Assembly (NCBI GenBank): GCA_001872625.1
Contig: MNXP01000021.1
Span: 1 to 64,000 of the forward strand
DNA: 64,000 nt
Source of the DNA: Bacteroidetes bacterium CG2_30_33_31
GTDB lineage: Bacteria; Bacteroidota; Bacteroidia; Bacteroidales; UBA1556
Direction of reading: 5' to 3'
Shown here in pieces: positions 1 through 64,000 of the stretch (position 1 is the first letter of the stretch; every line of letters begins with the position of its first letter). A program made the position numbers and the translations under genes. The notes below the pieces were generated by a model. It saw only the letters and a list, made by a program, of their open reading frames with translations, ran no database searches and was not told the origin of the DNA.

Positions 1-1
1 G

Positions 2-133
2 ATAAATGTCGGTTGGGACGGAATCTATCAAGGCGAAAAAGCTGAACAAGGTGTTTATACTTATTATGTAAGATTTACAACCTCCGATGGTCAACTCTAC
101 GAAAAACGTGGCTCTGTTACTTTGATAAGGTAA
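2..133 (+). CDS. C-terminal fragment of a T9SS type B (CHU_C / gliding-motility-associated) sorting-domain protein, truncated by the window start
   Basis: Frame 2 reads INVGWDGIYQGEKAEQGVYTYYVRFTTSDGQLYEKRGSVTLIR*, a typical type B C-terminal signal; not in the ORF track because it has no start in the window. Confidence 0.85.
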   Translation: MNVGWDGIYQGEKAEQGVYTYYVRFTTSDGQLYEKRGSVTLIR

Positions 134-155
134 CTATCTGAATTACAATAATTAC

Positions 156-189
156 AAAGGGCTGTTCTAAAATTAGACAGCCCTTTTTG
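156..189 (+). terminator. Rho-independent terminator
   Basis: aaagggctgt-(11)-acagcccttt followed by a T-rich tract, just after the truncated CDS. Confidence 0.8.
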
Positions 190-330
190 TTTTTCCAAAC
201 ATGCAAAAAATAAAACAGATTAAGATCCATAATAATAAAATATCTATTAATTTAGCAAAATGGTGCATGTATCCACTATTTTTATAAATATCATTTTAGC
301 CAAACTAAGAGAAACCAACTTTAACCTATA

Positions 331-2427
331 TTGAAACATTTTGAAAAATTCATCAGCTATATTTCTTCCTTTGATCAAAGCGAAGAATCACTAAGACTTG
401 TCAATGATTTTATTGGTCAAATAGAAAATCAACATTTGGATGAAGATAGCCCTAATTTAAAAAAACTGTTGGGAATACTCGATATTGCAATGGATTATTT
501 GAGTACTTATAGCACGACCTTAATAGCTGTGCTTGTGATTTTTAACAATGATTTAGATAGTAGAAAACTGCCGAATTTTATATCTAAAATTGTTGAAGGT
601 TATTACAAGATTAAATCTCTACAAGATAAAAAGCTTGGCGCAAATACAGATGACTATATGAATTATATTCTAACTGTGGCAGGAGATATGAGGGCTGTTT
701 TGATTGCCATTGCAGAGAATTTCTACCAACTGCGAAATTTAAATAATCAAAGCAGATCAAAGAATCAAATATTGCAATATTCAGAGCTAATATTTATTCC
801 ATTATGCCATAGGCTTGGTTTCTACCGCATTAAATCTGAAATGGAAGATTTGGTTTTGGCATTAAGACTGCCGGAGATTTATTCTAATATTTCTGAAAAG
901 CTCAACAAAACTGAGCTACAAAGAAATAAAATTATTGCTGATTTTATGTGTCCTATCAAGGAAACCTTGCAAAATCATAAAATCAATTATCATATTAAAA
1001 GTAGAACTAAGTCGATAGCATCCATTTATGCTAAAATGCAAAAACAGGATATTCCATTCGAAAAAGTTTACGATTTATTTGCCATTAGAGTTGTTATCGA
1101 CAGTTTAATAAAAAATGAAAAAGCAGATTGCTGGAGAGTATTTTCGGTGGTTACAAACATCTATAAACATGATATTAGAAGGCTAAGAGATTGGATTTCA
1201 AAACCAAGAGAAAACGGCTATGAATCTTTGCATATTACTGTCGAAACTGCTGAAAAGCAATTTGTTGAAGTTCAAATAAGAAGTCAAAGAATGGATGATG
1301 AAGCTGAAAATGGACTTGCAGCTCATTGGCGTTACAAAGGTGGAAAGGGCAAAACTGATATAGATTTTTACTTAAAAAAAATACGATCGGCAATAGAAAA
1401 CAAAGAATCTCATTCAAACTTTGAAGCATTTTCAGCAGAAAATTTTACTAAAGATTTATTTGCTTTTACGCCTACGGGTGAATTGAAAAAACTAAAATCT
1501 GGAGCTACTGTATTGGATTTTGCCTTTGGAATTCATAGCGAAATTGGCGTTCGATGCTCTGGTGCTCGCGTTAATGGTAAGATTGCTCCAATAAAACAAA
1601 AACTCAATAATGGTGATATGGTTGAGATTATCACCTCAAAAAATCAAAAACCTGCAACCGATTGGCTTAATTTTGTTATTTCTTCTCGAGCAAAAGCGCG
1701 AATAAAAAAAGCTGTGGATGAACAACGTTTTAATGAAGCTGAACAAGGAAAAGAAATTTTGATTAGGCGTATGAAAAATTGGAAAATTGATTTTTCACAA
1801 GATGCCATCGATAAAATTAGTAAAAATGTTGACACAAAAAATGTTACGGATATCTACCGGGATATATTTTTGGAAAAACTTGATTTAGCTTTTATAAAGA
1901 AAATCTTTTCAGAAAAGGAAATTAAATCTGAATTTGTTGAATCAGCAGAATCCATCGAAAACAAAATAAAGGAAACTAAATCTATTGACTCATTGGTAGT
2001 TGATGAATTGACAAATGTAAATTATCGCTTAGCAAGATGCTGCAATCCAATTCCGGGTGATGCTATTTTTGGATTTGTAACTGTAGCCAAAGGTATTAGC
2101 ATTCATAGGGCAGATTGTACAAATTCCATTTCTATGCACGAGCGTTATTTGTACCGTATTTTGCCAGCAAAGTGGAAGAATAATGAAGAAAAAGAAAATT
2201 TTAGAGCCGAATTATTTATTAAAGGTTTCGATAAAGAAGGAGTCGTATCAGATATCACTAAAATAATAAGTCTTAATGGCAATTTGATTTCTATTAATTT
2301 GAATACTATTGGGAGAAATTTTCAAGGTAAAGTTGTTGTTTTGGTTCACGACTCAAATCAGTTGACACAATTATTAAAATCTCTTCTTAATCATCACGAA
2401 GTAATTGAGGTTTTTAGAAAAAAATAA
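331..2427 (+). CDS. rel: RelA/SpoT-family (p)ppGpp synthetase with degenerate HD domain
   Basis: Synthetase motifs YDLFAIRVV, SKPRENGYESLH, EVQIRSQRMDDEAENGLAAHWRYK; TGS, zinc-finger (ARCCNPIPGD) and ACT regions. Confidence 0.93.
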   Translation: MKHFEKFISYISSFDQSEESLRLVNDFIGQIENQHLDEDSPNLKKLLGILDIAMDYLSTYSTTLIAVLVIFNNDLDSRKLPNFISKIVEGYYKIKSLQDKKLGANTDDYMNYILTVAGDMRAVLIAIAENFYQLRNLNNQSRSKNQILQYSELIFIPLCHRLGFYRIKSEMEDLVLALRLPEIYSNISEKLNKTELQRNKIIADFMCPIKETLQNHKINYHIKSRTKSIASIYAKMQKQDIPFEKVYDLFAIRVVIDSLIKNEKADCWRVFSVVTNIYKHDIRRLRDWISKPRENGYESLHITVETAEKQFVEVQIRSQRMDDEAENGLAAHWRYKGGKGKTDIDFYLKKIRSAIENKESHSNFEAFSAENFTKDLFAFTPTGELKKLKSGATVLDFAFGIHSEIGVRCSGARVNGKIAPIKQKLNNGDMVEIITSKNQKPATDWLNFVISSRAKARIKKAVDEQRFNEAEQGKEILIRRMKNWKIDFSQDAIDKISKNVDTKNVTDIYRDIFLEKLDLAFIKKIFSEKEIKSEFVESAESIENKIKETKSIDSLVVDELTNVNYRLARCCNPIPGDAIFGFVTVAKGISIHRADCTNSISMHERYLYRILPAKWKNNEEKENFRAELFIKGFDKEGVVSDITKIISLNGNLISINLNTIGRNFQGKVVVLVHDSNQLTQLLKSLLNHHEVIEVFRKK

Positions 2428-2531
2428 ATTTATTTCAATAATTTTAATTTCAAATTTGCAAATTTTATAAAAACCGTCATAATGTCATATATAATATTAG
2501 TGTAAATTTGCAGCATAATAATGATACCCAA

Positions 2532-3809
2532 ATGGACATTCAAACAATAAAGCAAAGATTTGAGATTATTGGCAATGCGCCTCAACTAAATAGAGCAATA
2601 GATATTGCAGTTCAAGTTGCTGCAACAGATTTAACAGTTTTAATTACTGGAGAAAGTGGTGTTGGAAAAGAATCTTTTCCAAAAATTATTCATAGCTTAA
2701 GTTCGCGAAAACATGGTAATTATATAGCTGTAAACTGTGGTGCAATTCCTGAAGGCACTATTGATTCTGAGCTTTTTGGTCATGAAAAAGGCTCCTTCAC
2801 TGGGGCTTTTGAAAGCCGTAAAGGATATTTTGAGGTTGCCAATGGTGGCACTATTTTTCTCGATGAGGTTGCTGAATTACCTCTTTCTACTCAAGTGCGA
2901 CTCCTAAGAGTGTTGGAGTCGGGCGAATTTATGCGCGTTGGATCTTCCACAGTTATCAAAACAGATGTTAGAGTGGTGGCAGCAACAAATGTTAACGTGC
3001 CAGAATCAATAAACAAAGGAAAATTTCGTGAAGATTTATATTATCGCTTGAATACTGTGCCAATTAATGTGCCTGCTTTACGCGATAGAAAAGATGATAT
3101 ATTGTTGCTATTTAGGAAATTTAGCTCGGATTTTTCTGTGAAATATAGAATGCCTGCTTTACAACTTTCTATTGATGCTGCTAATCTTTTGGTAAATTAT
3201 CACTGGCGTGGAAATGTAAGACAGCTTAAAAATATTACCGAACAAATTTCCATCATTGAAAAGGAGAGATTTATTGGTTCCGAAATTCTTTCTAAATATT
3301 TGCCCGACGATGGCTTTAAATCTAATTTACCTGTTATATTTCGTGAGCAAATGGGCGATAACGAGCATATAAGTGAAAGAGATTTACTTTATAAAGTCCT
3401 TTTCGATATGAAAAGAGACCTAAACGACCTTAAGGAATTAGTTCATGAAATTATGGACGAAGATGATTTGCCACAAAAACCTAGAAATTCTGATAGCCAT
3501 ATCATTAGAAAAATTATTAATGATGATATCGATGAATCTGGCAAATTGAATCAAGATGACTTTGAGGCAGAAGAAATAAAAACTACAACATCAATTTTAA
3601 GTGGTTTTTCTAAGCAAAACAATTCATCAATAAATTCTCCAATACAAGAATCTGTGGTGTTGGATGAGTCTCTTTCTCTCCAAAATAATGAGGTAGAAAT
3701 GATAAAAAGAGCTTTGAAAAAACATAACAATAAAAGAAAAAATGCCGCATCAGATTTAGGTATTTCTGAACGAACACTTTATAGGAAAATTAAAGAATTT
3801 AATCTCTAA
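2532..3809 (+). CDS. sigma-54-dependent transcriptional activator (AAA+ domain plus Fis-type HTH, no receiver domain)
   Basis: GESGVGKE Walker A, GSFTGA loop, GGTIFLDEV Walker B, C-terminal Fis HTH; start moved from track TTG 2508 to ATG 2532. Confidence 0.93.
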   Translation: MDIQTIKQRFEIIGNAPQLNRAIDIAVQVAATDLTVLITGESGVGKESFPKIIHSLSSRKHGNYIAVNCGAIPEGTIDSELFGHEKGSFTGAFESRKGYFEVANGGTIFLDEVAELPLSTQVRLLRVLESGEFMRVGSSTVIKTDVRVVAATNVNVPESINKGKFREDLYYRLNTVPINVPALRDRKDDILLLFRKFSSDFSVKYRMPALQLSIDAANLLVNYHWRGNVRQLKNITEQISIIEKERFIGSEILSKYLPDDGFKSNLPVIFREQMGDNEHISERDLLYKVLFDMKRDLNDLKELVHEIMDEDDLPQKPRNSDSHIIRKIINDDIDESGKLNQDDFEAEEIKTTTSILSGFSKQNNSSINSPIQESVVLDESLSLQNNEVEMIKRALKKHNNKRKNAASDLGISERTLYRKIKEFNL

Positions 3810-3814
3810 AATCG

Positions 3815-4315
3815 ATGAAAAGTAGAAATATTTACGTCTTTATAATTTTTATCTCATTGTTTACCTCTTCTTGTGGCATATATTCGTTTACAGGCTCAAA
3901 AATTAATGCAAAAACAATTTCCATAGATTATTTTGCTAATAAGGCTTCTATAATACAGCCATCATTAAGTCAGATACTTACTGATGGTTTCCGCGATAAA
4001 TTTGTTAATCAAACTAAACTTGATTTGGTTAAAAGAGATGCTGAATTACACCTTGAAGGCGAGATTACTGAGTATTCTGTTTCACCTGTTGCAATTCAAA
4101 GCGATCAAACAGCTGCACTCAACAGACTTCTAATTAAAGTAAATGTTAGATTCACTAATACTTTGGATGACAAACAAAGCTTCGAACAGACTTTTAGCCA
4201 ATATAAAGATTTCCAATCTTCGCTTAGCCTTTCGGCAGTGGAATCTCAATTAATTGATGAAATTGTGAAAAGCATTGTTGAAGATGTATTTAATAAGGCA
4301 CTTGTAAATTGGTAA
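3815..4315 (+). CDS. lptE: LptE-family LPS assembly lipoprotein
   Basis: Lipobox TSSCG followed by a YSFTG...TISIDYF pattern typical of Bacteroidota LptE; conserved neighbourhood. Confidence 0.8.
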   Translation: MKSRNIYVFIIFISLFTSSCGIYSFTGSKINAKTISIDYFANKASIIQPSLSQILTDGFRDKFVNQTKLDLVKRDAELHLEGEITEYSVSPVAIQSDQTAALNRLLIKVNVRFTNTLDDKQSFEQTFSQYKDFQSSLSLSAVESQLIDEIVKSIVEDVFNKALVNW

Positions 4316-4318
4316 AAT

Positions 4319-5167
4319 ATGAATAACAGCGATTTAAATAGATTTATTCAACCAGATTACCACTTCAAAAAAGAAGATATTTTAATTTTACAGAATATTA
4401 TTCAGAAACATCCTTGGTTTCAACTTGCACATCATTTTTTGGCAAAAGCTTGTTACCAAAATTCAACCAATGATTATAAAACGTGCTTAAACTCAGCAGC
4501 TTTCTATTCTAATGTTAGCGATGCTCTTTATAAATATATTTATGATGAAAAAGGAAAAGCAAATGAAACTTCAAATGAAATTATTGAATTAAAGAATAAT
4601 TTTACTATTGAAAAAGATGGTGAAGAAAAAGAAATAAATTCTGTTGAAAATCATAAGGAAATAATTAAAAATCGCTTAGCAGAAATTGAGAAAGAGAATG
4701 AAACTGCCTCAGAAAGTCTTGAGGAAAAGAAACTCTTAAATACAAATATTGCTGTAGAAGATAAACAAGATGTTGTTGTAAATGAAGAGCTTGCTGATAA
4801 GAAAGATGATTCTTCGTATTCAAGTTTTATTGAAAAGGGAGAAGATAATATTATAAATACTGATGAATTATCTGAATTTTCTAAGCTCGGTGGCAAATTA
4901 GAACAGACAAGTATTCTTAATAAATTTATTCAAAATGAACCTTCGATTAACAGACCTGCCGATGGACCTTATGGCGAAACCTTACGTCTGGCAAAGGAAA
5001 GTCTTGAAGATAGATTGGATGTGGTTTCGGAGACATTGGCAGAGATTTATTATAAGCAAGATAATGCGCAAAAAGCTGTAAAAATATATAAACAATTAAT
5101 TTTGAAAGTTCCAGAAAAAAAACGTTACTTTGCAGCCCGAATTAAGGAAATATTAGAAAATAAGTAA
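4319..5167 (+). CDS. TPR-containing hypothetical protein
   Basis: C-terminal TPR-like AEIYYKQDNAQKAVKIYKQLILKVPEKKRYFAARIKEI. Confidence 0.7.
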   Translation: MNNSDLNRFIQPDYHFKKEDILILQNIIQKHPWFQLAHHFLAKACYQNSTNDYKTCLNSAAFYSNVSDALYKYIYDEKGKANETSNEIIELKNNFTIEKDGEEKEINSVENHKEIIKNRLAEIEKENETASESLEEKKLLNTNIAVEDKQDVVVNEELADKKDDSSYSSFIEKGEDNIINTDELSEFSKLGGKLEQTSILNKFIQNEPSINRPADGPYGETLRLAKESLEDRLDVVSETLAEIYYKQDNAQKAVKIYKQLILKVPEKKRYFAARIKEILENK

Positions 5168-5179
5168 AATTAAATAGCT

Positions 5180-5566
5180 ATGGGTATTTATTATATGATT
5201 TCAATATTGATATTTATTGTATGTATATTATTGATATTGGTGGTTTTAGTACAAAATTCAAAAGGTGGTGGACTCACTTCTACCTTCGCTGCATCCAATC
5301 AAGTTTTGGGTGTAAAAAAGACTGCAGACTTCCTCGAAAAGACTACTTGGACACTTGCAATTTCTCTTTTATTACTTACTCTATCGACAATTTTTGTAAT
5401 ACCCCGCAGCGAAAATACTTCTGCAAGTGAAAATACCACACTTCAATATCTGCAAGAAAACGAAACTGCAAAACCTATAAATTATAATCCAGCTGTAAAT
5501 CCTCAGGCAGAGAAACCTCAAGAAGCTCCAGCCAAAGAAAATGAAGGACAACAAATACCAAAATAG
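5180..5566 (+). CDS. secG: Preprotein translocase subunit SecG
   Basis: ILLILVVLVQNSKGGGLTSTFAASNQVLGVKKTADFLEKTTW. Confidence 0.93.
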   Translation: MGIYYMISILIFIVCILLILVVLVQNSKGGGLTSTFAASNQVLGVKKTADFLEKTTWTLAISLLLLTLSTIFVIPRSENTSASENTTLQYLQENETAKPINYNPAVNPQAEKPQEAPAKENEGQQIPK

Positions 5567-5584
5567 AGTTTGGAAAGATATCTT

Positions 5585-5622
5585 AAAATGTCAGAATGTC
5601 ACAATGTTCTGACATTTTTTTT
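5585..5622 (+). terminator. Rho-independent terminator after secG
   Basis: aaaatgtcaga...tctgacatttt plus T tract. Confidence 0.8.
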
Positions 5623-5774
5623 GCTATCATTATTAGTGCAAATTTCATCATATCAATATGATAAGTTAAATATTTATCCTAAAAACGGTTTCAATTTTAT
5701 TATGTTCTATTTGGCATAAAATTCGACAAACCGAAAAAAGATTAAAATTAATTTAAACAAATATTATATTTATT

Positions 5775-6053
5775 ATGAGCAAAACAAATATTAAACCTCT
5801 TGGAACTCGCGTTTTAGTTGAGGTTGTGGAGTCTGAAGAGAAGACTATAAGCGGAATTATCATCCCCGATTCAGCAAAAGAAAAACAACAAAAAGGCACT
5901 GTTTTAGCAGTAGGTAAAGGCACAGAAAAAGAAAAAATGGAAGTGAAAGTCGGTGATCTCGTTGTTTATGGCAAATATGCTGGTACCGAAATCGAAGATG
6001 GTGGGAAATCATATCTCATCTTAAATCAAAGCGATATCCTCGCAACTTTATAA
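5775..6053 (+). CDS. groES: Co-chaperonin GroES
   Basis: [30 protein letters not shown]...YGKYAGTEI. Confidence 0.97.
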
Positions 6054-6068
6054 GACTATTTATTGTAA

Positions 6069-7721
<1,653 letters not shown>

Positions 7722-7751
7722 AATTAGCCTCAAATATTAATTTATTAAATT

Positions 7752-7784
7752 AAAGCTCTTTCTTGATGGAAAGAGCTTTTTTTT
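7752..7784 (+). terminator. Rho-independent terminator after groEL
   Basis: aaagctcttt-loop-aaagagcttt followed by T8. Confidence 0.85.
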
Positions 7785-7941
7785 CGTTGTCATCTTTAAT
7801 ATTTAAAACTTATTGTTAATGTCTTCATCGATTGAAGTAAAATCTTTAATTCAAATATTTTTATCGTCAGCTTTCTTTGATTTTATTTAGTAGGATGCGA
7901 ATTTGTTCATTTTATATGAACTGAAACTATTCAGCTCTCGG

Positions 7942-9750
7942 TTAAATCTCATTAAATCTTTTGCGAGCCTCTATAGTGAATAGACTTCCGGGATAATTAA
8001 GCAGCATTTTTTCATAATATACTTTTGCTTTTTTATTGTCTTTTAAAATATTATCATAAAGCCTCGCCAGTTCAATTAAAGCATTATCGGCTATGGAAGA
8101 ATTTGGAAAATTATCTACTGTTTTTTGAAAATGTTCAATAGCTTTTTGATAATCAGCAAGTTCAAGATACATTTGAGCTCGTTTATATTCTACATTGGGT
8201 AAAATTAGGTAATTAGGAAAGAGATTTTCCAAGGTATCAAGTTTCAAAAAAGCTTCATCAAATTTTTTCTGTAGCACCAAGAGTTCAGCCTCTGCAAAGC
8301 GCGACAAAGAAGTATATGAAGAGTCTGGATCCATATTTTCAGAAATAAGAAGTGAAAGTTCCATCGCATCATTTGCTATAAGTTTTGATGTGGCTCCTTT
8401 CAGTACATCCAATTGTGTTTTGGCCCAATCTATTTGGCCTACGTAATAGAAAAATTTTGCCGCCTTAAATTTTGCCTCATAGCCAATTGGTTCATTGGTG
8501 TAAGCTTTTTCAACTTGTTTGTAAAGCAAACTTGCACTCCATTTTTCGCCTGCAAAAAGTAAAACATCACCGAGTTCTAATTTTATTTCTGCATTATCTA
8601 AAGGTTTTAAATTATTGATATTTAATATTCTGTTTAATAATGTCTTTGCATAATCGGTATTGTGCAAATAAAAGGCTTCTATATGAGCAAGTTGCTTCAT
8701 AAGCTCCATGGTATTTAGGTTTTCGCCATATTTATCAAGAACGTTTTTATAATTTTCGGCTAATTTCTGGATTATAACTTTATTAATATTTGAATTTTTG
8801 GTGATATCCAGAAACTGAGCATTTAGGATATTAATTTCTGCTGAAATAAAAAATCTGTTTGATGTTCCCAAATTTAAAAGATATTGATATGCATCCACTG
8901 CTAATTTATATTGAAAATTAGAAATAAGAATATTCGCCAATTGAAAAACTCTTTCGCCGCCTTCATTAAATTGTTTGTCGAGTGATTTTGCCTGAATCAA
9001 GGCTAAATCAAATTCATGTTTTTGAAGTGAATACCAATAAAGTAACTCAGAATAAATTGTCTTTGATGGATTATTTTGAGTTCGTTTCAACAGTTCGTCA
9101 TGCAATGCATCAGAAATTTTTGAGCTTCCTTCGGCAGCAATTATAAGCTGAAGTTTCCCTTTTACCAAATCCAGATATTCTTGATTAGCATCTATCATAT
9201 CTAAATAGCTGCTTATCATATTATTATATTCTCCTTTGCTCAAATACATATCTGCAATTTCGATATTTAATGGAGGAGTAAACATGTTTTTGCCTTTTTC
9301 TAATATTTGAAGACTATAGTCGTAATGTTGCCTGTTTTGAAATGCGTTTGAGAGTTCAATATATTTTTCTCTATTCTTTGGAAGATCTTTAATGGTTTTT
9401 TTATAAATTTTTTCTGCCTTTTTTGTATCCCCTTTTAACTCATTAACATATCCCAACTCTACATTATATTTTTGGTTTTCGGGATTTATCGAAGCAACTT
9501 TGGAAACAAATTTCTCTGCTGCATTATAGTCTTTTTGAGCAAAAAGACAGTTCAAATAGTAACCGTAATAGAAAGTTGACGGATTTTTATCATAGATAGC
9601 TTTATAAAGCTGTGAAGCTTTATCAAATTCTCCATTCTGATAATACTGTAAAGCAAGTTGCTCATTTACATCCACTTGACAAATTCCTTTAATGGATAAA
9701 ACCATTAAAATAAATGACAGATATATAAAATGAGCAATGCCTTTAAACAT
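7942..9750 (-). CDS. Secreted tetratricopeptide-repeat protein
   Basis: Signal peptide and multiple TPR-like repeats. Confidence 0.85.
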   Translation of the reverse strand: MFKGIAHFIYLSFILMVLSIKGICQVDVNEQLALQYYQNGEFDKASQLYKAIYDKNPSTFYYGYYLNCLFAQKDYNAAEKFVSKVASINPENQKYNVELGYVNELKGDTKKAEKIYKKTIKDLPKNREKYIELSNAFQNRQHYDYSLQILEKGKNMFTPPLNIEIADMYLSKGEYNNMISSYLDMIDANQEYLDLVKGKLQLIIAAEGSSKISDALHDELLKRTQNNPSKTIYSELLYWYSLQKHEFDLALIQAKSLDKQFNEGGERVFQLANILISNFQYKLAVDAYQYLLNLGTSNRFFISAEINILNAQFLDITKNSNINKVIIQKLAENYKNVLDKYGENLNTMELMKQLAHIEAFYLHNTDYAKTLLNRILNINNLKPLDNAEIKLELGDVLLFAGEKWSASLLYKQVEKAYTNEPIGYEAKFKAAKFFYYVGQIDWAKTQLDVLKGATSKLIANDAMELSLLISENMDPDSSYTSLSRFAEAELLVLQKKFDEAFLKLDTLENLFPNYLILPNVEYKRAQMYLELADYQKAIEHFQKTVDNFPNSSIADNALIELARLYDNILKDNKKAKVYYEKMLLNYPGSLFTIEARKRFNEI

Positions 9751-9752
9751 TA

Positions 9753-11024
9753 TTAATCGATAAATTCAAAACCTGTGTAAGGCACTAAAAGCTTTGGAAT
9801 TCTGATACGGTTTTCTTCTTGATTATTTTCAAGCAAGGCAGCTACAATTCTTGGTAAAGCAAGAGCGCTTCCATTTAATGTATGAGCTAAGGCCTTTTTC
9901 CCATTTTCATCATTGAATCTAAGTTTTAGTCTATTAGCTTGATAACTCTCAAAATTTGAAACAGAGCTAACTTCTAACCAACGTTTTTGTGCGGCAGAAA
10001 ATACTTCCATATCATAAGTTAGGGCTGAAGTAAAACTTAAATCGCCTCCACAAAGTCTAAGAACTCTATAAGGCAATTCCAAATCTACCAAAAGTGATTG
10101 AACATAAGTGCTCATTTCTTCCAATCTAATATAAGATTTTTCTGGATGCTCAATTACCACAATTTCTACTTTATCAAATTGGTGAAGTCGATTTAATCCA
10201 CGAACATCTTTACCATAGGAGCCAGCTTCTCTACGAAAACATGCTGAGTAAGCTGTATTTCTGATAGGTAAATCATTCATTTCCACAATAGTATTTCTGT
10301 AGATATTTGTAACTGGAACTTCAGCGGTCGGGATTAAATAATATCCATCTTCGTTGGTAAAGTACATTTGACTGTCCTTATCTGGCAGTTGACCAGTACC
10401 ATAGCCGCTTGCTTCATTTACCATGTATGGTGGCTGAATTTCGCGATAACCAGCAGCAGTAGCTCTATCTAAAAAGAAGTTGATAAGTGCTCTTTGAAGT
10501 CGAGCCCCTTTGCCTTTATATACTGGAAATCCAGCGCCAGTAATTTTATTGCCCAATTCAAAGTCAATAATATCGTATTTAGATGCTAATTCCCAATGAG
10601 GCAAAGCAGTTTTGGAAAGAAGTGGAATTTCACCCTTGCTGAGTACAATTTCGTTATCGGTTTCGGATTTGCCTTTAGGAACTGAAATGTGCGGTACATT
10701 AGGAATCACTAAGAGTTTGTTTACAAGCTCATTCGACACAGAATTTAAAGTTTCATTTAGGACTTTAGATCTTTCTTTAAATTCTCCAGTTTTAAATTTT
10801 GCTTTGCCAGCCTGCTCAATTTTACCACTTTTATAAAGCATGCCAATTTCCTTAGAAATTTTATTGCTTTCTGCTAAGATGTCGTCAAGTTCTTTCTGAA
10901 TATTTTTGCGCTTGTTGTCAAGGCTCAAAATTTCTTTGAAAATTTTATTTGCATCATAGTTTTTTACTGCCAGAAGTTTGATGTATTCTTCTAAATTTTG
11001 CCTGATATTATTTACTGTAAGCAT
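9753..11024 (-). CDS. serS: Serine--tRNA ligase
   Basis: Coiled-coil N-terminus, class II motifs TAEVPVTNIYRNT, ACFRREAGSYGKDVRGLNRLHQFDKVE, LNGSALALPRIVAALLENNQ. Confidence 0.98.
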   Translation of the reverse strand: MLTVNNIRQNLEEYIKLLAVKNYDANKIFKEILSLDNKRKNIQKELDDILAESNKISKEIGMLYKSGKIEQAGKAKFKTGEFKERSKVLNETLNSVSNELVNKLLVIPNVPHISVPKGKSETDNEIVLSKGEIPLLSKTALPHWELASKYDIIDFELGNKITGAGFPVYKGKGARLQRALINFFLDRATAAGYREIQPPYMVNEASGYGTGQLPDKDSQMYFTNEDGYYLIPTAEVPVTNIYRNTIVEMNDLPIRNTAYSACFRREAGSYGKDVRGLNRLHQFDKVEIVVIEHPEKSYIRLEEMSTYVQSLLVDLELPYRVLRLCGGDLSFTSALTYDMEVFSAAQKRWLEVSSVSNFESYQANRLKLRFNDENGKKALAHTLNGSALALPRIVAALLENNQEENRIRIPKLLVPYTGFEFID

Positions 11025-11222
11025 TTTGTAATAATTTTAGCTTGCAAAAATATCATAATTTCGGTTTGCTTTTTGGTTTAATAATAATATTGAGTGGTTA
11101 AAATATTATAAAAATAATTATACGATTTGGAATTTTGAGATATAAACCAAATTTGATTTTTATAAAAAAATTTAACTCACAATTAAGTCAAATAATAGCT
11201 TATAATGAAGTTATTAGTATTA

Positions 11223-12020
11223 TTATTTTGAAAATGAAAATACATTCCAACCATTTTCTGCAGCCACTTTTTGAGCTCCTTGATTCTGCATAATTCCACC
11301 ACCCCAGTAATTGAGGTCATATATATTTGGTTCTTTAAACCATTTTTCAAAATTCATCCTGATGTTGATATTAGTGGTTACTCCACCTGATATTGTGAAA
11401 GAACTTGATGGCAAACTTACGCGGAAGGAATTATCAATAAAGGGTAAAATGACATTGCCTAAGGAATCATAGTTTTGTCCAATTCCAAGATGGAACCCAA
11501 ATCCCGCTTTAATATTATTAACATCTAACCACTTGCCATTTAGCTTCATATAATGGTATCCTCCGCCAATTACATCTGGCCATGACATATCTTTTTCGGG
11601 AAAATTGACAAACATTCCAGTGATGTTTTTATCGCTGCTGATGCCAAAATGGAATGCTAAAGAGTCATAATCTCCTATGTTAATGTCATCATAAACATTC
11701 CAAACTAAACTACTTGGAATCTGAGAATCAATGTAATGATAGTCAACCCAGCCTTTTATCATTGTAGAATTGCCGCCATGTTTATACAAAGTAACATCGC
11801 TAATAAAATATTGAACATCACTAACAAGATAATGATTGCCAGCCGCATTTATATAAATCATAGTATCAAAAATTGCTGGTGAGCCATCTACGTAGTTTTG
11901 GAAATTAATTTGTAATTTTCCTGTTGTAGGGTCGTTATTAACAACTGTTTTTTTGCAGGATACAAAAGTTAGACTTAAATAAGTAGCGGCTAATATTAAG
12001 GTAAAAAAGAGTTTTTTCAT
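11223..12020 (-). CDS. MbnP-like lipoprotein
   Basis: Lipobox SFVSCKK, LQINFQNYVDGSPAIFDTMIYINAAGNHYLVSDVQYFISDVTLY, GFHLGIGQNYD; start moved to ATG 12020; adjacent to MbnH-like peroxidase. Confidence 0.75.
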   Translation of the reverse strand: MKKLFFTLILAATYLSLTFVSCKKTVVNNDPTTGKLQINFQNYVDGSPAIFDTMIYINAAGNHYLVSDVQYFISDVTLYKHGGNSTMIKGWVDYHYIDSQIPSSLVWNVYDDINIGDYDSLAFHFGISSDKNITGMFVNFPEKDMSWPDVIGGGYHYMKLNGKWLDVNNIKAGFGFHLGIGQNYDSLGNVILPFIDNSFRVSLPSSSFTISGGVTTNINIRMNFEKWFKEPNIYDLNYWGGGIMQNQGAQKVAAENGWNVFSFSK

Positions 12021-12030
12021 GGCAATACTT

Positions 12031-13134
12031 TTAAAGATGAATTTTTGCATAATTTGGATTATGAATGTAGGATGTGTCTGTAAGGCACAAAAGAAATGCT
12101 TTTAAATCGGCTTTCTGCTGAGGATTTAGTGCTGCACCATGACCGTAAGGAGGTCTAACTTTATGCATGAGTGGATGCGCATATTCAGAATATACCAAGC
12201 CTTCGCTGTAAAAATTTATTACTTCGTCCAAAGTTTTGAATCTGCCATCGTGCATATATGGTCCAGTCAATTCTACATTTCTTAATGTTGGAGCTTTATA
12301 TGCCCCAATATCATTGTGGTTTCCAGTAACAGAATACCTGTCTCCAATTCCATTAAAAGAGCTGTCCTTTGCATTATTGTAAAAAAGGTTAGTAGTCATA
12401 AGTGGATTTGATGGTTGCCCATGACAATGAAAGCAATCTGCACCACTTTCGGTAGTAAAAAGAACCATACCGTTTCTTTCAGAGTTAGTAAAATTATATT
12501 CTCCTCTTAGTACTTTATCCAATTTGGAATCGCTCGAAACCATTGAACGTACAAATTGGCCTATAGCTTTAGCAATCAACTCTTTGCTGATGACTTTTGT
12601 TCCAAAAGCGGCTTCAAACATAGCAGGATATTCTGGTACAGCCGACAAGGCAGCCACTACTTTTTCCCATGTAGAAGCGAATTCACTTTGAAGAGTTATG
12701 GCTCCATAAATATCTTCTTCAATTGATGATGCACCACCATTCCAGGCAAAAGTTCCAGGATTCCATGCAAGATTGATGTGAGGTAGCATTACATTATCTG
12801 TTTCTATTCCCATAACTCCAATTCCTTTTCCAGTGCCATTTTCAAAGGAATTAATTTGCTTATGGCAAGATGAACAGCTGAGGCCTTTGCCTTCATCTGC
12901 TCTACCTGAAAGGCGGTCATCATAATACAAATAATGGCCAAGTTTTACGCCTTCAACTGTCAAAGGATTGTTGGCAGGGATATTTACATTTGTTGGAAAA
13001 CCTTTTGGAATCACAAAATTATAAGGTGTTGGTGCTTTAATAGTTGTTACTGGCGGATCTTTCTTGCATGAATAAAATATATTTGTAGCAATTAAGAGTA
13101 ACAAAAACACTTTTTTATGCGAAATGCTTTTCAT
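12031..13134 (-). CDS. Di-heme cytochrome c peroxidase / MbnH-like lipoprotein
   Basis: Two CxxCH (CSSCH, CFHCH), LGHYLYYDDRLSG, APTLRNVELTGPYMHDGRFKTLDEVINFY. Confidence 0.88.
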   Translation of the reverse strand: MKSISHKKVFLLLLIATNIFYSCKKDPPVTTIKAPTPYNFVIPKGFPTNVNIPANNPLTVEGVKLGHYLYYDDRLSGRADEGKGLSCSSCHKQINSFENGTGKGIGVMGIETDNVMLPHINLAWNPGTFAWNGGASSIEEDIYGAITLQSEFASTWEKVVAALSAVPEYPAMFEAAFGTKVISKELIAKAIGQFVRSMVSSDSKLDKVLRGEYNFTNSERNGMVLFTTESGADCFHCHGQPSNPLMTTNLFYNNAKDSSFNGIGDRYSVTGNHNDIGAYKAPTLRNVELTGPYMHDGRFKTLDEVINFYSEGLVYSEYAHPLMHKVRPPYGHGAALNPQQKADLKAFLLCLTDTSYIHNPNYAKIHL

Positions 13135-13440
13135 AGATATTTATTTGAATGGTTGTTTAAATATGGATTGCGTTTTAGACACCAGAATCATATTTAAAGT
13201 TGCTTTTTGAAAATTCAATAAAATTGGTTTGTTTATATGCTAATATTAGATGCAAGAATAATTTAATTTAACTATTGAAGAGATCTCTCAAATATAATTT
13301 ATAAAAATATATTAATTTAAAGTATTAATATACAATATTATAATGTAAAAATAAAAATAAATTCTAAATAATTTATTTTATTATACAACTTATTAAATCA
13401 TTTTTTAGTCTTTGGGAATATCAATTAAAACCAGAAATTC

Positions 13441-15810
13441 ATGAACATAAAATTATTATTCTTTAGTTTTGGACTGCTTTTATTTTGGCAATTAGCAGCC
13501 TATGGACAAACTACAAATTTAAAGGGATTTGTAAAAGATTCAAAATCAAATCAATCTATTGATGGAGCTACGATTTATTTTCCAACCTTAAAATTAGGTT
13601 GTATCTCAGAATTGGATGGATTATATAAAGTTGATAATATACCTTTTGGAAAATACAAAGTGGTTGTAAAGCACATTGGCTACATTACATTGGGGAAAGA
13701 AATTGAAATCTCGAAAGCTAAAGAGAATAATATTGATTTTTCATTAGAAATGGAGGTCAAAGAATTATTAGGCATTGAGATTAAAAATGATTTGGACTTC
13801 AATCAAACTTTCATAAAAATCACAATAAAAAAATCCAATATTGAGGAAAATTCAGTGCGGGATATTGGAGAATTGCTAAGAACTATTCCAAATATTCAGG
13901 CAGTAAGAAAAGGAGGAGCCAATCTTGATCCAGTTATTCGGGGCTTTAAATTCGACCAGCTAAATGTGCAACTTGATAATGGAATGACGGTTGAGGGTGG
14001 ATGTCCAAACCGAATGGATCCTACAACTTCTCATGTGGAAGCGGAGGATATAGAATCTATTGAAGTGTTGAAAGGCCCTTTTACATTGCGCTATGGGCCT
14101 GTAATGGGAGGTGTTGTTAATCTTAATACTTTAAATCCACGGCCTTTCGACAAGTTTGAAATTCATGTTAAAGGAAATATTAGTTATGAAAGCAATTGGA
14201 ATGGTACTCGCCAACATTTTGCAGTATTGGGTGGTAATAAAAAGTTTTTTTTCACATTTACAGGAAACAATTCAGTTTATGGTGATTATGAAGATGGTGA
14301 AAACAATTCAGTTCCATCTTCTTTTCGAAAATTTGGAGTAACTGGTAAATTAGGATTTGCTATTAAAAAAAATCAAATAATCACTGCATCCTATTCTGAA
14401 TTTTATGCTCGAAATATTAGTTTTCCTACTTTACCAATGGATGAAAGAAAAGACAACACAAAACTTTATTCTTTGGACTATAAAGCAAGAAATATTTCTA
14501 AATTAATTGAAACCATCAACATTAAATCTTATTTTACCGATGTTGATCATACGATGGATAATTATGAGCGAAGTTCAAGTGATAGCATGGCTTCAGTTTC
14601 TCATATTCTTGCTACTCGTTTAGGTTATAGAGCTGAGATTGGCCTAAATGCTTTTACTGGTCACTTATTCGTTGGAACCGATTTTTACAAGATTAATAAA
14701 GATGGAGACAGAGTAAAGAATTTAATTATGCAAATGCCAACTTCTGCTGGTGTGGTACCTATTAAAGTTGAAGATCTTTGGAATAAAGCAGTAATTAATG
14801 ATTTTGGATTTTTTAGCGAATATACTAAGAGAAAAGGGAGTTGGGAATATGTTGGTGCAGTAAGAATTGATTATAATTCAGCTTTTTGTGATTCGATAAA
14901 CTTAAAAAATACAGCAGGTGCTTCCATATTAAGGGTTATTGCTGACAGTACAATTTCAAGCTATTTAAATTTTAGTTTTAGCCTTGGCGCTACAAAAATG
15001 TTGTCAGAAAAGATGAGCTTATGAGCATCTTTTGGTAGAGGAACAAGAAGTCCTAATATGATTGAAAGGTTTATTATACAGCTTCCAGTGAGTTTTGATA
15101 ACTTCGAATATATTGGAAACCCACTGTTAAAGCCTGAAACGAATAATGAGTTTGATTTGGTTCTCAAATATAAGGATTACAAATGGGGTGTCTTTGAGTT
15201 GACTGGATTCTATTCATTAGTAGAAAATTATATTGATGGTGTTTATTTGCCAAAATCTATAGTAAAACCTTTAACTGCTAAGGTTTACGGAGTAAAGAAA
15301 TTTGAAAATACTGGAACGGCAAGTTTGTATGGTTTTGAATATTCATATAAATCTCCTATTCAACATAAACTTCAGGGATTCCTAACTGCGGCTTATACTT
15401 TTGGAGTTCATAAGGAAGTTACTGTTTTAACTTTTGACGCCACCAATAATCCAATAAGCAGTCAAAAGGTTGAAAATGACCCTCTATCTGAAATTCCTCC
15501 TATGAATATTAATTTTGGAATTGTTTACGAACTGCTGAATGGTATCATCATTCCAAAAATTAATATGAGATATATGGCTAAGCAAAATAAAATATCTACA
15601 GCTCAATTCGAAATTCCTACTGATGCAGCTTCAGTATTAAATGTTTCTTTAACTTACAAGCAGAGTCAGGCATTAAGCATTGTTGGAGGTATCACCAATT
15701 TAATGAATAGCACTTATTATGAACATTTAAATAGAAGAATACTAGGAACATCCACTCGAATGTACGAACCAGGTAGAGTTTTTTATATCAATATGATTTT
15801 TAACTTATAG
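13441..15810 (+). pseudogene. TonB-dependent receptor, OprC/copper-receptor-like, interrupted by an in-frame TGA at 15022-15024
   Basis: CarboxypepD_reg-like N-terminus, plug GGCPNRMDPTTSHVEAEDIESIEVLKGPFTLRYGPVMGGVVNLNT; ORFs 13441..15024 and 15058..15810 share one frame and join as ...MSL*ASFGRGTRSPNMIERF... Confidence 0.82.
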
Positions 15811-15820
15811 CATTAAAATT

Positions 15821-16207
15821 ATGAAAAAAATATTATTATTCTTTGTTATCATTTTGTTGAGTCTTCAATCTTGCCAGAAAGAACCGACAATAAGAAAAGT
15901 CAAATATCAAATTAATGGGCTGAGCGATCCATACAAGATTGTATATTTTGATCAAAATGGAAATACAATAAAACAAAATATTACACCTTCGAGTAATAAA
16001 GTTTGGAAGTTGGAATACACCGCCCCAGAAGGCAAAGTGATGTATTTATATTTAGAATTTAAGGAAAACATAAGCAACAATATGGCATTTACAGCAGGAA
16101 TTTATGTAGATGGGAAAGCATACTCTCAGACTAAAAACTTTGATGTAAGTGTAGGTGATACGATATTTAAAATAAAAAGGTCTGGAATTGTGCCATTTAC
16201 AAATTAA
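15821..16207 (+). CDS. Small lipoprotein, possibly MmpS-like fold
   Basis: Lipobox LQSCQKE; VKYQINGLSDPYKIVYFDQNGNTIKQNI...GIYVDGKAYSQ. Confidence 0.65.
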   Translation: MKKILLFFVIILLSLQSCQKEPTIRKVKYQINGLSDPYKIVYFDQNGNTIKQNITPSSNKVWKLEYTAPEGKVMYLYLEFKENISNNMAFTAGIYVDGKAYSQTKNFDVSVGDTIFKIKRSGIVPFTN

Positions 16208-16393
16208 ATATACTGTTGCTCCTGTTTTCTTTTAGAGTGCATTATTGGATTTTAAAAATTTTCATTAAATAACAGATTATATGATATTTATGATTTTTTA
16301 TTCAAAATTGTGCATTGTTTAAAATTAGATAGTTTTTTTATTCACTTGCTAAATTTGCAAAATTCTTTTCCTCTAAACCATTAAAGGTAGATT

Positions 16394-16828
16394 CTAATTA
16401 TAAATTCTCAAAATATTTCCATCAAAAGTGGCATTATATCTTTTCATTGGCACTGTTGCCGGGCCTGAAATTATTGAACCATCGAGTATCACAAATTGAG
16501 ATTTGCAAACTGTATCCGTAACAGTTAGGTTGCTTAAATCCATTTCCAAACGCGAATTGGCTACATAAGGATCATAAGGACAAGTGCGATCGTAGGCTAC
16601 AAACTCATCTGCACTTATTCTATAAACCAAAATTCCTTTGTAGCCTCCGGTTAAATAAACCCAGCCTCCAACAGTGCTGAGCTGCACATAGATAGTTGAA
16701 TTAATATCGAGATATAAATCTACTGCTACATTTGGAATTGTTTGATTCTGATTTGGTTTATCGCATGATATTACTAAAATCATTGTACACGAAATCAAAA
16801 GAAATAATATAAATTTTAGCATTTTCAT
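16394..16828 (-). CDS. Rieske-like lipoprotein with altered cluster ligands
   Basis: Lipobox VISCDK; FVAYDRTCPYDPY...TDTVCKSQFVILDGSIISGPATVPMKRYNATFDGNILRIYN resembles the Rieske C-terminal pattern without CxH/CxxH. Confidence 0.6.
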   Translation of the reverse strand: MKMLKFILFLLISCTMILVISCDKPNQNQTIPNVAVDLYLDINSTIYVQLSTVGGWVYLTGGYKGILVYRISADEFVAYDRTCPYDPYVANSRLEMDLSNLTVTDTVCKSQFVILDGSIISGPATVPMKRYNATFDGNILRIYN

Positions 16829-16959
16829 AGTGTCTGCAAATGTAAGATATTTTATATCTTTAGGTTAAACGAAAAAATTAGTATATTATTTCCAATTAAA
16901 TTTTAAAGAAGCCAAAGATTTCAAGAATCAGAAATATTTTTTCTGTTGAATTAAAATCT

Positions 16960-17562
16960 TCAGAAATCAAATTTCAATTGCCGTTTTAAGTGAAAAGTTT
17001 TGCGATGATGGTTACAAAACCCAAATTCATCAATGGCCGCTACATGTGCTTTTGTTCCATAACCTTTGTTATTATCCCAATGGTATATGGGAAAATCGAG
17101 ATGTAAATTTTTCATAATTTCATCTCTACAAGTTTTTGCAAGAATGGATGCAGCTGCAATTGACATATATTTTCCATCGCCTTTTACTATGGTAGTATAT
17201 GGAATATTTTTGTAAGGCTTAAATTTATTACCATCGATTAAAATTTGTTCAGGGCAGATTGAAAGTTTTTCTAAAGCAATATGCATTGCAAGAATAGAGG
17301 CATTGAGTATATTAATTTTGTCTATTTCTTCAACGCTTACAATGCCTATTCCATAGGAAAGAGCATTGTCTTCAATAATTGTTTTTAGTAAAAGTCGATT
17401 TTTCTCAGTCAATTTTTTGCTGTCATCAAGTATTTGATTTTCAAAATTCTTTGGAAGAATCACAGCAGCAGCTACTACGGGCCCTGCAAGACAACCGCGG
17501 CCAGCTTCATCGCAACCTGCTTCTAATAATTCCGAAAAAAGCCATGGTTTTAGCATTATCAA
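16960..17562 (-). CDS. rnhB: Ribonuclease HII
   Basis: EAGCDEAGRGCLAGPVVAAAVILP, DSKKL, AAASILAKTCRD. Confidence 0.96.
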   Translation of the reverse strand: MIMLKPWLFSELLEAGCDEAGRGCLAGPVVAAAVILPKNFENQILDDSKKLTEKNRLLLKTIIEDNALSYGIGIVSVEEIDKINILNASILAMHIALEKLSICPEQILIDGNKFKPYKNIPYTTIVKGDGKYMSIAAASILAKTCRDEIMKNLHLDFPIYHWDNNKGYGTKAHVAAIDEFGFCNHHRKTFHLKRQLKFDF

Positions 17563-18530
17563 AAATAAAAATATACTGATGAGATTATGTATATCGAAAA
17601 AATAATATCTAAATATAAGGTCTTCTTAAAATATTGTAGCCCAATTCCTATAATTGCAGATATTGAGGGAATTAGCAAAATTATATTAATACTATTTGCT
17701 GCTTTGGAGAAGAAAGTTATGTAGGTGGTGATTAATAAAAATGCAATTGTGAGAGATATTATTGACCTGATGTGAATTAATCTATTTGCATAATTATTTA
17801 TAACTTTCCATATAGAGAGTAAAAATAAAATAAGAGTAAATATTGAAGAAATTAAGTTGTTGATGTTTAATGTTTCATATTTAAAATGAAAGTTGAGTAA
17901 TTCAGTGGCGAAAATGCTTTTAAATGTGAGATTATTGCCTATTAAAAAATAATAGACATAAAGGTAGATATAAGGTAACGACCACATTAATAAAGTAATT
18001 AAAATTAATTTGAATTTGAATTGTCGTAGCAATAATAATGCTATTGGAAGATAAATTACTAAGATATAAAGTGGTTTATAAATCAGAGAAGAAAGGCTAA
18101 AAAGAATTGCAAGATTTATCAAGTCGGGTATTTTGAATTCCTGTAGAGAAGCCTCAAAAAGCAAGAAGATAGCGTAAAGTAATGTGAGAAAACCTAAAAG
18201 TTGGGAGCTTAAATTCCATAATTCAGGGAAAGCACATAGGATAAGTAAATAAGCAAAAAGAATAGAGAAATTATTTCGCGGAAGTAGAGCGAATTTTTTA
18301 TAAAGTTCATTCAAGAATATTCCAATAAATAGTAAGGGAAAGAATGTAAATATTTGTGAAATGATGATACTGCTGCCGATAAAATAGATTATAAAATTGT
18401 ACAGAAGCCCGTCGGAGGCTGATTTAATAATCATAAAATCATTTCTTAAGAAAAGTGATATAAAAATAATGCTAATAAATATTAAGAAAAATATTTGATT
18501 ACCAGTGCTTTTTATAAAATGTTTAATCAA
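17559..18530 (-). CDS. Polytopic membrane protein (DUF6427-like)
   Basis: Multiple hydrophobic helices; overlaps rnhB by 4 bp. Confidence 0.65.
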   Translation of the reverse strand: MIKHFIKSTGNQIFFLIFISIIFISLFLRNDFMIIKSASDGLLYNFIIYFIGSSIIISQIFTFFPLLFIGIFLNELYKKFALLPRNNFSILFAYLLILCAFPELWNLSSQLLGFLTLLYAIFLLFEASLQEFKIPDLINLAILFSLSSLIYKPLYILVIYLPIALLLLRQFKFKLILITLLMWSLPYIYLYVYYFLIGNNLTFKSIFATELLNFHFKYETLNINNLISSIFTLILFLLSIWKVINNYANRLIHIRSIISLTIAFLLITTYITFFSKAANSINIILLIPSISAIIGIGLQYFKKTLYLDIIFSIYIISSVYFYF

Positions 18531-18535
18531 TTTAT

Positions 18536-19828
18536 TTAGTATTTAGACAGTAAATCTTTGCCGATATCCTTTCTGTAAACTACGCCATCGAATTTGATTT
18601 TTTTTGCTGCTTTATAAGAAAGAGCGATAGCGTCAATCAAATGTTTACCGTAGGATGAAACGGCCAAAACTCTGCCGCCGCTGCTTACAATTTGCTCTTT
18701 TTTGTTAAGCTTAGTGCCTGCATGAAATATCATGGTGTTTTCTGAAATATCAGAATCCAAACCTGTTATTTGCTTGTCAACAGAATAGCTTTCGGGATAT
18801 CCATTTGAAGCCATCACAACAGTTGCTACACAGCGGCTATCGTACCTTATATTTGCTTCAGAAGTTTTGCCTTCAGAAGTAAGTATAAGAGCTTTGAGCA
18901 AATCATTTTTAATTCTAGGAATTACAGATTGCGCTTCAGGGTCACCCAGCCTTACATTATATTCAATCACTAAAGGCTCGCCATTTACATTCATTAATCC
19001 GAAAAAAATAAAACCAAAATATTTCATTCCCTCTTTGTAAATTCCTTTCACAGTGGGTTTTATAATCTTTTCCTCGACTTTAGTCATAAATTTATTTGAG
19101 GCAAAAGGTACTGGAGATATTGATCCCATTCCGCCAGTATTTAATCCTGTATCGCCTTCTCCAATGCGTTTATAATCTTTGGCTTCTGGAAGCAAAATGT
19201 AATCTTTGCCATCGGTAAGAACAAATACCGAAAGTTCAATTCCATCAAGGAATTCCTCTATAATTATTCTTTTGCCTGCGGCACCAAATTTTTCCTCAAA
19301 GAGTATGGACTTTATTTCTTCTTTTGCATTTTCAGCATCGTTTAAAATCAGCACGCCTTTTCCTGCAGCAAGTCCATCAACTTTTATTACGTAGGGCGGT
19401 TTTAGCTCATCAATAAATTTACAAGCTCCATTAAAAGAAACTTTGTTAAATGACTGATATGCTGCTGTAGGAATATTATGTCGAGCCATAAATTGCTTTG
19501 CAAATTGCTTGCTGCCTTCCAATTGTGCAGAGATCTTCGAAGGAGCAATTACTTTAACATTTTTTAGGTAAGGGTCGTTTTTGAAGAAATCGAAAATACC
19601 AGCTACTAAGGGTTGTTCTGGGCCAACAATTATCATGTCGAGTTCAACCTCAATGGCAAATGTTTTAATTTCCTCGAAATCCATAGGGTCAATTGGAAGA
19701 TTCTTGCCAATTGCCTCAGTGCCAGCATTGCCAGGTGCAAAAAAAAGTTTTGAGAGTTTGTTGCTTTGAGCTATTTTCCAACCTAATGCATGTTCTCTTC
19801 CACCAGAACCAATAATCAATACCTTCAT
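18536..19828 (-). CDS. purD: Phosphoribosylamine--glycine ligase
   Basis: MKVLIIGSGGREHALGWKIAQS, ATP-grasp motifs, YNVRLGDPEAQ. Confidence 0.98.
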   Translation of the reverse strand: MKVLIIGSGGREHALGWKIAQSNKLSKLFFAPGNAGTEAIGKNLPIDPMDFEEIKTFAIEVELDMIIVGPEQPLVAGIFDFFKNDPYLKNVKVIAPSKISAQLEGSKQFAKQFMARHNIPTAAYQSFNKVSFNGACKFIDELKPPYVIKVDGLAAGKGVLILNDAENAKEEIKSILFEEKFGAAGKRIIIEEFLDGIELSVFVLTDGKDYILLPEAKDYKRIGEGDTGLNTGGMGSISPVPFASNKFMTKVEEKIIKPTVKGIYKEGMKYFGFIFFGLMNVNGEPLVIEYNVRLGDPEAQSVIPRIKNDLLKALILTSEGKTSEANIRYDSRCVATVVMASNGYPESYSVDKQITGLDSDISENTMIFHAGTKLNKKEQIVSSGGRVLAVSSYGKHLIDAIALSYKAAKKIKFDGVVYRKDIGKDLLSKY

Positions 19829-19851
19829 AATTTTTTTCTCAATATATGTTA

Positions 19852-20502
19852 TTAATTTTTTACACCATAAGCCAAATCACCTGCGTCGCCGAGGCCAGGT
19901 ACTATGTAAGATTGGGCGGTAAGTTCGTTGTCAATAGCACCAACCCAAAGTTTTACATTTTGACGAGATAATTGACTTTTTACAAAATTAATCCCATCTG
20001 TGCAGGCAATAGCCGATACAATGTGGGTGATGCTTGGCTTCCCAAAAGCAAGTAATGTTTTGTAGGTAAGTGCCATAGATGCACCTGTGGCAAGCATGGG
20101 ATCTACAAGTATCAAAACACGGCCATCAATTTTTGGACATGAAGCATACTCCAGTTCTATATGGAATTTACCATTTTTATTATGTTTCCGATAAGCCGAA
20201 ATAAATGCATTATCTGCTTTATCAAAAAAGTTTAAAAGTCCTTGATGTAATGGTAATCCCGCACGCATAATAGTAGCTAAAACAGGCTGCTCTTTTATGT
20301 TGTTTATTTTTGAAATGCCTAAGGGCGATGTTATTTCCTTTTCCTGGTATTCAAGGGTTTTACTTATTTCATAGGCAAAAACTTCACCTATTCTCTCCAT
20401 ATTTTTTCTAAAACGCATTCTGTCTTTTTGCATTTCTGCATCTCTAATTTCGGAAATAAATTCATTGAAAATAGAGTTTTTCTCGCCAAGATTGGTAATC
20501 AT
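19852..20502 (-). CDS. upp: Uracil phosphoribosyltransferase
   Basis: ATIMRAGLPLHQGLLNFF, RVLILVDPMLATGASM, YIVPGLGDAGDLAYG; start moved to ATG at 20502. Confidence 0.93.
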   Translation of the reverse strand: MITNLGEKNSIFNEFISEIRDAEMQKDRMRFRKNMERIGEVFAYEISKTLEYQEKEITSPLGISKINNIKEQPVLATIMRAGLPLHQGLLNFFDKADNAFISAYRKHNKNGKFHIELEYASCPKIDGRVLILVDPMLATGASMALTYKTLLAFGKPSITHIVSAIACTDGINFVKSQLSRQNVKLWVGAIDNELTAQSYIVPGLGDAGDLAYGVKN

Positions 20503-20625
20503 GATGTAAGTCTTTTGTTGATTTGAAGATGCTAAAATAAACAAAAAACCTAGATGGATTTTATCTTTTTATAGACTAAATATTTTCATCTTTTCAATTA
20601 GCTTTTTTTACTTAAAAAAATGTTA

Positions 20626-21567
20626 TTAAGCTTTTAAGTATGAATAAATTCTTTTTATTTGTTTCAATGGGAATTTAAATCTATTGATCTCGATGCTTTC
20701 ATAATGAAATTTTTTGGCTCCAAAACTTTTATAAAATCTTGCTAAATTTACGTCATTTGAGCCTTCAAAATCTAAAATATAGTTTTGATTTTGAAGTTTT
20801 TTTATTTGATTATCAATTAAATATGGCATAGCTCCAAGTTTTTTCCCTTCTTTAGTATTGCCGCTAAAAAGAAAAATGCTCCTTCCATTTCCGCTAACAA
20901 ATAATGCTGTGGCAACAATATTATTATGTTCATCTATTACGCCTTTAACTTCGGCTTTCCCTTTGTGAATGAGCATATAAATTAGCTTTTGCAATCTGTT
21001 ATAATCTTTGGACTTTAATTTTTTTATTTCTTTGCCTTTGTTTTCACGGAACATTTTAATCAGTTCTTCGGGCTTTACATATTGTATTTCATTCAGATTA
21101 TTTGCTTCTGCTTTCTTTAGATTTCTTTTTAAATTAGAAGAATATGATTCGTAAATAATCTTGTAATTTCCAGAAATTTCTAATTCAAAATTATCATTTT
21201 TTCTTGATATTAATTTATTAGAAATTTTTCCGAGAAGAAATTTATTGAGGTTTAAAGATATAAATTTGAATTCATTAGGGATGGCGTCTATGAATTCTTC
21301 CAAGACAGAGTTAGAGGCTGTATTTTTCCAAAAGATGCCAAGTTGCTGAATAAAAAGTGGCTGATGAATATATTTGAAATCAAATTTTTTTGAATAGGGC
21401 AGAGGCATAAGTATCTCATAATCATCTTTTATTAAGGCATCCCAACTATTATCTGTTAAAATATCGAGTAGGCTTGAATCGGCATAAATATAAGCATTTA
21501 CAGATGAGTTTATTGATTTATCCCATTTGTTTTTGTCTATGAATTCATGCTTAACATATTTTATCAT
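20626..21567 (-). CDS. GNAT/FemAB-like acyltransferase family protein
   Basis: C-terminal AEVKGVIDEHNNIVATALFVSGNGRSIFLFSGNTKEGKKLGAMPYLID...NLARFYKSFGAK. Confidence 0.65.
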   Translation of the reverse strand: MIKYVKHEFIDKNKWDKSINSSVNAYIYADSSLLDILTDNSWDALIKDDYEILMPLPYSKKFDFKYIHQPLFIQQLGIFWKNTASNSVLEEFIDAIPNEFKFISLNLNKFLLGKISNKLISRKNDNFELEISGNYKIIYESYSSNLKRNLKKAEANNLNEIQYVKPEELIKMFRENKGKEIKKLKSKDYNRLQKLIYMLIHKGKAEVKGVIDEHNNIVATALFVSGNGRSIFLFSGNTKEGKKLGAMPYLIDNQIKKLQNQNYILDFEGSNDVNLARFYKSFGAKKFHYESIEINRFKFPLKQIKRIYSYLKA

Positions 21568-21575
21568 TAGATTAA

Positions 21576-22607
21576 TTATTTTACCAAATCATAGAGTTTT
21601 TCGAGATTTGGTTGCAAAATAATTTCTGAACGACGGTTTTTTGCTCTCCCTTCGCTGGTTTCATTTGATGATATTGGCATAAATTCGCCTCTTCCAGCTG
21701 CTGTAATTTGCTGCGGATTTATTTTGCTATTGATGGATAAAACTCTTACTATACTTGTGGCACGTTTAACGCTCAAATCCCAGTTATCATTTACATTTCC
21801 TGCACCATTGTATGGTACATTATCGGTATGACCTTCCACTAAAATTTTAATATCTTTGTTGTTTTCTAACACTTTAGCAAGCTTAATCAATGCCTCTTGG
21901 CCTTTAGGGTTAATAGCAAAACTACCAGAAGCAAACAATAATTTTTCGTCCATAGAGACATAAACCTGACCGTTTTTACGAGTTACAGTAAGTCCATTAT
22001 TCTCAAATCCAGTAAGCGCATTGGAGACACTATTTTTTAGGCTGTTCATTATCGAATCTTTTGCGGCAACCTCTTTTCTTAAATCGTTATATGCTTTTTC
22101 CTTTTCGGTTAATTCAGATTGAGCCTGAGTGAGTTGCTGACTCATTTTATCGAGAGTAAGTTTTTTATCAGCATATTCTTTTTCCAATTTGCTCAGAGCA
22201 TTTTCGCGTCGCATTAAATCTTGTTGAGCTTTTTGAAGTTCAGTAAGTATTTTCTTTGTTTCAGCTTGATTTCCAGAGCTTAAGTCGTTATATTTAGAAA
22301 GCAAATCTTCGTAGCTGCTATTCAAATTATTATAGTTTTTTGAAGCAATTCTGTAATTTTTTCCAAGCGAGTTGGTATCTGCTTTCAAAGCTTCTATTTG
22401 CAATTGCATAGCAGAATTCTTCTGAGATAATTCGCTCACCATGGTGCTTAGTTGACGGTTTTCGTCTTTTAATTTGTTGTTTTCAACCTCGGTTATGTCG
22501 CGCTTACTTTGAAGCTCTTTGAATTTTTTGGAGCTTACACATGAAGTGAAGATTAAGGTATTAACTATGCATAAAACCAGCATTTTATAAAAAATATTTT
22601 TCATCAT
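21576..22607 (-). CDS. OmpA-family lipoprotein with coiled-coil
   Basis: Lipobox FTSCVSS; ILVEGHTDNVPYNG...NWDLSVKRATSIVRVL...GRGEFMPISSNETSEGRAKNRRSEIIL. Confidence 0.92.
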   Translation of the reverse strand: MMKNIFYKMLVLCIVNTLIFTSCVSSKKFKELQSKRDITEVENNKLKDENRQLSTMVSELSQKNSAMQLQIEALKADTNSLGKNYRIASKNYNNLNSSYEDLLSKYNDLSSGNQAETKKILTELQKAQQDLMRRENALSKLEKEYADKKLTLDKMSQQLTQAQSELTEKEKAYNDLRKEVAAKDSIMNSLKNSVSNALTGFENNGLTVTRKNGQVYVSMDEKLLFASGSFAINPKGQEALIKLAKVLENNKDIKILVEGHTDNVPYNGAGNVNDNWDLSVKRATSIVRVLSINSKINPQQITAAGRGEFMPISSNETSEGRAKNRRSEIILQPNLEKLYDLVK

Positions 22608-22872
22608 TTGTCGTATTATTGTTTCAAAAAATTAAACATTTTACCAATTTCAAAGGTAAGTTTGGATTATATAACGGCCTTAATAATTAATTCTAAATAC
22701 TAACATAAGTTTGTTAATATTATTGTGGTTGAATTTACCAGCTTGTGAAGGAATAAAAATTAAAAATTGATTTTTTATGTCAGTTTTCATTAAAGATTTT
22801 ATTTTAATTTTGCTCTCTTCAAAGAGTCATTTAATATAGAAAATTTATCGAAATATTTTTAAAAACCATGAT

Positions 22873-23553
22873 ATGAAAAAAATCATAAGCCTTTTATCAT
22901 TTTTTATAATGACCATCAGTATTACTGCTGCGCCAACCGACACAATTACAAGAAGTTTGGAAGATTTTCATGCCTTGGTAGTTTTTGGAAACATTAAAGT
23001 GGAGATGAGAAAAGCTGAAACTAATTCACTGACAATGTATTCACACTATTACGATATTGCTAAGGTAACAACTATGGTGGTTAAGGGAATATTGCAATTG
23101 AAATCAAATGCCATTGGAGATGAAAAGGAAGTAATTGTAAAGCTTTTTTATAAAAATATTGATGATTTAAAAGTTGATGCGGGAGCAAATATTGTAAAGA
23201 CAGATTCCATAATTGTGGAGGATTTGCATATAAAAGTTACTAAAGGCTCTCTTTGCAGAATGCTTATTAGAGCACAAAAATTAGATGTTGAAATAAATCA
23301 AGGTTCAGAGTTTAGAGCCTATGGCAGTGCCAAAAACATAAGTGTGGTTTCAAATTCGGGAGCTCTTTTCGATTGTTATTCATTGATAACCAACAATGCC
23401 GAAATTAGGGCGAATACTGGAGGTAAAATAAATATCTTTGTAAAAGATAAGATTACCGCATTTTCAAAAACTGGCTCTATAATTAATTATAAAGGTAAGC
23501 CAAAAATCGAGTCTGTAGATCCTTCAATGGGTGGCACCATTAATAAGTTGTAG
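22873..23553 (+). CDS. DUF2807-like (auto-transporter adhesin head GIN) protein
   Basis: Signal peptide, repetitive beta pattern with VDAGANIVK/TKGSLCRMLIRAQKLDVEINQGSEFRAYGSAKNISV. Confidence 0.7.
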   Translation: MKKIISLLSFFIMTISITAAPTDTITRSLEDFHALVVFGNIKVEMRKAETNSLTMYSHYYDIAKVTTMVVKGILQLKSNAIGDEKEVIVKLFYKNIDDLKVDAGANIVKTDSIIVEDLHIKVTKGSLCRMLIRAQKLDVEINQGSEFRAYGSAKNISVVSNSGALFDCYSLITNNAEIRANTGGKINIFVKDKITAFSKTGSIINYKGKPKIESVDPSMGGTINKL

Positions 23554-23555
23554 AT

Positions 23556-25043
23556 TTAAAAGTTGAACATTATAGGTGTTAAAAAATAAGTCCAAAGGCT
23601 TATTACAAAAATTACCACAATATTTAATATCAATCCGACTTTAGCCATTTCCGATATTTTTATCCTTTGGGAGCTGAAAACTATAGCATTTGGAGGTGTT
23701 GCCACTGGCATCATAAAAGCCATTGAGGCCCCAAGGGTTGCTGGAATCATTAAATAAAGAGGATTTATTTCGGTGGCAATTGCTAAGGCAGCCAAAATTG
23801 GTAATATGATAACTGTTGATGATGAGTTAGAGGTGATTTCGGTGAGGAAAATCATAAGACTCGTAACTATAAAAATTAAAAGAAATAGCGAACTCCCTTT
23901 AAAGAAATGAAGAATTTCGCCGATAGATTCCGACAAGCCTGATGTTCTGAAACCTTCTGCCAGAGCAAAGCCTCCACCGAAAAGAATTATTATTCCCCAA
24001 GGCAAGGCTATAGTATCTTTCCAGTTCATCAGAAATTCCCCTTTTTTGTTTTTTGATGGAATTAAGAATAGTATGGTTGCCATCATTATCCCTACTGTTC
24101 CATCATTTAGATATTTGGGATGTGAAAATAACTGCGACCAGCCTGGTATATGAACTCTTCCTATTTCCAATGGCGAACGTGTGAGCCATAGAAATGCCAC
24201 CATTATAAAAATAACAAGTACCGATTTTTCTTCGAAACTCATATTTCCAAGTTTCTTATAATCAGCATGAAAATCAATTTTTATCTTACTTTCCCATTCT
24301 ATGCATTTATTTTTTATAAATAGAAAGTATAAAAGAAAATAAAGAATTATCATTAAAATCAACGAAAGAGGGAAAGCATAAATAAACCAATTAGCAAAGT
24401 TAACTTCAATGCCTTGTGGAAAATTTATTTGGTAGATACGCAAAAAAATTGGGTTTGGCGGCGTCCCTATTAAAGTTGCAATTCCACCAATTGACGAACT
24501 GTAGGCTATAGATAAAAGTACGCCGATGCTAAAGTAGTAAGTATTTTTTTTGCCATAAAGTTCGTCTAATTGCGATAAAACAGAAAGCACTATTGGTAGC
24601 AACATCATTGTGGTGGCTGTATTGCTAATCCACATAGAAATAGAATAAGTTGTAAGCATGAATCCAAGAAGAATTCTGGCGGGACTTGTGCCAGTTAACA
24701 TCAACAATGTTAGCGCAATACGTTTATGGAAATTCCATTTCTGCATAGCAATAGCTATTAAGAAACCACCAATAAAAAGAAAAATAATGCCATTAAAGTA
24801 TTGTGATGAAACTTCTTCTCCATCCATAATTCCTAATAGTGGAAATAGCACAACTGGCAAAAGTGCAGTTACCGACAAATTAACTGTTTCTAAAATCCAC
24901 CATGAAGCCATCAAAAGTGCGACGGCAAGCATATAAGTGGCCTCTTTGTGCTCGGGATTTATGTCTAAAAATAATATTATGAGTATTGAAATTATTGGCA
25001 TCACTGCAAAAGCGATGATATTTTTTATATTTCTAATTACCAT
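23556..25043 (-). CDS. SLC13/DASS family sodium:anion symporter
   Basis: WISNTATTMMLLPI, SSIGGIATLIGTPPNPI, EITSNSSSTVIILPI, PVATPPNAIVFSS. Confidence 0.93.
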   Translation of the reverse strand: MVIRNIKNIIAFAVMPIISILIILFLDINPEHKEATYMLAVALLMASWWILETVNLSVTALLPVVLFPLLGIMDGEEVSSQYFNGIIFLFIGGFLIAIAMQKWNFHKRIALTLLMLTGTSPARILLGFMLTTYSISMWISNTATTMMLLPIVLSVLSQLDELYGKKNTYYFSIGVLLSIAYSSSIGGIATLIGTPPNPIFLRIYQINFPQGIEVNFANWFIYAFPLSLILMIILYFLLYFLFIKNKCIEWESKIKIDFHADYKKLGNMSFEEKSVLVIFIMVAFLWLTRSPLEIGRVHIPGWSQLFSHPKYLNDGTVGIMMATILFLIPSKNKKGEFLMNWKDTIALPWGIIILFGGGFALAEGFRTSGLSESIGEILHFFKGSSLFLLIFIVTSLMIFLTEITSNSSSTVIILPILAALAIATEINPLYLMIPATLGASMAFMMPVATPPNAIVFSSQRIKISEMAKVGLILNIVVIFVISLWTYFLTPIMFNF

Positions 25044-25221
25044 GGAGCATTTAATTTTGGTTTGTGTTTCTGATTTTCAAATTTATAAAAAATCTATATC
25101 CTAAATGATAATAAATTTTTTAACAAATCAAATTCTTTGTATTTATTCTACCTTTGTACTTATTAATGAAAATGGACTTAAGAAATATTTGATTTTATAT
25201 GTATTAATTTGTGAAAAATAA

Positions 25222-25698
25222 ATGGAAATATCATCATTAAAGGAAATCAAAACTGAGCTAATTAGCTTTCCTAATGCAAAATTAGTTGACTTAATAATTC
25301 GCTTATCAAAATATAAAAAGGAAAATAAAGAGTTGCTTTCTTACTTGCTTTTTGATGCAATAGATGAGGAGCTATTTATTAAAAATGTTAAGTGCGAAAT
25401 AGACTCTGAATTTAGTAATTTAAATCTGTCGAGTTGGTTTTTAGCTAAAAAGACTATAAGAAAAGTGTTACGCACAACCAATAAGTTTATTAGATATTCT
25501 AAACGTAAAAGTACAGAGGCTGAGCTTCTTATGTATTTTTGCCATAAAATGAAAGAACCTGAAATTATTTTGGGTATTGACATGACTATGAGGAACCTTT
25601 ATTCGCGTCAAATAGATAGAATTAATAAGGCCATCTTGAGCCTTCATGAAGATTTGCAGTTTGATTTTAGGCAGGAAATGGCAGAAATGAATTTATAA
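25222..25698 (+). CDS. Conserved hypothetical protein (DUF6155-like)
   Basis: Intact 158-aa ORF, helical composition; family assignment tentative. Confidence 0.55.
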   Translation: MEISSLKEIKTELISFPNAKLVDLIIRLSKYKKENKELLSYLLFDAIDEELFIKNVKCEIDSEFSNLNLSSWFLAKKTIRKVLRTTNKFIRYSKRKSTEAELLMYFCHKMKEPEIILGIDMTMRNLYSRQIDRINKAILSLHEDLQFDFRQEMAEMNL

Positions 25699-25839
25699 AG
25701 TTTTTGAATTTGGAGAAGTTTTTGCCTCATAAAATAAATCAGATAATTGGAAATAGACTTTAACTGTGAGATTTGCGAAAAAGATATTTTCTTGTTTTTA
25801 AAGTTTTTAATATTACATACATAAGTAGATATTGATAAA

Positions 25840-25875
25840 AATAATAATAGACGACAATTGCCGTCTATTATTATT
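25840..25875 (-). terminator. Hairpin terminator after the 19-heme cytochrome gene
   Basis: aataataatagacg-(8)-cgtctattattatt. Confidence 0.6.
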
Positions 25876-25897
25876 AAATGAAAACACGAATAATTAT

Positions 25898-28681
25898 TTA
25901 ATAGTGCCCGTTTAATAGGGAATAAATAATTAAAATAACTAATGCAATTCCAGTAAACAAGAAAATGTATCCAAATGTTCTAATTAGTTTCATCCAAGAA
26001 GCAGAAAATTCTTTCTTTACCGTAACTTTATCCAATTTTCCAGCTTTTTCTAATTCGTCATATTCTTTTGGGCGGTCTTTTTTATATTCTTCTATTGGCA
26101 CATGTCCTGTAAAAATAACTGTATCCATTGGAAAAGACTCAGGGCGTAGATGTGTGTTAAAGAAATGAATTGTAAAAATAAATCCAACGGCAAGCAAAGC
26201 TTCATCACTGTGAATTATTTGAGCCACATTTATTACCCAACCTGATAGAAACTTGGTAAAAAATTCAGGCTGCCATAAGATTAATCCCGATAAACCAATA
26301 ACTGCAACTCCCCAAAATACAGCCATGTAATCGAATTTTTCCCAATAAGTCCATCGCCCGTAATATGGTCGAGGGCCTTTCCCTAAAAACCATTTAACAG
26401 TTGCAACAAAGTCTTTAATATCTTGTTTATTAAACATTAATGAATTTTTACCGAAGATAAATGCCATAGGTTTAATTTTTTCTTTAACCATTGTTTTGAT
26501 AAGCGAAGCCACATGGAAAATAAAATATCCGAATGTTATAACGGCTGCAAAACGATGGATATTACCAGCAATACTAACTCCTCCAACTATTTTTGCTAAA
26601 TTATATGCCCATTCCATGTGAGCAAATTTTAACATCATACCAGTTAATGCCAAAAGTATAAAACTTAATATTACAAATATGTGAGTGATGCGTTGGCTCT
26701 TTTTAAATCTACGGAAATATATTGCTTCGCCTTTTGGCATTGGGTGTTTTTTCTTTTTTCGCGCTTCCATAATCGATCGTGGTATCCATAAAAGTGTATG
26801 TAAGCCAAAGAATCCAAATACACCAAGTAATAATGATGTCATTGCCCAAAATGTATAATAAAGAACTTTGTTGTCATTGTGTGTAGCATGAGTCAAATAT
26901 CCTGCAAATTCAACTGTTGCACCTTCATGGCATTTTTTACACGTCTTTACAATATTTTTTTGCCCTACACTCGATTCAAGATTAGAAATCTTTAATATTT
27001 TATGAGCGCCATGACAATCGGAGCATCGGGCAGCTTTTAAATATCCTAAGGTATAAGCTTTTCCATGGTATGTTTCCATATAAGTCTCCGATAATTTTTT
27101 ATGGCAGCTTCCACATTGAAGAGTGATTTGAGTAAGAAATTTATCTTTATCAATTTCTGTAATTGTATGTGCTGTATGACAATTTGCACAAGTTGGAAAT
27201 ATTTTACCTTTACTGTTATTTTTTATTGAATGATCGCTATTCATGTAATCATCATAAATGCTTTTATGACATTTTGCACAGGTAGCAGGAACATTTTTTG
27301 GATTTACAGTTGAATTTTTATCCGATTCTTTTAATATGTTGTGTGATGTATGGCAATCAGTACAAATAGCACTCGAAAGCAATCCTTTATCTTTTAAACC
27401 TTTGCCATGTACACTTGATTTGTAATCGCTAAAAGCATTTATTTCTTTTAAATGTGTTTTAATTGTCGCTTTTCCGTTTTTTTGATGACATTTGCCGCAC
27501 ATATCAGGAATTAATGCTCTGTACGTTGGTGATGTGTCGTCATATCTTGTTTTAATTTTGTGTGTTCCATGGCAATCGGTACAATAAGGAGCATTAGATT
27601 TTTTTGCAAAATATGCCTTTCCATGATCGCTGTTAATATACACATTTGAAACTTGTTCGTGACAATTTGAACAATCAACTTTTTTGACTGTTGCACATGG
27701 TCGTACTTTATTGTTTGATATGGTAACGTCGGAATGACATTTTGTACATCCAATACTTTTATGTACAGAATTTTGAATATCCGATTTGTCAATTTTTAAA
27801 GATATTTTTTTGCCCCCTTTGGTGGTTTTAAAGGTATTATTTCCTTCGTGACATTTTAAACAAATTTGGTTCGAAACTGTTTCCTCAATTTTCGTAATTT
27901 TTACAATATGTGATGGATGGCAATCTGAACATGCTGGAACAGAGCCTGCCTTCTTTTCCCAAAGTTCTCGCTTAATTACTTTCGTGTGTACTTTCTCTAT
28001 TCGTGCATGACATTTCATGCAAGTTTTTGCAATATTTTTGCTATTTATCGAGGAATTTGGACTTGAATGAGGTAATATTAAATGATTTTCGTGGCAATCG
28101 TTACATGTTGCTGTAACAATAAGTCCACTTTTATACAAGCCTTTACCATGAATACTTTCACTATAATGTTTTAAAATATTACTTTGAGGAATGTTATATA
28201 ATCTGGCAATTGGCGAACCTTCTTTATGGCATTTCCCGCATAATATCGGAATATTCATTTTATAAGTTCGAGATAGTGGGTTTGTCCTGCTTAAAATATC
28301 ATGATTACCATGGCACTCTTTACAGCTAGGTGCATAAGGTGCATTTAATTTCAAGGCCTGTCCGTGAATGCCTTTTAAAAATTGAAATTGTGAATTTTTA
28401 TGGCAACTACCGCAATCTACAAGTTTTAAATTTTCGGGATGAGGAAATTCTTTTACTGCTGCATCTTTATGGCATGAGGTACAAAGTACTTTCTTATGTA
28501 CCGACTGAGAAATCTTATTATTTACATATAATGAAACAACTTTACCATGACTTGTTTTTGACAAGGTCTCATCACTATGGCACATAAAGCAGTCATCATT
28601 CGACTGCGAAAACAAGTTTGATGGGTGAAAGGGAAATCCTACTGCCAACAAAAATAAAAATATTCTAAACTTTTTTAACAT
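25898..28681 (-). CDS. 19-heme cytochrome c / cytochrome b561-type membrane fusion (CbcL-like architecture)
   Basis: 19 CxxCH motifs counted in residues 31-585, then a polytopic cytochrome b-type domain with conserved His (RITHIFVILSFILLALTGMMLKF, GNIHRFAAV, FHVASL, FDYMAVFWGVAVIGLSGLILW). Confidence 0.88.
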   Translation of the reverse strand: MLKKFRIFLFLLAVGFPFHPSNLFSQSNDDCFMCHSDETLSKTSHGKVVSLYVNNKISQSVHKKVLCTSCHKDAAVKEFPHPENLKLVDCGSCHKNSQFQFLKGIHGQALKLNAPYAPSCKECHGNHDILSRTNPLSRTYKMNIPILCGKCHKEGSPIARLYNIPQSNILKHYSESIHGKGLYKSGLIVTATCNDCHENHLILPHSSPNSSINSKNIAKTCMKCHARIEKVHTKVIKRELWEKKAGSVPACSDCHPSHIVKITKIEETVSNQICLKCHEGNNTFKTTKGGKKISLKIDKSDIQNSVHKSIGCTKCHSDVTISNNKVRPCATVKKVDCSNCHEQVSNVYINSDHGKAYFAKKSNAPYCTDCHGTHKIKTRYDDTSPTYRALIPDMCGKCHQKNGKATIKTHLKEINAFSDYKSSVHGKGLKDKGLLSSAICTDCHTSHNILKESDKNSTVNPKNVPATCAKCHKSIYDDYMNSDHSIKNNSKGKIFPTCANCHTAHTITEIDKDKFLTQITLQCGSCHKKLSETYMETYHGKAYTLGYLKAARCSDCHGAHKILKISNLESSVGQKNIVKTCKKCHEGATVEFAGYLTHATHNDNKVLYYTFWAMTSLLLGVFGFFGLHTLLWIPRSIMEARKKKKHPMPKGEAIYFRRFKKSQRITHIFVILSFILLALTGMMLKFAHMEWAYNLAKIVGGVSIAGNIHRFAAVITFGYFIFHVASLIKTMVKEKIKPMAFIFGKNSLMFNKQDIKDFVATVKWFLGKGPRPYYGRWTYWEKFDYMAVFWGVAVIGLSGLILWQPEFFTKFLSGWVINVAQIIHSDEALLAVGFIFTIHFFNTHLRPESFPMDTVIFTGHVPIEEYKKDRPKEYDELEKAGKLDKVTVKKEFSASWMKLIRTFGYIFLFTGIALVILIIYSLLNGHY

Positions 28682-29468
28682 AATTTTATTTTATTTTATA
28701 TTTTTTTTATAATAACTGCAAAGCAAAAGCCAATTAAAGTTTCTAAAATAAAAATGATTTTGTAGTAATTTTATTAATATTTTTCAGATACAAAATAGTA
28801 CCCTTTAAAATTTATGCTGAAAATAGAATTTTTATATAAAACCTGATTTTCAACTATTACTCAAAACCTAAATTTTTCCAGTAAAAGTTATTCGCAATTA
28901 ACTAACAAATAATCAAAATGTTACATTCAAATAAATTTAGCCTTTTGGACTTATTAAGTTTTAATAAAAAGTTGACGAGCCCATTATTTTTGCTTGCTTT
29001 TAAAATTTCTACCGATATTATAAATTAATTAGTCCCCTCAATTGAATAGATTCAAAAGCTGTTGTGTTAACCAAATTATTGAGTAAACTCATGACATTGT
29101 CAAATTTATTAGTTTTGCTGATATGCAGCCAATATTCAAAGAACTTAGTACTTTTTATAGAAGTAATTTTTAAAATTTTAATTTGTTTTTACCTTTACCA
29201 TTATGAAGTTTGATATCTAATAAATCATTTGATAGAACATTTTTCCTAAATAGAAGCATATAAATTATAATATAATAATTCATTTCCGGCTAATTTTACA
29301 GTTGAAGACTATTCAAATTGAGCTTCATTATGCCACCAATTATTCCTAATTTTTTAATTTCATATTATTAAAATTTAATTATCTACTTATTTCTATTTTA
29401 ATAGAGTTTCTTTGGTAGCTTTAAAATTCTGCACAAATTAATTTAGGAACATGATCCTACAAGATAAA

Positions 29469-29499
29469 AGGATAGGGGTATATTATATACCCCTATCCT
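29469..29499 (-). terminator. Perfect 14-bp-stem hairpin (3-nt loop) downstream of the EB_dh lipoprotein gene
   Basis: aggataggggtata-tta-tatacccctatcct; T-rich on the minus strand after the stem. Confidence 0.8.
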
Positions 29500-29517
29500 A
29501 AAATGAAATTATTTTAT

Positions 29518-30741
29518 TTATTGAATAAATTTCATATAATAATTTGGTGAAACTCTGTGTTCGTAACCATGACGCGAATTATCAAATTGTGCAACATTAA
29601 AAAGGTATTCTTTAAGGAAATCTGTGTAATTGATGTCATCATCATGTCCTGTATTCAGTTTTCTTCCAATTTCTGCTTTCCATGTACCATTACTCCAAGT
29701 AGCTCCGAAAGTAAGATCAGCTCTGCTGCCAGTTGGTACGACATGAATTCGCTCACAAACAATTGCGTTTAGTGCAGCATATTTAGGCCAGTATAAAGCT
29801 GCATCAGCATCGCTTACACCTGTTGTTGCATCTCCTACGCATTCACCACCATCTATTTCAGCTTTTGTAATAAACATAGCATCAGCGAAATCAGTTGGAT
29901 TTTTTTCCATCCATTTTGGACGAGATTTATCAGCAATACGGTTGTGTGAAGCTGCGGCGGTTCCAGCATCGCCATAACGACCACCATCTTCACCATTAGT
30001 TCCTGACCACGGGCCAACATAAGTATCGTCAACATATCCAACCATAGAAAATGTGCCAGCAGTTACTTCATGAGACGCTGGATCAACTGTTAAACCTGAA
30101 CCCGTAGCAGAAGTGACGGCACCTGCACGTGCAGCTTTACTATGCCATAAATCGGCACGACCTGCTGATAACCAAGCATCATCAACTATAGCATCTCCGT
30201 TTGCATGTGGATGAGGATCTGATTCTTGTGGCCAATACATGTGGCATTTAGCCATACATCCTTTTGTATTATATGGATCGCCTGTAGTGGCACCCATTGG
30301 CCAATAGAAAGAAATTCGATCTTCTGACTGAACTGTGTTCGGTTTTGCCCAAGAACCAGAAGCAAAGGACCAGGATCCATTTCTAGTAAAACTTGCTGTT
30401 GGATCAGACCATTCTGATAAAATATAAATGTCTGTAGCTGTATAAACTGCTCTTAATTTAACAGTTATAGCGCTATTATAAGCATGGCATCCTGCGCAGT
30501 TATTAATTTTTGATGGGTCATTTGGTGGATTGCCTGTCTCACCTATTGCTACTGTCAAGATTGGAGCATTCGCCCATATACCATCGACAACTCCATCCAC
30601 AGTTGGTGCCGTAGATGCTTTAATAGCATTTAACTTGGTTAAATCGTATGAAGGTGGCGTCACAGGGGGGACGTCCTTTTTACAGCTTACTGTAAATGTT
30701 AAAATTGCTAATGCAATTAAAATAAAATTAAAATTTTTCAT
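29518..30741 (-). CDS. EB_dh-type (ethylbenzene dehydrogenase-related) heme-binding lipoprotein with CxxCH
   Basis: Lipobox TVSCKKD; TVDGVVDGIWANAP, NNCAGCH, YTATDIYILSEWSDPT, KGCMAKCHMYWP. Confidence 0.75.
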   Translation of the reverse strand: MKNFNFILIALAILTFTVSCKKDVPPVTPPSYDLTKLNAIKASTAPTVDGVVDGIWANAPILTVAIGETGNPPNDPSKINNCAGCHAYNSAITVKLRAVYTATDIYILSEWSDPTASFTRNGSWSFASGSWAKPNTVQSEDRISFYWPMGATTGDPYNTKGCMAKCHMYWPQESDPHPHANGDAIVDDAWLSAGRADLWHSKAARAGAVTSATGSGLTVDPASHEVTAGTFSMVGYVDDTYVGPWSGTNGEDGGRYGDAGTAAASHNRIADKSRPKWMEKNPTDFADAMFITKAEIDGGECVGDATTGVSDADAALYWPKYAALNAIVCERIHVVPTGSRADLTFGATWSNGTWKAEIGRKLNTGHDDDINYTDFLKEYLFNVAQFDNSRHGYEHRVSPNYYMKFIQ

Positions 30742-30901
30742 GTTAAAATAAAATTAATAGTTAAAAAAATTATAAAAAGATAAAATATATTTGATTTAGA
30801 CTCTCTATATTTCTATGGAGGGTGAATTTCATTATTTTCATTTGTTTGTAAATTTATTTTCATCAAATTTTCCTTTTAAAAGTATTTGTCGTTACCATGT
30901 T

Positions 30902-33900
30902 TTAAAATCTGTCTGAAAATACCTTAGACTTATAATATTTAATGCCTGCTGAAATTATCAGAATAAAGATAGAGATAACGATGATTTTTGAGTACAAGGG
31001 GATTGCAAAAGCTTCACCAGCGCCATAAGAATGCATTCCTGATAGGAAGTAATTTACTCCGAAGAAAGTCATTAAAATACTTCCAAAGCCTAAAACAGCT
31101 CCTGTACTAACTACAAATGAGGATTTGAAGCCTGGAATATGTCTTAAATGACCAATGAAAGTATAAACTAAAATGCTTACCAATGCCCATGTTTCTTTGG
31201 GATCCCAACCCCAATAACGACCCCAAGATTCATTGGCCCAAACAGCTCCCAAAAATGTTCCGATAGTTAAAAGGTATAAACCAATTATCTGCGCCATTTC
31301 AATAATTGAGGATAGCTCTTTTATTGTTGGGAGCAGCTTTTCTGTGTTTCTTTCGTTGGTGGAAAGTAATAATATATGAATTAGCAAGCCCATTAAAGCT
31401 ATTAAAGCGAAAAAGCCATAGCTTGAAGTTATTACAGCTACATGTATAATTAGCCAATAACTTTTTAATACTGGCACCAAATTAGTAATTTCTGGATCCA
31501 TCCAACTTAAACCAGATATCAATATTAGTATGGCTGCAAGAATTGCAGTAAGTGCCAAGCTGATTGTGGATCTTTTGGCGAATAAAATTCCAGCCAATAC
31601 TGTTGCCCAAGCTATAAAAAGTGTTGTCTCATAGCCATTGCTCCATGGTGCATGCCCTGAAATATACCATCTTAAACCTAAAATTGCTGTTTGGAGTATG
31701 AATAGTAGAACAATCAAACTCATTGCACTATTTATTATCCACTTTATTTTCAGCTTGTTATTAAAAAGTTTTACAAACAAAGAAATGAGAAGAACTAATC
31801 CAAATACAAGATATAGTTTTGAAGCGTATTTAAAGAAATTTACTTTGTTGTAAAATACCTCCGCATCAACTTTTGCTGCTGGTGGCAGCTTATTTCCGCC
31901 AAATTTTTTCTGATATGCGAAAATTTTATCTAATGCAATATCAGCATTTTTCCAGTCACCAGATTGTATAGCTGATTTCACACTGCCGTAATACTGGCCA
32001 TATAAATCTATTATTAATGCTTTTTGTTCTTTGTTTCCATCCTGATTCATTTCTGTTGCTGCAATCCATTTTCCAGTGCTATCACCAGGTAAAGGGAAAA
32101 AATTAAATAAACTTCCAGTAGATAACATTAAACTCAAATTTACTTTTTCGTCAAGTTTTAGTATTTCTTTATCATATTTGGTTCTAAGGTCTGCTTCTTT
32201 TTGATATATCTGATCTACTTCAGTTTTAATTAAATAGAGATCATAACTGCCTGGGGGCAATATTTGATTTATAGAAACTCTGTCGGAATTAAAATTGTAT
32301 TTCTTTATAATTTCACTATTGGAAATTTTGATAGTAGGAACGTTTTCCCACAGTTCTTGATTCATCATCATTGATAGAAAAAGCTCTGTTGAGGTATAAC
32401 CATCAATAGAATTTTCTCGCATTATCTTCCTGTTAATTTCTGAGGCAAAAGTACTTATTGGTTTTATCCTCCCTATCGGGTCAGCGATTAGCAAATGACC
32501 AAATCTTTCTGCATGTTTGTGGTTTATATTGTTTGCTGGTGGATTTTGTATAGGACTATTTGGTTGAGCTTGGCTGCTAAAGGCGGTAAATGTGCCAAGT
32601 AAAAATATTACTGCTATTTTGCTGTTTCTGTGCAAAAGTTCTCTGAAATGACTTTTTTTGGAAAATAAGGCTAAGAACATTCCAACGACCATTAAAGAAT
32701 ATCCTAAATAAGTTACAATGGTTCCTATTGGATCGTAATTAACCGATAGAATTGTTCCGTTTTCATCTTCATCATAGGATGACTGAAAAAACCTGTATCC
32801 TTTGTAATTCAAGATGTTGTTCATAAAAATACTAAATTCTTTTATCTCCTTGCCAGATTCATCAACAAGAGTGATATTGCTTTTAAAAGATGATGGGCTC
32901 ATGGAATTAACGTATCTTTCAATTATAAAATCATCGAGCTTTAATGCAAAAGGCAGCTTAATAATTTCTGATCCGTAGGATATTTTAAAAGAGGCATCCG
33001 AGAAATTAACTATTTCTTCATCACCAGCCAAATTTTCCGCACCGAAAACGTATTGTTCCTTTTTTTCTTCTCCATAGGAAATATCTAATTTTAGTGCATT
33101 CAATGGGTAATTTCCCGAATGCTCAGTCATCGAAACAACTTTTATTATTGCCGATGGATAATAATTTTTAATGGCGAAGCTATTATATGCTACTTGGTAT
33201 AAAATATTATTAAGTGTTTTATGAATTGAATCAGGTGCAAGTTTTTGATGTTCCATGTTAATCATATCCACCTGATAAATCATTTCTTTGCTTTTTAAAT
33301 ATAGGCTATCATCTTTTTCTATGAAAATAATATCGGCATTTGGATTATCACTAAAGGAATATGTAATATTTCCAAAAACGTAATCCTCGCCTTTATTTAA
33401 AAAAATATTTTTAAATTGAAATGAAGAATCTGAAATAGAAAGTGCGATAGTTTTCTTGCCTTCGGGTGAATCTTGTGCCATTTTAGCTGCATTCAGAATA
33501 AAATCTGATTGTTTAATTTGCAAAGTTTTGCTGCCTATATTGGTCGAAAATGCTTCCATGGCTTTTATTCCTAAGCTGCTTTTTATTGCTTGCGAATAAA
33601 TAGTTGAATCTGATTTGTTAACTGTTAGAGAAGTTTTTGCCGTGGTAATAATATTTGAAGATTCGCCTTCTCTTATGTGCATAAATCCCTCATAACTAAA
33701 ATATCTGGTAATACCTGCGCCAATAATTATTACGACGAATGAAAGATGAAATAATATCAACGACCATTTTTTGTTTGCTAATGATTTATACTTTACCAAA
33801 CTACCTAATAAATTTGCGCAAAGTAGAAAAAGCAATATTTCGAACCAACGGGCATCGTACACTAAGTTTCGAGCAGCATCTACACCTGTATTGTTCTCTA

Positions 33901-33991
33901 CAAATGTGGCATATCCGATGGCTATGGCAAAAATTATAAGCAATATTGCTGAAAATGCCATCGAAAAAAAAACTGAAAATAATTTCTTCAT
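30902..33991 (-). CDS. ccsBA: System II cytochrome c biogenesis ResB-CcsA fusion protein
   Basis: N-terminal ResB-like region; C-terminal CcsA WWD motif [34 protein letters not shown]. Confidence 0.93.
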   Translation of the reverse strand: [1029 protein letters not shown]

Positions 33992-34218
33992 AAGTTAAGG
34001 GGTTAATTTGAAGTTATCAAAATAGATATTTCTTGACGTTATTAAATAAAATTAAAAAATTATAAGCATTATTAAGTTTTTACTTTTTAAATTAGAGCCT
34101 AAGTCAAAACATGAATAAGACTATAAGACATTTAGCAGCTATTAGCTACAACTTTTATATTGTTTTCAGTATCATGTATTTATTATTCTTATAGATTTAG
34201 ATTCTATTTTCAAATAAT

Positions 34219-34839
34219 CTAATGATTATCTTCATGCCAGCCAGTGATAATTGACTTAAAATTTTTAAACGGCTTTTTCCCAATTGTACAAAAATAAATA
34301 TGCACAAATAGAAAAATCGAAACAATAAAACCACCAATTATATGCAGCATATCTGTAATAAATATTCCGCTGGTTTTTTGTAATTGATTTATTACTATCT
34401 CTGGAAACAATAATCCGAAGCCTGAAATTATTAATATTGGGAGCACTAAATACATTATTACCACATAGGAAAATTGCTGTAGAGGGTTAAATTTATTTGA
34501 CTCATTTATGGGAAAAGGAGGGGCTTCACCTTTGAAAATTCCAATTGAATAATAATATGATTGTTTCATCAGCTTGCTGATATATCCTTTAATTCTAAAA
34601 ATATAATGCTTGCTGTTTCCCGTGATAATATTTCCAACAATAAAAATAATATAATTAAATGCTAATAGAATTCCGCAGATATTATGAATAGCAACAGCCA
34701 AATCAAACCTCATAAATGGATATAAAGGATCTGAATATTGTAAGCTTATCCCTGTAATTATTAAAAATATTATAGCTAATGCATTTATTAAATGCCAAAT
34801 ACGTATTAATAATGGATATAAATATATTTTTGTGGACAT
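34219..34839 (-). CDS. b-type cytochrome (cytochrome b561 / Ni-Fe hydrogenase cyt b type)
   Basis: RIWHLINALAIIFLIITGISLQY, VAIHNICGILLAF, DMLHIIGGFIVSIFLFVHIYFC. Confidence 0.85.
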   Translation of the reverse strand: MSTKIYLYPLLIRIWHLINALAIIFLIITGISLQYSDPLYPFMRFDLAVAIHNICGILLAFNYIIFIVGNIITGNSKHYIFRIKGYISKLMKQSYYYSIGIFKGEAPPFPINESNKFNPLQQFSYVVIMYLVLPILIISGFGLLFPEIVINQLQKTSGIFITDMLHIIGGFIVSIFLFVHIYFCTIGKKPFKNFKSIITGWHEDNH

Positions 34840-34843
34840 GGAG

Positions 34844-35785
34844 TTATTTTTTAAGTATTATGCGTATAAAGGCATGAATAAAAATTATTAAAAGCACTAA
34901 TGAGAAAATACTAATACTTATAGAATTCAAATAGAAGTTCCTATTAGCACCAATTACAAAAGAATTCTTTAGCAAAACCCCATTAAAAAATCCGAATTTA
35001 TTTCTATTTTCTTTTATGTCATGCTTATATAGCGATGACATTAATAATGAATTATCCGAATGGCATTTCACACAAAGTTTTACCGCCTTTTCTTTTCCCA
35101 AAATGCGATGTGGTACTTTCAAGCTATCATTTTGCTGAGCATGACATTCCAAACATCTAACCTTTTTAAAATGTAATTCACGGTTTGGTAGCCAACTATG
35201 AGATTTTTCATCAATGGATGCAGTGCTATCTGACAGCAAATAGAATTTATTTTCTGTGTAATTATGACAATTTAAGCACATGTGATTACTGTAATCTACA
35301 ATTTTGTTAATATCAGTTTTGTTACGGGCATTCAACTCGTAATAATGCTGTTTATGGCATCTCTCACAATTAAAATCTTCGCCCATCAATTTACCATGAA
35401 TGCTCTTTTTAACTTCAACTTCAATCTCTTCAAAATGAAATTTTGCAAAAGTTTCGTCACTACCATGGCAGTCGAGGCAAGTATTTTTCGCCTCTAATTT
35501 TAATTCAGCTTTGTGTGGATAAATTTCATATTCAGTTGCATGACAATCAGTACATTGAAAACTTTTATGTACACCTTTCTTGTAAAGAGTTTTATTTATA
35601 ATAAAATATGGATTCATCCTATGATGAACTTCTTTGTCAATTACCCTATTATAGAATTTATAATAATCATTTCCATGACACTTCAAACACTTGTTATTAT
35701 TTGGTATCACAGTTTGAGTGAAAGAAGTAACAACTAAAAATAAGGCTAAAATACTTAAGCTTAAGCTTTTGTTAATTATACACAT
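34844..35785 (-). CDS. Membrane-anchored heptaheme cytochrome c
   Basis: Seven CxxCH (CLKCH, CTDCH, CLDCH, CERCH, CLNCH, CLECH, CVKCH), signal peptide, C-terminal TM. Confidence 0.88.
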   Translation of the reverse strand: MCIINKSLSLSILALFLVVTSFTQTVIPNNNKCLKCHGNDYYKFYNRVIDKEVHHRMNPYFIINKTLYKKGVHKSFQCTDCHATEYEIYPHKAELKLEAKNTCLDCHGSDETFAKFHFEEIEVEVKKSIHGKLMGEDFNCERCHKQHYYELNARNKTDINKIVDYSNHMCLNCHNYTENKFYLLSDSTASIDEKSHSWLPNRELHFKKVRCLECHAQQNDSLKVPHRILGKEKAVKLCVKCHSDNSLLMSSLYKHDIKENRNKFGFFNGVLLKNSFVIGANRNFYLNSISISIFSLVLLIIFIHAFIRIILKK

Positions 35786-35810
35786 AATAATAAGTTAAAA
35801 ATAAAAAAAA

Positions 35811-35835
35811 TAACTCAGAGAATTTCTCTGAGTTA
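35811..35835 (-). terminator. Hairpin terminator or attenuator within the cytochrome gene cluster
   Basis: taactcagaga-att-tctctgagtta; T-tract on the minus strand. Confidence 0.75.
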
Positions 35836-35847
35836 CCTACTAACAAA

Positions 35848-36264
35848 CTACTTTTTCAAAGTTCTCATATAATTTATTAAAGCCCAGCGGTCATTCTCGC
35901 TTAAAATTTTCTTTTCAAAATTAGGCATTTCGGTACGACCAACAATTGCTTCGTAATAAATTTCACCATCTGATTGTCCTTGAAATTTTGCAGATGAAAA
36001 ATCACCGCAATTTGTTTTAAGTGTTTTAGATCTTGGGCTATCTCCTTTACCCAAAGCTCCGTGGCAAGTTTTGCAATATTTGCTGTAAAGTGATTTTCCA
36101 GTATCGACATTTTTACCTGGAATTGGATTTTTCATACTCTTATATTTTGCTGGAATTGTCCAGGGCGCTGCTGCTTTCTGTTGTGGTACCGAAAAAGCAA
36201 AAACAATGATTATTGCTAATGTAGAAACAGATGCAAGAACTAATTTACTAAATTGTGTTTTCAT
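35848..36264 (-). CDS. Monoheme class I cytochrome c
   Basis: GKSLYSKYCKTCHGALGKGDSP...GRTEMPNFEKKILSENDRWALINYMRTL. Confidence 0.92.
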   Translation of the reverse strand: MKTQFSKLVLASVSTLAIIIVFAFSVPQQKAAAPWTIPAKYKSMKNPIPGKNVDTGKSLYSKYCKTCHGALGKGDSPRSKTLKTNCGDFSSAKFQGQSDGEIYYEAIVGRTEMPNFEKKILSENDRWALINYMRTLKK

Positions 36265-36294
36265 AATGTAAATATTTAAATGATTAAAAAAAAA

Positions 36295-37215
36295 TTAAAA
36301 GCTCCAAATTCGAGTTATTACAAAACCAAATGCCATACCACCTTTAGTGAAATCATTTACATTATGCATAATAATTTCTTGTGGCAAAATGCCAGCAGAT
36401 GTTCCAATAAATATTTGGAATGCATGAGCGCTCGTAGCTATTTCCAATCCAAATGCTAAATTTGGTTTAGGAGGATTTGTAAATGGTATATTTTCTGACA
36501 TAGATTTTAAATTCAATGGCATATCGTAAGTAAAAATAAATGATCCTTGAGGAGAAAATTTCATTTTGCCATTAAAATGTATCGCAATTTTATCATGTTC
36601 CATCAATGAATCAACAGCGTTGAAGTGTGTAAAACTCGCAGCGGCTTGTAGGCTTAGCCATTCATTAAATTTTCTACTAATAATGAGTTGTGAGAAGTAT
36701 GCCACCCTATCCCCAAATGAATAGGTTTTTCCAAATGCTGTTTTGTTTCTCGAATCAAAAGCCATATCGCCAAATAGTGATACTGCTATTGGAATAGTAT
36801 TTTTCCTAGTTTGCTCAAGAATTGTCCACTTAATATTAAAGTCGTTATACATATTCAACTTTGAAATACCCCAACCTAATTGTAGGTTTTTCAATATCAC
36901 ATAGTTGATGCCCATTCTGATATTAGCTCCTGGTGCATAAATACCCCATAAATCCCCAATACCGTTGGTGGACATAGAGCCAAAACGATGCTGAATTACA
37001 TACTCCAAAGTCTTAGATGATGGAATATAGGTCGTTTGTGCATCAATTAAATAGCCGCTGGAGAATGTTTCGCTAACGGGCTCATCTATAATAGATTCTT
37101 CTTCTATAGCTGCTGCTGTATCTACTACAACAACATTTGTATCTGTTTCAATTTCCTGAGCTGATATTCTTGTAGAAAATATCAACAAAAAAATGGAGAT
37201 TAATATTTTATTCAT
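36295..37215 (-). CDS. DUF5777-like outer-membrane beta-barrel protein
   Basis: Signal peptide; LEYVIQHRFGSM..IGDLWGIYAPGANIRMGINYVILKNLQLGWGISK pattern, alternating amphipathic strands. Confidence 0.75.
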   Translation of the reverse strand: MNKILISIFLLIFSTRISAQEIETDTNVVVVDTAAAIEEESIIDEPVSETFSSGYLIDAQTTYIPSSKTLEYVIQHRFGSMSTNGIGDLWGIYAPGANIRMGINYVILKNLQLGWGISKLNMYNDFNIKWTILEQTRKNTIPIAVSLFGDMAFDSRNKTAFGKTYSFGDRVAYFSQLIISRKFNEWLSLQAAASFTHFNAVDSLMEHDKIAIHFNGKMKFSPQGSFIFTYDMPLNLKSMSENIPFTNPPKPNLAFGLEIATSAHAFQIFIGTSAGILPQEIIMHNVNDFTKGGMAFGFVITRIWSF

Positions 37216-37225
37216 TTTCAGTGTA

Positions 37226-37600
37226 TTAATTGTTTTTTGCTCCTTGAGTTATCCACATTAAAATGATTGCAGCTTGATTATCAGTGTATTTTTTCCAACT
37301 GTGTGTAGATGTAGAGGCTAAAGGATGTTGATAAAGTTTGCTTTGAGCAGGGTCAGTGAGATTCAATAAACCCATAGAAGTTATTTCGCTGTATGCTGCG
37401 CTTGCAGATAAGTCTGGCCTTGTGCTTCCAGATTTGTGGCAACTAATACAAGTGGCATCAGAAAATATAGGCACCACTTGAGTGGCAAACTTTACTGTGT
37501 CTGTGGGATTTATAATAACCCCACTTTCTTTTATATTATATTTATAAGTGCAACTTCCAAAGAATAGCATTACAAATATTATCAAAAAAATTTTTTTCAT
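37226..37600 (-). CDS. Monoheme cytochrome c lipoprotein
   Basis: Lipobox FGSCTY; ATQVVPIFSDATCISCHKSGSTRPDLS. Confidence 0.85.
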   Translation of the reverse strand: MKKIFLIIFVMLFFGSCTYKYNIKESGVIINPTDTVKFATQVVPIFSDATCISCHKSGSTRPDLSASAAYSEITSMGLLNLTDPAQSKLYQHPLASTSTHSWKKYTDNQAAIILMWITQGAKNN

Positions 37601-37747
37601 TAGTATAATATTTAGTTAAGGTAATATTGAATTCATTTTTGAACTAAATTATTCTTTATTAAATTTCAAATTGGTTTTTATAAAAAGGAATCAGATTATT
37701 AATCCGATCCCTTTCAATTAATGTTTAATAAAATTATAAGAACTTAT

Positions 37748-38776
37748 TTATTTCTTAGCTGCTGCTATAGAATTTTCAAGAAGCTTTTTAGCATAGTTGA
37801 AATTATGTACACCTTTACTTTTATCTTCCATAACAAATTGATAATTGTATATAATTCCAGCATTGTCATTAGTATAAGTGCCAGTTACAACATTACCAGA
37901 AGCAGTCATATATCCTTTGGTTACTAAAATTGTTTTTAGGCTATCCAATAAATTTTGAGTTGTAGCTTGAGTGGCAATAATTTTATTCTTCAAGGAAGTT
38001 GCATCTGCATGGCAAGAAGTGCATCCTGCTGTATTTACTGTACCAGATGTTCCATACCTCATGCCTAATTGATGACCACCAGCTTGATTACCATAAGCTT
38101 TAGCCATGTGACATTGAACGCATGAATTGCTAACCATGGTAGTATGAGATGAATTTATATAACCTGTTCCTAATTCATATCCACCAGTACCATTAAATAA
38201 GTTTCCCTGAGGGCCATGATGAGTTCCATAACGAAAGCTCGTAATTGTAATAGTTGCAGACCCTTGAGATAAATCCCACATTGGATCAGGTTTTCTAATC
38301 TGATGACAATTAATACATAAATTAGCTTTTCCTTGATCGCTTGTAATTCCATTTACTTTGAAAACTACAGGAGTTGTTGCTGTCAAAGCCCAATCATCTT
38401 GCGTGTAAGTTGTGTGAATTTTGTGGCATGTGTAGCAATTTTGAGGATTTGGATTGCTAATCACGCTTGCACATACTTCAGCTCCAGTTTTGAGAACTTC
38501 TAAAAAACCTTGGCTTGTATGACAAGGTGCACAATCAACGGCATTTCTTGCATAATTTCCATTTACTGCATGCCCAGAAGCTGCCCATTGATTGCTTTTT
38601 TCGAAAATATTCTGTGAATTGTCGTGACATTTGATACAATCCACTGTCCCATTAGTTCCATTGGTACCATTAGTACCGTTGATGCCTGCAGGACCTTGAG
38701 GTCCCTCTTTAGTGCAGGATGCTATTATTAGTGTACTTAGAACTAATAATGCTGTAATTTTTTGTAATGATTTCAC
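37748..38776 (-). CDS. Hexaheme cytochrome c lipoprotein with collagen-like Gly-X-Y linker
   Basis: Lipobox IASCTK, GPQGPAGINGTNGTNGTNGT, six CxxCH (CIKCH, CAPCH, CYTCH, CINCH, CVQCH, CTSCH). Confidence 0.88.
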   Translation of the reverse strand: MKSLQKITALLVLSTLIIASCTKEGPQGPAGINGTNGTNGTNGTVDCIKCHDNSQNIFEKSNQWAASGHAVNGNYARNAVDCAPCHTSQGFLEVLKTGAEVCASVISNPNPQNCYTCHKIHTTYTQDDWALTATTPVVFKVNGITSDQGKANLCINCHQIRKPDPMWDLSQGSATITITSFRYGTHHGPQGNLFNGTGGYELGTGYINSSHTTMVSNSCVQCHMAKAYGNQAGGHQLGMRYGTSGTVNTAGCTSCHADATSLKNKIIATQATTQNLLDSLKTILVTKGYMTASGNVVTGTYTNDNAGIIYNYQFVMEDKSKGVHNFNYAKKLLENSIAAAKK

Positions 38777-38815
38777 TTGTATTTATATTTAATTTATAAA
38801 TTGTTAATTAGATAA

Positions 38816-38846
38816 CAAAATTATTTTTTGTTTTGCATCTAACAAT
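38816..38846 (-). promoter_or_regulatory. Candidate Bacteroidota sigma-ABfr promoter for the cytochrome gene cluster
   Basis: Minus strand ATTG-N19-TAATTTTG, matching TTTG-N19-21-TAnnTTTG with one mismatch at -33. Confidence 0.5.
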
Positions 38847-38858
38847 GATATAAATCAA
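38845..38858. promoter_or_regulatory. FNR-type box 1 (ATGAT-ataa-ATCAA, one mismatch)
   Basis: Compared with TTGAT-N4-ATCAA consensus. Confidence 0.55.
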
Positions 38859-38865
38859 AGCAAAA

Positions 38866-38879
38866 TTGATATATATCAA
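38866..38879. promoter_or_regulatory. FNR-type box 2 (perfect TTGAT-atat-ATCAA)
   Basis: Exact match to TTGAT-N4-ATCAA; centre 21 bp from box 1. Confidence 0.7.
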
Positions 38880-38894
38880 CAATGTGAAAAAATG

Positions 38895-39596
38895 TTAATT
38901 ATATTGACTTAACTTCTTGAGTTCATTTAAGTTATGTATTTCAAAATCATCTCCCTTAATTGAAATAATTTTATCTTCTTTATAGCTTTTCAGGATACGA
39001 ATCATGCACTCTTTAGATAAGGCACAAAAATCTGCCAAGTCTTGTCTCTTTAATGTTGTAGTGAATTTATTACTCTTATATATAATTGTAGAAAGATAAA
39101 TTATCATATCGGCAACTCTTGCATACATTGTCTTAGAGGTTAAATCGATGGTTCTATTTTTAGATTTAATGGCAAGTTGGTTTAATCTTTTTAATAAGGA
39201 AAGACTGAATTTAATGTTTGTTTCCAATACCTGTTTAAATGAATTTACTTCAAGTAAACATACCTTAATGTCTGTTATTGCTTGGAAGGATGAATGATGA
39301 ATTTCATCTACATAAAGGCCTGTAATTCCAAAAATATCTCCTGGCTGACTTATTCCAATAAGTAAGGTTTTGCCTTGGTGAGCTTCCGCAGTGATTTTTA
39401 CAAACCCTTCTCTTAAGCAAGCTATATGTGTAATTGCAGTAGATTGTTTGAAAATAGTTTCACCTGCTTTAAACTCAACTTCGCGTCTATGATAAAAAAG
39501 TATTTCTTTATTTTCTTTAGATAAATCGTTATATAGCAATGGCTTAACGGGGCAGCAGCATTCATTGCAATTTTCGTATTGAGCACAGTCAAACAT
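38895..39596 (-). CDS. Crp/Fnr-family regulator with Cys-rich N-terminus (FNR-like)
   Basis: MFDCAQYENCNECCCP, cNMP-like beta roll, SSFQAITDIKVCLLEV, C-terminal HTH with LSKECMIRILKSYKE; start moved to ATG 39596. Confidence 0.88.
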   Translation of the reverse strand: MFDCAQYENCNECCCPVKPLLYNDLSKENKEILFYHRREVEFKAGETIFKQSTAITHIACLREGFVKITAEAHQGKTLLIGISQPGDIFGITGLYVDEIHHSSFQAITDIKVCLLEVNSFKQVLETNIKFSLSLLKRLNQLAIKSKNRTIDLTSKTMYARVADMIIYLSTIIYKSNKFTTTLKRQDLADFCALSKECMIRILKSYKEDKIISIKGDDFEIHNLNELKKLSQYN

Positions 39597-39732
39597 ATTA
39601 TATAATTTTATCTTCCAGTTTATTATTGAGATTGCCAACAGACAAATAAAGCATTATTTTCCTAAATATGCAATATATTATTCAGATTCAAAAATACATT
39701 AATTTTTCTGTAGTCTAAAGAATTTTTTATTT

Positions 39733-40242
39733 TTATTTTTTTGTTTTATTATACTGGTCATAAGTCATTGTTTTGTATTTATTCTTTGCTATATAAGAAA
39801 GATATTGCATCCATCTATCTTTTGGTTGGTAACCTTTCACAATAGTAATACCCTTAGACTTTTCATCCATAAAAACATAGCTTGGATAGCTCAAATTTCC
39901 TTGTAAAAGTATTCGAGCAAAATCATGTACACTTCTTGCTTTGCCATAGTTTTTATTTGTAAACCTTTGTCCAGCAATAAATATAGTATCGCCACCTTCG
40001 GCATTAAATTTTACGCAATAGAAATTTTGGTTCATATATTTTACAACTGCAGGATTGGTAAATGTGCTTGCATCCATTTTTTTACACCATCCGCACCATT
40101 CAGTATAAACATCAACTATAATTTTTTTTGGTTTAGTACGTTGCAAATCAATAGCTTGTTGAAATGTGTACCACTTTACGACTTCGGTATTATTTGAAGG
40201 CATAAAGTTTAAACTTAATAATAATAAAATCAAGATATTCAT
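39733..40242 (-). CDS. Thioredoxin-fold protein (WCGWC active site)
   Basis: KIIVDVYTEWCGWCKKMDASTFTNPAVVKYMNQNFYCVKFNAE; probable start ATG 40242. Confidence 0.85.
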   Translation of the reverse strand: MNILILLLLSLNFMPSNNTEVVKWYTFQQAIDLQRTKPKKIIVDVYTEWCGWCKKMDASTFTNPAVVKYMNQNFYCVKFNAEGGDTIFIAGQRFTNKNYGKARSVHDFARILLQGNLSYPSYVFMDEKSKGITIVKGYQPKDRWMQYLSYIAKNKYKTMTYDQYNKTKK

Positions 40243-40256
40243 AACTACAAAAGTAA

Positions 40257-40290
40257 AAAAAAGCTGACTCAATTTGAGCCAGCTTTTTTT
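40257..40290 (-). terminator. Terminator after tpx
   Basis: aaaagctg..ctcaatttgag..cagctttt with T-tract on the minus strand. Confidence 0.7.
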
Positions 40291-40305
40291 AAATAGTTTA
40301 GAAAT

Positions 40306-40806
40306 TTATTTAATAACGCTTAAAGCTTTTTCATAATTGGGCTCATCAACAATTTCGGCTACTTGTTCAGTGTAAATAACTTTTCCTGTTTCATCAACTA
40401 TAACTACAGCGCGACTTTCCAGACCAGCAAGTGGTCCATTTGTAATTTCCACAGCATAGTCTCTACCAAAAGCCCCAGATCTAAAATCAGAAAGTGTATG
40501 TACGTTATCGAGACCTTCAGCCCCACAAAAACGCGCTTGAGCAAAAGGTAAATCCTTGGAGATACAAAGTACAACTGTATTTTTTAATTTCGATGCCTCT
40601 TGGTTAAATCTGCGCACTGATGCAGCGCAGGTGCCAGTATCCAAGCTTGGGAAAATATTTAAAATTATCTTTTGTCCTTTATAATCTGCCAATGATTTAA
40701 CAGATAAGTCATTCGCAACGAGTTTAAAATCAGCTGCTTTTGAGCCTATTTTAGGAAGATTTCCTAAGGTGTTAATTTTATTTCCTTTTAATGTTATTTC
40801 TGCCAT
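40306..40806 (-). CDS. tpx: Thiol peroxidase
   Basis: IILNIFPSLDTGTCAASVRRFNQEA, LCISKDLPFAQARFCGAEG. Confidence 0.95.
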   Translation of the reverse strand: MAEITLKGNKINTLGNLPKIGSKAADFKLVANDLSVKSLADYKGQKIILNIFPSLDTGTCAASVRRFNQEASKLKNTVVLCISKDLPFAQARFCGAEGLDNVHTLSDFRSGAFGRDYAVEITNGPLAGLESRAVVIVDETGKVIYTEQVAEIVDEPNYEKALSVIK

Positions 40807-40900
40807 TATACAATTAGTTAAATATGAGTGGCAAATATAAGCACATGTCTTTCGCTCATTTGTTAATAAATGTTTAATATTTTTTTAGTTCAGAAATAAT

Positions 40901-40908
40901 TAAATTTG
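40901..40908 (+). promoter_or_regulatory. Candidate TAnnTTTG promoter -7 element for dnaG
   Basis: TAAATTTG, overlaps the track's TTG start at 40906. Confidence 0.45.
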
Positions 40909-40935
40909 CCTCCTAATTTTAAAGCTATAATCTGT

Positions 40936-42903
40936 TTGATACCAAAGGAAACCATAGATAAAATATTTGATGCATCACGTATTGATGAAGTGGTGGGTGA
41001 TTTTTTGCCATTAAAAAAGCGAGGTGTTAATTTATTGGGATTATGCCCTTTTCATAATGAAAAAACACCATCTTTTACAGTTTCTCCTGCAAAGGGAATA
41101 TACAAGTGCTTTGGTTGCGGTGAGGCTGGCAATTCGATTAACTTTGTGATGAAGCACGAAAATTACACTTATCCTGAAGCTCTTCGTTATTTAGCCGCTA
41201 AATATGGAATTGAAGTAAAAGAAAAAGAGCAAACTGACGAAGGGAAACGGATAGAGGTGGAAAGGGAATCCATGATGGGGGTAACTGCTTTTGCTCAGAA
41301 ATATTTTTCTGAAAATTTAAAAAATCATTCGGAAGGTATAGCAATTGGTTTGCAATACTTTAATGAAAGAGGTTTTAATGATTTTATTATTGAAAAATTC
41401 CAATTGGGTTATGCAATCGATAGTTTTGATGCCCTTCAAAGTGAAGCAAAAGCTAAAGGCTATTCCGAAGATGTTCTAATTAGAACTGGACTTTTAGTAA
41501 AGACAGAGGAAGGTAAAGTTTATGACCGCTTTCGTGGTCGAGTAATATTTCCAATAAATAATATTTCTGGACGAACCATTGGTTTTGGTGGTAGAATTTT
41601 AGATTCTTCAAAAAGCAAAGCTAAATATGTAAATTCTCCTGAATCTGAAATTTATCACAAAAGTGATGTGCTCTATGGCATTCATTTGGCTCGTACCGCT
41701 ATTATGAAAGCCGAAAACTGTTTCCTTGTTGAAGGATATACTGATGTTATTAGTATGCACATTGCTGGAGTAGAAAATGTTGTTGCATCTTCTGGCACTT
41801 CGCTTACTACTGGGCAAATCAAACTCTTGAAACGATATACCAACAAAGTAACTATTCTTTATGATGGTGATGCTGCTGGTATCAAAGCGTCTTTCCGTGG
41901 TATGGATATGATAATTGAAGAAGGCCTTAATGTAAAAATTGTTTTATTTCCCGATGGAGATGACCCTGATTCTTTTGCGCGTAAACATTCCGCCGAAGAT
42001 GTAAGCAAATTCATTACAGAAAAGGCAAAAGATTTTATACTTTTTAAATCCGACATACTTTCAGAAGAGGCAGGAAATGATCCTGCCAAGAAAGCTGCCA
42101 TGATTAAAGACATTGTACAATCAATTTCGCTGGTACCTGAGAATATCGATAGGCTTCTTTATACTCGCGAAGCTTCACAAATTGTTAATATTGATGAGCA
42201 ATTGCTTATAAATGAAGTAAATAAATATAGGAGAAACAAGCTATATAAAGATAATAAATATGTTTCCACCGAAATTATTGAACCTGCTGAAAATATTTCA
42301 AAACCGCAGATTATTTTAGAAGAATCGAATGCCTACAATGAAAAAGAATTGGTGCGAGTGCTTTTAAATTATGGAGATATGAAATTTTGTCCAAAACACT
42401 CCGGATTATCTTTGAATATCGACTCAAATAGCGATGAAACCATTGGAGTTGCATTATTTATTGTCGGAAGTCTCTTAGTTGATGAAATGCGTTTTGAGGA
42501 GGATGAAATTTTAAAGAAAATATTTTCGGAATACCAAGAAGCCATAGAGCAAGATAATATTCCTTCCCAAAAATATTTTGTCAATCATACCGACGAAGAG
42601 ATTAGAAGAAGCGCCATAGACCTTATTACCTTGAATTATCAGCTTAGCGAAAATTGGGAGAAAATGCATAAAATTTTTGTAACTCTGGAGAATGATAATA
42701 AAGTCTTGGCAAGATTGGTTATTTCTGCCGTTTATGCTTTCAAATTGAAATATCTAAATAAAAAAATTGAAGAGCTGAACAACAAGCTGAAAGATAATGA
42801 ATTAGAAGCTATTGCAATAGAAAATATCCAAAGACAAGCTATGTCTTTTACCACTTCAAGAAATAAAATGGCATCTGATTTAGGTCGAATTATTTTAAAA
42901 TAA
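40936..42903 (+). CDS. dnaG: DNA primase
   Basis: IPKETIDKIFDASRIDEVVGDFLPLKKRGVNLLGLCPFHNEKTPSFTVSPAKGIYKCFGCGEAGN; toprim VEGYTDVISMH; likely start TTG 40936. Confidence 0.97.
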   Translation: MIPKETIDKIFDASRIDEVVGDFLPLKKRGVNLLGLCPFHNEKTPSFTVSPAKGIYKCFGCGEAGNSINFVMKHENYTYPEALRYLAAKYGIEVKEKEQTDEGKRIEVERESMMGVTAFAQKYFSENLKNHSEGIAIGLQYFNERGFNDFIIEKFQLGYAIDSFDALQSEAKAKGYSEDVLIRTGLLVKTEEGKVYDRFRGRVIFPINNISGRTIGFGGRILDSSKSKAKYVNSPESEIYHKSDVLYGIHLARTAIMKAENCFLVEGYTDVISMHIAGVENVVASSGTSLTTGQIKLLKRYTNKVTILYDGDAAGIKASFRGMDMIIEEGLNVKIVLFPDGDDPDSFARKHSAEDVSKFITEKAKDFILFKSDILSEEAGNDPAKKAAMIKDIVQSISLVPENIDRLLYTREASQIVNIDEQLLINEVNKYRRNKLYKDNKYVSTEIIEPAENISKPQIILEESNAYNEKELVRVLLNYGDMKFCPKHSGLSLNIDSNSDETIGVALFIVGSLLVDEMRFEEDEILKKIFSEYQEAIEQDNIPSQKYFVNHTDEEIRRSAIDLITLNYQLSENWEKMHKIFVTLENDNKVLARLVISAVYAFKLKYLNKKIEELNNKLKDNELEAIAIENIQRQAMSFTTSRNKMASDLGRIILK

Positions 42904-42950
42904 AATTTTCAAATCATTACTCATAGAAACTAATCTAAATCATATCATCT

Positions 42951-42984
42951 TTTGGAAATGAGGTTCTATTTATCCTTATTTTTG
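42951..42984 (+). promoter_or_regulatory. Candidate Bacteroidota promoter TTTG-N22-TATTTTTG for the U32 peptidase gene
   Basis: Spacing and motif match, 20 bp upstream of ATG. Confidence 0.45.
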
Positions 42985-43003
42985 CGTCGTTAAATAACAA
43001 TTT

Positions 43004-44254
43004 ATGACAGCAAAGGATGTTGAAATAATGTCGCCAGTAGGCTCTTATGAAATGCTTATGGCTGCATTTCAAGGCGGAGCTAATTCAGTATATTTTGGTA
43101 TTGGTAATTTGAATATGAGATCAAAATCTTCTAAAAATTTTGGTCTTGAAGATATGAAAAAAATTGCTGAAATGTGCATTGAAAAGGGTGTGAAATCATA
43201 TATCACACTAAACACTATTGTTTATGATAAGGAGCTTCAAGATATGAAAGTGATAGTAGATGCTGCCAAGAAAAATAATATTTCTGCTATTATTGCTTCC
43301 GATATCTCAGTTATACAATACGCTTATTCGCAAGGAGTTGAAGTTCATATTTCAACTCAAAGTAATGTAACTAATATTGAAGCCGTTAGATTTTATTCTC
43401 ATTTTGCCGATGTTATGGTTACCGCACGTGAGCTGAATTTGGTTCAGGTAAAAGATATAATTGACACCATTGAAAAGGAAAATATAAGAGGTCCAAAAGG
43501 TGATTTAGTAAGAATTGAGGTTTTTGCTCACGGAGCACTCTGTATGGCGGTTTCTGGCAAATGTTACATAAGCCTCGATTTGATGAATTCTTCGGCAAAT
43601 CGTGGTGCTTGTTTGCAAGCTTGCCGTCGCCCTTATAAAGTTACCGACAAAGATGGTGGATTGGAGATGGAAGTAGATAATGAGTATATCATGTCTCCAG
43701 AAGATCTCAAAACAGTTGATTTTATTGATAAAATATTATATGCTGGTGTTAGGGTTTTGAAGATAGAAGGGCGAGGTAGAAATCCAGAATATGTAAAAAA
43801 AGTAACTGCTACTTATAGAGCTGCCGTTGATGCTTATTTTGCTGGTGAATATTCTCAGGAAAATATCTTAAAATGGAATCAGGAACTTGCATCTGTTTAC
43901 AATAGAGGCTTCTGGGATGGTTATTATCTGGGGCGTAAAACTGGTGAATGGACTAAACTTTATGGCTCGCGCGCAACAAAGAAGAAAGTATATATTGGTA
44001 AAGTTACTAATTTTTTTAAGAATCTTAATGTAGCCGAAATAACCATGGAATCTCATGATTTGAATCTGGGCGATGAAATATATGCAATTGGCTCTTTAAC
44101 TGGGGTTTATGAGGATACTATTGACGAAATGAGGCTTGATTTAATTGCCGTAGATAAAGTAAAAAAAGGAGATGTATTTTCTTTTAAATCTAAATCATTA
44201 TTAAGAAGAAATGATAAAATTTATAAACTCATTGCTGTAGAGGAAATTCTTTAA
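43004..44254 (+). CDS. Peptidase U32 family protein
   Basis: IEVFAHGALCMAVSGKCYISLDLMNSSANRGACLQACRRPY, VLKIEGRGRNPEYV. Confidence 0.95.
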   Translation: MTAKDVEIMSPVGSYEMLMAAFQGGANSVYFGIGNLNMRSKSSKNFGLEDMKKIAEMCIEKGVKSYITLNTIVYDKELQDMKVIVDAAKKNNISAIIASDISVIQYAYSQGVEVHISTQSNVTNIEAVRFYSHFADVMVTARELNLVQVKDIIDTIEKENIRGPKGDLVRIEVFAHGALCMAVSGKCYISLDLMNSSANRGACLQACRRPYKVTDKDGGLEMEVDNEYIMSPEDLKTVDFIDKILYAGVRVLKIEGRGRNPEYVKKVTATYRAAVDAYFAGEYSQENILKWNQELASVYNRGFWDGYYLGRKTGEWTKLYGSRATKKKVYIGKVTNFFKNLNVAEITMESHDLNLGDEIYAIGSLTGVYEDTIDEMRLDLIAVDKVKKGDVFSFKSKSLLRRNDKIYKLIAVEEIL

Positions 44255-44275
44255 TATTAAAAACACCATAAAAAA

Positions 44276-44298
44276 AGGTCGGCATTTATTGCCGACCT
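44276..44298 (-). terminator. Terminator between convergent genes
   Basis: aggtcggca-tttat-tgccgacct, T-tract on the minus strand. Confidence 0.75.
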
Positions 44299-44309
44299 AC
44301 TTTGCTTAA

Positions 44310-44699
44310 TTAAAAAGAAAGTTTTGCTCTCATTTGCTCAGCTCTTTCGCGATAGCGATTCAGCTGCTCTTTCTCAGGATCTATGCCTTTTGGACGCGCT
44401 TTTATACTCATATTATATTCGTCATTACGAAACAACATAAACTGGCAAATACGTTTGTATGCTTCTCTTTGGTCAAAAGATGGAAATTGCTTCAACTCAT
44501 TAACAACTTTATCAGTAAAGCCATCTTTGTCTGCTTCCCAAATTCTTAAAACTTCCTTGCGTTCACTTCCAGACATGTTAAAATCGTGATCAAAAACTTT
44601 GTCCACCCATTTGCGTTCTCTTTTGTCAACTTCACCGTCAACGGCAGCAATAGCCACCATTCCAGCATAAATGATTTGTTTAAAATTAAATTCAGCCAT
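44310..44699 (-). CDS. TerB-like hypothetical protein
   Basis: IIYAGMVAIAAVDGEVDKRERKWVDKVF resembles TerB-type helices. Confidence 0.6.
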   Translation of the reverse strand: MAEFNFKQIIYAGMVAIAAVDGEVDKRERKWVDKVFDHDFNMSGSERKEVLRIWEADKDGFTDKVVNELKQFPSFDQREAYKRICQFMLFRNDEYNMSIKARPKGIDPEKEQLNRYRERAEQMRAKLSF

Positions 44700-44852
44700 A
44701 ATTATACGTTTAATTGGTTTTTCAAAAATTTCATGATTTGTAAAAATAATACAATTATCAAAGTTTGCAATTTTTTTTTTAAAAAAGCTTATTTTTTATA
44801 TTGCAATCTCATTTATACTAACTTTGCTTAGACTTTTTTAAAATCTATAATA

Positions 44853-45575
44853 TTGAAATTCAGAGTTATAATTATAATTTACCTTGCTTTTATAAGCTTT
44901 TTTGGTTACTCCCAAAAGAAGAATAGTTACGAGCAAAATATAAAAATGTTTACCGCCGACAAGATTTTAATAGCCATAAATTTCCTTAAATGGCAAAATT
45001 TGCCGTCAAAAATTGCATTGAAGGGCATAAATCGTGGATTTTATTTTGCATATTTCTACGATCAGCCTTTGGGAGGAAGTCGATTTAGTTTGGCTCTTGG
45101 AACTTCTTTGAATTCTAATAATATTTTCTCTAATTCAATTCCAAAATTTCTTGTTGATTCCAGCAGCAATTCAAATTATACTGATTTTGTTGGGCTCGAT
45201 AAATTATTTAATAAACCCTATTCTTACGTTAACAATAAAATGGCATTTACTTATATCAGCATTCCTTTTGAGGTGAGATTGCGACCTGGTAAAAATGAGC
45301 AATGGCGTATTGCTGCTGGTTTTGATGCTGGATTCTTATTAAGTAGTTATGTAAAATATAATGGAGATAATGTCTTTCAGAACAAGAATGAATATATAAA
45401 ATTCAAATTTTTTGGGATTCCAAATACTCTAAAATTTCGAAGTGGGGTATCATTTCGCATGGGTTATGATAGATTTACTTTGAGGTTTTATTATCCATTA
45501 ACTACTGTATTTCAAAAAGATAAAGGCCCACAGATTTTCCCTATCGAGATTGGCTTATCGCTGATGGTTTTTTAG
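44853..45575 (+). CDS. PorT-like outer-membrane beta-barrel protein
   Basis: Signal peptide, beta-barrel pattern FTYISIPFEVRLRPGKNEQWRIAAGFDAGFLLSSYVKY. Confidence 0.65.
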   Translation: MKFRVIIIIYLAFISFFGYSQKKNSYEQNIKMFTADKILIAINFLKWQNLPSKIALKGINRGFYFAYFYDQPLGGSRFSLALGTSLNSNNIFSNSIPKFLVDSSSNSNYTDFVGLDKLFNKPYSYVNNKMAFTYISIPFEVRLRPGKNEQWRIAAGFDAGFLLSSYVKYNGDNVFQNKNEYIKFKFFGIPNTLKFRSGVSFRMGYDRFTLRFYYPLTTVFQKDKGPQIFPIEIGLSLMVF

Positions 45576-45578
45576 CTC

Positions 45579-46859
45579 TTAAAATAATTTTATCAATTGC
45601 TTTGTCAATTCTCTTCTCGAGTAATGTTTTCGTTTACTTGAATCTACAATTTCAGAGATGTTTTTATCTTCATAAAACTTCAGAACAGCAATTTTAAAAC
45701 CTTGTAAATCTTCAAAATCTAAAATCTTTCCAGCTCCAGTTTCCTTCATAATTTCAGTAGCATCACCATGAATATTGCCAATACCAATTATAGGCACATT
45801 ACATGCTAAATATTCAAAAAACTTTCCTGAAAGCACTCCTTTTGAATTCGGCGTATTATTAAGAGGAAGATAGAGTAAATTTGCTGCAAATAAATGCCTA
45901 ATAATTTGATTGTGTGGAATATATTTGATTATTTCAATTTTATGAGTAAGTTGGTATTTTTCGATATCATCATATACTGAATAATCTAATTTGCCAACAA
46001 AAATTATACGCAAATCTTTTTCAAATGCCATATTTTCGGCACATAATTCTTTCAAACCTTTCCAAAAAATATCATGATTTCTGTCGGAATTTATTGATCC
46101 TACATGAACAATTGTAAATCCAGATTCCTTCATGGAATTTTGATTTATAAAGTCATCTTCATCAAATCCGTTAGTAATTATTTTGACTTCTCTTCGGCTA
46201 ATATTTTCTAACTCAAGACCAATAGTTTTACCAATGGTGATTACTTCGTCAGCATTTTTTAGGATTTCTTTTTCAAGTCGATGATGCTTTTTATCAGCTA
46301 ATTTTGTGAGCATAAGGTCTTTGTAGAAATCAATATTTGTCCAAGGATCGCGAAAATCCGCTATCCATTTAATATCTAATTTCTTTTTCAACGCGTCAGC
46401 TATCAAATGCATACTGTGGGGAGGTCCAGTGGAAACAACTACTTTTATATCATTTTCTTTAATATAGTGGGCAAGAAATTTAATTGATGGTTTCACCCAT
46501 AAAACTCTTGCGTCAGGAATAAAAAAATTTCCTCTAAGCCATACAGAAATTGTCTCTGAAATTTTTTTTCTTGAATCTTTTTCTTCAGAAAGAAATCCAG
46601 CGTTTACATTTCCTTTTTTACCTGTAAATTTTTTATATAGGCTGTAAGGTTCAAAAATCTTACGTTTGATTATTACCGCTTCTTTGGGAATATCTTTTTC
46701 AAGAGATAAATCTAAAGCTGGTGCCTCTGGATTTTCGGGTGTATAAATATGAGGTTCCCAACCAAACTCGGGTAAATATTTGGCAAACTTAAGCCAGCGC
46801 TGTACTCCAGCTCCTCCACTTGGTGGCCAATAATATGTTATGATTAGAACTTTCTGCAA
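45579..46859 (-). CDS. Glycosyltransferase (GT4-like)
   Basis: YYWPPSGGAGVQRWLKFAKYLPEFGWEPHIYTP...NTPNSKGVLSGKFFEYLACNVPIIGIG. Confidence 0.9.
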   Translation of the reverse strand: MQKVLIITYYWPPSGGAGVQRWLKFAKYLPEFGWEPHIYTPENPEAPALDLSLEKDIPKEAVIIKRKIFEPYSLYKKFTGKKGNVNAGFLSEEKDSRKKISETISVWLRGNFFIPDARVLWVKPSIKFLAHYIKENDIKVVVSTGPPHSMHLIADALKKKLDIKWIADFRDPWTNIDFYKDLMLTKLADKKHHRLEKEILKNADEVITIGKTIGLELENISRREVKIITNGFDEDDFINQNSMKESGFTIVHVGSINSDRNHDIFWKGLKELCAENMAFEKDLRIIFVGKLDYSVYDDIEKYQLTHKIEIIKYIPHNQIIRHLFAANLLYLPLNNTPNSKGVLSGKFFEYLACNVPIIGIGNIHGDATEIMKETGAGKILDFEDLQGFKIAVLKFYEDKNISEIVDSSKRKHYSRRELTKQLIKLF

Positions 46860-46864
46860 ATCGT

Positions 46865-49615
46865 TTAGTCTTTCGGGCTAACTTTCTTTTTGGGCATTAA
46901 GAATTGAAATAACATAAAAGCCAATAAAAGAATTATCACAGATGAGCTTGCTAAAGAGATTTTCTTGCCAATAAAATAACTTTCTGGGTGGAACTTAAAT
47001 TCTACTTGGTGCTTGCCTGCTGGAATCAACATTCCTCTTAGTATATAATTGGTTCTGAAATATTTAGATTCTTTTCCATCGATATATGCTTTCCAACCTT
47101 TGGGATAATAAATCTCAGAAAATACTGCTAATCCTACTTTTTGAGTATTGCTTTCATATTTTAAATCATTTGGCTCGTAGGATATTAATTTTATAGAAGC
47201 ATTGGAGTCTTTTTGGATTGCAAAATCGCCAACAATATTTTTAAAATCATTGCCAATTACTACATCATTTCGTGCATCAAACGAAGATATAACCTGAACC
47301 CTAAACTGCTTTGCAGCTATAAGTTGTGGATTTTTTATTTCAGTTAGATTGATAAAATCTGCTGTGGAATCTTTAGCATTTACACCAAAAATGTAAGTAT
47401 GCCCTGCTTGTAAATTATATCTGCTTAATTCAATTTTTTCTACCGTGCTTTGGTCTATAGCAGAAATTATTTCTATAGGAGCTGTTAGCATCATGGTATC
47501 AACAGCATTTAAATTTCTTCCATATATTTGAAATTCAGATTTGGGTGACAGGGATTCAATTCTAATAATTTTCCCCAATGAGCTAATTTCTTGGTCAGCA
47601 TTTTTGGCCCATTTAATATTATTTATAAACCAAGCATTTCCAAGAGTAGCGTAATTAGGTTGTGCTATTGGCTGTCCATCTTGCCCTTTCTGAATTATAT
47701 ATTTAGTATTCAGCATATTAATTACTTCCATATTGAATTTTCCAATATGAAAATCAATCAAATCTTGATAACGGCGGAATTTTGCACCATGATAACCACC
47801 TATAGATTTATGATAATAGGAGGTTGAAGCATCTTGAAATGGGTTAACAGCTAAATTTAATACTCTATAATTGGGGTCTTTATCATTAAGAATTTGAAGG
47901 TCGGCATTAGTTGGAATAAATGGCGTCTGAACAGTTTTTTCTCTTTCATAGTTCTTATCGGAGAGATATCTTGAATCTACGGGAATAATATCCACAACCA
48001 TAAGGATTCCTAGGATAGCCAGGAATGCTGCTTTTGGAATCTTCTTCATAGAATAAACCCATAGCAAAGCCGCTCCAAGTAAAATAAATATAAATGAGCG
48101 CATGGCATCGGCAGTAAATACTGACTTGCGAACTTGCTGCATGGCATCAAAAACCATTTGATAATTTACTGCATTTGCTGGGTCTGATGACTGAAGACTA
48201 TCGAATTGACTAACTTCAGCTTGAGATAAAAAGTTAAAAAATACACTTGGCATAAGATAGAATAATAGGCTTAGACCTCCAGTCAATCCAAAAGCTATGA
48301 AGAAATTCTTTTTTTGTTCTTTTATTATCTCAGGCCGCTTCAATATTTCTGATAAACCTAAGAAAGCCAACATCACCATAGTAAGTTCAGCTATTACTAA
48401 TATCATAGAAACTGCTCGAAATTTATTATACGCTGGAATGTAATCGAGGAAGAAGTCGGTAAACCACATCATGTTTTTACCCCAACTTAAAAATATAGAT
48501 AAAAGTGTGGCTATCAATAATATCCATTTCAATTCACTTTTAACTATAAATATGCTAAATATAAATAGGAAAACCAAAATAGCTCCAATATATACCGGGC
48601 CTGATGTAAAAGGTTGATCTCCCCAATAAACATTTTGTTGAGCTACAGTACTTTGTAAATTAGGATCAACTTTCGCTATTGCTTCTTTATATTCGCCAAG
48701 ATAGCCGCTTGCCCCACCTTTTGCATTGGGGATAAGCAGCGAGAAAGTTTCTGCTTTTCCATAGCTCCATTGCGTAGCATAATCTTTATCAAGCCCACTC
48801 GAAGATTTATGATTTTTATCGAAGCTCAATTCTGCTTTTCCCCTTATGGTATATGGTGTATATTCCATAGTAGTAAGCAAATTTCCAATATTTGCTCCCA
48901 CTGCTAATATTAATGCAATAACTAATATTCCGGTGGCTTTTAAAAAATTTGGAAGTGTTTTATTTTTTATCGATTTTACTAACTCAGCTATTCCTATAAT
49001 TAGAATAATCAAGCCTAAATAATATGTAATCTGAGGATGATTTGCATAAATTTCCAAACCAAGGAAAAGTGCTGACAAAATACCACCAGCTAAATATTTA
49101 CCTCGATAGGTTAGAATTAGAAATGCTAATGTTGGTGCCATATAACCGATGGCAAGAGCTTTTGAATTGTGTCCAGCTTCTAATATTATTAAAAAATAAG
49201 AAGAGAATGCGAATGCTACTGCGCCAATTAGACTTAGCCAAGGATCAATTTTTAAAACTCGCATAAGAATAAAAAAGCCGAGCATATAAACGAAAAAATA
49301 ATCTGCTGGACGTGGCAAACTTAGCCTGATAATTTTAGTATCGATATATTGCAATAAATTGCTGCTATATGCTACCGAAATCTGATATGCTGGCATTCCG
49401 CCAAACATTGAATTTGTCCACAATGGTTCTTCGCCCTTGTGTGAATCTCGGTAATCAGCAATCTCTTTTGACATTCCAATATGATTTTTTATATCGCTTT
49501 GTTTCATTTGTTTCCCATCAAATAAAGGATTGAAAAAGAAAAAAGTGATTAGTAAAAAAACCAATACTGCCGCAGCATCTGGCATAATCTTTTTAAAGTC
49601 AATGTTTTTTAGCAT
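46865..49615 (-). CDS. YfhO-family membrane protein
   Basis: Multi-TM, C-terminal SEIYYPKGWKAYIDGKESKYFRTNYILRGMLIPAGKHQVEFKFHPESY. Confidence 0.9.
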   Translation of the reverse strand: MLKNIDFKKIMPDAAAVLVFLLITFFFFNPLFDGKQMKQSDIKNHIGMSKEIADYRDSHKGEEPLWTNSMFGGMPAYQISVAYSSNLLQYIDTKIIRLSLPRPADYFFVYMLGFFILMRVLKIDPWLSLIGAVAFAFSSYFLIILEAGHNSKALAIGYMAPTLAFLILTYRGKYLAGGILSALFLGLEIYANHPQITYYLGLIILIIGIAELVKSIKNKTLPNFLKATGILVIALILAVGANIGNLLTTMEYTPYTIRGKAELSFDKNHKSSSGLDKDYATQWSYGKAETFSLLIPNAKGGASGYLGEYKEAIAKVDPNLQSTVAQQNVYWGDQPFTSGPVYIGAILVFLFIFSIFIVKSELKWILLIATLLSIFLSWGKNMMWFTDFFLDYIPAYNKFRAVSMILVIAELTMVMLAFLGLSEILKRPEIIKEQKKNFFIAFGLTGGLSLLFYLMPSVFFNFLSQAEVSQFDSLQSSDPANAVNYQMVFDAMQQVRKSVFTADAMRSFIFILLGAALLWVYSMKKIPKAAFLAILGILMVVDIIPVDSRYLSDKNYEREKTVQTPFIPTNADLQILNDKDPNYRVLNLAVNPFQDASTSYYHKSIGGYHGAKFRRYQDLIDFHIGKFNMEVINMLNTKYIIQKGQDGQPIAQPNYATLGNAWFINNIKWAKNADQEISSLGKIIRIESLSPKSEFQIYGRNLNAVDTMMLTAPIEIISAIDQSTVEKIELSRYNLQAGHTYIFGVNAKDSTADFINLTEIKNPQLIAAKQFRVQVISSFDARNDVVIGNDFKNIVGDFAIQKDSNASIKLISYEPNDLKYESNTQKVGLAVFSEIYYPKGWKAYIDGKESKYFRTNYILRGMLIPAGKHQVEFKFHPESYFIGKKISLASSSVIILLLAFMLFQFLMPKKKVSPKD

Positions 49616-49626
49616 GGTAATAATTA

Positions 49627-49902
49627 TTATTCTTTAATTTCTTCGTAATCAATATAATCGCCAAAATCGTCTTTGGACTTTTCTTGCGAATCTGGCTTCT
49701 TTTTCACATGAATCTCTCCTTCTTTCCCTCTGGATTTTTCGGGGTCGAGATGTGGGTTTTGATCATAAAAATTTTTCTGTGCTTTTTTAACGAAATTTCT
49801 TACAAGTATTGGGAATAAGTATCTAACTATAAATTTGAATAAGTAATAAGATATCATTAAAATAAGTAAAAATCGAAATACACCTGGTAAGCCCGCTATC
49901 AT
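49627..49902 (-). CDS. DUF4834-like small membrane protein
   Basis: N-terminal TM plus charged tail; FGDYIDYEEIKE ending. Confidence 0.65.
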   Translation of the reverse strand: MIAGLPGVFRFLLILMISYYLFKFIVRYLFPILVRNFVKKAQKNFYDQNPHLDPEKSRGKEGEIHVKKKPDSQEKSKDDFGDYIDYEEIKE

Positions 49903-49999
49903 TTGTCCAAAATTTAATTTACCGCGAAATTATTTATTTTTCAAATATAAGCATATTAATATTTTAAAATTGATGCCTTTGTTCAAAAAAAAGCAAAGT

Positions 50000-51652
50000 T
50001 TATTTGTATTTTTTTAGCTGATTGTTTTTTACTTTAGCCATATAATTATTCATATCTTTGAAAACTTCAGGTGCCAAAATTATCAGACCAATAATATTTG
50101 GGAAAGCCATAGATAAAATCATCATATCTGCAAAATTCATTACTGAACCCATATTTGAAGCAGAGCCTACAACAATAAAAGCAAGAAAAATGATGAAGAA
50201 AAAATAATTCTTGGTATTTTTATTGGTGAAAAATTTATCAATAAAGTCTCCAAAAAGATAGTTAAACCCTTTTAATCCATAGTACGACCATGAAATCATA
50301 GTGGACACAGCAAATAAAATTATGGCTAATGCTAAAACATAAGGAAACCAATTAAAAACACTTCCAAAAGCTTTTGATGTGAGTTGAGCGCCATCGAATC
50401 CTTGGGCTAATATTGGGTCGTGATAGCCAGTAAAAATAATCACTAATGCTGTCATAGTGCAAATCATGACGGTGTCCACAAATGGCTCTAAAAGAGCTAC
50501 AATTCCTTCACTGACAGGCTCATTGGTTTTGACTGCCGAATGTGCAATTGATGCTGAACCAACTCCAGATTCATTGGAAAAGGCTGCACGCTGAAATCCT
50601 ACTATCAGCACTCCAATAAAGCCACCGCGAATGGCTTCAGGGTGAAATGCACCATTGAAAATTAAAGATATTACTTCAGGGATTCTTTGATAGTTCATTC
50701 CAATTATTACAAGTGCAGCACCAACATACACAATAGCCATTAACGGAACTAACTTTTCTGTAACCTTAGCAATTTTCTTTATGCCTCCAATAATTACAAA
50801 ACCAACTAAAATAGCCATCACTATTCCAAAATAGGCACCATAACCAGCAGAAGAGGGTAGCAGCAATTCAAATTGTTGAAAAGTTTGATTAGCTTGAAAC
50901 ATATTTCCACCACCTATTGCAGCCCCCATAAGTAGAGTAGCATATATTATAGCAAGAGTTTTTCCAAGACCACCAAGGTTTATTTTTCCAATATTTTTAA
51001 GTTTAAGCCCTTTAGTAAGGTAGTACATTGGACCTCCAGAAACAACGCCATTCTCATCAATATTTCTGTATTTTACTCCAAGAGTTACTTCAGTAAATTT
51101 TAATGACATACCCAAAAGCCCTGCAATAATGAGCCAAAATGTTGCCCCAGGACCTCCAACAGTGATGGCAATTGCTACTCCAGCAATATTTCCTAAACCT
51201 ACAGTACCTGATAATGCTGTTGCAAGAGCTTGAAAATGTGATACTTCTCCAGGGTCATCAGGGTTGTCATACCTTCCTCGAAGAAGACCTAAGGAATGAC
51301 GAAATCCCCTAATATTTATAAATTTCATTCTTAGGGTGAAATAAAAAGCTCCCATAACAAGCCAAAAAACAATTAATGGGAAATGTTTTTCTATAGGTTT
51401 GCCATTAATATTGTGCATAGGATTTCCTTTGGTATCGCGAACAACAGGATCATAAATTCCCACAGCTTCAAAAGGATCCCAAAATAAAATAGCTCCAATA
51501 ATTTCTACTTTTGGAGCAAACCAAGCATCTATTCGAGCACTTAATTTCTGCCCTTTGGAAATCGTTGTTTTATTTTGAATTGATTTATCAGAATTGGCAA
51601 AGGTGGGCATGGCCAGAAAAATAAATATTACTGCATAAAAGATTTGTTTCAT
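50000..51652 (-). CDS. Alanine/glycine:cation symporter (AGCS family)
   Basis: ATALSGTVGLGNIAGVAIAITVGGPGATFWLIIAGLLGM, RAAFSNESGVGSASIAHSAVKTNEPVSEG. Confidence 0.96.
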   Translation of the reverse strand: MKQIFYAVIFIFLAMPTFANSDKSIQNKTTISKGQKLSARIDAWFAPKVEIIGAILFWDPFEAVGIYDPVVRDTKGNPMHNINGKPIEKHFPLIVFWLVMGAFYFTLRMKFINIRGFRHSLGLLRGRYDNPDDPGEVSHFQALATALSGTVGLGNIAGVAIAITVGGPGATFWLIIAGLLGMSLKFTEVTLGVKYRNIDENGVVSGGPMYYLTKGLKLKNIGKINLGGLGKTLAIIYATLLMGAAIGGGNMFQANQTFQQFELLLPSSAGYGAYFGIVMAILVGFVIIGGIKKIAKVTEKLVPLMAIVYVGAALVIIGMNYQRIPEVISLIFNGAFHPEAIRGGFIGVLIVGFQRAAFSNESGVGSASIAHSAVKTNEPVSEGIVALLEPFVDTVMICTMTALVIIFTGYHDPILAQGFDGAQLTSKAFGSVFNWFPYVLALAIILFAVSTMISWSYYGLKGFNYLFGDFIDKFFTNKNTKNYFFFIIFLAFIVVGSASNMGSVMNFADMMILSMAFPNIIGLIILAPEVFKDMNNYMAKVKNNQLKKYK

Positions 51653-51847
51653 AAAATAATGTTTGATTCGATAAAAATGGATTAAACCCCGAATATTTTA
51701 GATAAAAAAATTGTCTTTGCGAAATTAATTTAGCAAAATTAGAAAATTCTAAACACAACAGTTTATATTTTAAAAATGGATTGTATTGAGTTTACATGAT
51801 GGTGAAATATTTTAAAAGAAAATGCGTTCAAACATAAATAATTACTT

Positions 51848-52357
51848 GTGAAAACTTCCATCATTTCATTTATTTCGCTTTTAATAGTGGTAATATTTAG
51901 TTCTTCTGCCAACGAGGATTCTCAACTTACTGCTAATGAGCAGGCAGAAATAATTTCAATACACAATAAATGGCGCGCCGAAGTTGGAATAGCCGGCCTT
52001 CAATGGAGTAAAGAACTTGCTTCCGAAGCTCAAAAATGGGCGAATTATCTTGCCAAATCTGGCTGTCAACTGAAGCATAGCAGCTCAAAAAATGGCGAAA
52101 ATATCTATTGGAGCAGCATGGAATCAACTCCAGACGAGGTGGTTAATGATTGGGCTACCGAAAAGAAAGAATATAAAGGCGAGAAAATTAGTGTTTCTAA
52201 TTATGAAAAATTCGGGCATTATACTCAGGTAGTTTGGGAAAACACAAAATTTGTCGGTTGCGGAAAAGCAAAATGTAAAGATGGTGAAGAAATTTGGGTT
52301 TGCAACTATTCGCCAGCGGGAAATTATATAGGAGAATATCCATACAAAAAAAAATAG
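51848..52357 (+). CDS. CAP/SCP (PR-1-like) secreted protein
   Basis: IHNKWRAEVGIAGLQWSKELASEAQKWANYLAKSGCQLKHS..GENIYW...GHYTQVVWENTKFVGCGKAKC...WVCNYSPAGNYIGEYPY; GTG start. Confidence 0.92.
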   Translation: MKTSIISFISLLIVVIFSSSANEDSQLTANEQAEIISIHNKWRAEVGIAGLQWSKELASEAQKWANYLAKSGCQLKHSSSKNGENIYWSSMESTPDEVVNDWATEKKEYKGEKISVSNYEKFGHYTQVVWENTKFVGCGKAKCKDGEEIWVCNYSPAGNYIGEYPYKKK

Positions 52358-52467
52358 TTTTTTTTAGCTTATTGAATTGTTGGCTTTCAAATAGTTGTCA
52401 TTAAATTATTTCATAAAGATTTTTATTTGCGAGTTTCAAAATTGCAAACTATCTTTGGCGACTTTAT

Positions 52468-53619
52468 ATGACAACTGCAATATTAATATTATTTTATTTA
52501 GTTACTCCTGCTTTGATAATTCACTTTGCAGGAAAATACTTGCTTTTGAAAAAAGCTGGATCAGTATTAATTGCATATATAATAGGTCTCATTATTGGAA
52601 ATTTCGGTTGCCTGCCTCAATCAGCATCAAATGTACAGGAGATGCTAATGAGCATATCTATACCTCTGGCTTTGCCTTTACTGCTTATGACTTTAAAGCT
52701 TGATAATTGGCAGAATCTTGCAAAAAAAACACTAATTTCACTTTTAACTGGTGTAGCATCAGTGATAATCGTTGTTATAATTGCCGATTTGATTTTTAGA
52801 AATTTTATTCCTGATGAATGGAAAGTATCAGGGATGCTTATTGGAAACTACACTGGTGGGACTCCTAATTTAGCAGCAATTAAAACGGCTCTGAATGTTG
52901 ATGCCAATACTTATATGTTGACTTTTTCCTCTGATATAGTAGTATCTGCAATTTATTTATTATTCTTGATGACTTTAGGAAAAAGATTTTTCAAGAAGAT
53001 TCTGCCTTATAAATATTCTTATTCTGGTAGATTTGCACAAGAAGAAACTGTTTATTCTAATTTCGAAGATTATACTGATTTTTTCAAGAAGCATAATATT
53101 ATCCCAACATTAAAGGCTTTTGGAATTTCCATATTAATTTTATTAATTGGTGGTGGAGTTTCTATGTTATCACCCGAAAGTTTAAAGCTTATTTCGGCTA
53201 TATTAATTATTACTACATTAGGAATTGCAACTTCTTTTATTCCCACTTTAAGGCGAGGTCCCAAAAATTTTGAAACTGGCATGTATTTCATATTAGTTTT
53301 TAGTTTGGTGGTTTCATCTCAAGCCGATTTCAGTAAATTTACTTCAGAAGCTTTGCCAATATTTCTCAATGTAAGTTTTGTAATTTTATTTGTAATGTTA
53401 ATGCATACCGCTTTTGCAAAATTTTTTAAATTAGATGCCGACACAGTTATGATTACTTCTACAGCCTTAATTTGCTCACCACCATTTGTTCCTTTAATTG
53501 CAGGCACAATAAATAATCGTCAAATTATTGTTTCAGGGCTTACAGTTGGTTTAGTGGGCTATGCAATAGGCAATTATCTGGGAATCATGATTGGATATTC
53601 TTTAAGGTTTTGGTTCTGA
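52468..53619 (+). CDS. DUF819-family membrane protein
   Basis: IGNYTGGTPNLAAIKTALN and polytopic helices. Confidence 0.85.
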   Translation: MTTAILILFYLVTPALIIHFAGKYLLLKKAGSVLIAYIIGLIIGNFGCLPQSASNVQEMLMSISIPLALPLLLMTLKLDNWQNLAKKTLISLLTGVASVIIVVIIADLIFRNFIPDEWKVSGMLIGNYTGGTPNLAAIKTALNVDANTYMLTFSSDIVVSAIYLLFLMTLGKRFFKKILPYKYSYSGRFAQEETVYSNFEDYTDFFKKHNIIPTLKAFGISILILLIGGGVSMLSPESLKLISAILIITTLGIATSFIPTLRRGPKNFETGMYFILVFSLVVSSQADFSKFTSEALPIFLNVSFVILFVMLMHTAFAKFFKLDADTVMITSTALICSPPFVPLIAGTINNRQIIVSGLTVGLVGYAIGNYLGIMIGYSLRFWF

Positions 53620-53737
53620 TTTTGTTTATTTTTCTCCATATTTTTTAAAAATAAATTTTCTTAGCATTTCATTTTATATCAATACTAAATAAAAATATAT
53701 CTGCAAATTATTTTAATATAAAATAATACCAAAATTA

Positions 53738-53768
53738 TTTGTTTCCAAAGTCTTAATATATATATTTG
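53738..53768 (+). promoter_or_regulatory. Candidate Bacteroidota promoter TTTG-N19-TATATTTG for gcvP
   Basis: Exact match to TTTG-N19-TAnnTTTG upstream of ATG 53816. Confidence 0.65.
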
Positions 53769-53815
53769 CCGCCAACAAATTCACGTACTTTTTTATACAT
53801 AAATGCTTAATAATC

Positions 53816-56680
53816 ATGGTACAAAATATATTTAATCAACGACATATTGGTCCAAATACCGAGGAGACCAAATTAATGTTGAATGAGATTGGGGTTTCAA
53901 GCCTCGACGAACTTATAAATCAAACTATCCCACAAAGTATACGATTAGAAAAGGATCTTGATTTGCCAAAAGGCATTTCAGAATACGAATTTCTGAGCTT
54001 AATGAAGAATCTTGCATCAAAAAACAAAGTTTTCAGATCATTCATAGGCATGGGTTATTATGACACAATTATGCCATCGGTAATTCAAAGAAATATATTG
54101 GAAAATCCTTCTTGGTATACTTCCTATACTCCCTATCAAGCTGAAATATCACAAGGAAGATTAGAAGCTTTATTGAATTTTCAAACAGTAATTTCTGAAT
54201 TGACACAGTTGCCAATAGCAAATTGCTCACTTTTAGATGAAGGAACTGCCGCTGCTGAAGCAATGGTTTTGGCTTTTGGTTCGCGTTCACGTCAAAGTGT
54301 AAAAGATGGAAATAATATGTTCTTTATAGATGAAAAAATGTTCCCACAAACTATTGATGTGCTTAAAACCAGAGCATTAAATAGAAATATCGACATTTTT
54401 ATTGGCAATCCCGACACTTATATTTTTACTGAAAAAGTCTTTGGAGCAATTATTCAATATACAGATAAATTTGGTAAAATTAATGATTACAGCGCATTTA
54501 TAGAAAAAGCCCATCAAAATAACTCGGTGGTTGCCATGGCCGCTGATTTAATGAGCTTGCTCGTTTTGAAATCTCCCGGTGAAATGGGCGTTGATATTGC
54601 TTTTGGTTCAACACAACGTTTTGGAATTCCAATGGGATTTGGTGGCCCACATGCTGCTTATTTTGCCGTAACCGAAACATATAAAAGAAATATTCCTGGA
54701 AGAATTATTGGAATTTCTGTTGATCATCAAGGCAATAGAGCTCTTAGAATGGCACTTCAGACCAGAGAACAACATATAAAGAGAGAAAAAGCTACCTCCA
54801 ATATTTGTACTGCTCAGGCTCTTTTAGCTACTATGGCTGGAATGTATGCCATTTATCATGGTAAATCAGGGCTTAAATCTATTGCTAAAGATATTCATGC
54901 TTTGGCTGTAATTCTCTCATCTGAAATTATCAAATTAGGTTATCAACAGCTCAACGATAATTTTTTTGACACACTTTATGTTGAAATTCCAAAGGGAGTT
55001 TACATAAATGAAATTAAAAAACAAACAGAAAAATTGAATATTAATCTTGCTTATTTCGATGATAAGCATGTAGGTATTAGCATTGATGAAACAAAGTCTA
55101 TACAGGATTTAAAAGATTTATTGCTTGTATTATCAAGTCTTGTTTCCAAAGATATTGAACTATCAAACTCCTACAATGCTGATGATTACATTGATAAAAA
55201 TATCGCACCTAAATTTATTCGTACCTCAGATTATCTTAATCACAAAATTTTCAGATCATATCAGTCTGAAACTGCAATGATGAGATATATTAAAAAACTA
55301 GAAAACCGAGATTTATCGCTTAATACCTCAATGATTCCGCTTGGTTCTTGCACCATGAAATTGAATGCTGCTTCAGAAATGATTCCGCTGAGCTGGCCTG
55401 AATTAGGAGCAATTCATCCTTTTGCCCCTAAAAATCAAACTTTAGGTTATCAAGCAATTATTAAAGAATTAGCAGAATCGCTATGTAAAATTACTGGATT
55501 CGATGATATTACTTTTCAACCTAATAGCGGTGCCTCTGGCGAATATGCTGGCCTAATAACAATTATGAGCTTTCATAGAGCAAATGGACAAGGACACAGA
55601 AATCTTTGTTTAATTCCTTCATCTGCACATGGAACAAACCCGGCATCAGCTGTAATGGCTGGTATGGAAGTTATGGTGGTAAACACTAAGGATGACGGTG
55701 AAATTGATTTGCTTGATTTGAGGACAAAAGCTGAAGAAAACAAAGATAGACTTGCTGCTTTGATGATTACATACCCTTCAACTCATGGGGTTTTTGAAGA
55801 ATCCGTTATAGAAGTTGTAAAAATAATTCATGATAATGGTGGTCAAGTTTATATGGATGGAGCCAATATGAATGCTCAGGTTGGATACACAAATCCTGGA
55901 CATATTGGAGCAGATGTTTGTCATTTGAATCTCCATAAAACATTTGCAATTCCTCATGGCGGCGGCGGTCCAGGAGTTGGCCCAATTGCAACAGCAAAGC
56001 ATTTGAGCAAATTTTTGCCGGGTCATGTTTTTTCAATCGAAGAATCTAGCAAATCCAATACAGCGGTAGCTTCGGCACCTTACGGAAGTGCAATGATATT
56101 GCCTATATCTTTTGGCTATATAAAAATGCTTGGCGGTGATGGCCTTAAAGAGGCGACAGCTTATGCCATCTTAAATGCAAATTACATTAAAGCAAAACTC
56201 GAAAATCATTATCAAATACTTTTCTCTGGCAAAAATGGAAGAGTTGCTCATGAGCTTATTCTCGACTGCAATAAATATCTGAAAACTGCAAATGTGCCAG
56301 TTATCGATATTGCCAAAAGGCTAATGGATTATGGCTTTCATGCTCCTACGGTGGCATTCCCCGTTCATGGTACTTTGATGGTTGAGCCCACTGAAAGCGA
56401 GCCACTTGCCGAAATTGATAGGTTTATTGAAGCAATGATTTCTATAAGAAAAGAAATTGCTGATATTGAGAATGGCATGGCAGATAAAGATAATAATGTT
56501 GTGGTAAATGCACCGCATACAATGGCAATGGTTACTGGCGAAGAATGGACAATGCCTTATTCAAGAGAAACTGCTGCTTTCCCATCAAATCATGTTAAAG
56601 AGTCTAAATTCTGGCCTTTTATTACAAAGATTGATGATGGTTATGGCGATAGAAATCTAATGTGTACTTGCGAACTCTAA
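53816..56680 (+). CDS. gcvP: Glycine dehydrogenase (decarboxylating), P-protein
   Basis: RHIGPN, GSCTMKLNA, NSGASGEYAGL, CHLNLHKTFAIPHGGGGPGVGPI. Confidence 0.98.
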   Translation: MVQNIFNQRHIGPNTEETKLMLNEIGVSSLDELINQTIPQSIRLEKDLDLPKGISEYEFLSLMKNLASKNKVFRSFIGMGYYDTIMPSVIQRNILENPSWYTSYTPYQAEISQGRLEALLNFQTVISELTQLPIANCSLLDEGTAAAEAMVLAFGSRSRQSVKDGNNMFFIDEKMFPQTIDVLKTRALNRNIDIFIGNPDTYIFTEKVFGAIIQYTDKFGKINDYSAFIEKAHQNNSVVAMAADLMSLLVLKSPGEMGVDIAFGSTQRFGIPMGFGGPHAAYFAVTETYKRNIPGRIIGISVDHQGNRALRMALQTREQHIKREKATSNICTAQALLATMAGMYAIYHGKSGLKSIAKDIHALAVILSSEIIKLGYQQLNDNFFDTLYVEIPKGVYINEIKKQTEKLNINLAYFDDKHVGISIDETKSIQDLKDLLLVLSSLVSKDIELSNSYNADDYIDKNIAPKFIRTSDYLNHKIFRSYQSETAMMRYIKKLENRDLSLNTSMIPLGSCTMKLNAASEMIPLSWPELGAIHPFAPKNQTLGYQAIIKELAESLCKITGFDDITFQPNSGASGEYAGLITIMSFHRANGQGHRNLCLIPSSAHGTNPASAVMAGMEVMVVNTKDDGEIDLLDLRTKAEENKDRLAALMITYPSTHGVFEESVIEVVKIIHDNGGQVYMDGANMNAQVGYTNPGHIGADVCHLNLHKTFAIPHGGGGPGVGPIATAKHLSKFLPGHVFSIEESSKSNTAVASAPYGSAMILPISFGYIKMLGGDGLKEATAYAILNANYIKAKLENHYQILFSGKNGRVAHELILDCNKYLKTANVPVIDIAKRLMDYGFHAPTVAFPVHGTLMVEPTESEPLAEIDRFIEAMISIRKEIADIENGMADKDNNVVVNAPHTMAMVTGEEWTMPYSRETAAFPSNHVKESKFWPFITKIDDGYGDRNLMCTCEL

Positions 56681-56817
56681 AACCATAAAAATAAATGATC
56701 TAAACAACCTTTTTGATATTATTTTGTCTGTTTTTTCAATTCGAGCGAAAATATTTATATTTTTGCTGAGCGTTTTTTACAAATCAAGAAATATTATAAA
56801 CCTATAAACAATTAATT

Positions 56818-58128
56818 ATGAGAAAAATTTACCTTACTTTGGCATTGATAATCGGCTTCGGTTGGTCCTATGCACAAAACAATCAATTACCTGTTCTTAA
56901 AAAAGAATCAACCCAGTTTACAAAAGCTGAAATGGAACAGAAAGCCAATTCAGTTAGAAAATACATTAGCAACAGAGACGCATCAAGCAGCAAGGCTACA
57001 TTATCGCGTTGGTATGGTTTTGCTTTTGCGATAGACGATAAACTTGGAAATATTGCAACCGCCGGAGCTAATAATATTTGGCCAGATACTACAGTTTTAG
57101 TTAATTATGGTTCATCGGGATACAGCGGACCATGGATTCATGCTATTGGTGAATGTATTAACCCAGTTTCTGATTGGTTTGACCCGGCAGTTCCTACTGA
57201 TTTAGACATAAATAAATATATGTCATATTCAGTGGATAGCATCAACTTCTATGGCTTTTATAATAGAACAGCAGCTCACTCTAGTGCTGTGGATACTATT
57301 GCTATTCAGCTTCTTGCTAATGGTGATGGAAATTATCAATGGAATCAAAGTAATAATCCTTGGGTTATGACAGATTATGGTACAGATACATTGTTATTTA
57401 AAGGAATAAAACATGCATCATTAATAAATTACTCAACAAGTTCAATTTATACTACTATTAAATTTCCTTTAACAGCAGGGATGCAAAATGATACACTTTC
57501 AAACGGAGTTAATTTCTTTCAAATTCCTGTTAATTTACAAGTTCCAGCAGGTCAAGTTTTTGTAGCATCAATTAGATTTATTCCTGGTTATACTTGGACT
57601 GCTAATGTTGATACAATAGATAATTTAAATTCATTGCGCTTTATTTCTTACGAAGAAAATGGCGATGGCGGCGGAAGTGGTACACTTCCATCATACACTA
57701 AACGCGATTGGAATTGCTCATATATTCTTTCGCAACAATCGATGTATAATGCTGCAAGTGCTGTGTTTATGCCATCTTATGGCTATACTGCACCTTTCGG
57801 TTATGAGCATCATTGGTTAGAGTTTTTACTCACTTCAAATCAAACAAGTATTGCTACCTCAAGCGCAAGCAATCTTTCAGTTTCTCAAAATCAACCAAAT
57901 CCATTTAATGGAACCACAACAATTGAATATTCTATCAACACTAAAGCTAATGTAATGTTGAACGTTTATAATGTGGCTGGCGCAAAAGTTTTAACGATAG
58001 ATGAAGGCACAAAAGCTGCTGGAAATCATTCTATTAAAATAAATTCTTCTAATTTGAAATCAGGAGTTTATTACTACTCTGTTAATGCTGGTGATTATAA
58101 AATTACAAAGAAAATGATTGTTTATTAA
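56818..58128 (+). CDS. Secreted protein with T9SS type A sorting domain
   Basis: Signal peptide; C-terminal SVSQNQPNPFNGTTTIEYSINTKANVMLNVYNVAGAKV...GVYYYSVNAGDYKITKKMIVY. Confidence 0.92.
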   Translation: MRKIYLTLALIIGFGWSYAQNNQLPVLKKESTQFTKAEMEQKANSVRKYISNRDASSSKATLSRWYGFAFAIDDKLGNIATAGANNIWPDTTVLVNYGSSGYSGPWIHAIGECINPVSDWFDPAVPTDLDINKYMSYSVDSINFYGFYNRTAAHSSAVDTIAIQLLANGDGNYQWNQSNNPWVMTDYGTDTLLFKGIKHASLINYSTSSIYTTIKFPLTAGMQNDTLSNGVNFFQIPVNLQVPAGQVFVASIRFIPGYTWTANVDTIDNLNSLRFISYEENGDGGGSGTLPSYTKRDWNCSYILSQQSMYNAASAVFMPSYGYTAPFGYEHHWLEFLLTSNQTSIATSSASNLSVSQNQPNPFNGTTTIEYSINTKANVMLNVYNVAGAKVLTIDEGTKAAGNHSIKINSSNLKSGVYYYSVNAGDYKITKKMIVY

Positions 58129-58150
58129 TCATTATTCTACTAAAGGAAAT

Positions 58151-58177
58151 GCTGCTCTTAGGGGCAGCTTTTTTTTT
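58151..58177 (+). terminator. Rho-independent terminator
   Basis: gctgctc-ttag-gggcagc plus T9. Confidence 0.8.
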
Positions 58178-58284
58178 GAAAGCAATTTTATTTCAGCAAT
58201 ATAATTCAATATTATTTTACAGAAAATATATTAATATTAAAAGAGACACCAAAAGTTCTCTTGAAATAATTTTTATAATAAAAC

Positions 58285-58314
58285 TTTGAAGTTCAAAATA
58301 TTTTTATACTTTTG
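58285..58314 (+). promoter_or_regulatory. Candidate Bacteroidota promoter TTTG-N18-TACTTTTG for rplU-rpmA
   Basis: Motif and spacing match upstream of ATG 58355. Confidence 0.65.
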
Positions 58315-58354
58315 CACACCATTTTATAAATGATATTTAAATACAATCAAATAG

Positions 58355-58669
58355 ATGTACGCAATAGTAGAAATCGCCGGTCAACAGTTCAAAGTGGAGA
58401 AAGATCAATCGATCTTTGTTCATAGATTGGAGGGCGAAGAAGGCAGTAGCGTAGATTTTGACCAAGTTTTTTTAATTGAGAACGACAGCAAAATCAACGT
58501 CGGAACACCTCTTGTTGAAGGTGCCAAAGTTTCCGCAAAAATCCTAACACACCTTAAAGGTGACAAAGTAATTGTTTTCAAAAAGAAACTTCGTAAAGGT
58601 TATCGTAAAAAAAATGGCCACCGCCAATATTTTACAAAAATTCTTATTGAAAATATTAAAGAAAATTAG
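58355..58669 (+). CDS. rplU: 50S ribosomal protein L21
   Basis: MYAIVEIAGQQFKVEKDQ...KKLRKGYRKKNGHRQYFTKI. Confidence 0.98.
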   Translation: MYAIVEIAGQQFKVEKDQSIFVHRLEGEEGSSVDFDQVFLIENDSKINVGTPLVEGAKVSAKILTHLKGDKVIVFKKKLRKGYRKKNGHRQYFTKILIENIKEN

Positions 58670-58693
58670 TTTTAACCATTAAAATCGAAAGTT

Positions 58694-58951
58694 ATGGCTC
58701 ATAAAAAAGGTGCCGGTAGTTCTAGAAATGGACGCGAATCAGAAAGCAAACGCCTTGGCGTAAAGAAATTTGGTGGTGAACAAGTAGTTGCTGGCAATAT
58801 TATTATAAGACAAAGAGGTACAACACACCATGCTGGTCTTAATGTAGGTATGGGAAGAGATCATACTCTATTTGCCCTGATTGATGGCATGGTTGCTTTT
58901 AGAAAGAAAAAAGATAATCGCTCCTACGTCAGCGTTGTTGGTGAAGAATAG
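58694..58951 (+). CDS. rpmA: 50S ribosomal protein L27
   Basis: [29 protein letters not shown]. Confidence 0.99.
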
Positions 58952-58971
58952 CTACTCCAAAAATATTTATT

Positions 58972-58997
58972 TAAAGGTCGGTTTTGCCGACCTTTTT
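58972..58997 (+). terminator. Rho-independent terminator after rpmA
   Basis: aaaggtcgg-ttttg-ccgacctttttt. Confidence 0.85.
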
Positions 58998-59097
58998 TTA
59001 TGGATAAAGATGCAATATTTTAAATAAATTTTAGTTAATCAAAAGTTCATTAATTGCAAGGTTTATTTGGTATTGAACTCAATTTTTATTTTCAATT

Positions 59098-61431
59098 ATG
59101 ATAAGATACTCTTCCTTAATTATTTTTCTTTTATTATCTTTTTTCCAAGGCAAGGCTCAAATTCCAATAGGGCAGTGGAGAGAACATCTTCCATATAATC
59201 AAGCTACTGCAATTGCAGAAGATGGCTTTGACAGGGTCTATTGTGCCACACAATTTAGCCTTTTCTACTATAGTCGACTTGATGAAAGCATAAATAAAAT
59301 GAATAGCATCAATAGTTTATCGGACATTGGCGTGAGTTCAATAAATTTTGACAAGGTTTCCAAAACATTATTTATTGGATATGCAAATGGAAATATTGAC
59401 CTTCTGATTGATGATAAAATTTATAATATTTCAGACCTCAAAAGAAAGCAAATGATTGGAAGCAAAAGGATAAACAGTATTTTGTTTTCTGATGAAATGG
59501 CTTATATTTCCACCGATTTTGGCGTTATTGTGTTTGATATCAAAAATAGAGAGATACTCGATACATATTATATTGGTATTGGAGGCAAAGCATTGAAAGT
59601 ATTCAAAATGCTTATAGATTCTCAAAACATCTACGCAGCCACAAATGAAGGTATTTATATTGCCAATAAAAATAATTCAAATTTAGCTAATTATCAAAAT
59701 TGGCACCGCGATGAAACAATTAATAATTATGCTGCTAAATTCAATCAAATAACTGTTTATAAAGAACAAATTATTGTTAATCAGGCTGGTAACACCTATG
59801 GTACAGATACAATGTATATTAATAATAATGGCATTTGGAAGCATTTTAAGCCTTTCAAAAATGGCCCATTCACTGTTCTTAAAGCTTATAATGATACTTT
59901 AATTGTGGGGGAAGAATATGGTTTTACGTATTTTTACAATAATCTTCTCGATTCTTTTATTGTATTTAATTACAACCAAGGAGTAAACGATAATGAAATG
60001 CCAATGCCAAGGGATATAGTAGTTGATAATAAAGGAATAGTTTGGATAGCAGATAAGACTCGATCGTTGGTTCGCAATCCTATAGCTTGGAGTTATCAGA
60101 TAATTATTCCCTCTGGACCCGAATCAAAAAATGCTACTGCAATGTCGTTGGAAAATGGCAAACTCTTGGTTGCCTCGGGTGGTAGAGAACCCACAGGCGC
60201 AAATTTATATATTAATCAAGGTGTTTATGAATTTGCCGATGAAAAATGGACTTCATATAATAAAAGAAATAATTCTGTATTTGATACCATTAGCGATGTT
60301 ATTTCTGTAGTTGTGAATCCTGAAAAATCGAACGAAATGTTTGTTGGTACTTGGGGTCAAGGGCTTATAAAAATGATTAATGGAAAAGTTGTTGCATCAT
60401 ATAATTCAAATAATTCTACTTTGGAGCAGGCATCAAATCGCCCTAAATTCATCGGAATCAGCGGTTTGTGTTTTGATAGTGACAACAATCTATGGGTAGT
60501 CAACACTTCTACACCAAATGGATTATCGATGCTGAGTCCCAAAGGTGTTTGGAAATCTTATAGTCTTTCACCTTTCGTTAATGAAGATTTAACTGGTGAC
60601 ATCATTATTGATGACTTAAATCAAAAATGGATAGTGCTTCCGCGAGGAAATGGAATATTAGTTTATAATGATAATTTTACTTTGGATAATCCTTGGGACG
60701 ATCAAAAGAAATTATTGAATGGGAGTGTTGGGAATGGTAAATTGCCGAGCAGCGAAGTTTTTAGCATAGCAAAAGATTTAGATGGCGAAATATGGGTTGG
60801 TACTGCAAAAGGTGTGGCGGTTTTTTATTCCCCTGAGCTTATTTTTAGTGGCCATGAGTTCGATGCACAACAAATTTATATAGACCAGGCCGGTATTTCG
60901 CAATATCTTCTTGAGTCTGAAGAGGTCAGCGCCATAGCTATTGATGGTGCAAACAGAAAATGGTTTGGGACTCATAATGCTGGTGTTTTTCTAATGTCTG
61001 CTGATGGATCTAAATTGATACATAATTTTAATATTGATAACAGTCCATTGCTTTCTAATAATATTTTTAGTATCGCTATTGACAAAATTAGCGGTGAAGT
61101 ATTTTTTGCAACGGAAAATGGAATAATCTCTTATAGAAGTGATGCCACTGCTGGCAGCGAAACAAATGCCGCTGTTAAAATTTTTCCAAATCCTGTGAGA
61201 CCTGAATATTCTGGAAATATTGCAATCTCAGGATTGGTAGCTAATTCTTCAATAAAAATTACAGATATTGCTGGAAACTTGATATATGAAACCAATGCAA
61301 ATGGTGGAGAAGCCTTATGGAATGGTAAAAATTATTCTGGCAATAGAGCTGCTACTGGCGTCTATTTAGTGTTTTCTACAAATGAAGATGGCTCACAAAC
61401 AAAAGTCGCCAAAATTCTCTTTATTCATTAA
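59098..61431 (+). CDS. porZ: PorZ-like T9SS component (beta-propeller, T9SS type A CTD)
   Basis: IPIGQWREHLPYNQATAIAEDGFDRVYCATQFSLFYYSR...; C-terminal FPNPVRPEYSGNIAISGL...GVYLVFSTNEDGSQTKVAKILFIH. Confidence 0.85.
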   Translation: MIRYSSLIIFLLLSFFQGKAQIPIGQWREHLPYNQATAIAEDGFDRVYCATQFSLFYYSRLDESINKMNSINSLSDIGVSSINFDKVSKTLFIGYANGNIDLLIDDKIYNISDLKRKQMIGSKRINSILFSDEMAYISTDFGVIVFDIKNREILDTYYIGIGGKALKVFKMLIDSQNIYAATNEGIYIANKNNSNLANYQNWHRDETINNYAAKFNQITVYKEQIIVNQAGNTYGTDTMYINNNGIWKHFKPFKNGPFTVLKAYNDTLIVGEEYGFTYFYNNLLDSFIVFNYNQGVNDNEMPMPRDIVVDNKGIVWIADKTRSLVRNPIAWSYQIIIPSGPESKNATAMSLENGKLLVASGGREPTGANLYINQGVYEFADEKWTSYNKRNNSVFDTISDVISVVVNPEKSNEMFVGTWGQGLIKMINGKVVASYNSNNSTLEQASNRPKFIGISGLCFDSDNNLWVVNTSTPNGLSMLSPKGVWKSYSLSPFVNEDLTGDIIIDDLNQKWIVLPRGNGILVYNDNFTLDNPWDDQKKLLNGSVGNGKLPSSEVFSIAKDLDGEIWVGTAKGVAVFYSPELIFSGHEFDAQQIYIDQAGISQYLLESEEVSAIAIDGANRKWFGTHNAGVFLMSADGSKLIHNFNIDNSPLLSNNIFSIAIDKISGEVFFATENGIISYRSDATAGSETNAAVKIFPNPVRPEYSGNIAISGLVANSSIKITDIAGNLIYETNANGGEALWNGKNYSGNRAATGVYLVFSTNEDGSQTKVAKILFIH

Positions 61432-61440
61432 TTTTGCCCC

Positions 61441-62160
61441 ATGCTTTACAAAAGTCCGGCAATTGTTTTATCCAAAATGAACTATTCCGAATCAGGGATG
61501 ATTGTGAGGCTTTATACCAAAAAATTTGGTCTGCTTTCCATACTTCAAAAAGGTATTAGAACATCTAAAGGTAAAAAAGCTTCTCTATTTCAACCTCTTA
61601 GCATTTTGGAAATTGTAATATCATTGAATGAAAAAAAAGATTTGCATTTTACCAGAGAAATTAGCCTCAGATATAATCTTCACAATTTACATTATGATGT
61701 AGTTAAAACCTCCTTAGCTTTTTTTATTTCTGAACTCATTTCTAAATCAATTCATGAAAGAGAAGAAAATTCACTTCTTTATGATTTTTTAGAAAAAAGT
61801 ATTCTTTTTCTTGATGAAACTTCAGAATCAGTGTCAAATTTTCATTTAGTATTTATGCTTAAATATGCGTCAATGTTGGGTTTTGGAATAGAAAATCCTC
61901 GAAATAAAATAGATAAATATTTTGATATGCAGAAAGGAGTATTCTCTCAAATACCTACACATAGCCAATTTCTAAACCTTGAGTCAAGTGGTATTTTGAT
62001 GCAAATTATTGATAAAAATTATTTGACTATGAATAATGTTTTTATGTCAAATAAACAGCGAAATGAGACAATAGATTTTTTAATAGAATTTTATTATTTG
62101 CACATTGAAGGTATCCGACAACTAAAATCAAAGGAAGTTTTGAAGATGCTTTTTGAATAA
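61441..62160 (+). CDS. recO: DNA repair protein RecO
   Basis: PAIVLSKMNYSESGMIVRLYTKKFGLLSILQKGIRTSKGK...FQPLSILEI. Confidence 0.93.
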   Translation: MLYKSPAIVLSKMNYSESGMIVRLYTKKFGLLSILQKGIRTSKGKKASLFQPLSILEIVISLNEKKDLHFTREISLRYNLHNLHYDVVKTSLAFFISELISKSIHEREENSLLYDFLEKSILFLDETSESVSNFHLVFMLKYASMLGFGIENPRNKIDKYFDMQKGVFSQIPTHSQFLNLESSGILMQIIDKNYLTMNNVFMSNKQRNETIDFLIEFYYLHIEGIRQLKSKEVLKMLFE

Positions 62161-62221
62161 TATAGGAGGAATTCTATCGTCAAAGGTTTTTTAGAGTTTA
62201 GAATTTTCAAAAACAAATATT

Positions 62222-62488
62222 TTAATAACATTCCCAAACAATAGAATCGGTTCCGCTAATAACTGGAGCAGCATTTTCTTTGGCAAAAAGGTCGTTACCA
62301 CAAAATTCAATAGGATCTTGCCTGTCTATCACATTGCTGGTGCCAGTTTTATAGGTTACAACTTCACAGCTTTTGCAGCTATCCTCTGGCACGCAAGAGT
62401 TTAAAAAAGCTGTTGCCATTATTACCAATAAGCCCAAAAATATTTGATTAAATTTCATGATACAATTATTTAATAATATAGACTTCAA
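62222..62488 (-). CDS. Small Cys-rich lipoprotein
   Basis: Lipobox LNSCVPE followed by DSCKSCEVVTYKTG. Confidence 0.65.
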   Translation of the reverse strand: MKSILLNNCIMKFNQIFLGLLVIMATAFLNSCVPEDSCKSCEVVTYKTGTSNVIDRQDPIEFCGNDLFAKENAAPVISGTDSIVWECY

Positions 62489-62500
62489 AATTAACTAATT

Positions 62501-63055
62501 TTGCTATTTATGATTGAAAGAACTTTTAAAATATTAGTTTTACTTATGACAACATTTTATATGTCGGGTTGTTCAAGTAACAATGATGATGCCATGCGCT
62601 ATTTTGAGGATCGTTATTTTGCAATTGAAAAAGTGATTGATGCGGATACTGATTTTCAGAATTCTTTGGAAAAAATTTTGAGCGAGAATGCTGATGATAC
62701 TTTATTTGGTGATGAATATATTGCCATAATTGATGAAATAAATTTTAAATTCAATACTTTGGCTAATGTAATAAATGAATTGAAAGTCAATAATTTGCTA
62801 GAAGAAACCAATGATAATAATCTCAATAGAGCTTATCGACTGTTGATTGAAACTTATAGAGAAGTAATTGAGAGCGATTACTCGCAAATAGTAGAGTTAG
62901 TTAAAAATTCCGACCATGGGGAAGAGGAATCAAACCAAAAATTCAATACTTTATATACAAATGCTTCTGATAAATTAAACAAAAAGGTTGATTTATTTTA
63001 TGAAGCCTTGCACGAATATTCCATTGCAAAAGATTTAGAAATTGATTTGAAGTAG
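62501..63055 (+). CDS. Hypothetical lipoprotein
   Basis: Lipobox MSGCSSN; helical protein. Confidence 0.65.
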   Translation: MLFMIERTFKILVLLMTTFYMSGCSSNNDDAMRYFEDRYFAIEKVIDADTDFQNSLEKILSENADDTLFGDEYIAIIDEINFKFNTLANVINELKVNNLLEETNDNNLNRAYRLLIETYREVIESDYSQIVELVKNSDHGEEESNQKFNTLYTNASDKLNKKVDLFYEALHEYSIAKDLEIDLK

Positions 63056-63102
63056 CTCCAATACTTGCAATATGAGTTAAGGATTAAAAGAAGCAAAAAA
63101 AA

Positions 63103-63137
63103 CAGAGCCATTAGGGTTTTATGCAATAATGGCTCTG
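63103..63137 (-). terminator. Terminator after the biotin-carrier gene
   Basis: cagagccatta-loop-taatggctctg; T8 on the minus strand. Confidence 0.8.
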
Positions 63138-63167
63138 AATTTTTAAAAGTATTTTAAATAAATTAAA

Positions 63168-63494
63168 CTATTTAATCACAGCAAGAAGAGAATTTTTAGG
63201 AACAATATCCCCAATTTTTACATTTACACTTTCAATGATTCCTGCCATTGGAGCAATGATTTTATTTTTCATTTTCATTGCCTCTAGAATTAAAATAATA
63301 TCACCTTTTGCGACTTTAGATCCCGCTTTTATATTTATTTCGGTTATAGTTCCTGGAATAAAAGAGTGAATTTCTTTAATCTTTATTTTAGAATAAGCCT
63401 TACGGCTTTTAAATTTTGTTGTCAAAATCGTACGATAGGTGGCATCACCTATGGTAAAATCGCTATAATCATTGTTTATATTTTCTTCCATCAT
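63168..63494 (-). CDS. Biotin/lipoyl attachment domain protein (biotin carboxyl carrier)
   Basis: ILILEAMKMKNKIIAPMAGIIESVNVKIGDIV. Confidence 0.92.
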   Translation of the reverse strand: MMEENINNDYSDFTIGDATYRTILTTKFKSRKAYSKIKIKEIHSFIPGTITEINIKAGSKVAKGDIILILEAMKMKNKIIAPMAGIIESVNVKIGDIVPKNSLLAVIK

Positions 63495-63532
63495 TCAAAT
63501 TTTTTATTGATTAATAATATTGATATTAAATT

Positions 63533-64000
63533 TTAAAATGGTGGAATACCATGTTTTTTATCTGGATTATGAATTATTTTATTTTTAGATATTTCCAAGG
63601 CATGAACAATAAATCTTCGTGTTTCTTTTGGTTCAATCACAGCATCAATATAGCCATAAGCAGCAGCCACATAAGGATTTGCAAATTTAGTCTTATATTC
63701 TTCAACTTTTTCCTGACGCATTTTATCTGGGTCGGCAGCCTCGTTTATTTCTTTACGGAAGATGATATTAGCTGCACCTTCTGGCCCCATTACAGCGATT
63801 TCTGCTGTAGGCCAAGCAAACACAAAGTCGGCACGTAAATGGTTGGAGCACATTGCAATATATCCCCCTCCATAAGCTTTACGAAGTATTACTGTAATTT
63901 TTGGAACTGTAGCTTCTGAATATGCATAAAGCAATTTTGCACCATGACGTATAACTCCAGCATGCTCTTGGTCAATTCCAGGAAGATAGCCCGGTAGATC
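63533..64000 (-). CDS. Acyl-CoA carboxylase carboxyltransferase subunit, C-terminal part, truncated by the window end
   Basis: DLPGYLPGIDQEHAGVIRHGAKLLYAYSEATVPKITVILRKAYGGGYIAMCS...FAWPTAEIAVMGPEGAANIIF; frame open to 64000. Confidence 0.93.
   Translation of the reverse strand, partial: DLPGYLPGIDQEHAGVIRHGAKLLYAYSEATVPKITVILRKAYGGGYIAMCSNHLRADFVFAWPTAEIAVMGPEGAANIIFRKEINEAADPDKMRQEKVEEYKTKFANPYVAAAYGYIDAVIEPKETRRFIVHALEISKNKIIHNPDKKHGIPPF

Follow-up and report, generated by a model that had tools for sequence, protein, structure and literature searches.

Does the pair of FNR-type palindromes in front of a cytochrome operon form the switch through which the neighboring regulator controls that operon? 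The question arises from a 64,000-nucleotide stretch of Bacteroidales DNA, here called the window, in which a gene for a CRP/FNR-type regulator (REG) borders a cluster of cytochrome genes. The gap between REG and the first cluster gene, which encodes a hexaheme lipoprotein, is 118 bp long and holds both palindromes, with everything on the minus strand. Positions below are relative to a predicted transcription start site (TSS).

38895..39596, minus strand: CRP/FNR-type regulator REG, 233 aa, with N-terminal CNECCC and C113, the equivalent of FNR Cys122
38866..38879, minus strand: distal FNR-type palindrome TTGATATATATCAA, perfect, centre at about -61; the pair is conserved at 21-22 bp
38845..38858, minus strand: proximal FNR-type palindrome ATGATATAAATCAA (TTGATTTATATCAT on the minus strand), one mismatch, centre at about -40, conserved in relatives
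38843..38845, minus strand: -33-like TTG, sharing one base with the proximal box and preceding the -7 box by 19 bp
38816..38823, minus strand: putative -7 promoter element TAATTTTG of the sigma-ABfr type TAnnTTTG, assigned by sequence, with a near-identical offset in relatives

The initial annotation described this layout correctly. It had placed a perfect FNR box at 38866-38879 and a one-mismatch box at 38845-38858, and TTGATATATATCAA and ATGATATAAATCAA there have no mismatch and one mismatch to the consensus, respectively. The claimed distance of 21 bp between the box centres is the distance in the sequence. The minus-strand -7 box claimed at 38823-38816 is TAATTTTG, the sole perfect TAnnTTTG within the gap. 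The FNR-like gene was said to end 16 bp past the boxes, and the REG stop codon lies at 38895-38897. The boxes were also said to stand 5' of cytochrome genes; the gap opens onto the hexaheme lipoprotein gene (start at 38776), which heads the cytochrome operon. The cluster includes the following genes.

37748..38776, minus strand: hexaheme lipoprotein with a collagen-like GxY stretch, first cluster gene (Mtrc-MtrF_II-IV, 3.8e-10); orthologs adjoin REG
37226..37600, minus strand: small heme-motif lipoprotein (lipo124), kept in the cluster order
36295..37215, minus strand: DUF5777 membrane beta-barrel protein (Pfam PF19089, 1.4e-72)
35848..36264, minus strand: monoheme cytochrome c (Cytochrome_CBB3, 2.8e-11)
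34844..35785, minus strand: seven-heme cytochrome with a C-terminal hydrophobic anchor (Cytochrom_c3_2, 1.5e-11); co-occurs with REG
34219..34839, minus strand: cytochrome b561-type membrane subunit (Ni_hydr_CYTB, 1.9e-24)
30902..33991, minus strand: CcsBA-type cytochrome c assembly protein (Cytochrom_C_asm, 2.6e-37; ResB, 6.2e-20), also in the clusters at L035 and L036

This gene order recurs beside REG in many Bacteroidales families, with REG either codirectional with the cluster or divergent from it. Homologues of REG across genomes were found with an alignment-based search; a single-protein query gave no match. Among 394 genomes of the order, REG is present in 67 of the 80 that have the seven-heme cytochrome (odds ratio 18, Fisher p 1.5e-24), and in 57 of these 67 the two genes lie no more than 12 kb apart on one contig. 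Like the cluster, porin-cytochrome conduits (Mtr/Omb/Ext) combine a beta-barrel gene with multiheme lipoproteins, cytochromes and a cytochrome b membrane subunit. The barrel of the cluster is assigned to DUF5777 rather than to MtrB, OmbB, ExtB or ExtI, and the cluster is a candidate for such a conduit. No paper naming DUF5777 was found in the literature searched.

Several features of the locus and its relatives stand apart from the question of control. The collagen-like stretch CTKEGPQGPAGINGTNGTNGTNGT directly follows the lipid-attachment Cys of the hexaheme lipoprotein, is shared with distant homologs (L215, L221), and is possibly a surface stalk. Window positions 25898-28681 encode a multiheme cytochrome of 927 aa that includes a membrane cytochrome b part; in other families (L037, L039), homologs with 19 heme motifs lie inside the REG cluster. 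At 13441-15810, a TonB-type receptor is seemingly interrupted by a frameshift or an assembly error, which leaves one ORF at 13441-15024 and another at 15058-15810. Three records titled Alphaproteobacteria, Clostridia and Chitinophaga (L086, L098, L144) have a Bacteroidales-type REG cluster, and the bins are probably mislabelled.

REG has the cNMP-binding-type fold and Crp-type helix-turn-helix expected of the superfamily (cNMP_binding PF00027, 3e-16; HTH_Crp_2 PF13545, 9.7e-9). FNR binds its cluster through four Cys residues, the N-terminal Cys 20, 23 and 29 and Cys122. In an alignment with Aliivibrio FNR (5CVR, 1.2e-9), the CxxC of REG falls on the FNR N-terminal Cys and C113 falls on Cys122. 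All 81 REG relatives have C113 and at least two N-terminal Cys. C60 is present in 57 of the 81; of the 24 that lack it, 22 carry three or more N-terminal Cys, a pattern which suggests that a fourth cluster ligand may move between places among these proteins. REG probably carries a [4Fe-4S] cluster. In the recognition helix, FNR E209 and R213 are kept, and S212 is replaced by Ile (SKECMIRI in REG, SKESAIRI in relatives). REG scores below the cut-off of the NCBIfam curated FNR model NF008365 (52.6 vs 228 bits). Because it fails this model and lacks Ser212, REG is called FNR-like and not FNR; judged by its sequence, it is a distant FNR relative. The solved structure closest to REG is that of another Crp/Fnr-family protein, 2gau (1e-31 with the profile, 2e-15 with the window protein). 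Although 2gau is the best sequence match among solved structures, the alignment begins after the Cys-rich N-terminus, and no 2gau Cys is aligned to C113.

A box by itself is unremarkable in this AT-rich genome. The window contains 15 boxes with no more than one mismatch, compared to 10.7 expected, and 15 were reached in 9 of 100 shuffles. The scan of the genome for TTGAT-N4-ATCAA that the initial annotation proposed did return perfect boxes, but not above chance: the 2.87-Mb genome has 11, the majority within ORFs, and by our own estimate about 12 are expected from base composition. Single-box scanning was therefore ruled out as evidence for regulator sites. Unlike the lone box, the 35-bp tandem is significant. 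It occurs only once in the 2.87 Mb with no more than one mismatch, and three times with no more than three mismatches, compared to none for a reversed-pattern control. In 394 genomes, a tandem scan allowing two mismatches gave matches in 91, many of them within genes, and the scan is therefore nonspecific when used alone. A few of its matches lie at REG loci (G075, G111, G050, G165, G260, G371), and some adjoin other cytochrome genes (L215, L216, L219).

Phylogenetic footprinting was based on 70 REG-cluster gaps, representing 56 non-redundant Bacteroidales loci in which REG borders the same cluster. Pairs matching at least 16 of 20 positions were found at a spacing of 21 bp in 19 of the 56 loci and at 22 bp in 18, compared to 1, 0 and 0 at 20, 23 and 24 bp. 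Dinucleotide shuffles gave about 0.2 such pairs at any spacing (maximum 2). At a threshold of 17 of 20, the REG gaps contain 12 pairs at 21 bp and 9 at 22 bp; in the control, only 2 of 128 other gaps of the same loci contain a pair at either spacing. No pair scoring at least 15 was found in 15 of the 56 loci, Marinifilum and Ancylomarina among them. Single boxes matching at least 9 of 10 positions are present in 37 of the 56 REG gaps, compared to 3.2 in shuffled sequence. Upstream of the first cluster gene in clusters without an adjacent REG, no such box was found in any of nine loci (L223-L230, L234), which are few and in part related to one another; a hand-computed Fisher test of this difference gives about 2e-4. 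Thus, the boxes appear to follow the regulator. The initial annotation had named footprinting as a check, with a lack of conservation of both boxes counting against it, and the pair proved to be conserved. Its reading of the palindromes as FNR-type sites of the adjacent regulator, positioned for control of the cytochrome genes, gains strong support from this conservation, from the absence of boxes without REG, and from the fixed -7 box. It is very likely, from these comparisons, that the pair is the control switch of REG.

The position of the promoter relative to the boxes takes one of two values. The -7 element TAnnTTTG is centred at -7 (PMC7366714). With the centre of the -7 box taken as -7, the TSS in the window is predicted at about 38812, with the site centres around -40 and -61. 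These values differ by no more than 2 bp from the TSS near 38810 and the sites at -41.5 and -62.5 claimed earlier. Counted between the first positions of the proximal box and the -7 box, the offset is 35 in the window and 36 in L068, L070 and L077, and these loci group with L069 and L071 in a single clade (support 100/92). ATCATTGTTA at the -33-like TTG is common to the window, L070, L071 and L077. L075, an unrelated divergent locus, also scored at the -7 box distance of the window clade. A -7 box matching at least 5 of 6 positions lies at exactly 69 in 22 of 41 non-redundant tandem loci, compared to no more than 6 at any offset in shuffles. Loci with the offset of 69 have a third right half-site, AAAnnTCA, matching a box at +22; half-sites of at least 4 of 5 occur in 15 of 25 at +22 and in none at +20, +21 or +23. 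The predicted site centres in these other lineages are about -51, -73 and -95.

In E. coli, the majority of sites at FNR-activated promoters are centred at -41.5 +/- 4 (PMC3688515). The proximal site, at about -40 of the predicted TSS, would fall within this class II range, with the offset kept in the window clade only. The earlier class II plus class I label thus suits the positions in the window's own clade (35-36 bp) but is not general elsewhere. Since the promoter lies 33 bp further away and a third half-site is present in most other lineages, the general feature appears to be a phased array and not E. coli-style positions. Where the third half-site is present, an array is a better fit to the sequences than two classic positions; on this reading, the more basic feature is an array of regulator dimers in phase. 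The conserved pair and its spacing, the promoter offset, the linkage of REG to the cluster, and the loss of boxes without REG all come from comparison among loci.

These observations make it likely that the boxes are the operator of the cytochrome operon, bound by two REG dimers that switch the operon on at low oxygen. The two dimers of the adjacent FNR-like REG would sit next to each other on one face of the helix, separated by two turns. In the window lineage, this array would abut the sigma-ABfr promoter (-33 TTG, -7 TAATTTTG). The proximal dimer, near -40, may touch RNA polymerase in the manner of a class II activator in E. coli, and the distal dimer, near -61, may stabilize the proximal dimer by cooperative binding and/or contact the alpha subunit. 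REG, probably with a [4Fe-4S] cluster, would turn the operon on when oxygen is low. That pairs keep strictly to 21-22 bp and are nearly absent at 20 and 23 bp speaks for dimer-dimer or RNA polymerase contact. In E. coli, the alpha-CTD of RNA polymerase binds immediately upstream of the activator at class II promoters, presumably about where the distal REG dimer would sit. For this reason, it may be wrong to treat the two sites as a class I and a class II site working independently. We infer binding, cooperativity, activation and not repression, the Fe-S cluster, oxygen sensing, and the electron acceptor of the operon.

The comparison with E. coli FNR shows both kinship and divergence. The consensus TTGATnnnnATCAA, a CRP-fold regulator, an N-terminal CxxC and a Cys equivalent to Cys122 are shared, as are a site near -40 (predicted here) and target genes of the anaerobic-respiration type with E. 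coli class II promoters. Unlike the E. coli system, the one described here pairs neighboring sites at a fixed distance of 21-22 bp and has a putative sigma-ABfr promoter, and the regulator is local and pathway-linked with no visible global regulon. REG further differs in having Ile in place of Ser212 and in that its further N-terminal ligand is not fixed.

Other explanations for the palindromes are considerably less probable. The boxes could be bound mainly by another CRP/FNR paralog, with REG having a different role. The genome of the window encodes five HTH_Crp_2 proteins, REG and four further CRP/FNR-type proteins. One of these, the L178 protein, is a candidate general FNR with N-terminal Cys and VVC at the Cys122 position, and a recognition helix with E and R is shared. 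However, the boxes are absent from the nine clusters without REG even though G020 and G137 have other regulators of the superfamily. The remainder of the genome also has no more perfect boxes than chance would give, unlike the trace expected of a global FNR with this consensus. Binding mainly by a paralog is therefore unlikely. It is marginally less likely still that the pair is a repressor operator, at which REG, bound beside the -33 region, would silence the operon in a certain condition. The proximal box and the -33-like TTG have one base in common, and position alone is compatible with either sign of regulation. Against repression, most sites at E. coli FNR-activated promoters are centred at -41.5 +/- 4 (PMC3688515), and in most other lineages the boxes lie further from the promoter (offset 69), where simple occlusion is unlikely.

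Another thought is that the palindromes form a terminator or hairpins where the REG transcript ends, or arose by chance, given that 16 bp separate them from the REG stop codon in an AT-rich genome with single boxes at chance level. Yet the 21-22 bp spacing is far above shuffles and control gaps, and the pair is kept in many loci where REG diverges from the cluster and the boxes are 5' of REG. The divergent loci rule out the terminator or hairpin, and the explanation as a whole is very improbable. Control of the operon by REG dimers bound to the pair is the preferred reading.

The arrangement hints at a use wider than one operon, based on tandems at three further loci. In G102, a 21-bp tandem precedes the gene of a pentaheme homolog that has no linkage to REG (L215), and another precedes a NapC/NirT-type hexaheme gene (L219). 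At L216:3090-3124, a 21-bp tandem perfect at all 20 positions separates an FNR-like gene from an octaheme Cytochrome_cB gene, with cytochrome b561 and molybdopterin oxidoreductase genes as neighbors. In the genome of the window, a perfect single box (L059:3990-4003) precedes a hybrid sensor kinase gene by 41 bp.

A limited literature search found no paper describing an FNR-type operator in Bacteroidota. The operator predicted here is convincing, testable and of a familiar kind, and is undescribed in the literature searched. It is conceivable, as a tentative generalization, that a Bacteroidales class of FNR-like regulators reads arrays of two to three boxes (21-22 bp) cooperatively, with promoters at two distances (35-36 and 69 bp), to control an uncharacterised DUF5777-type conduit for extracellular electron transfer. 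Labilibaculum manganireducens (L117) has the same regulator and cluster, and no clear pair was found in its gap. This species reduces Mn and Fe oxides, and the authors of that work could not name the genes (PMC5760507). At this locus, the geometry of a predicted regulator, its operator and its promoter is conserved, and nature offers two versions of it for comparison. The operon that these elements would control is a candidate route for electron export in Bacteroidales.
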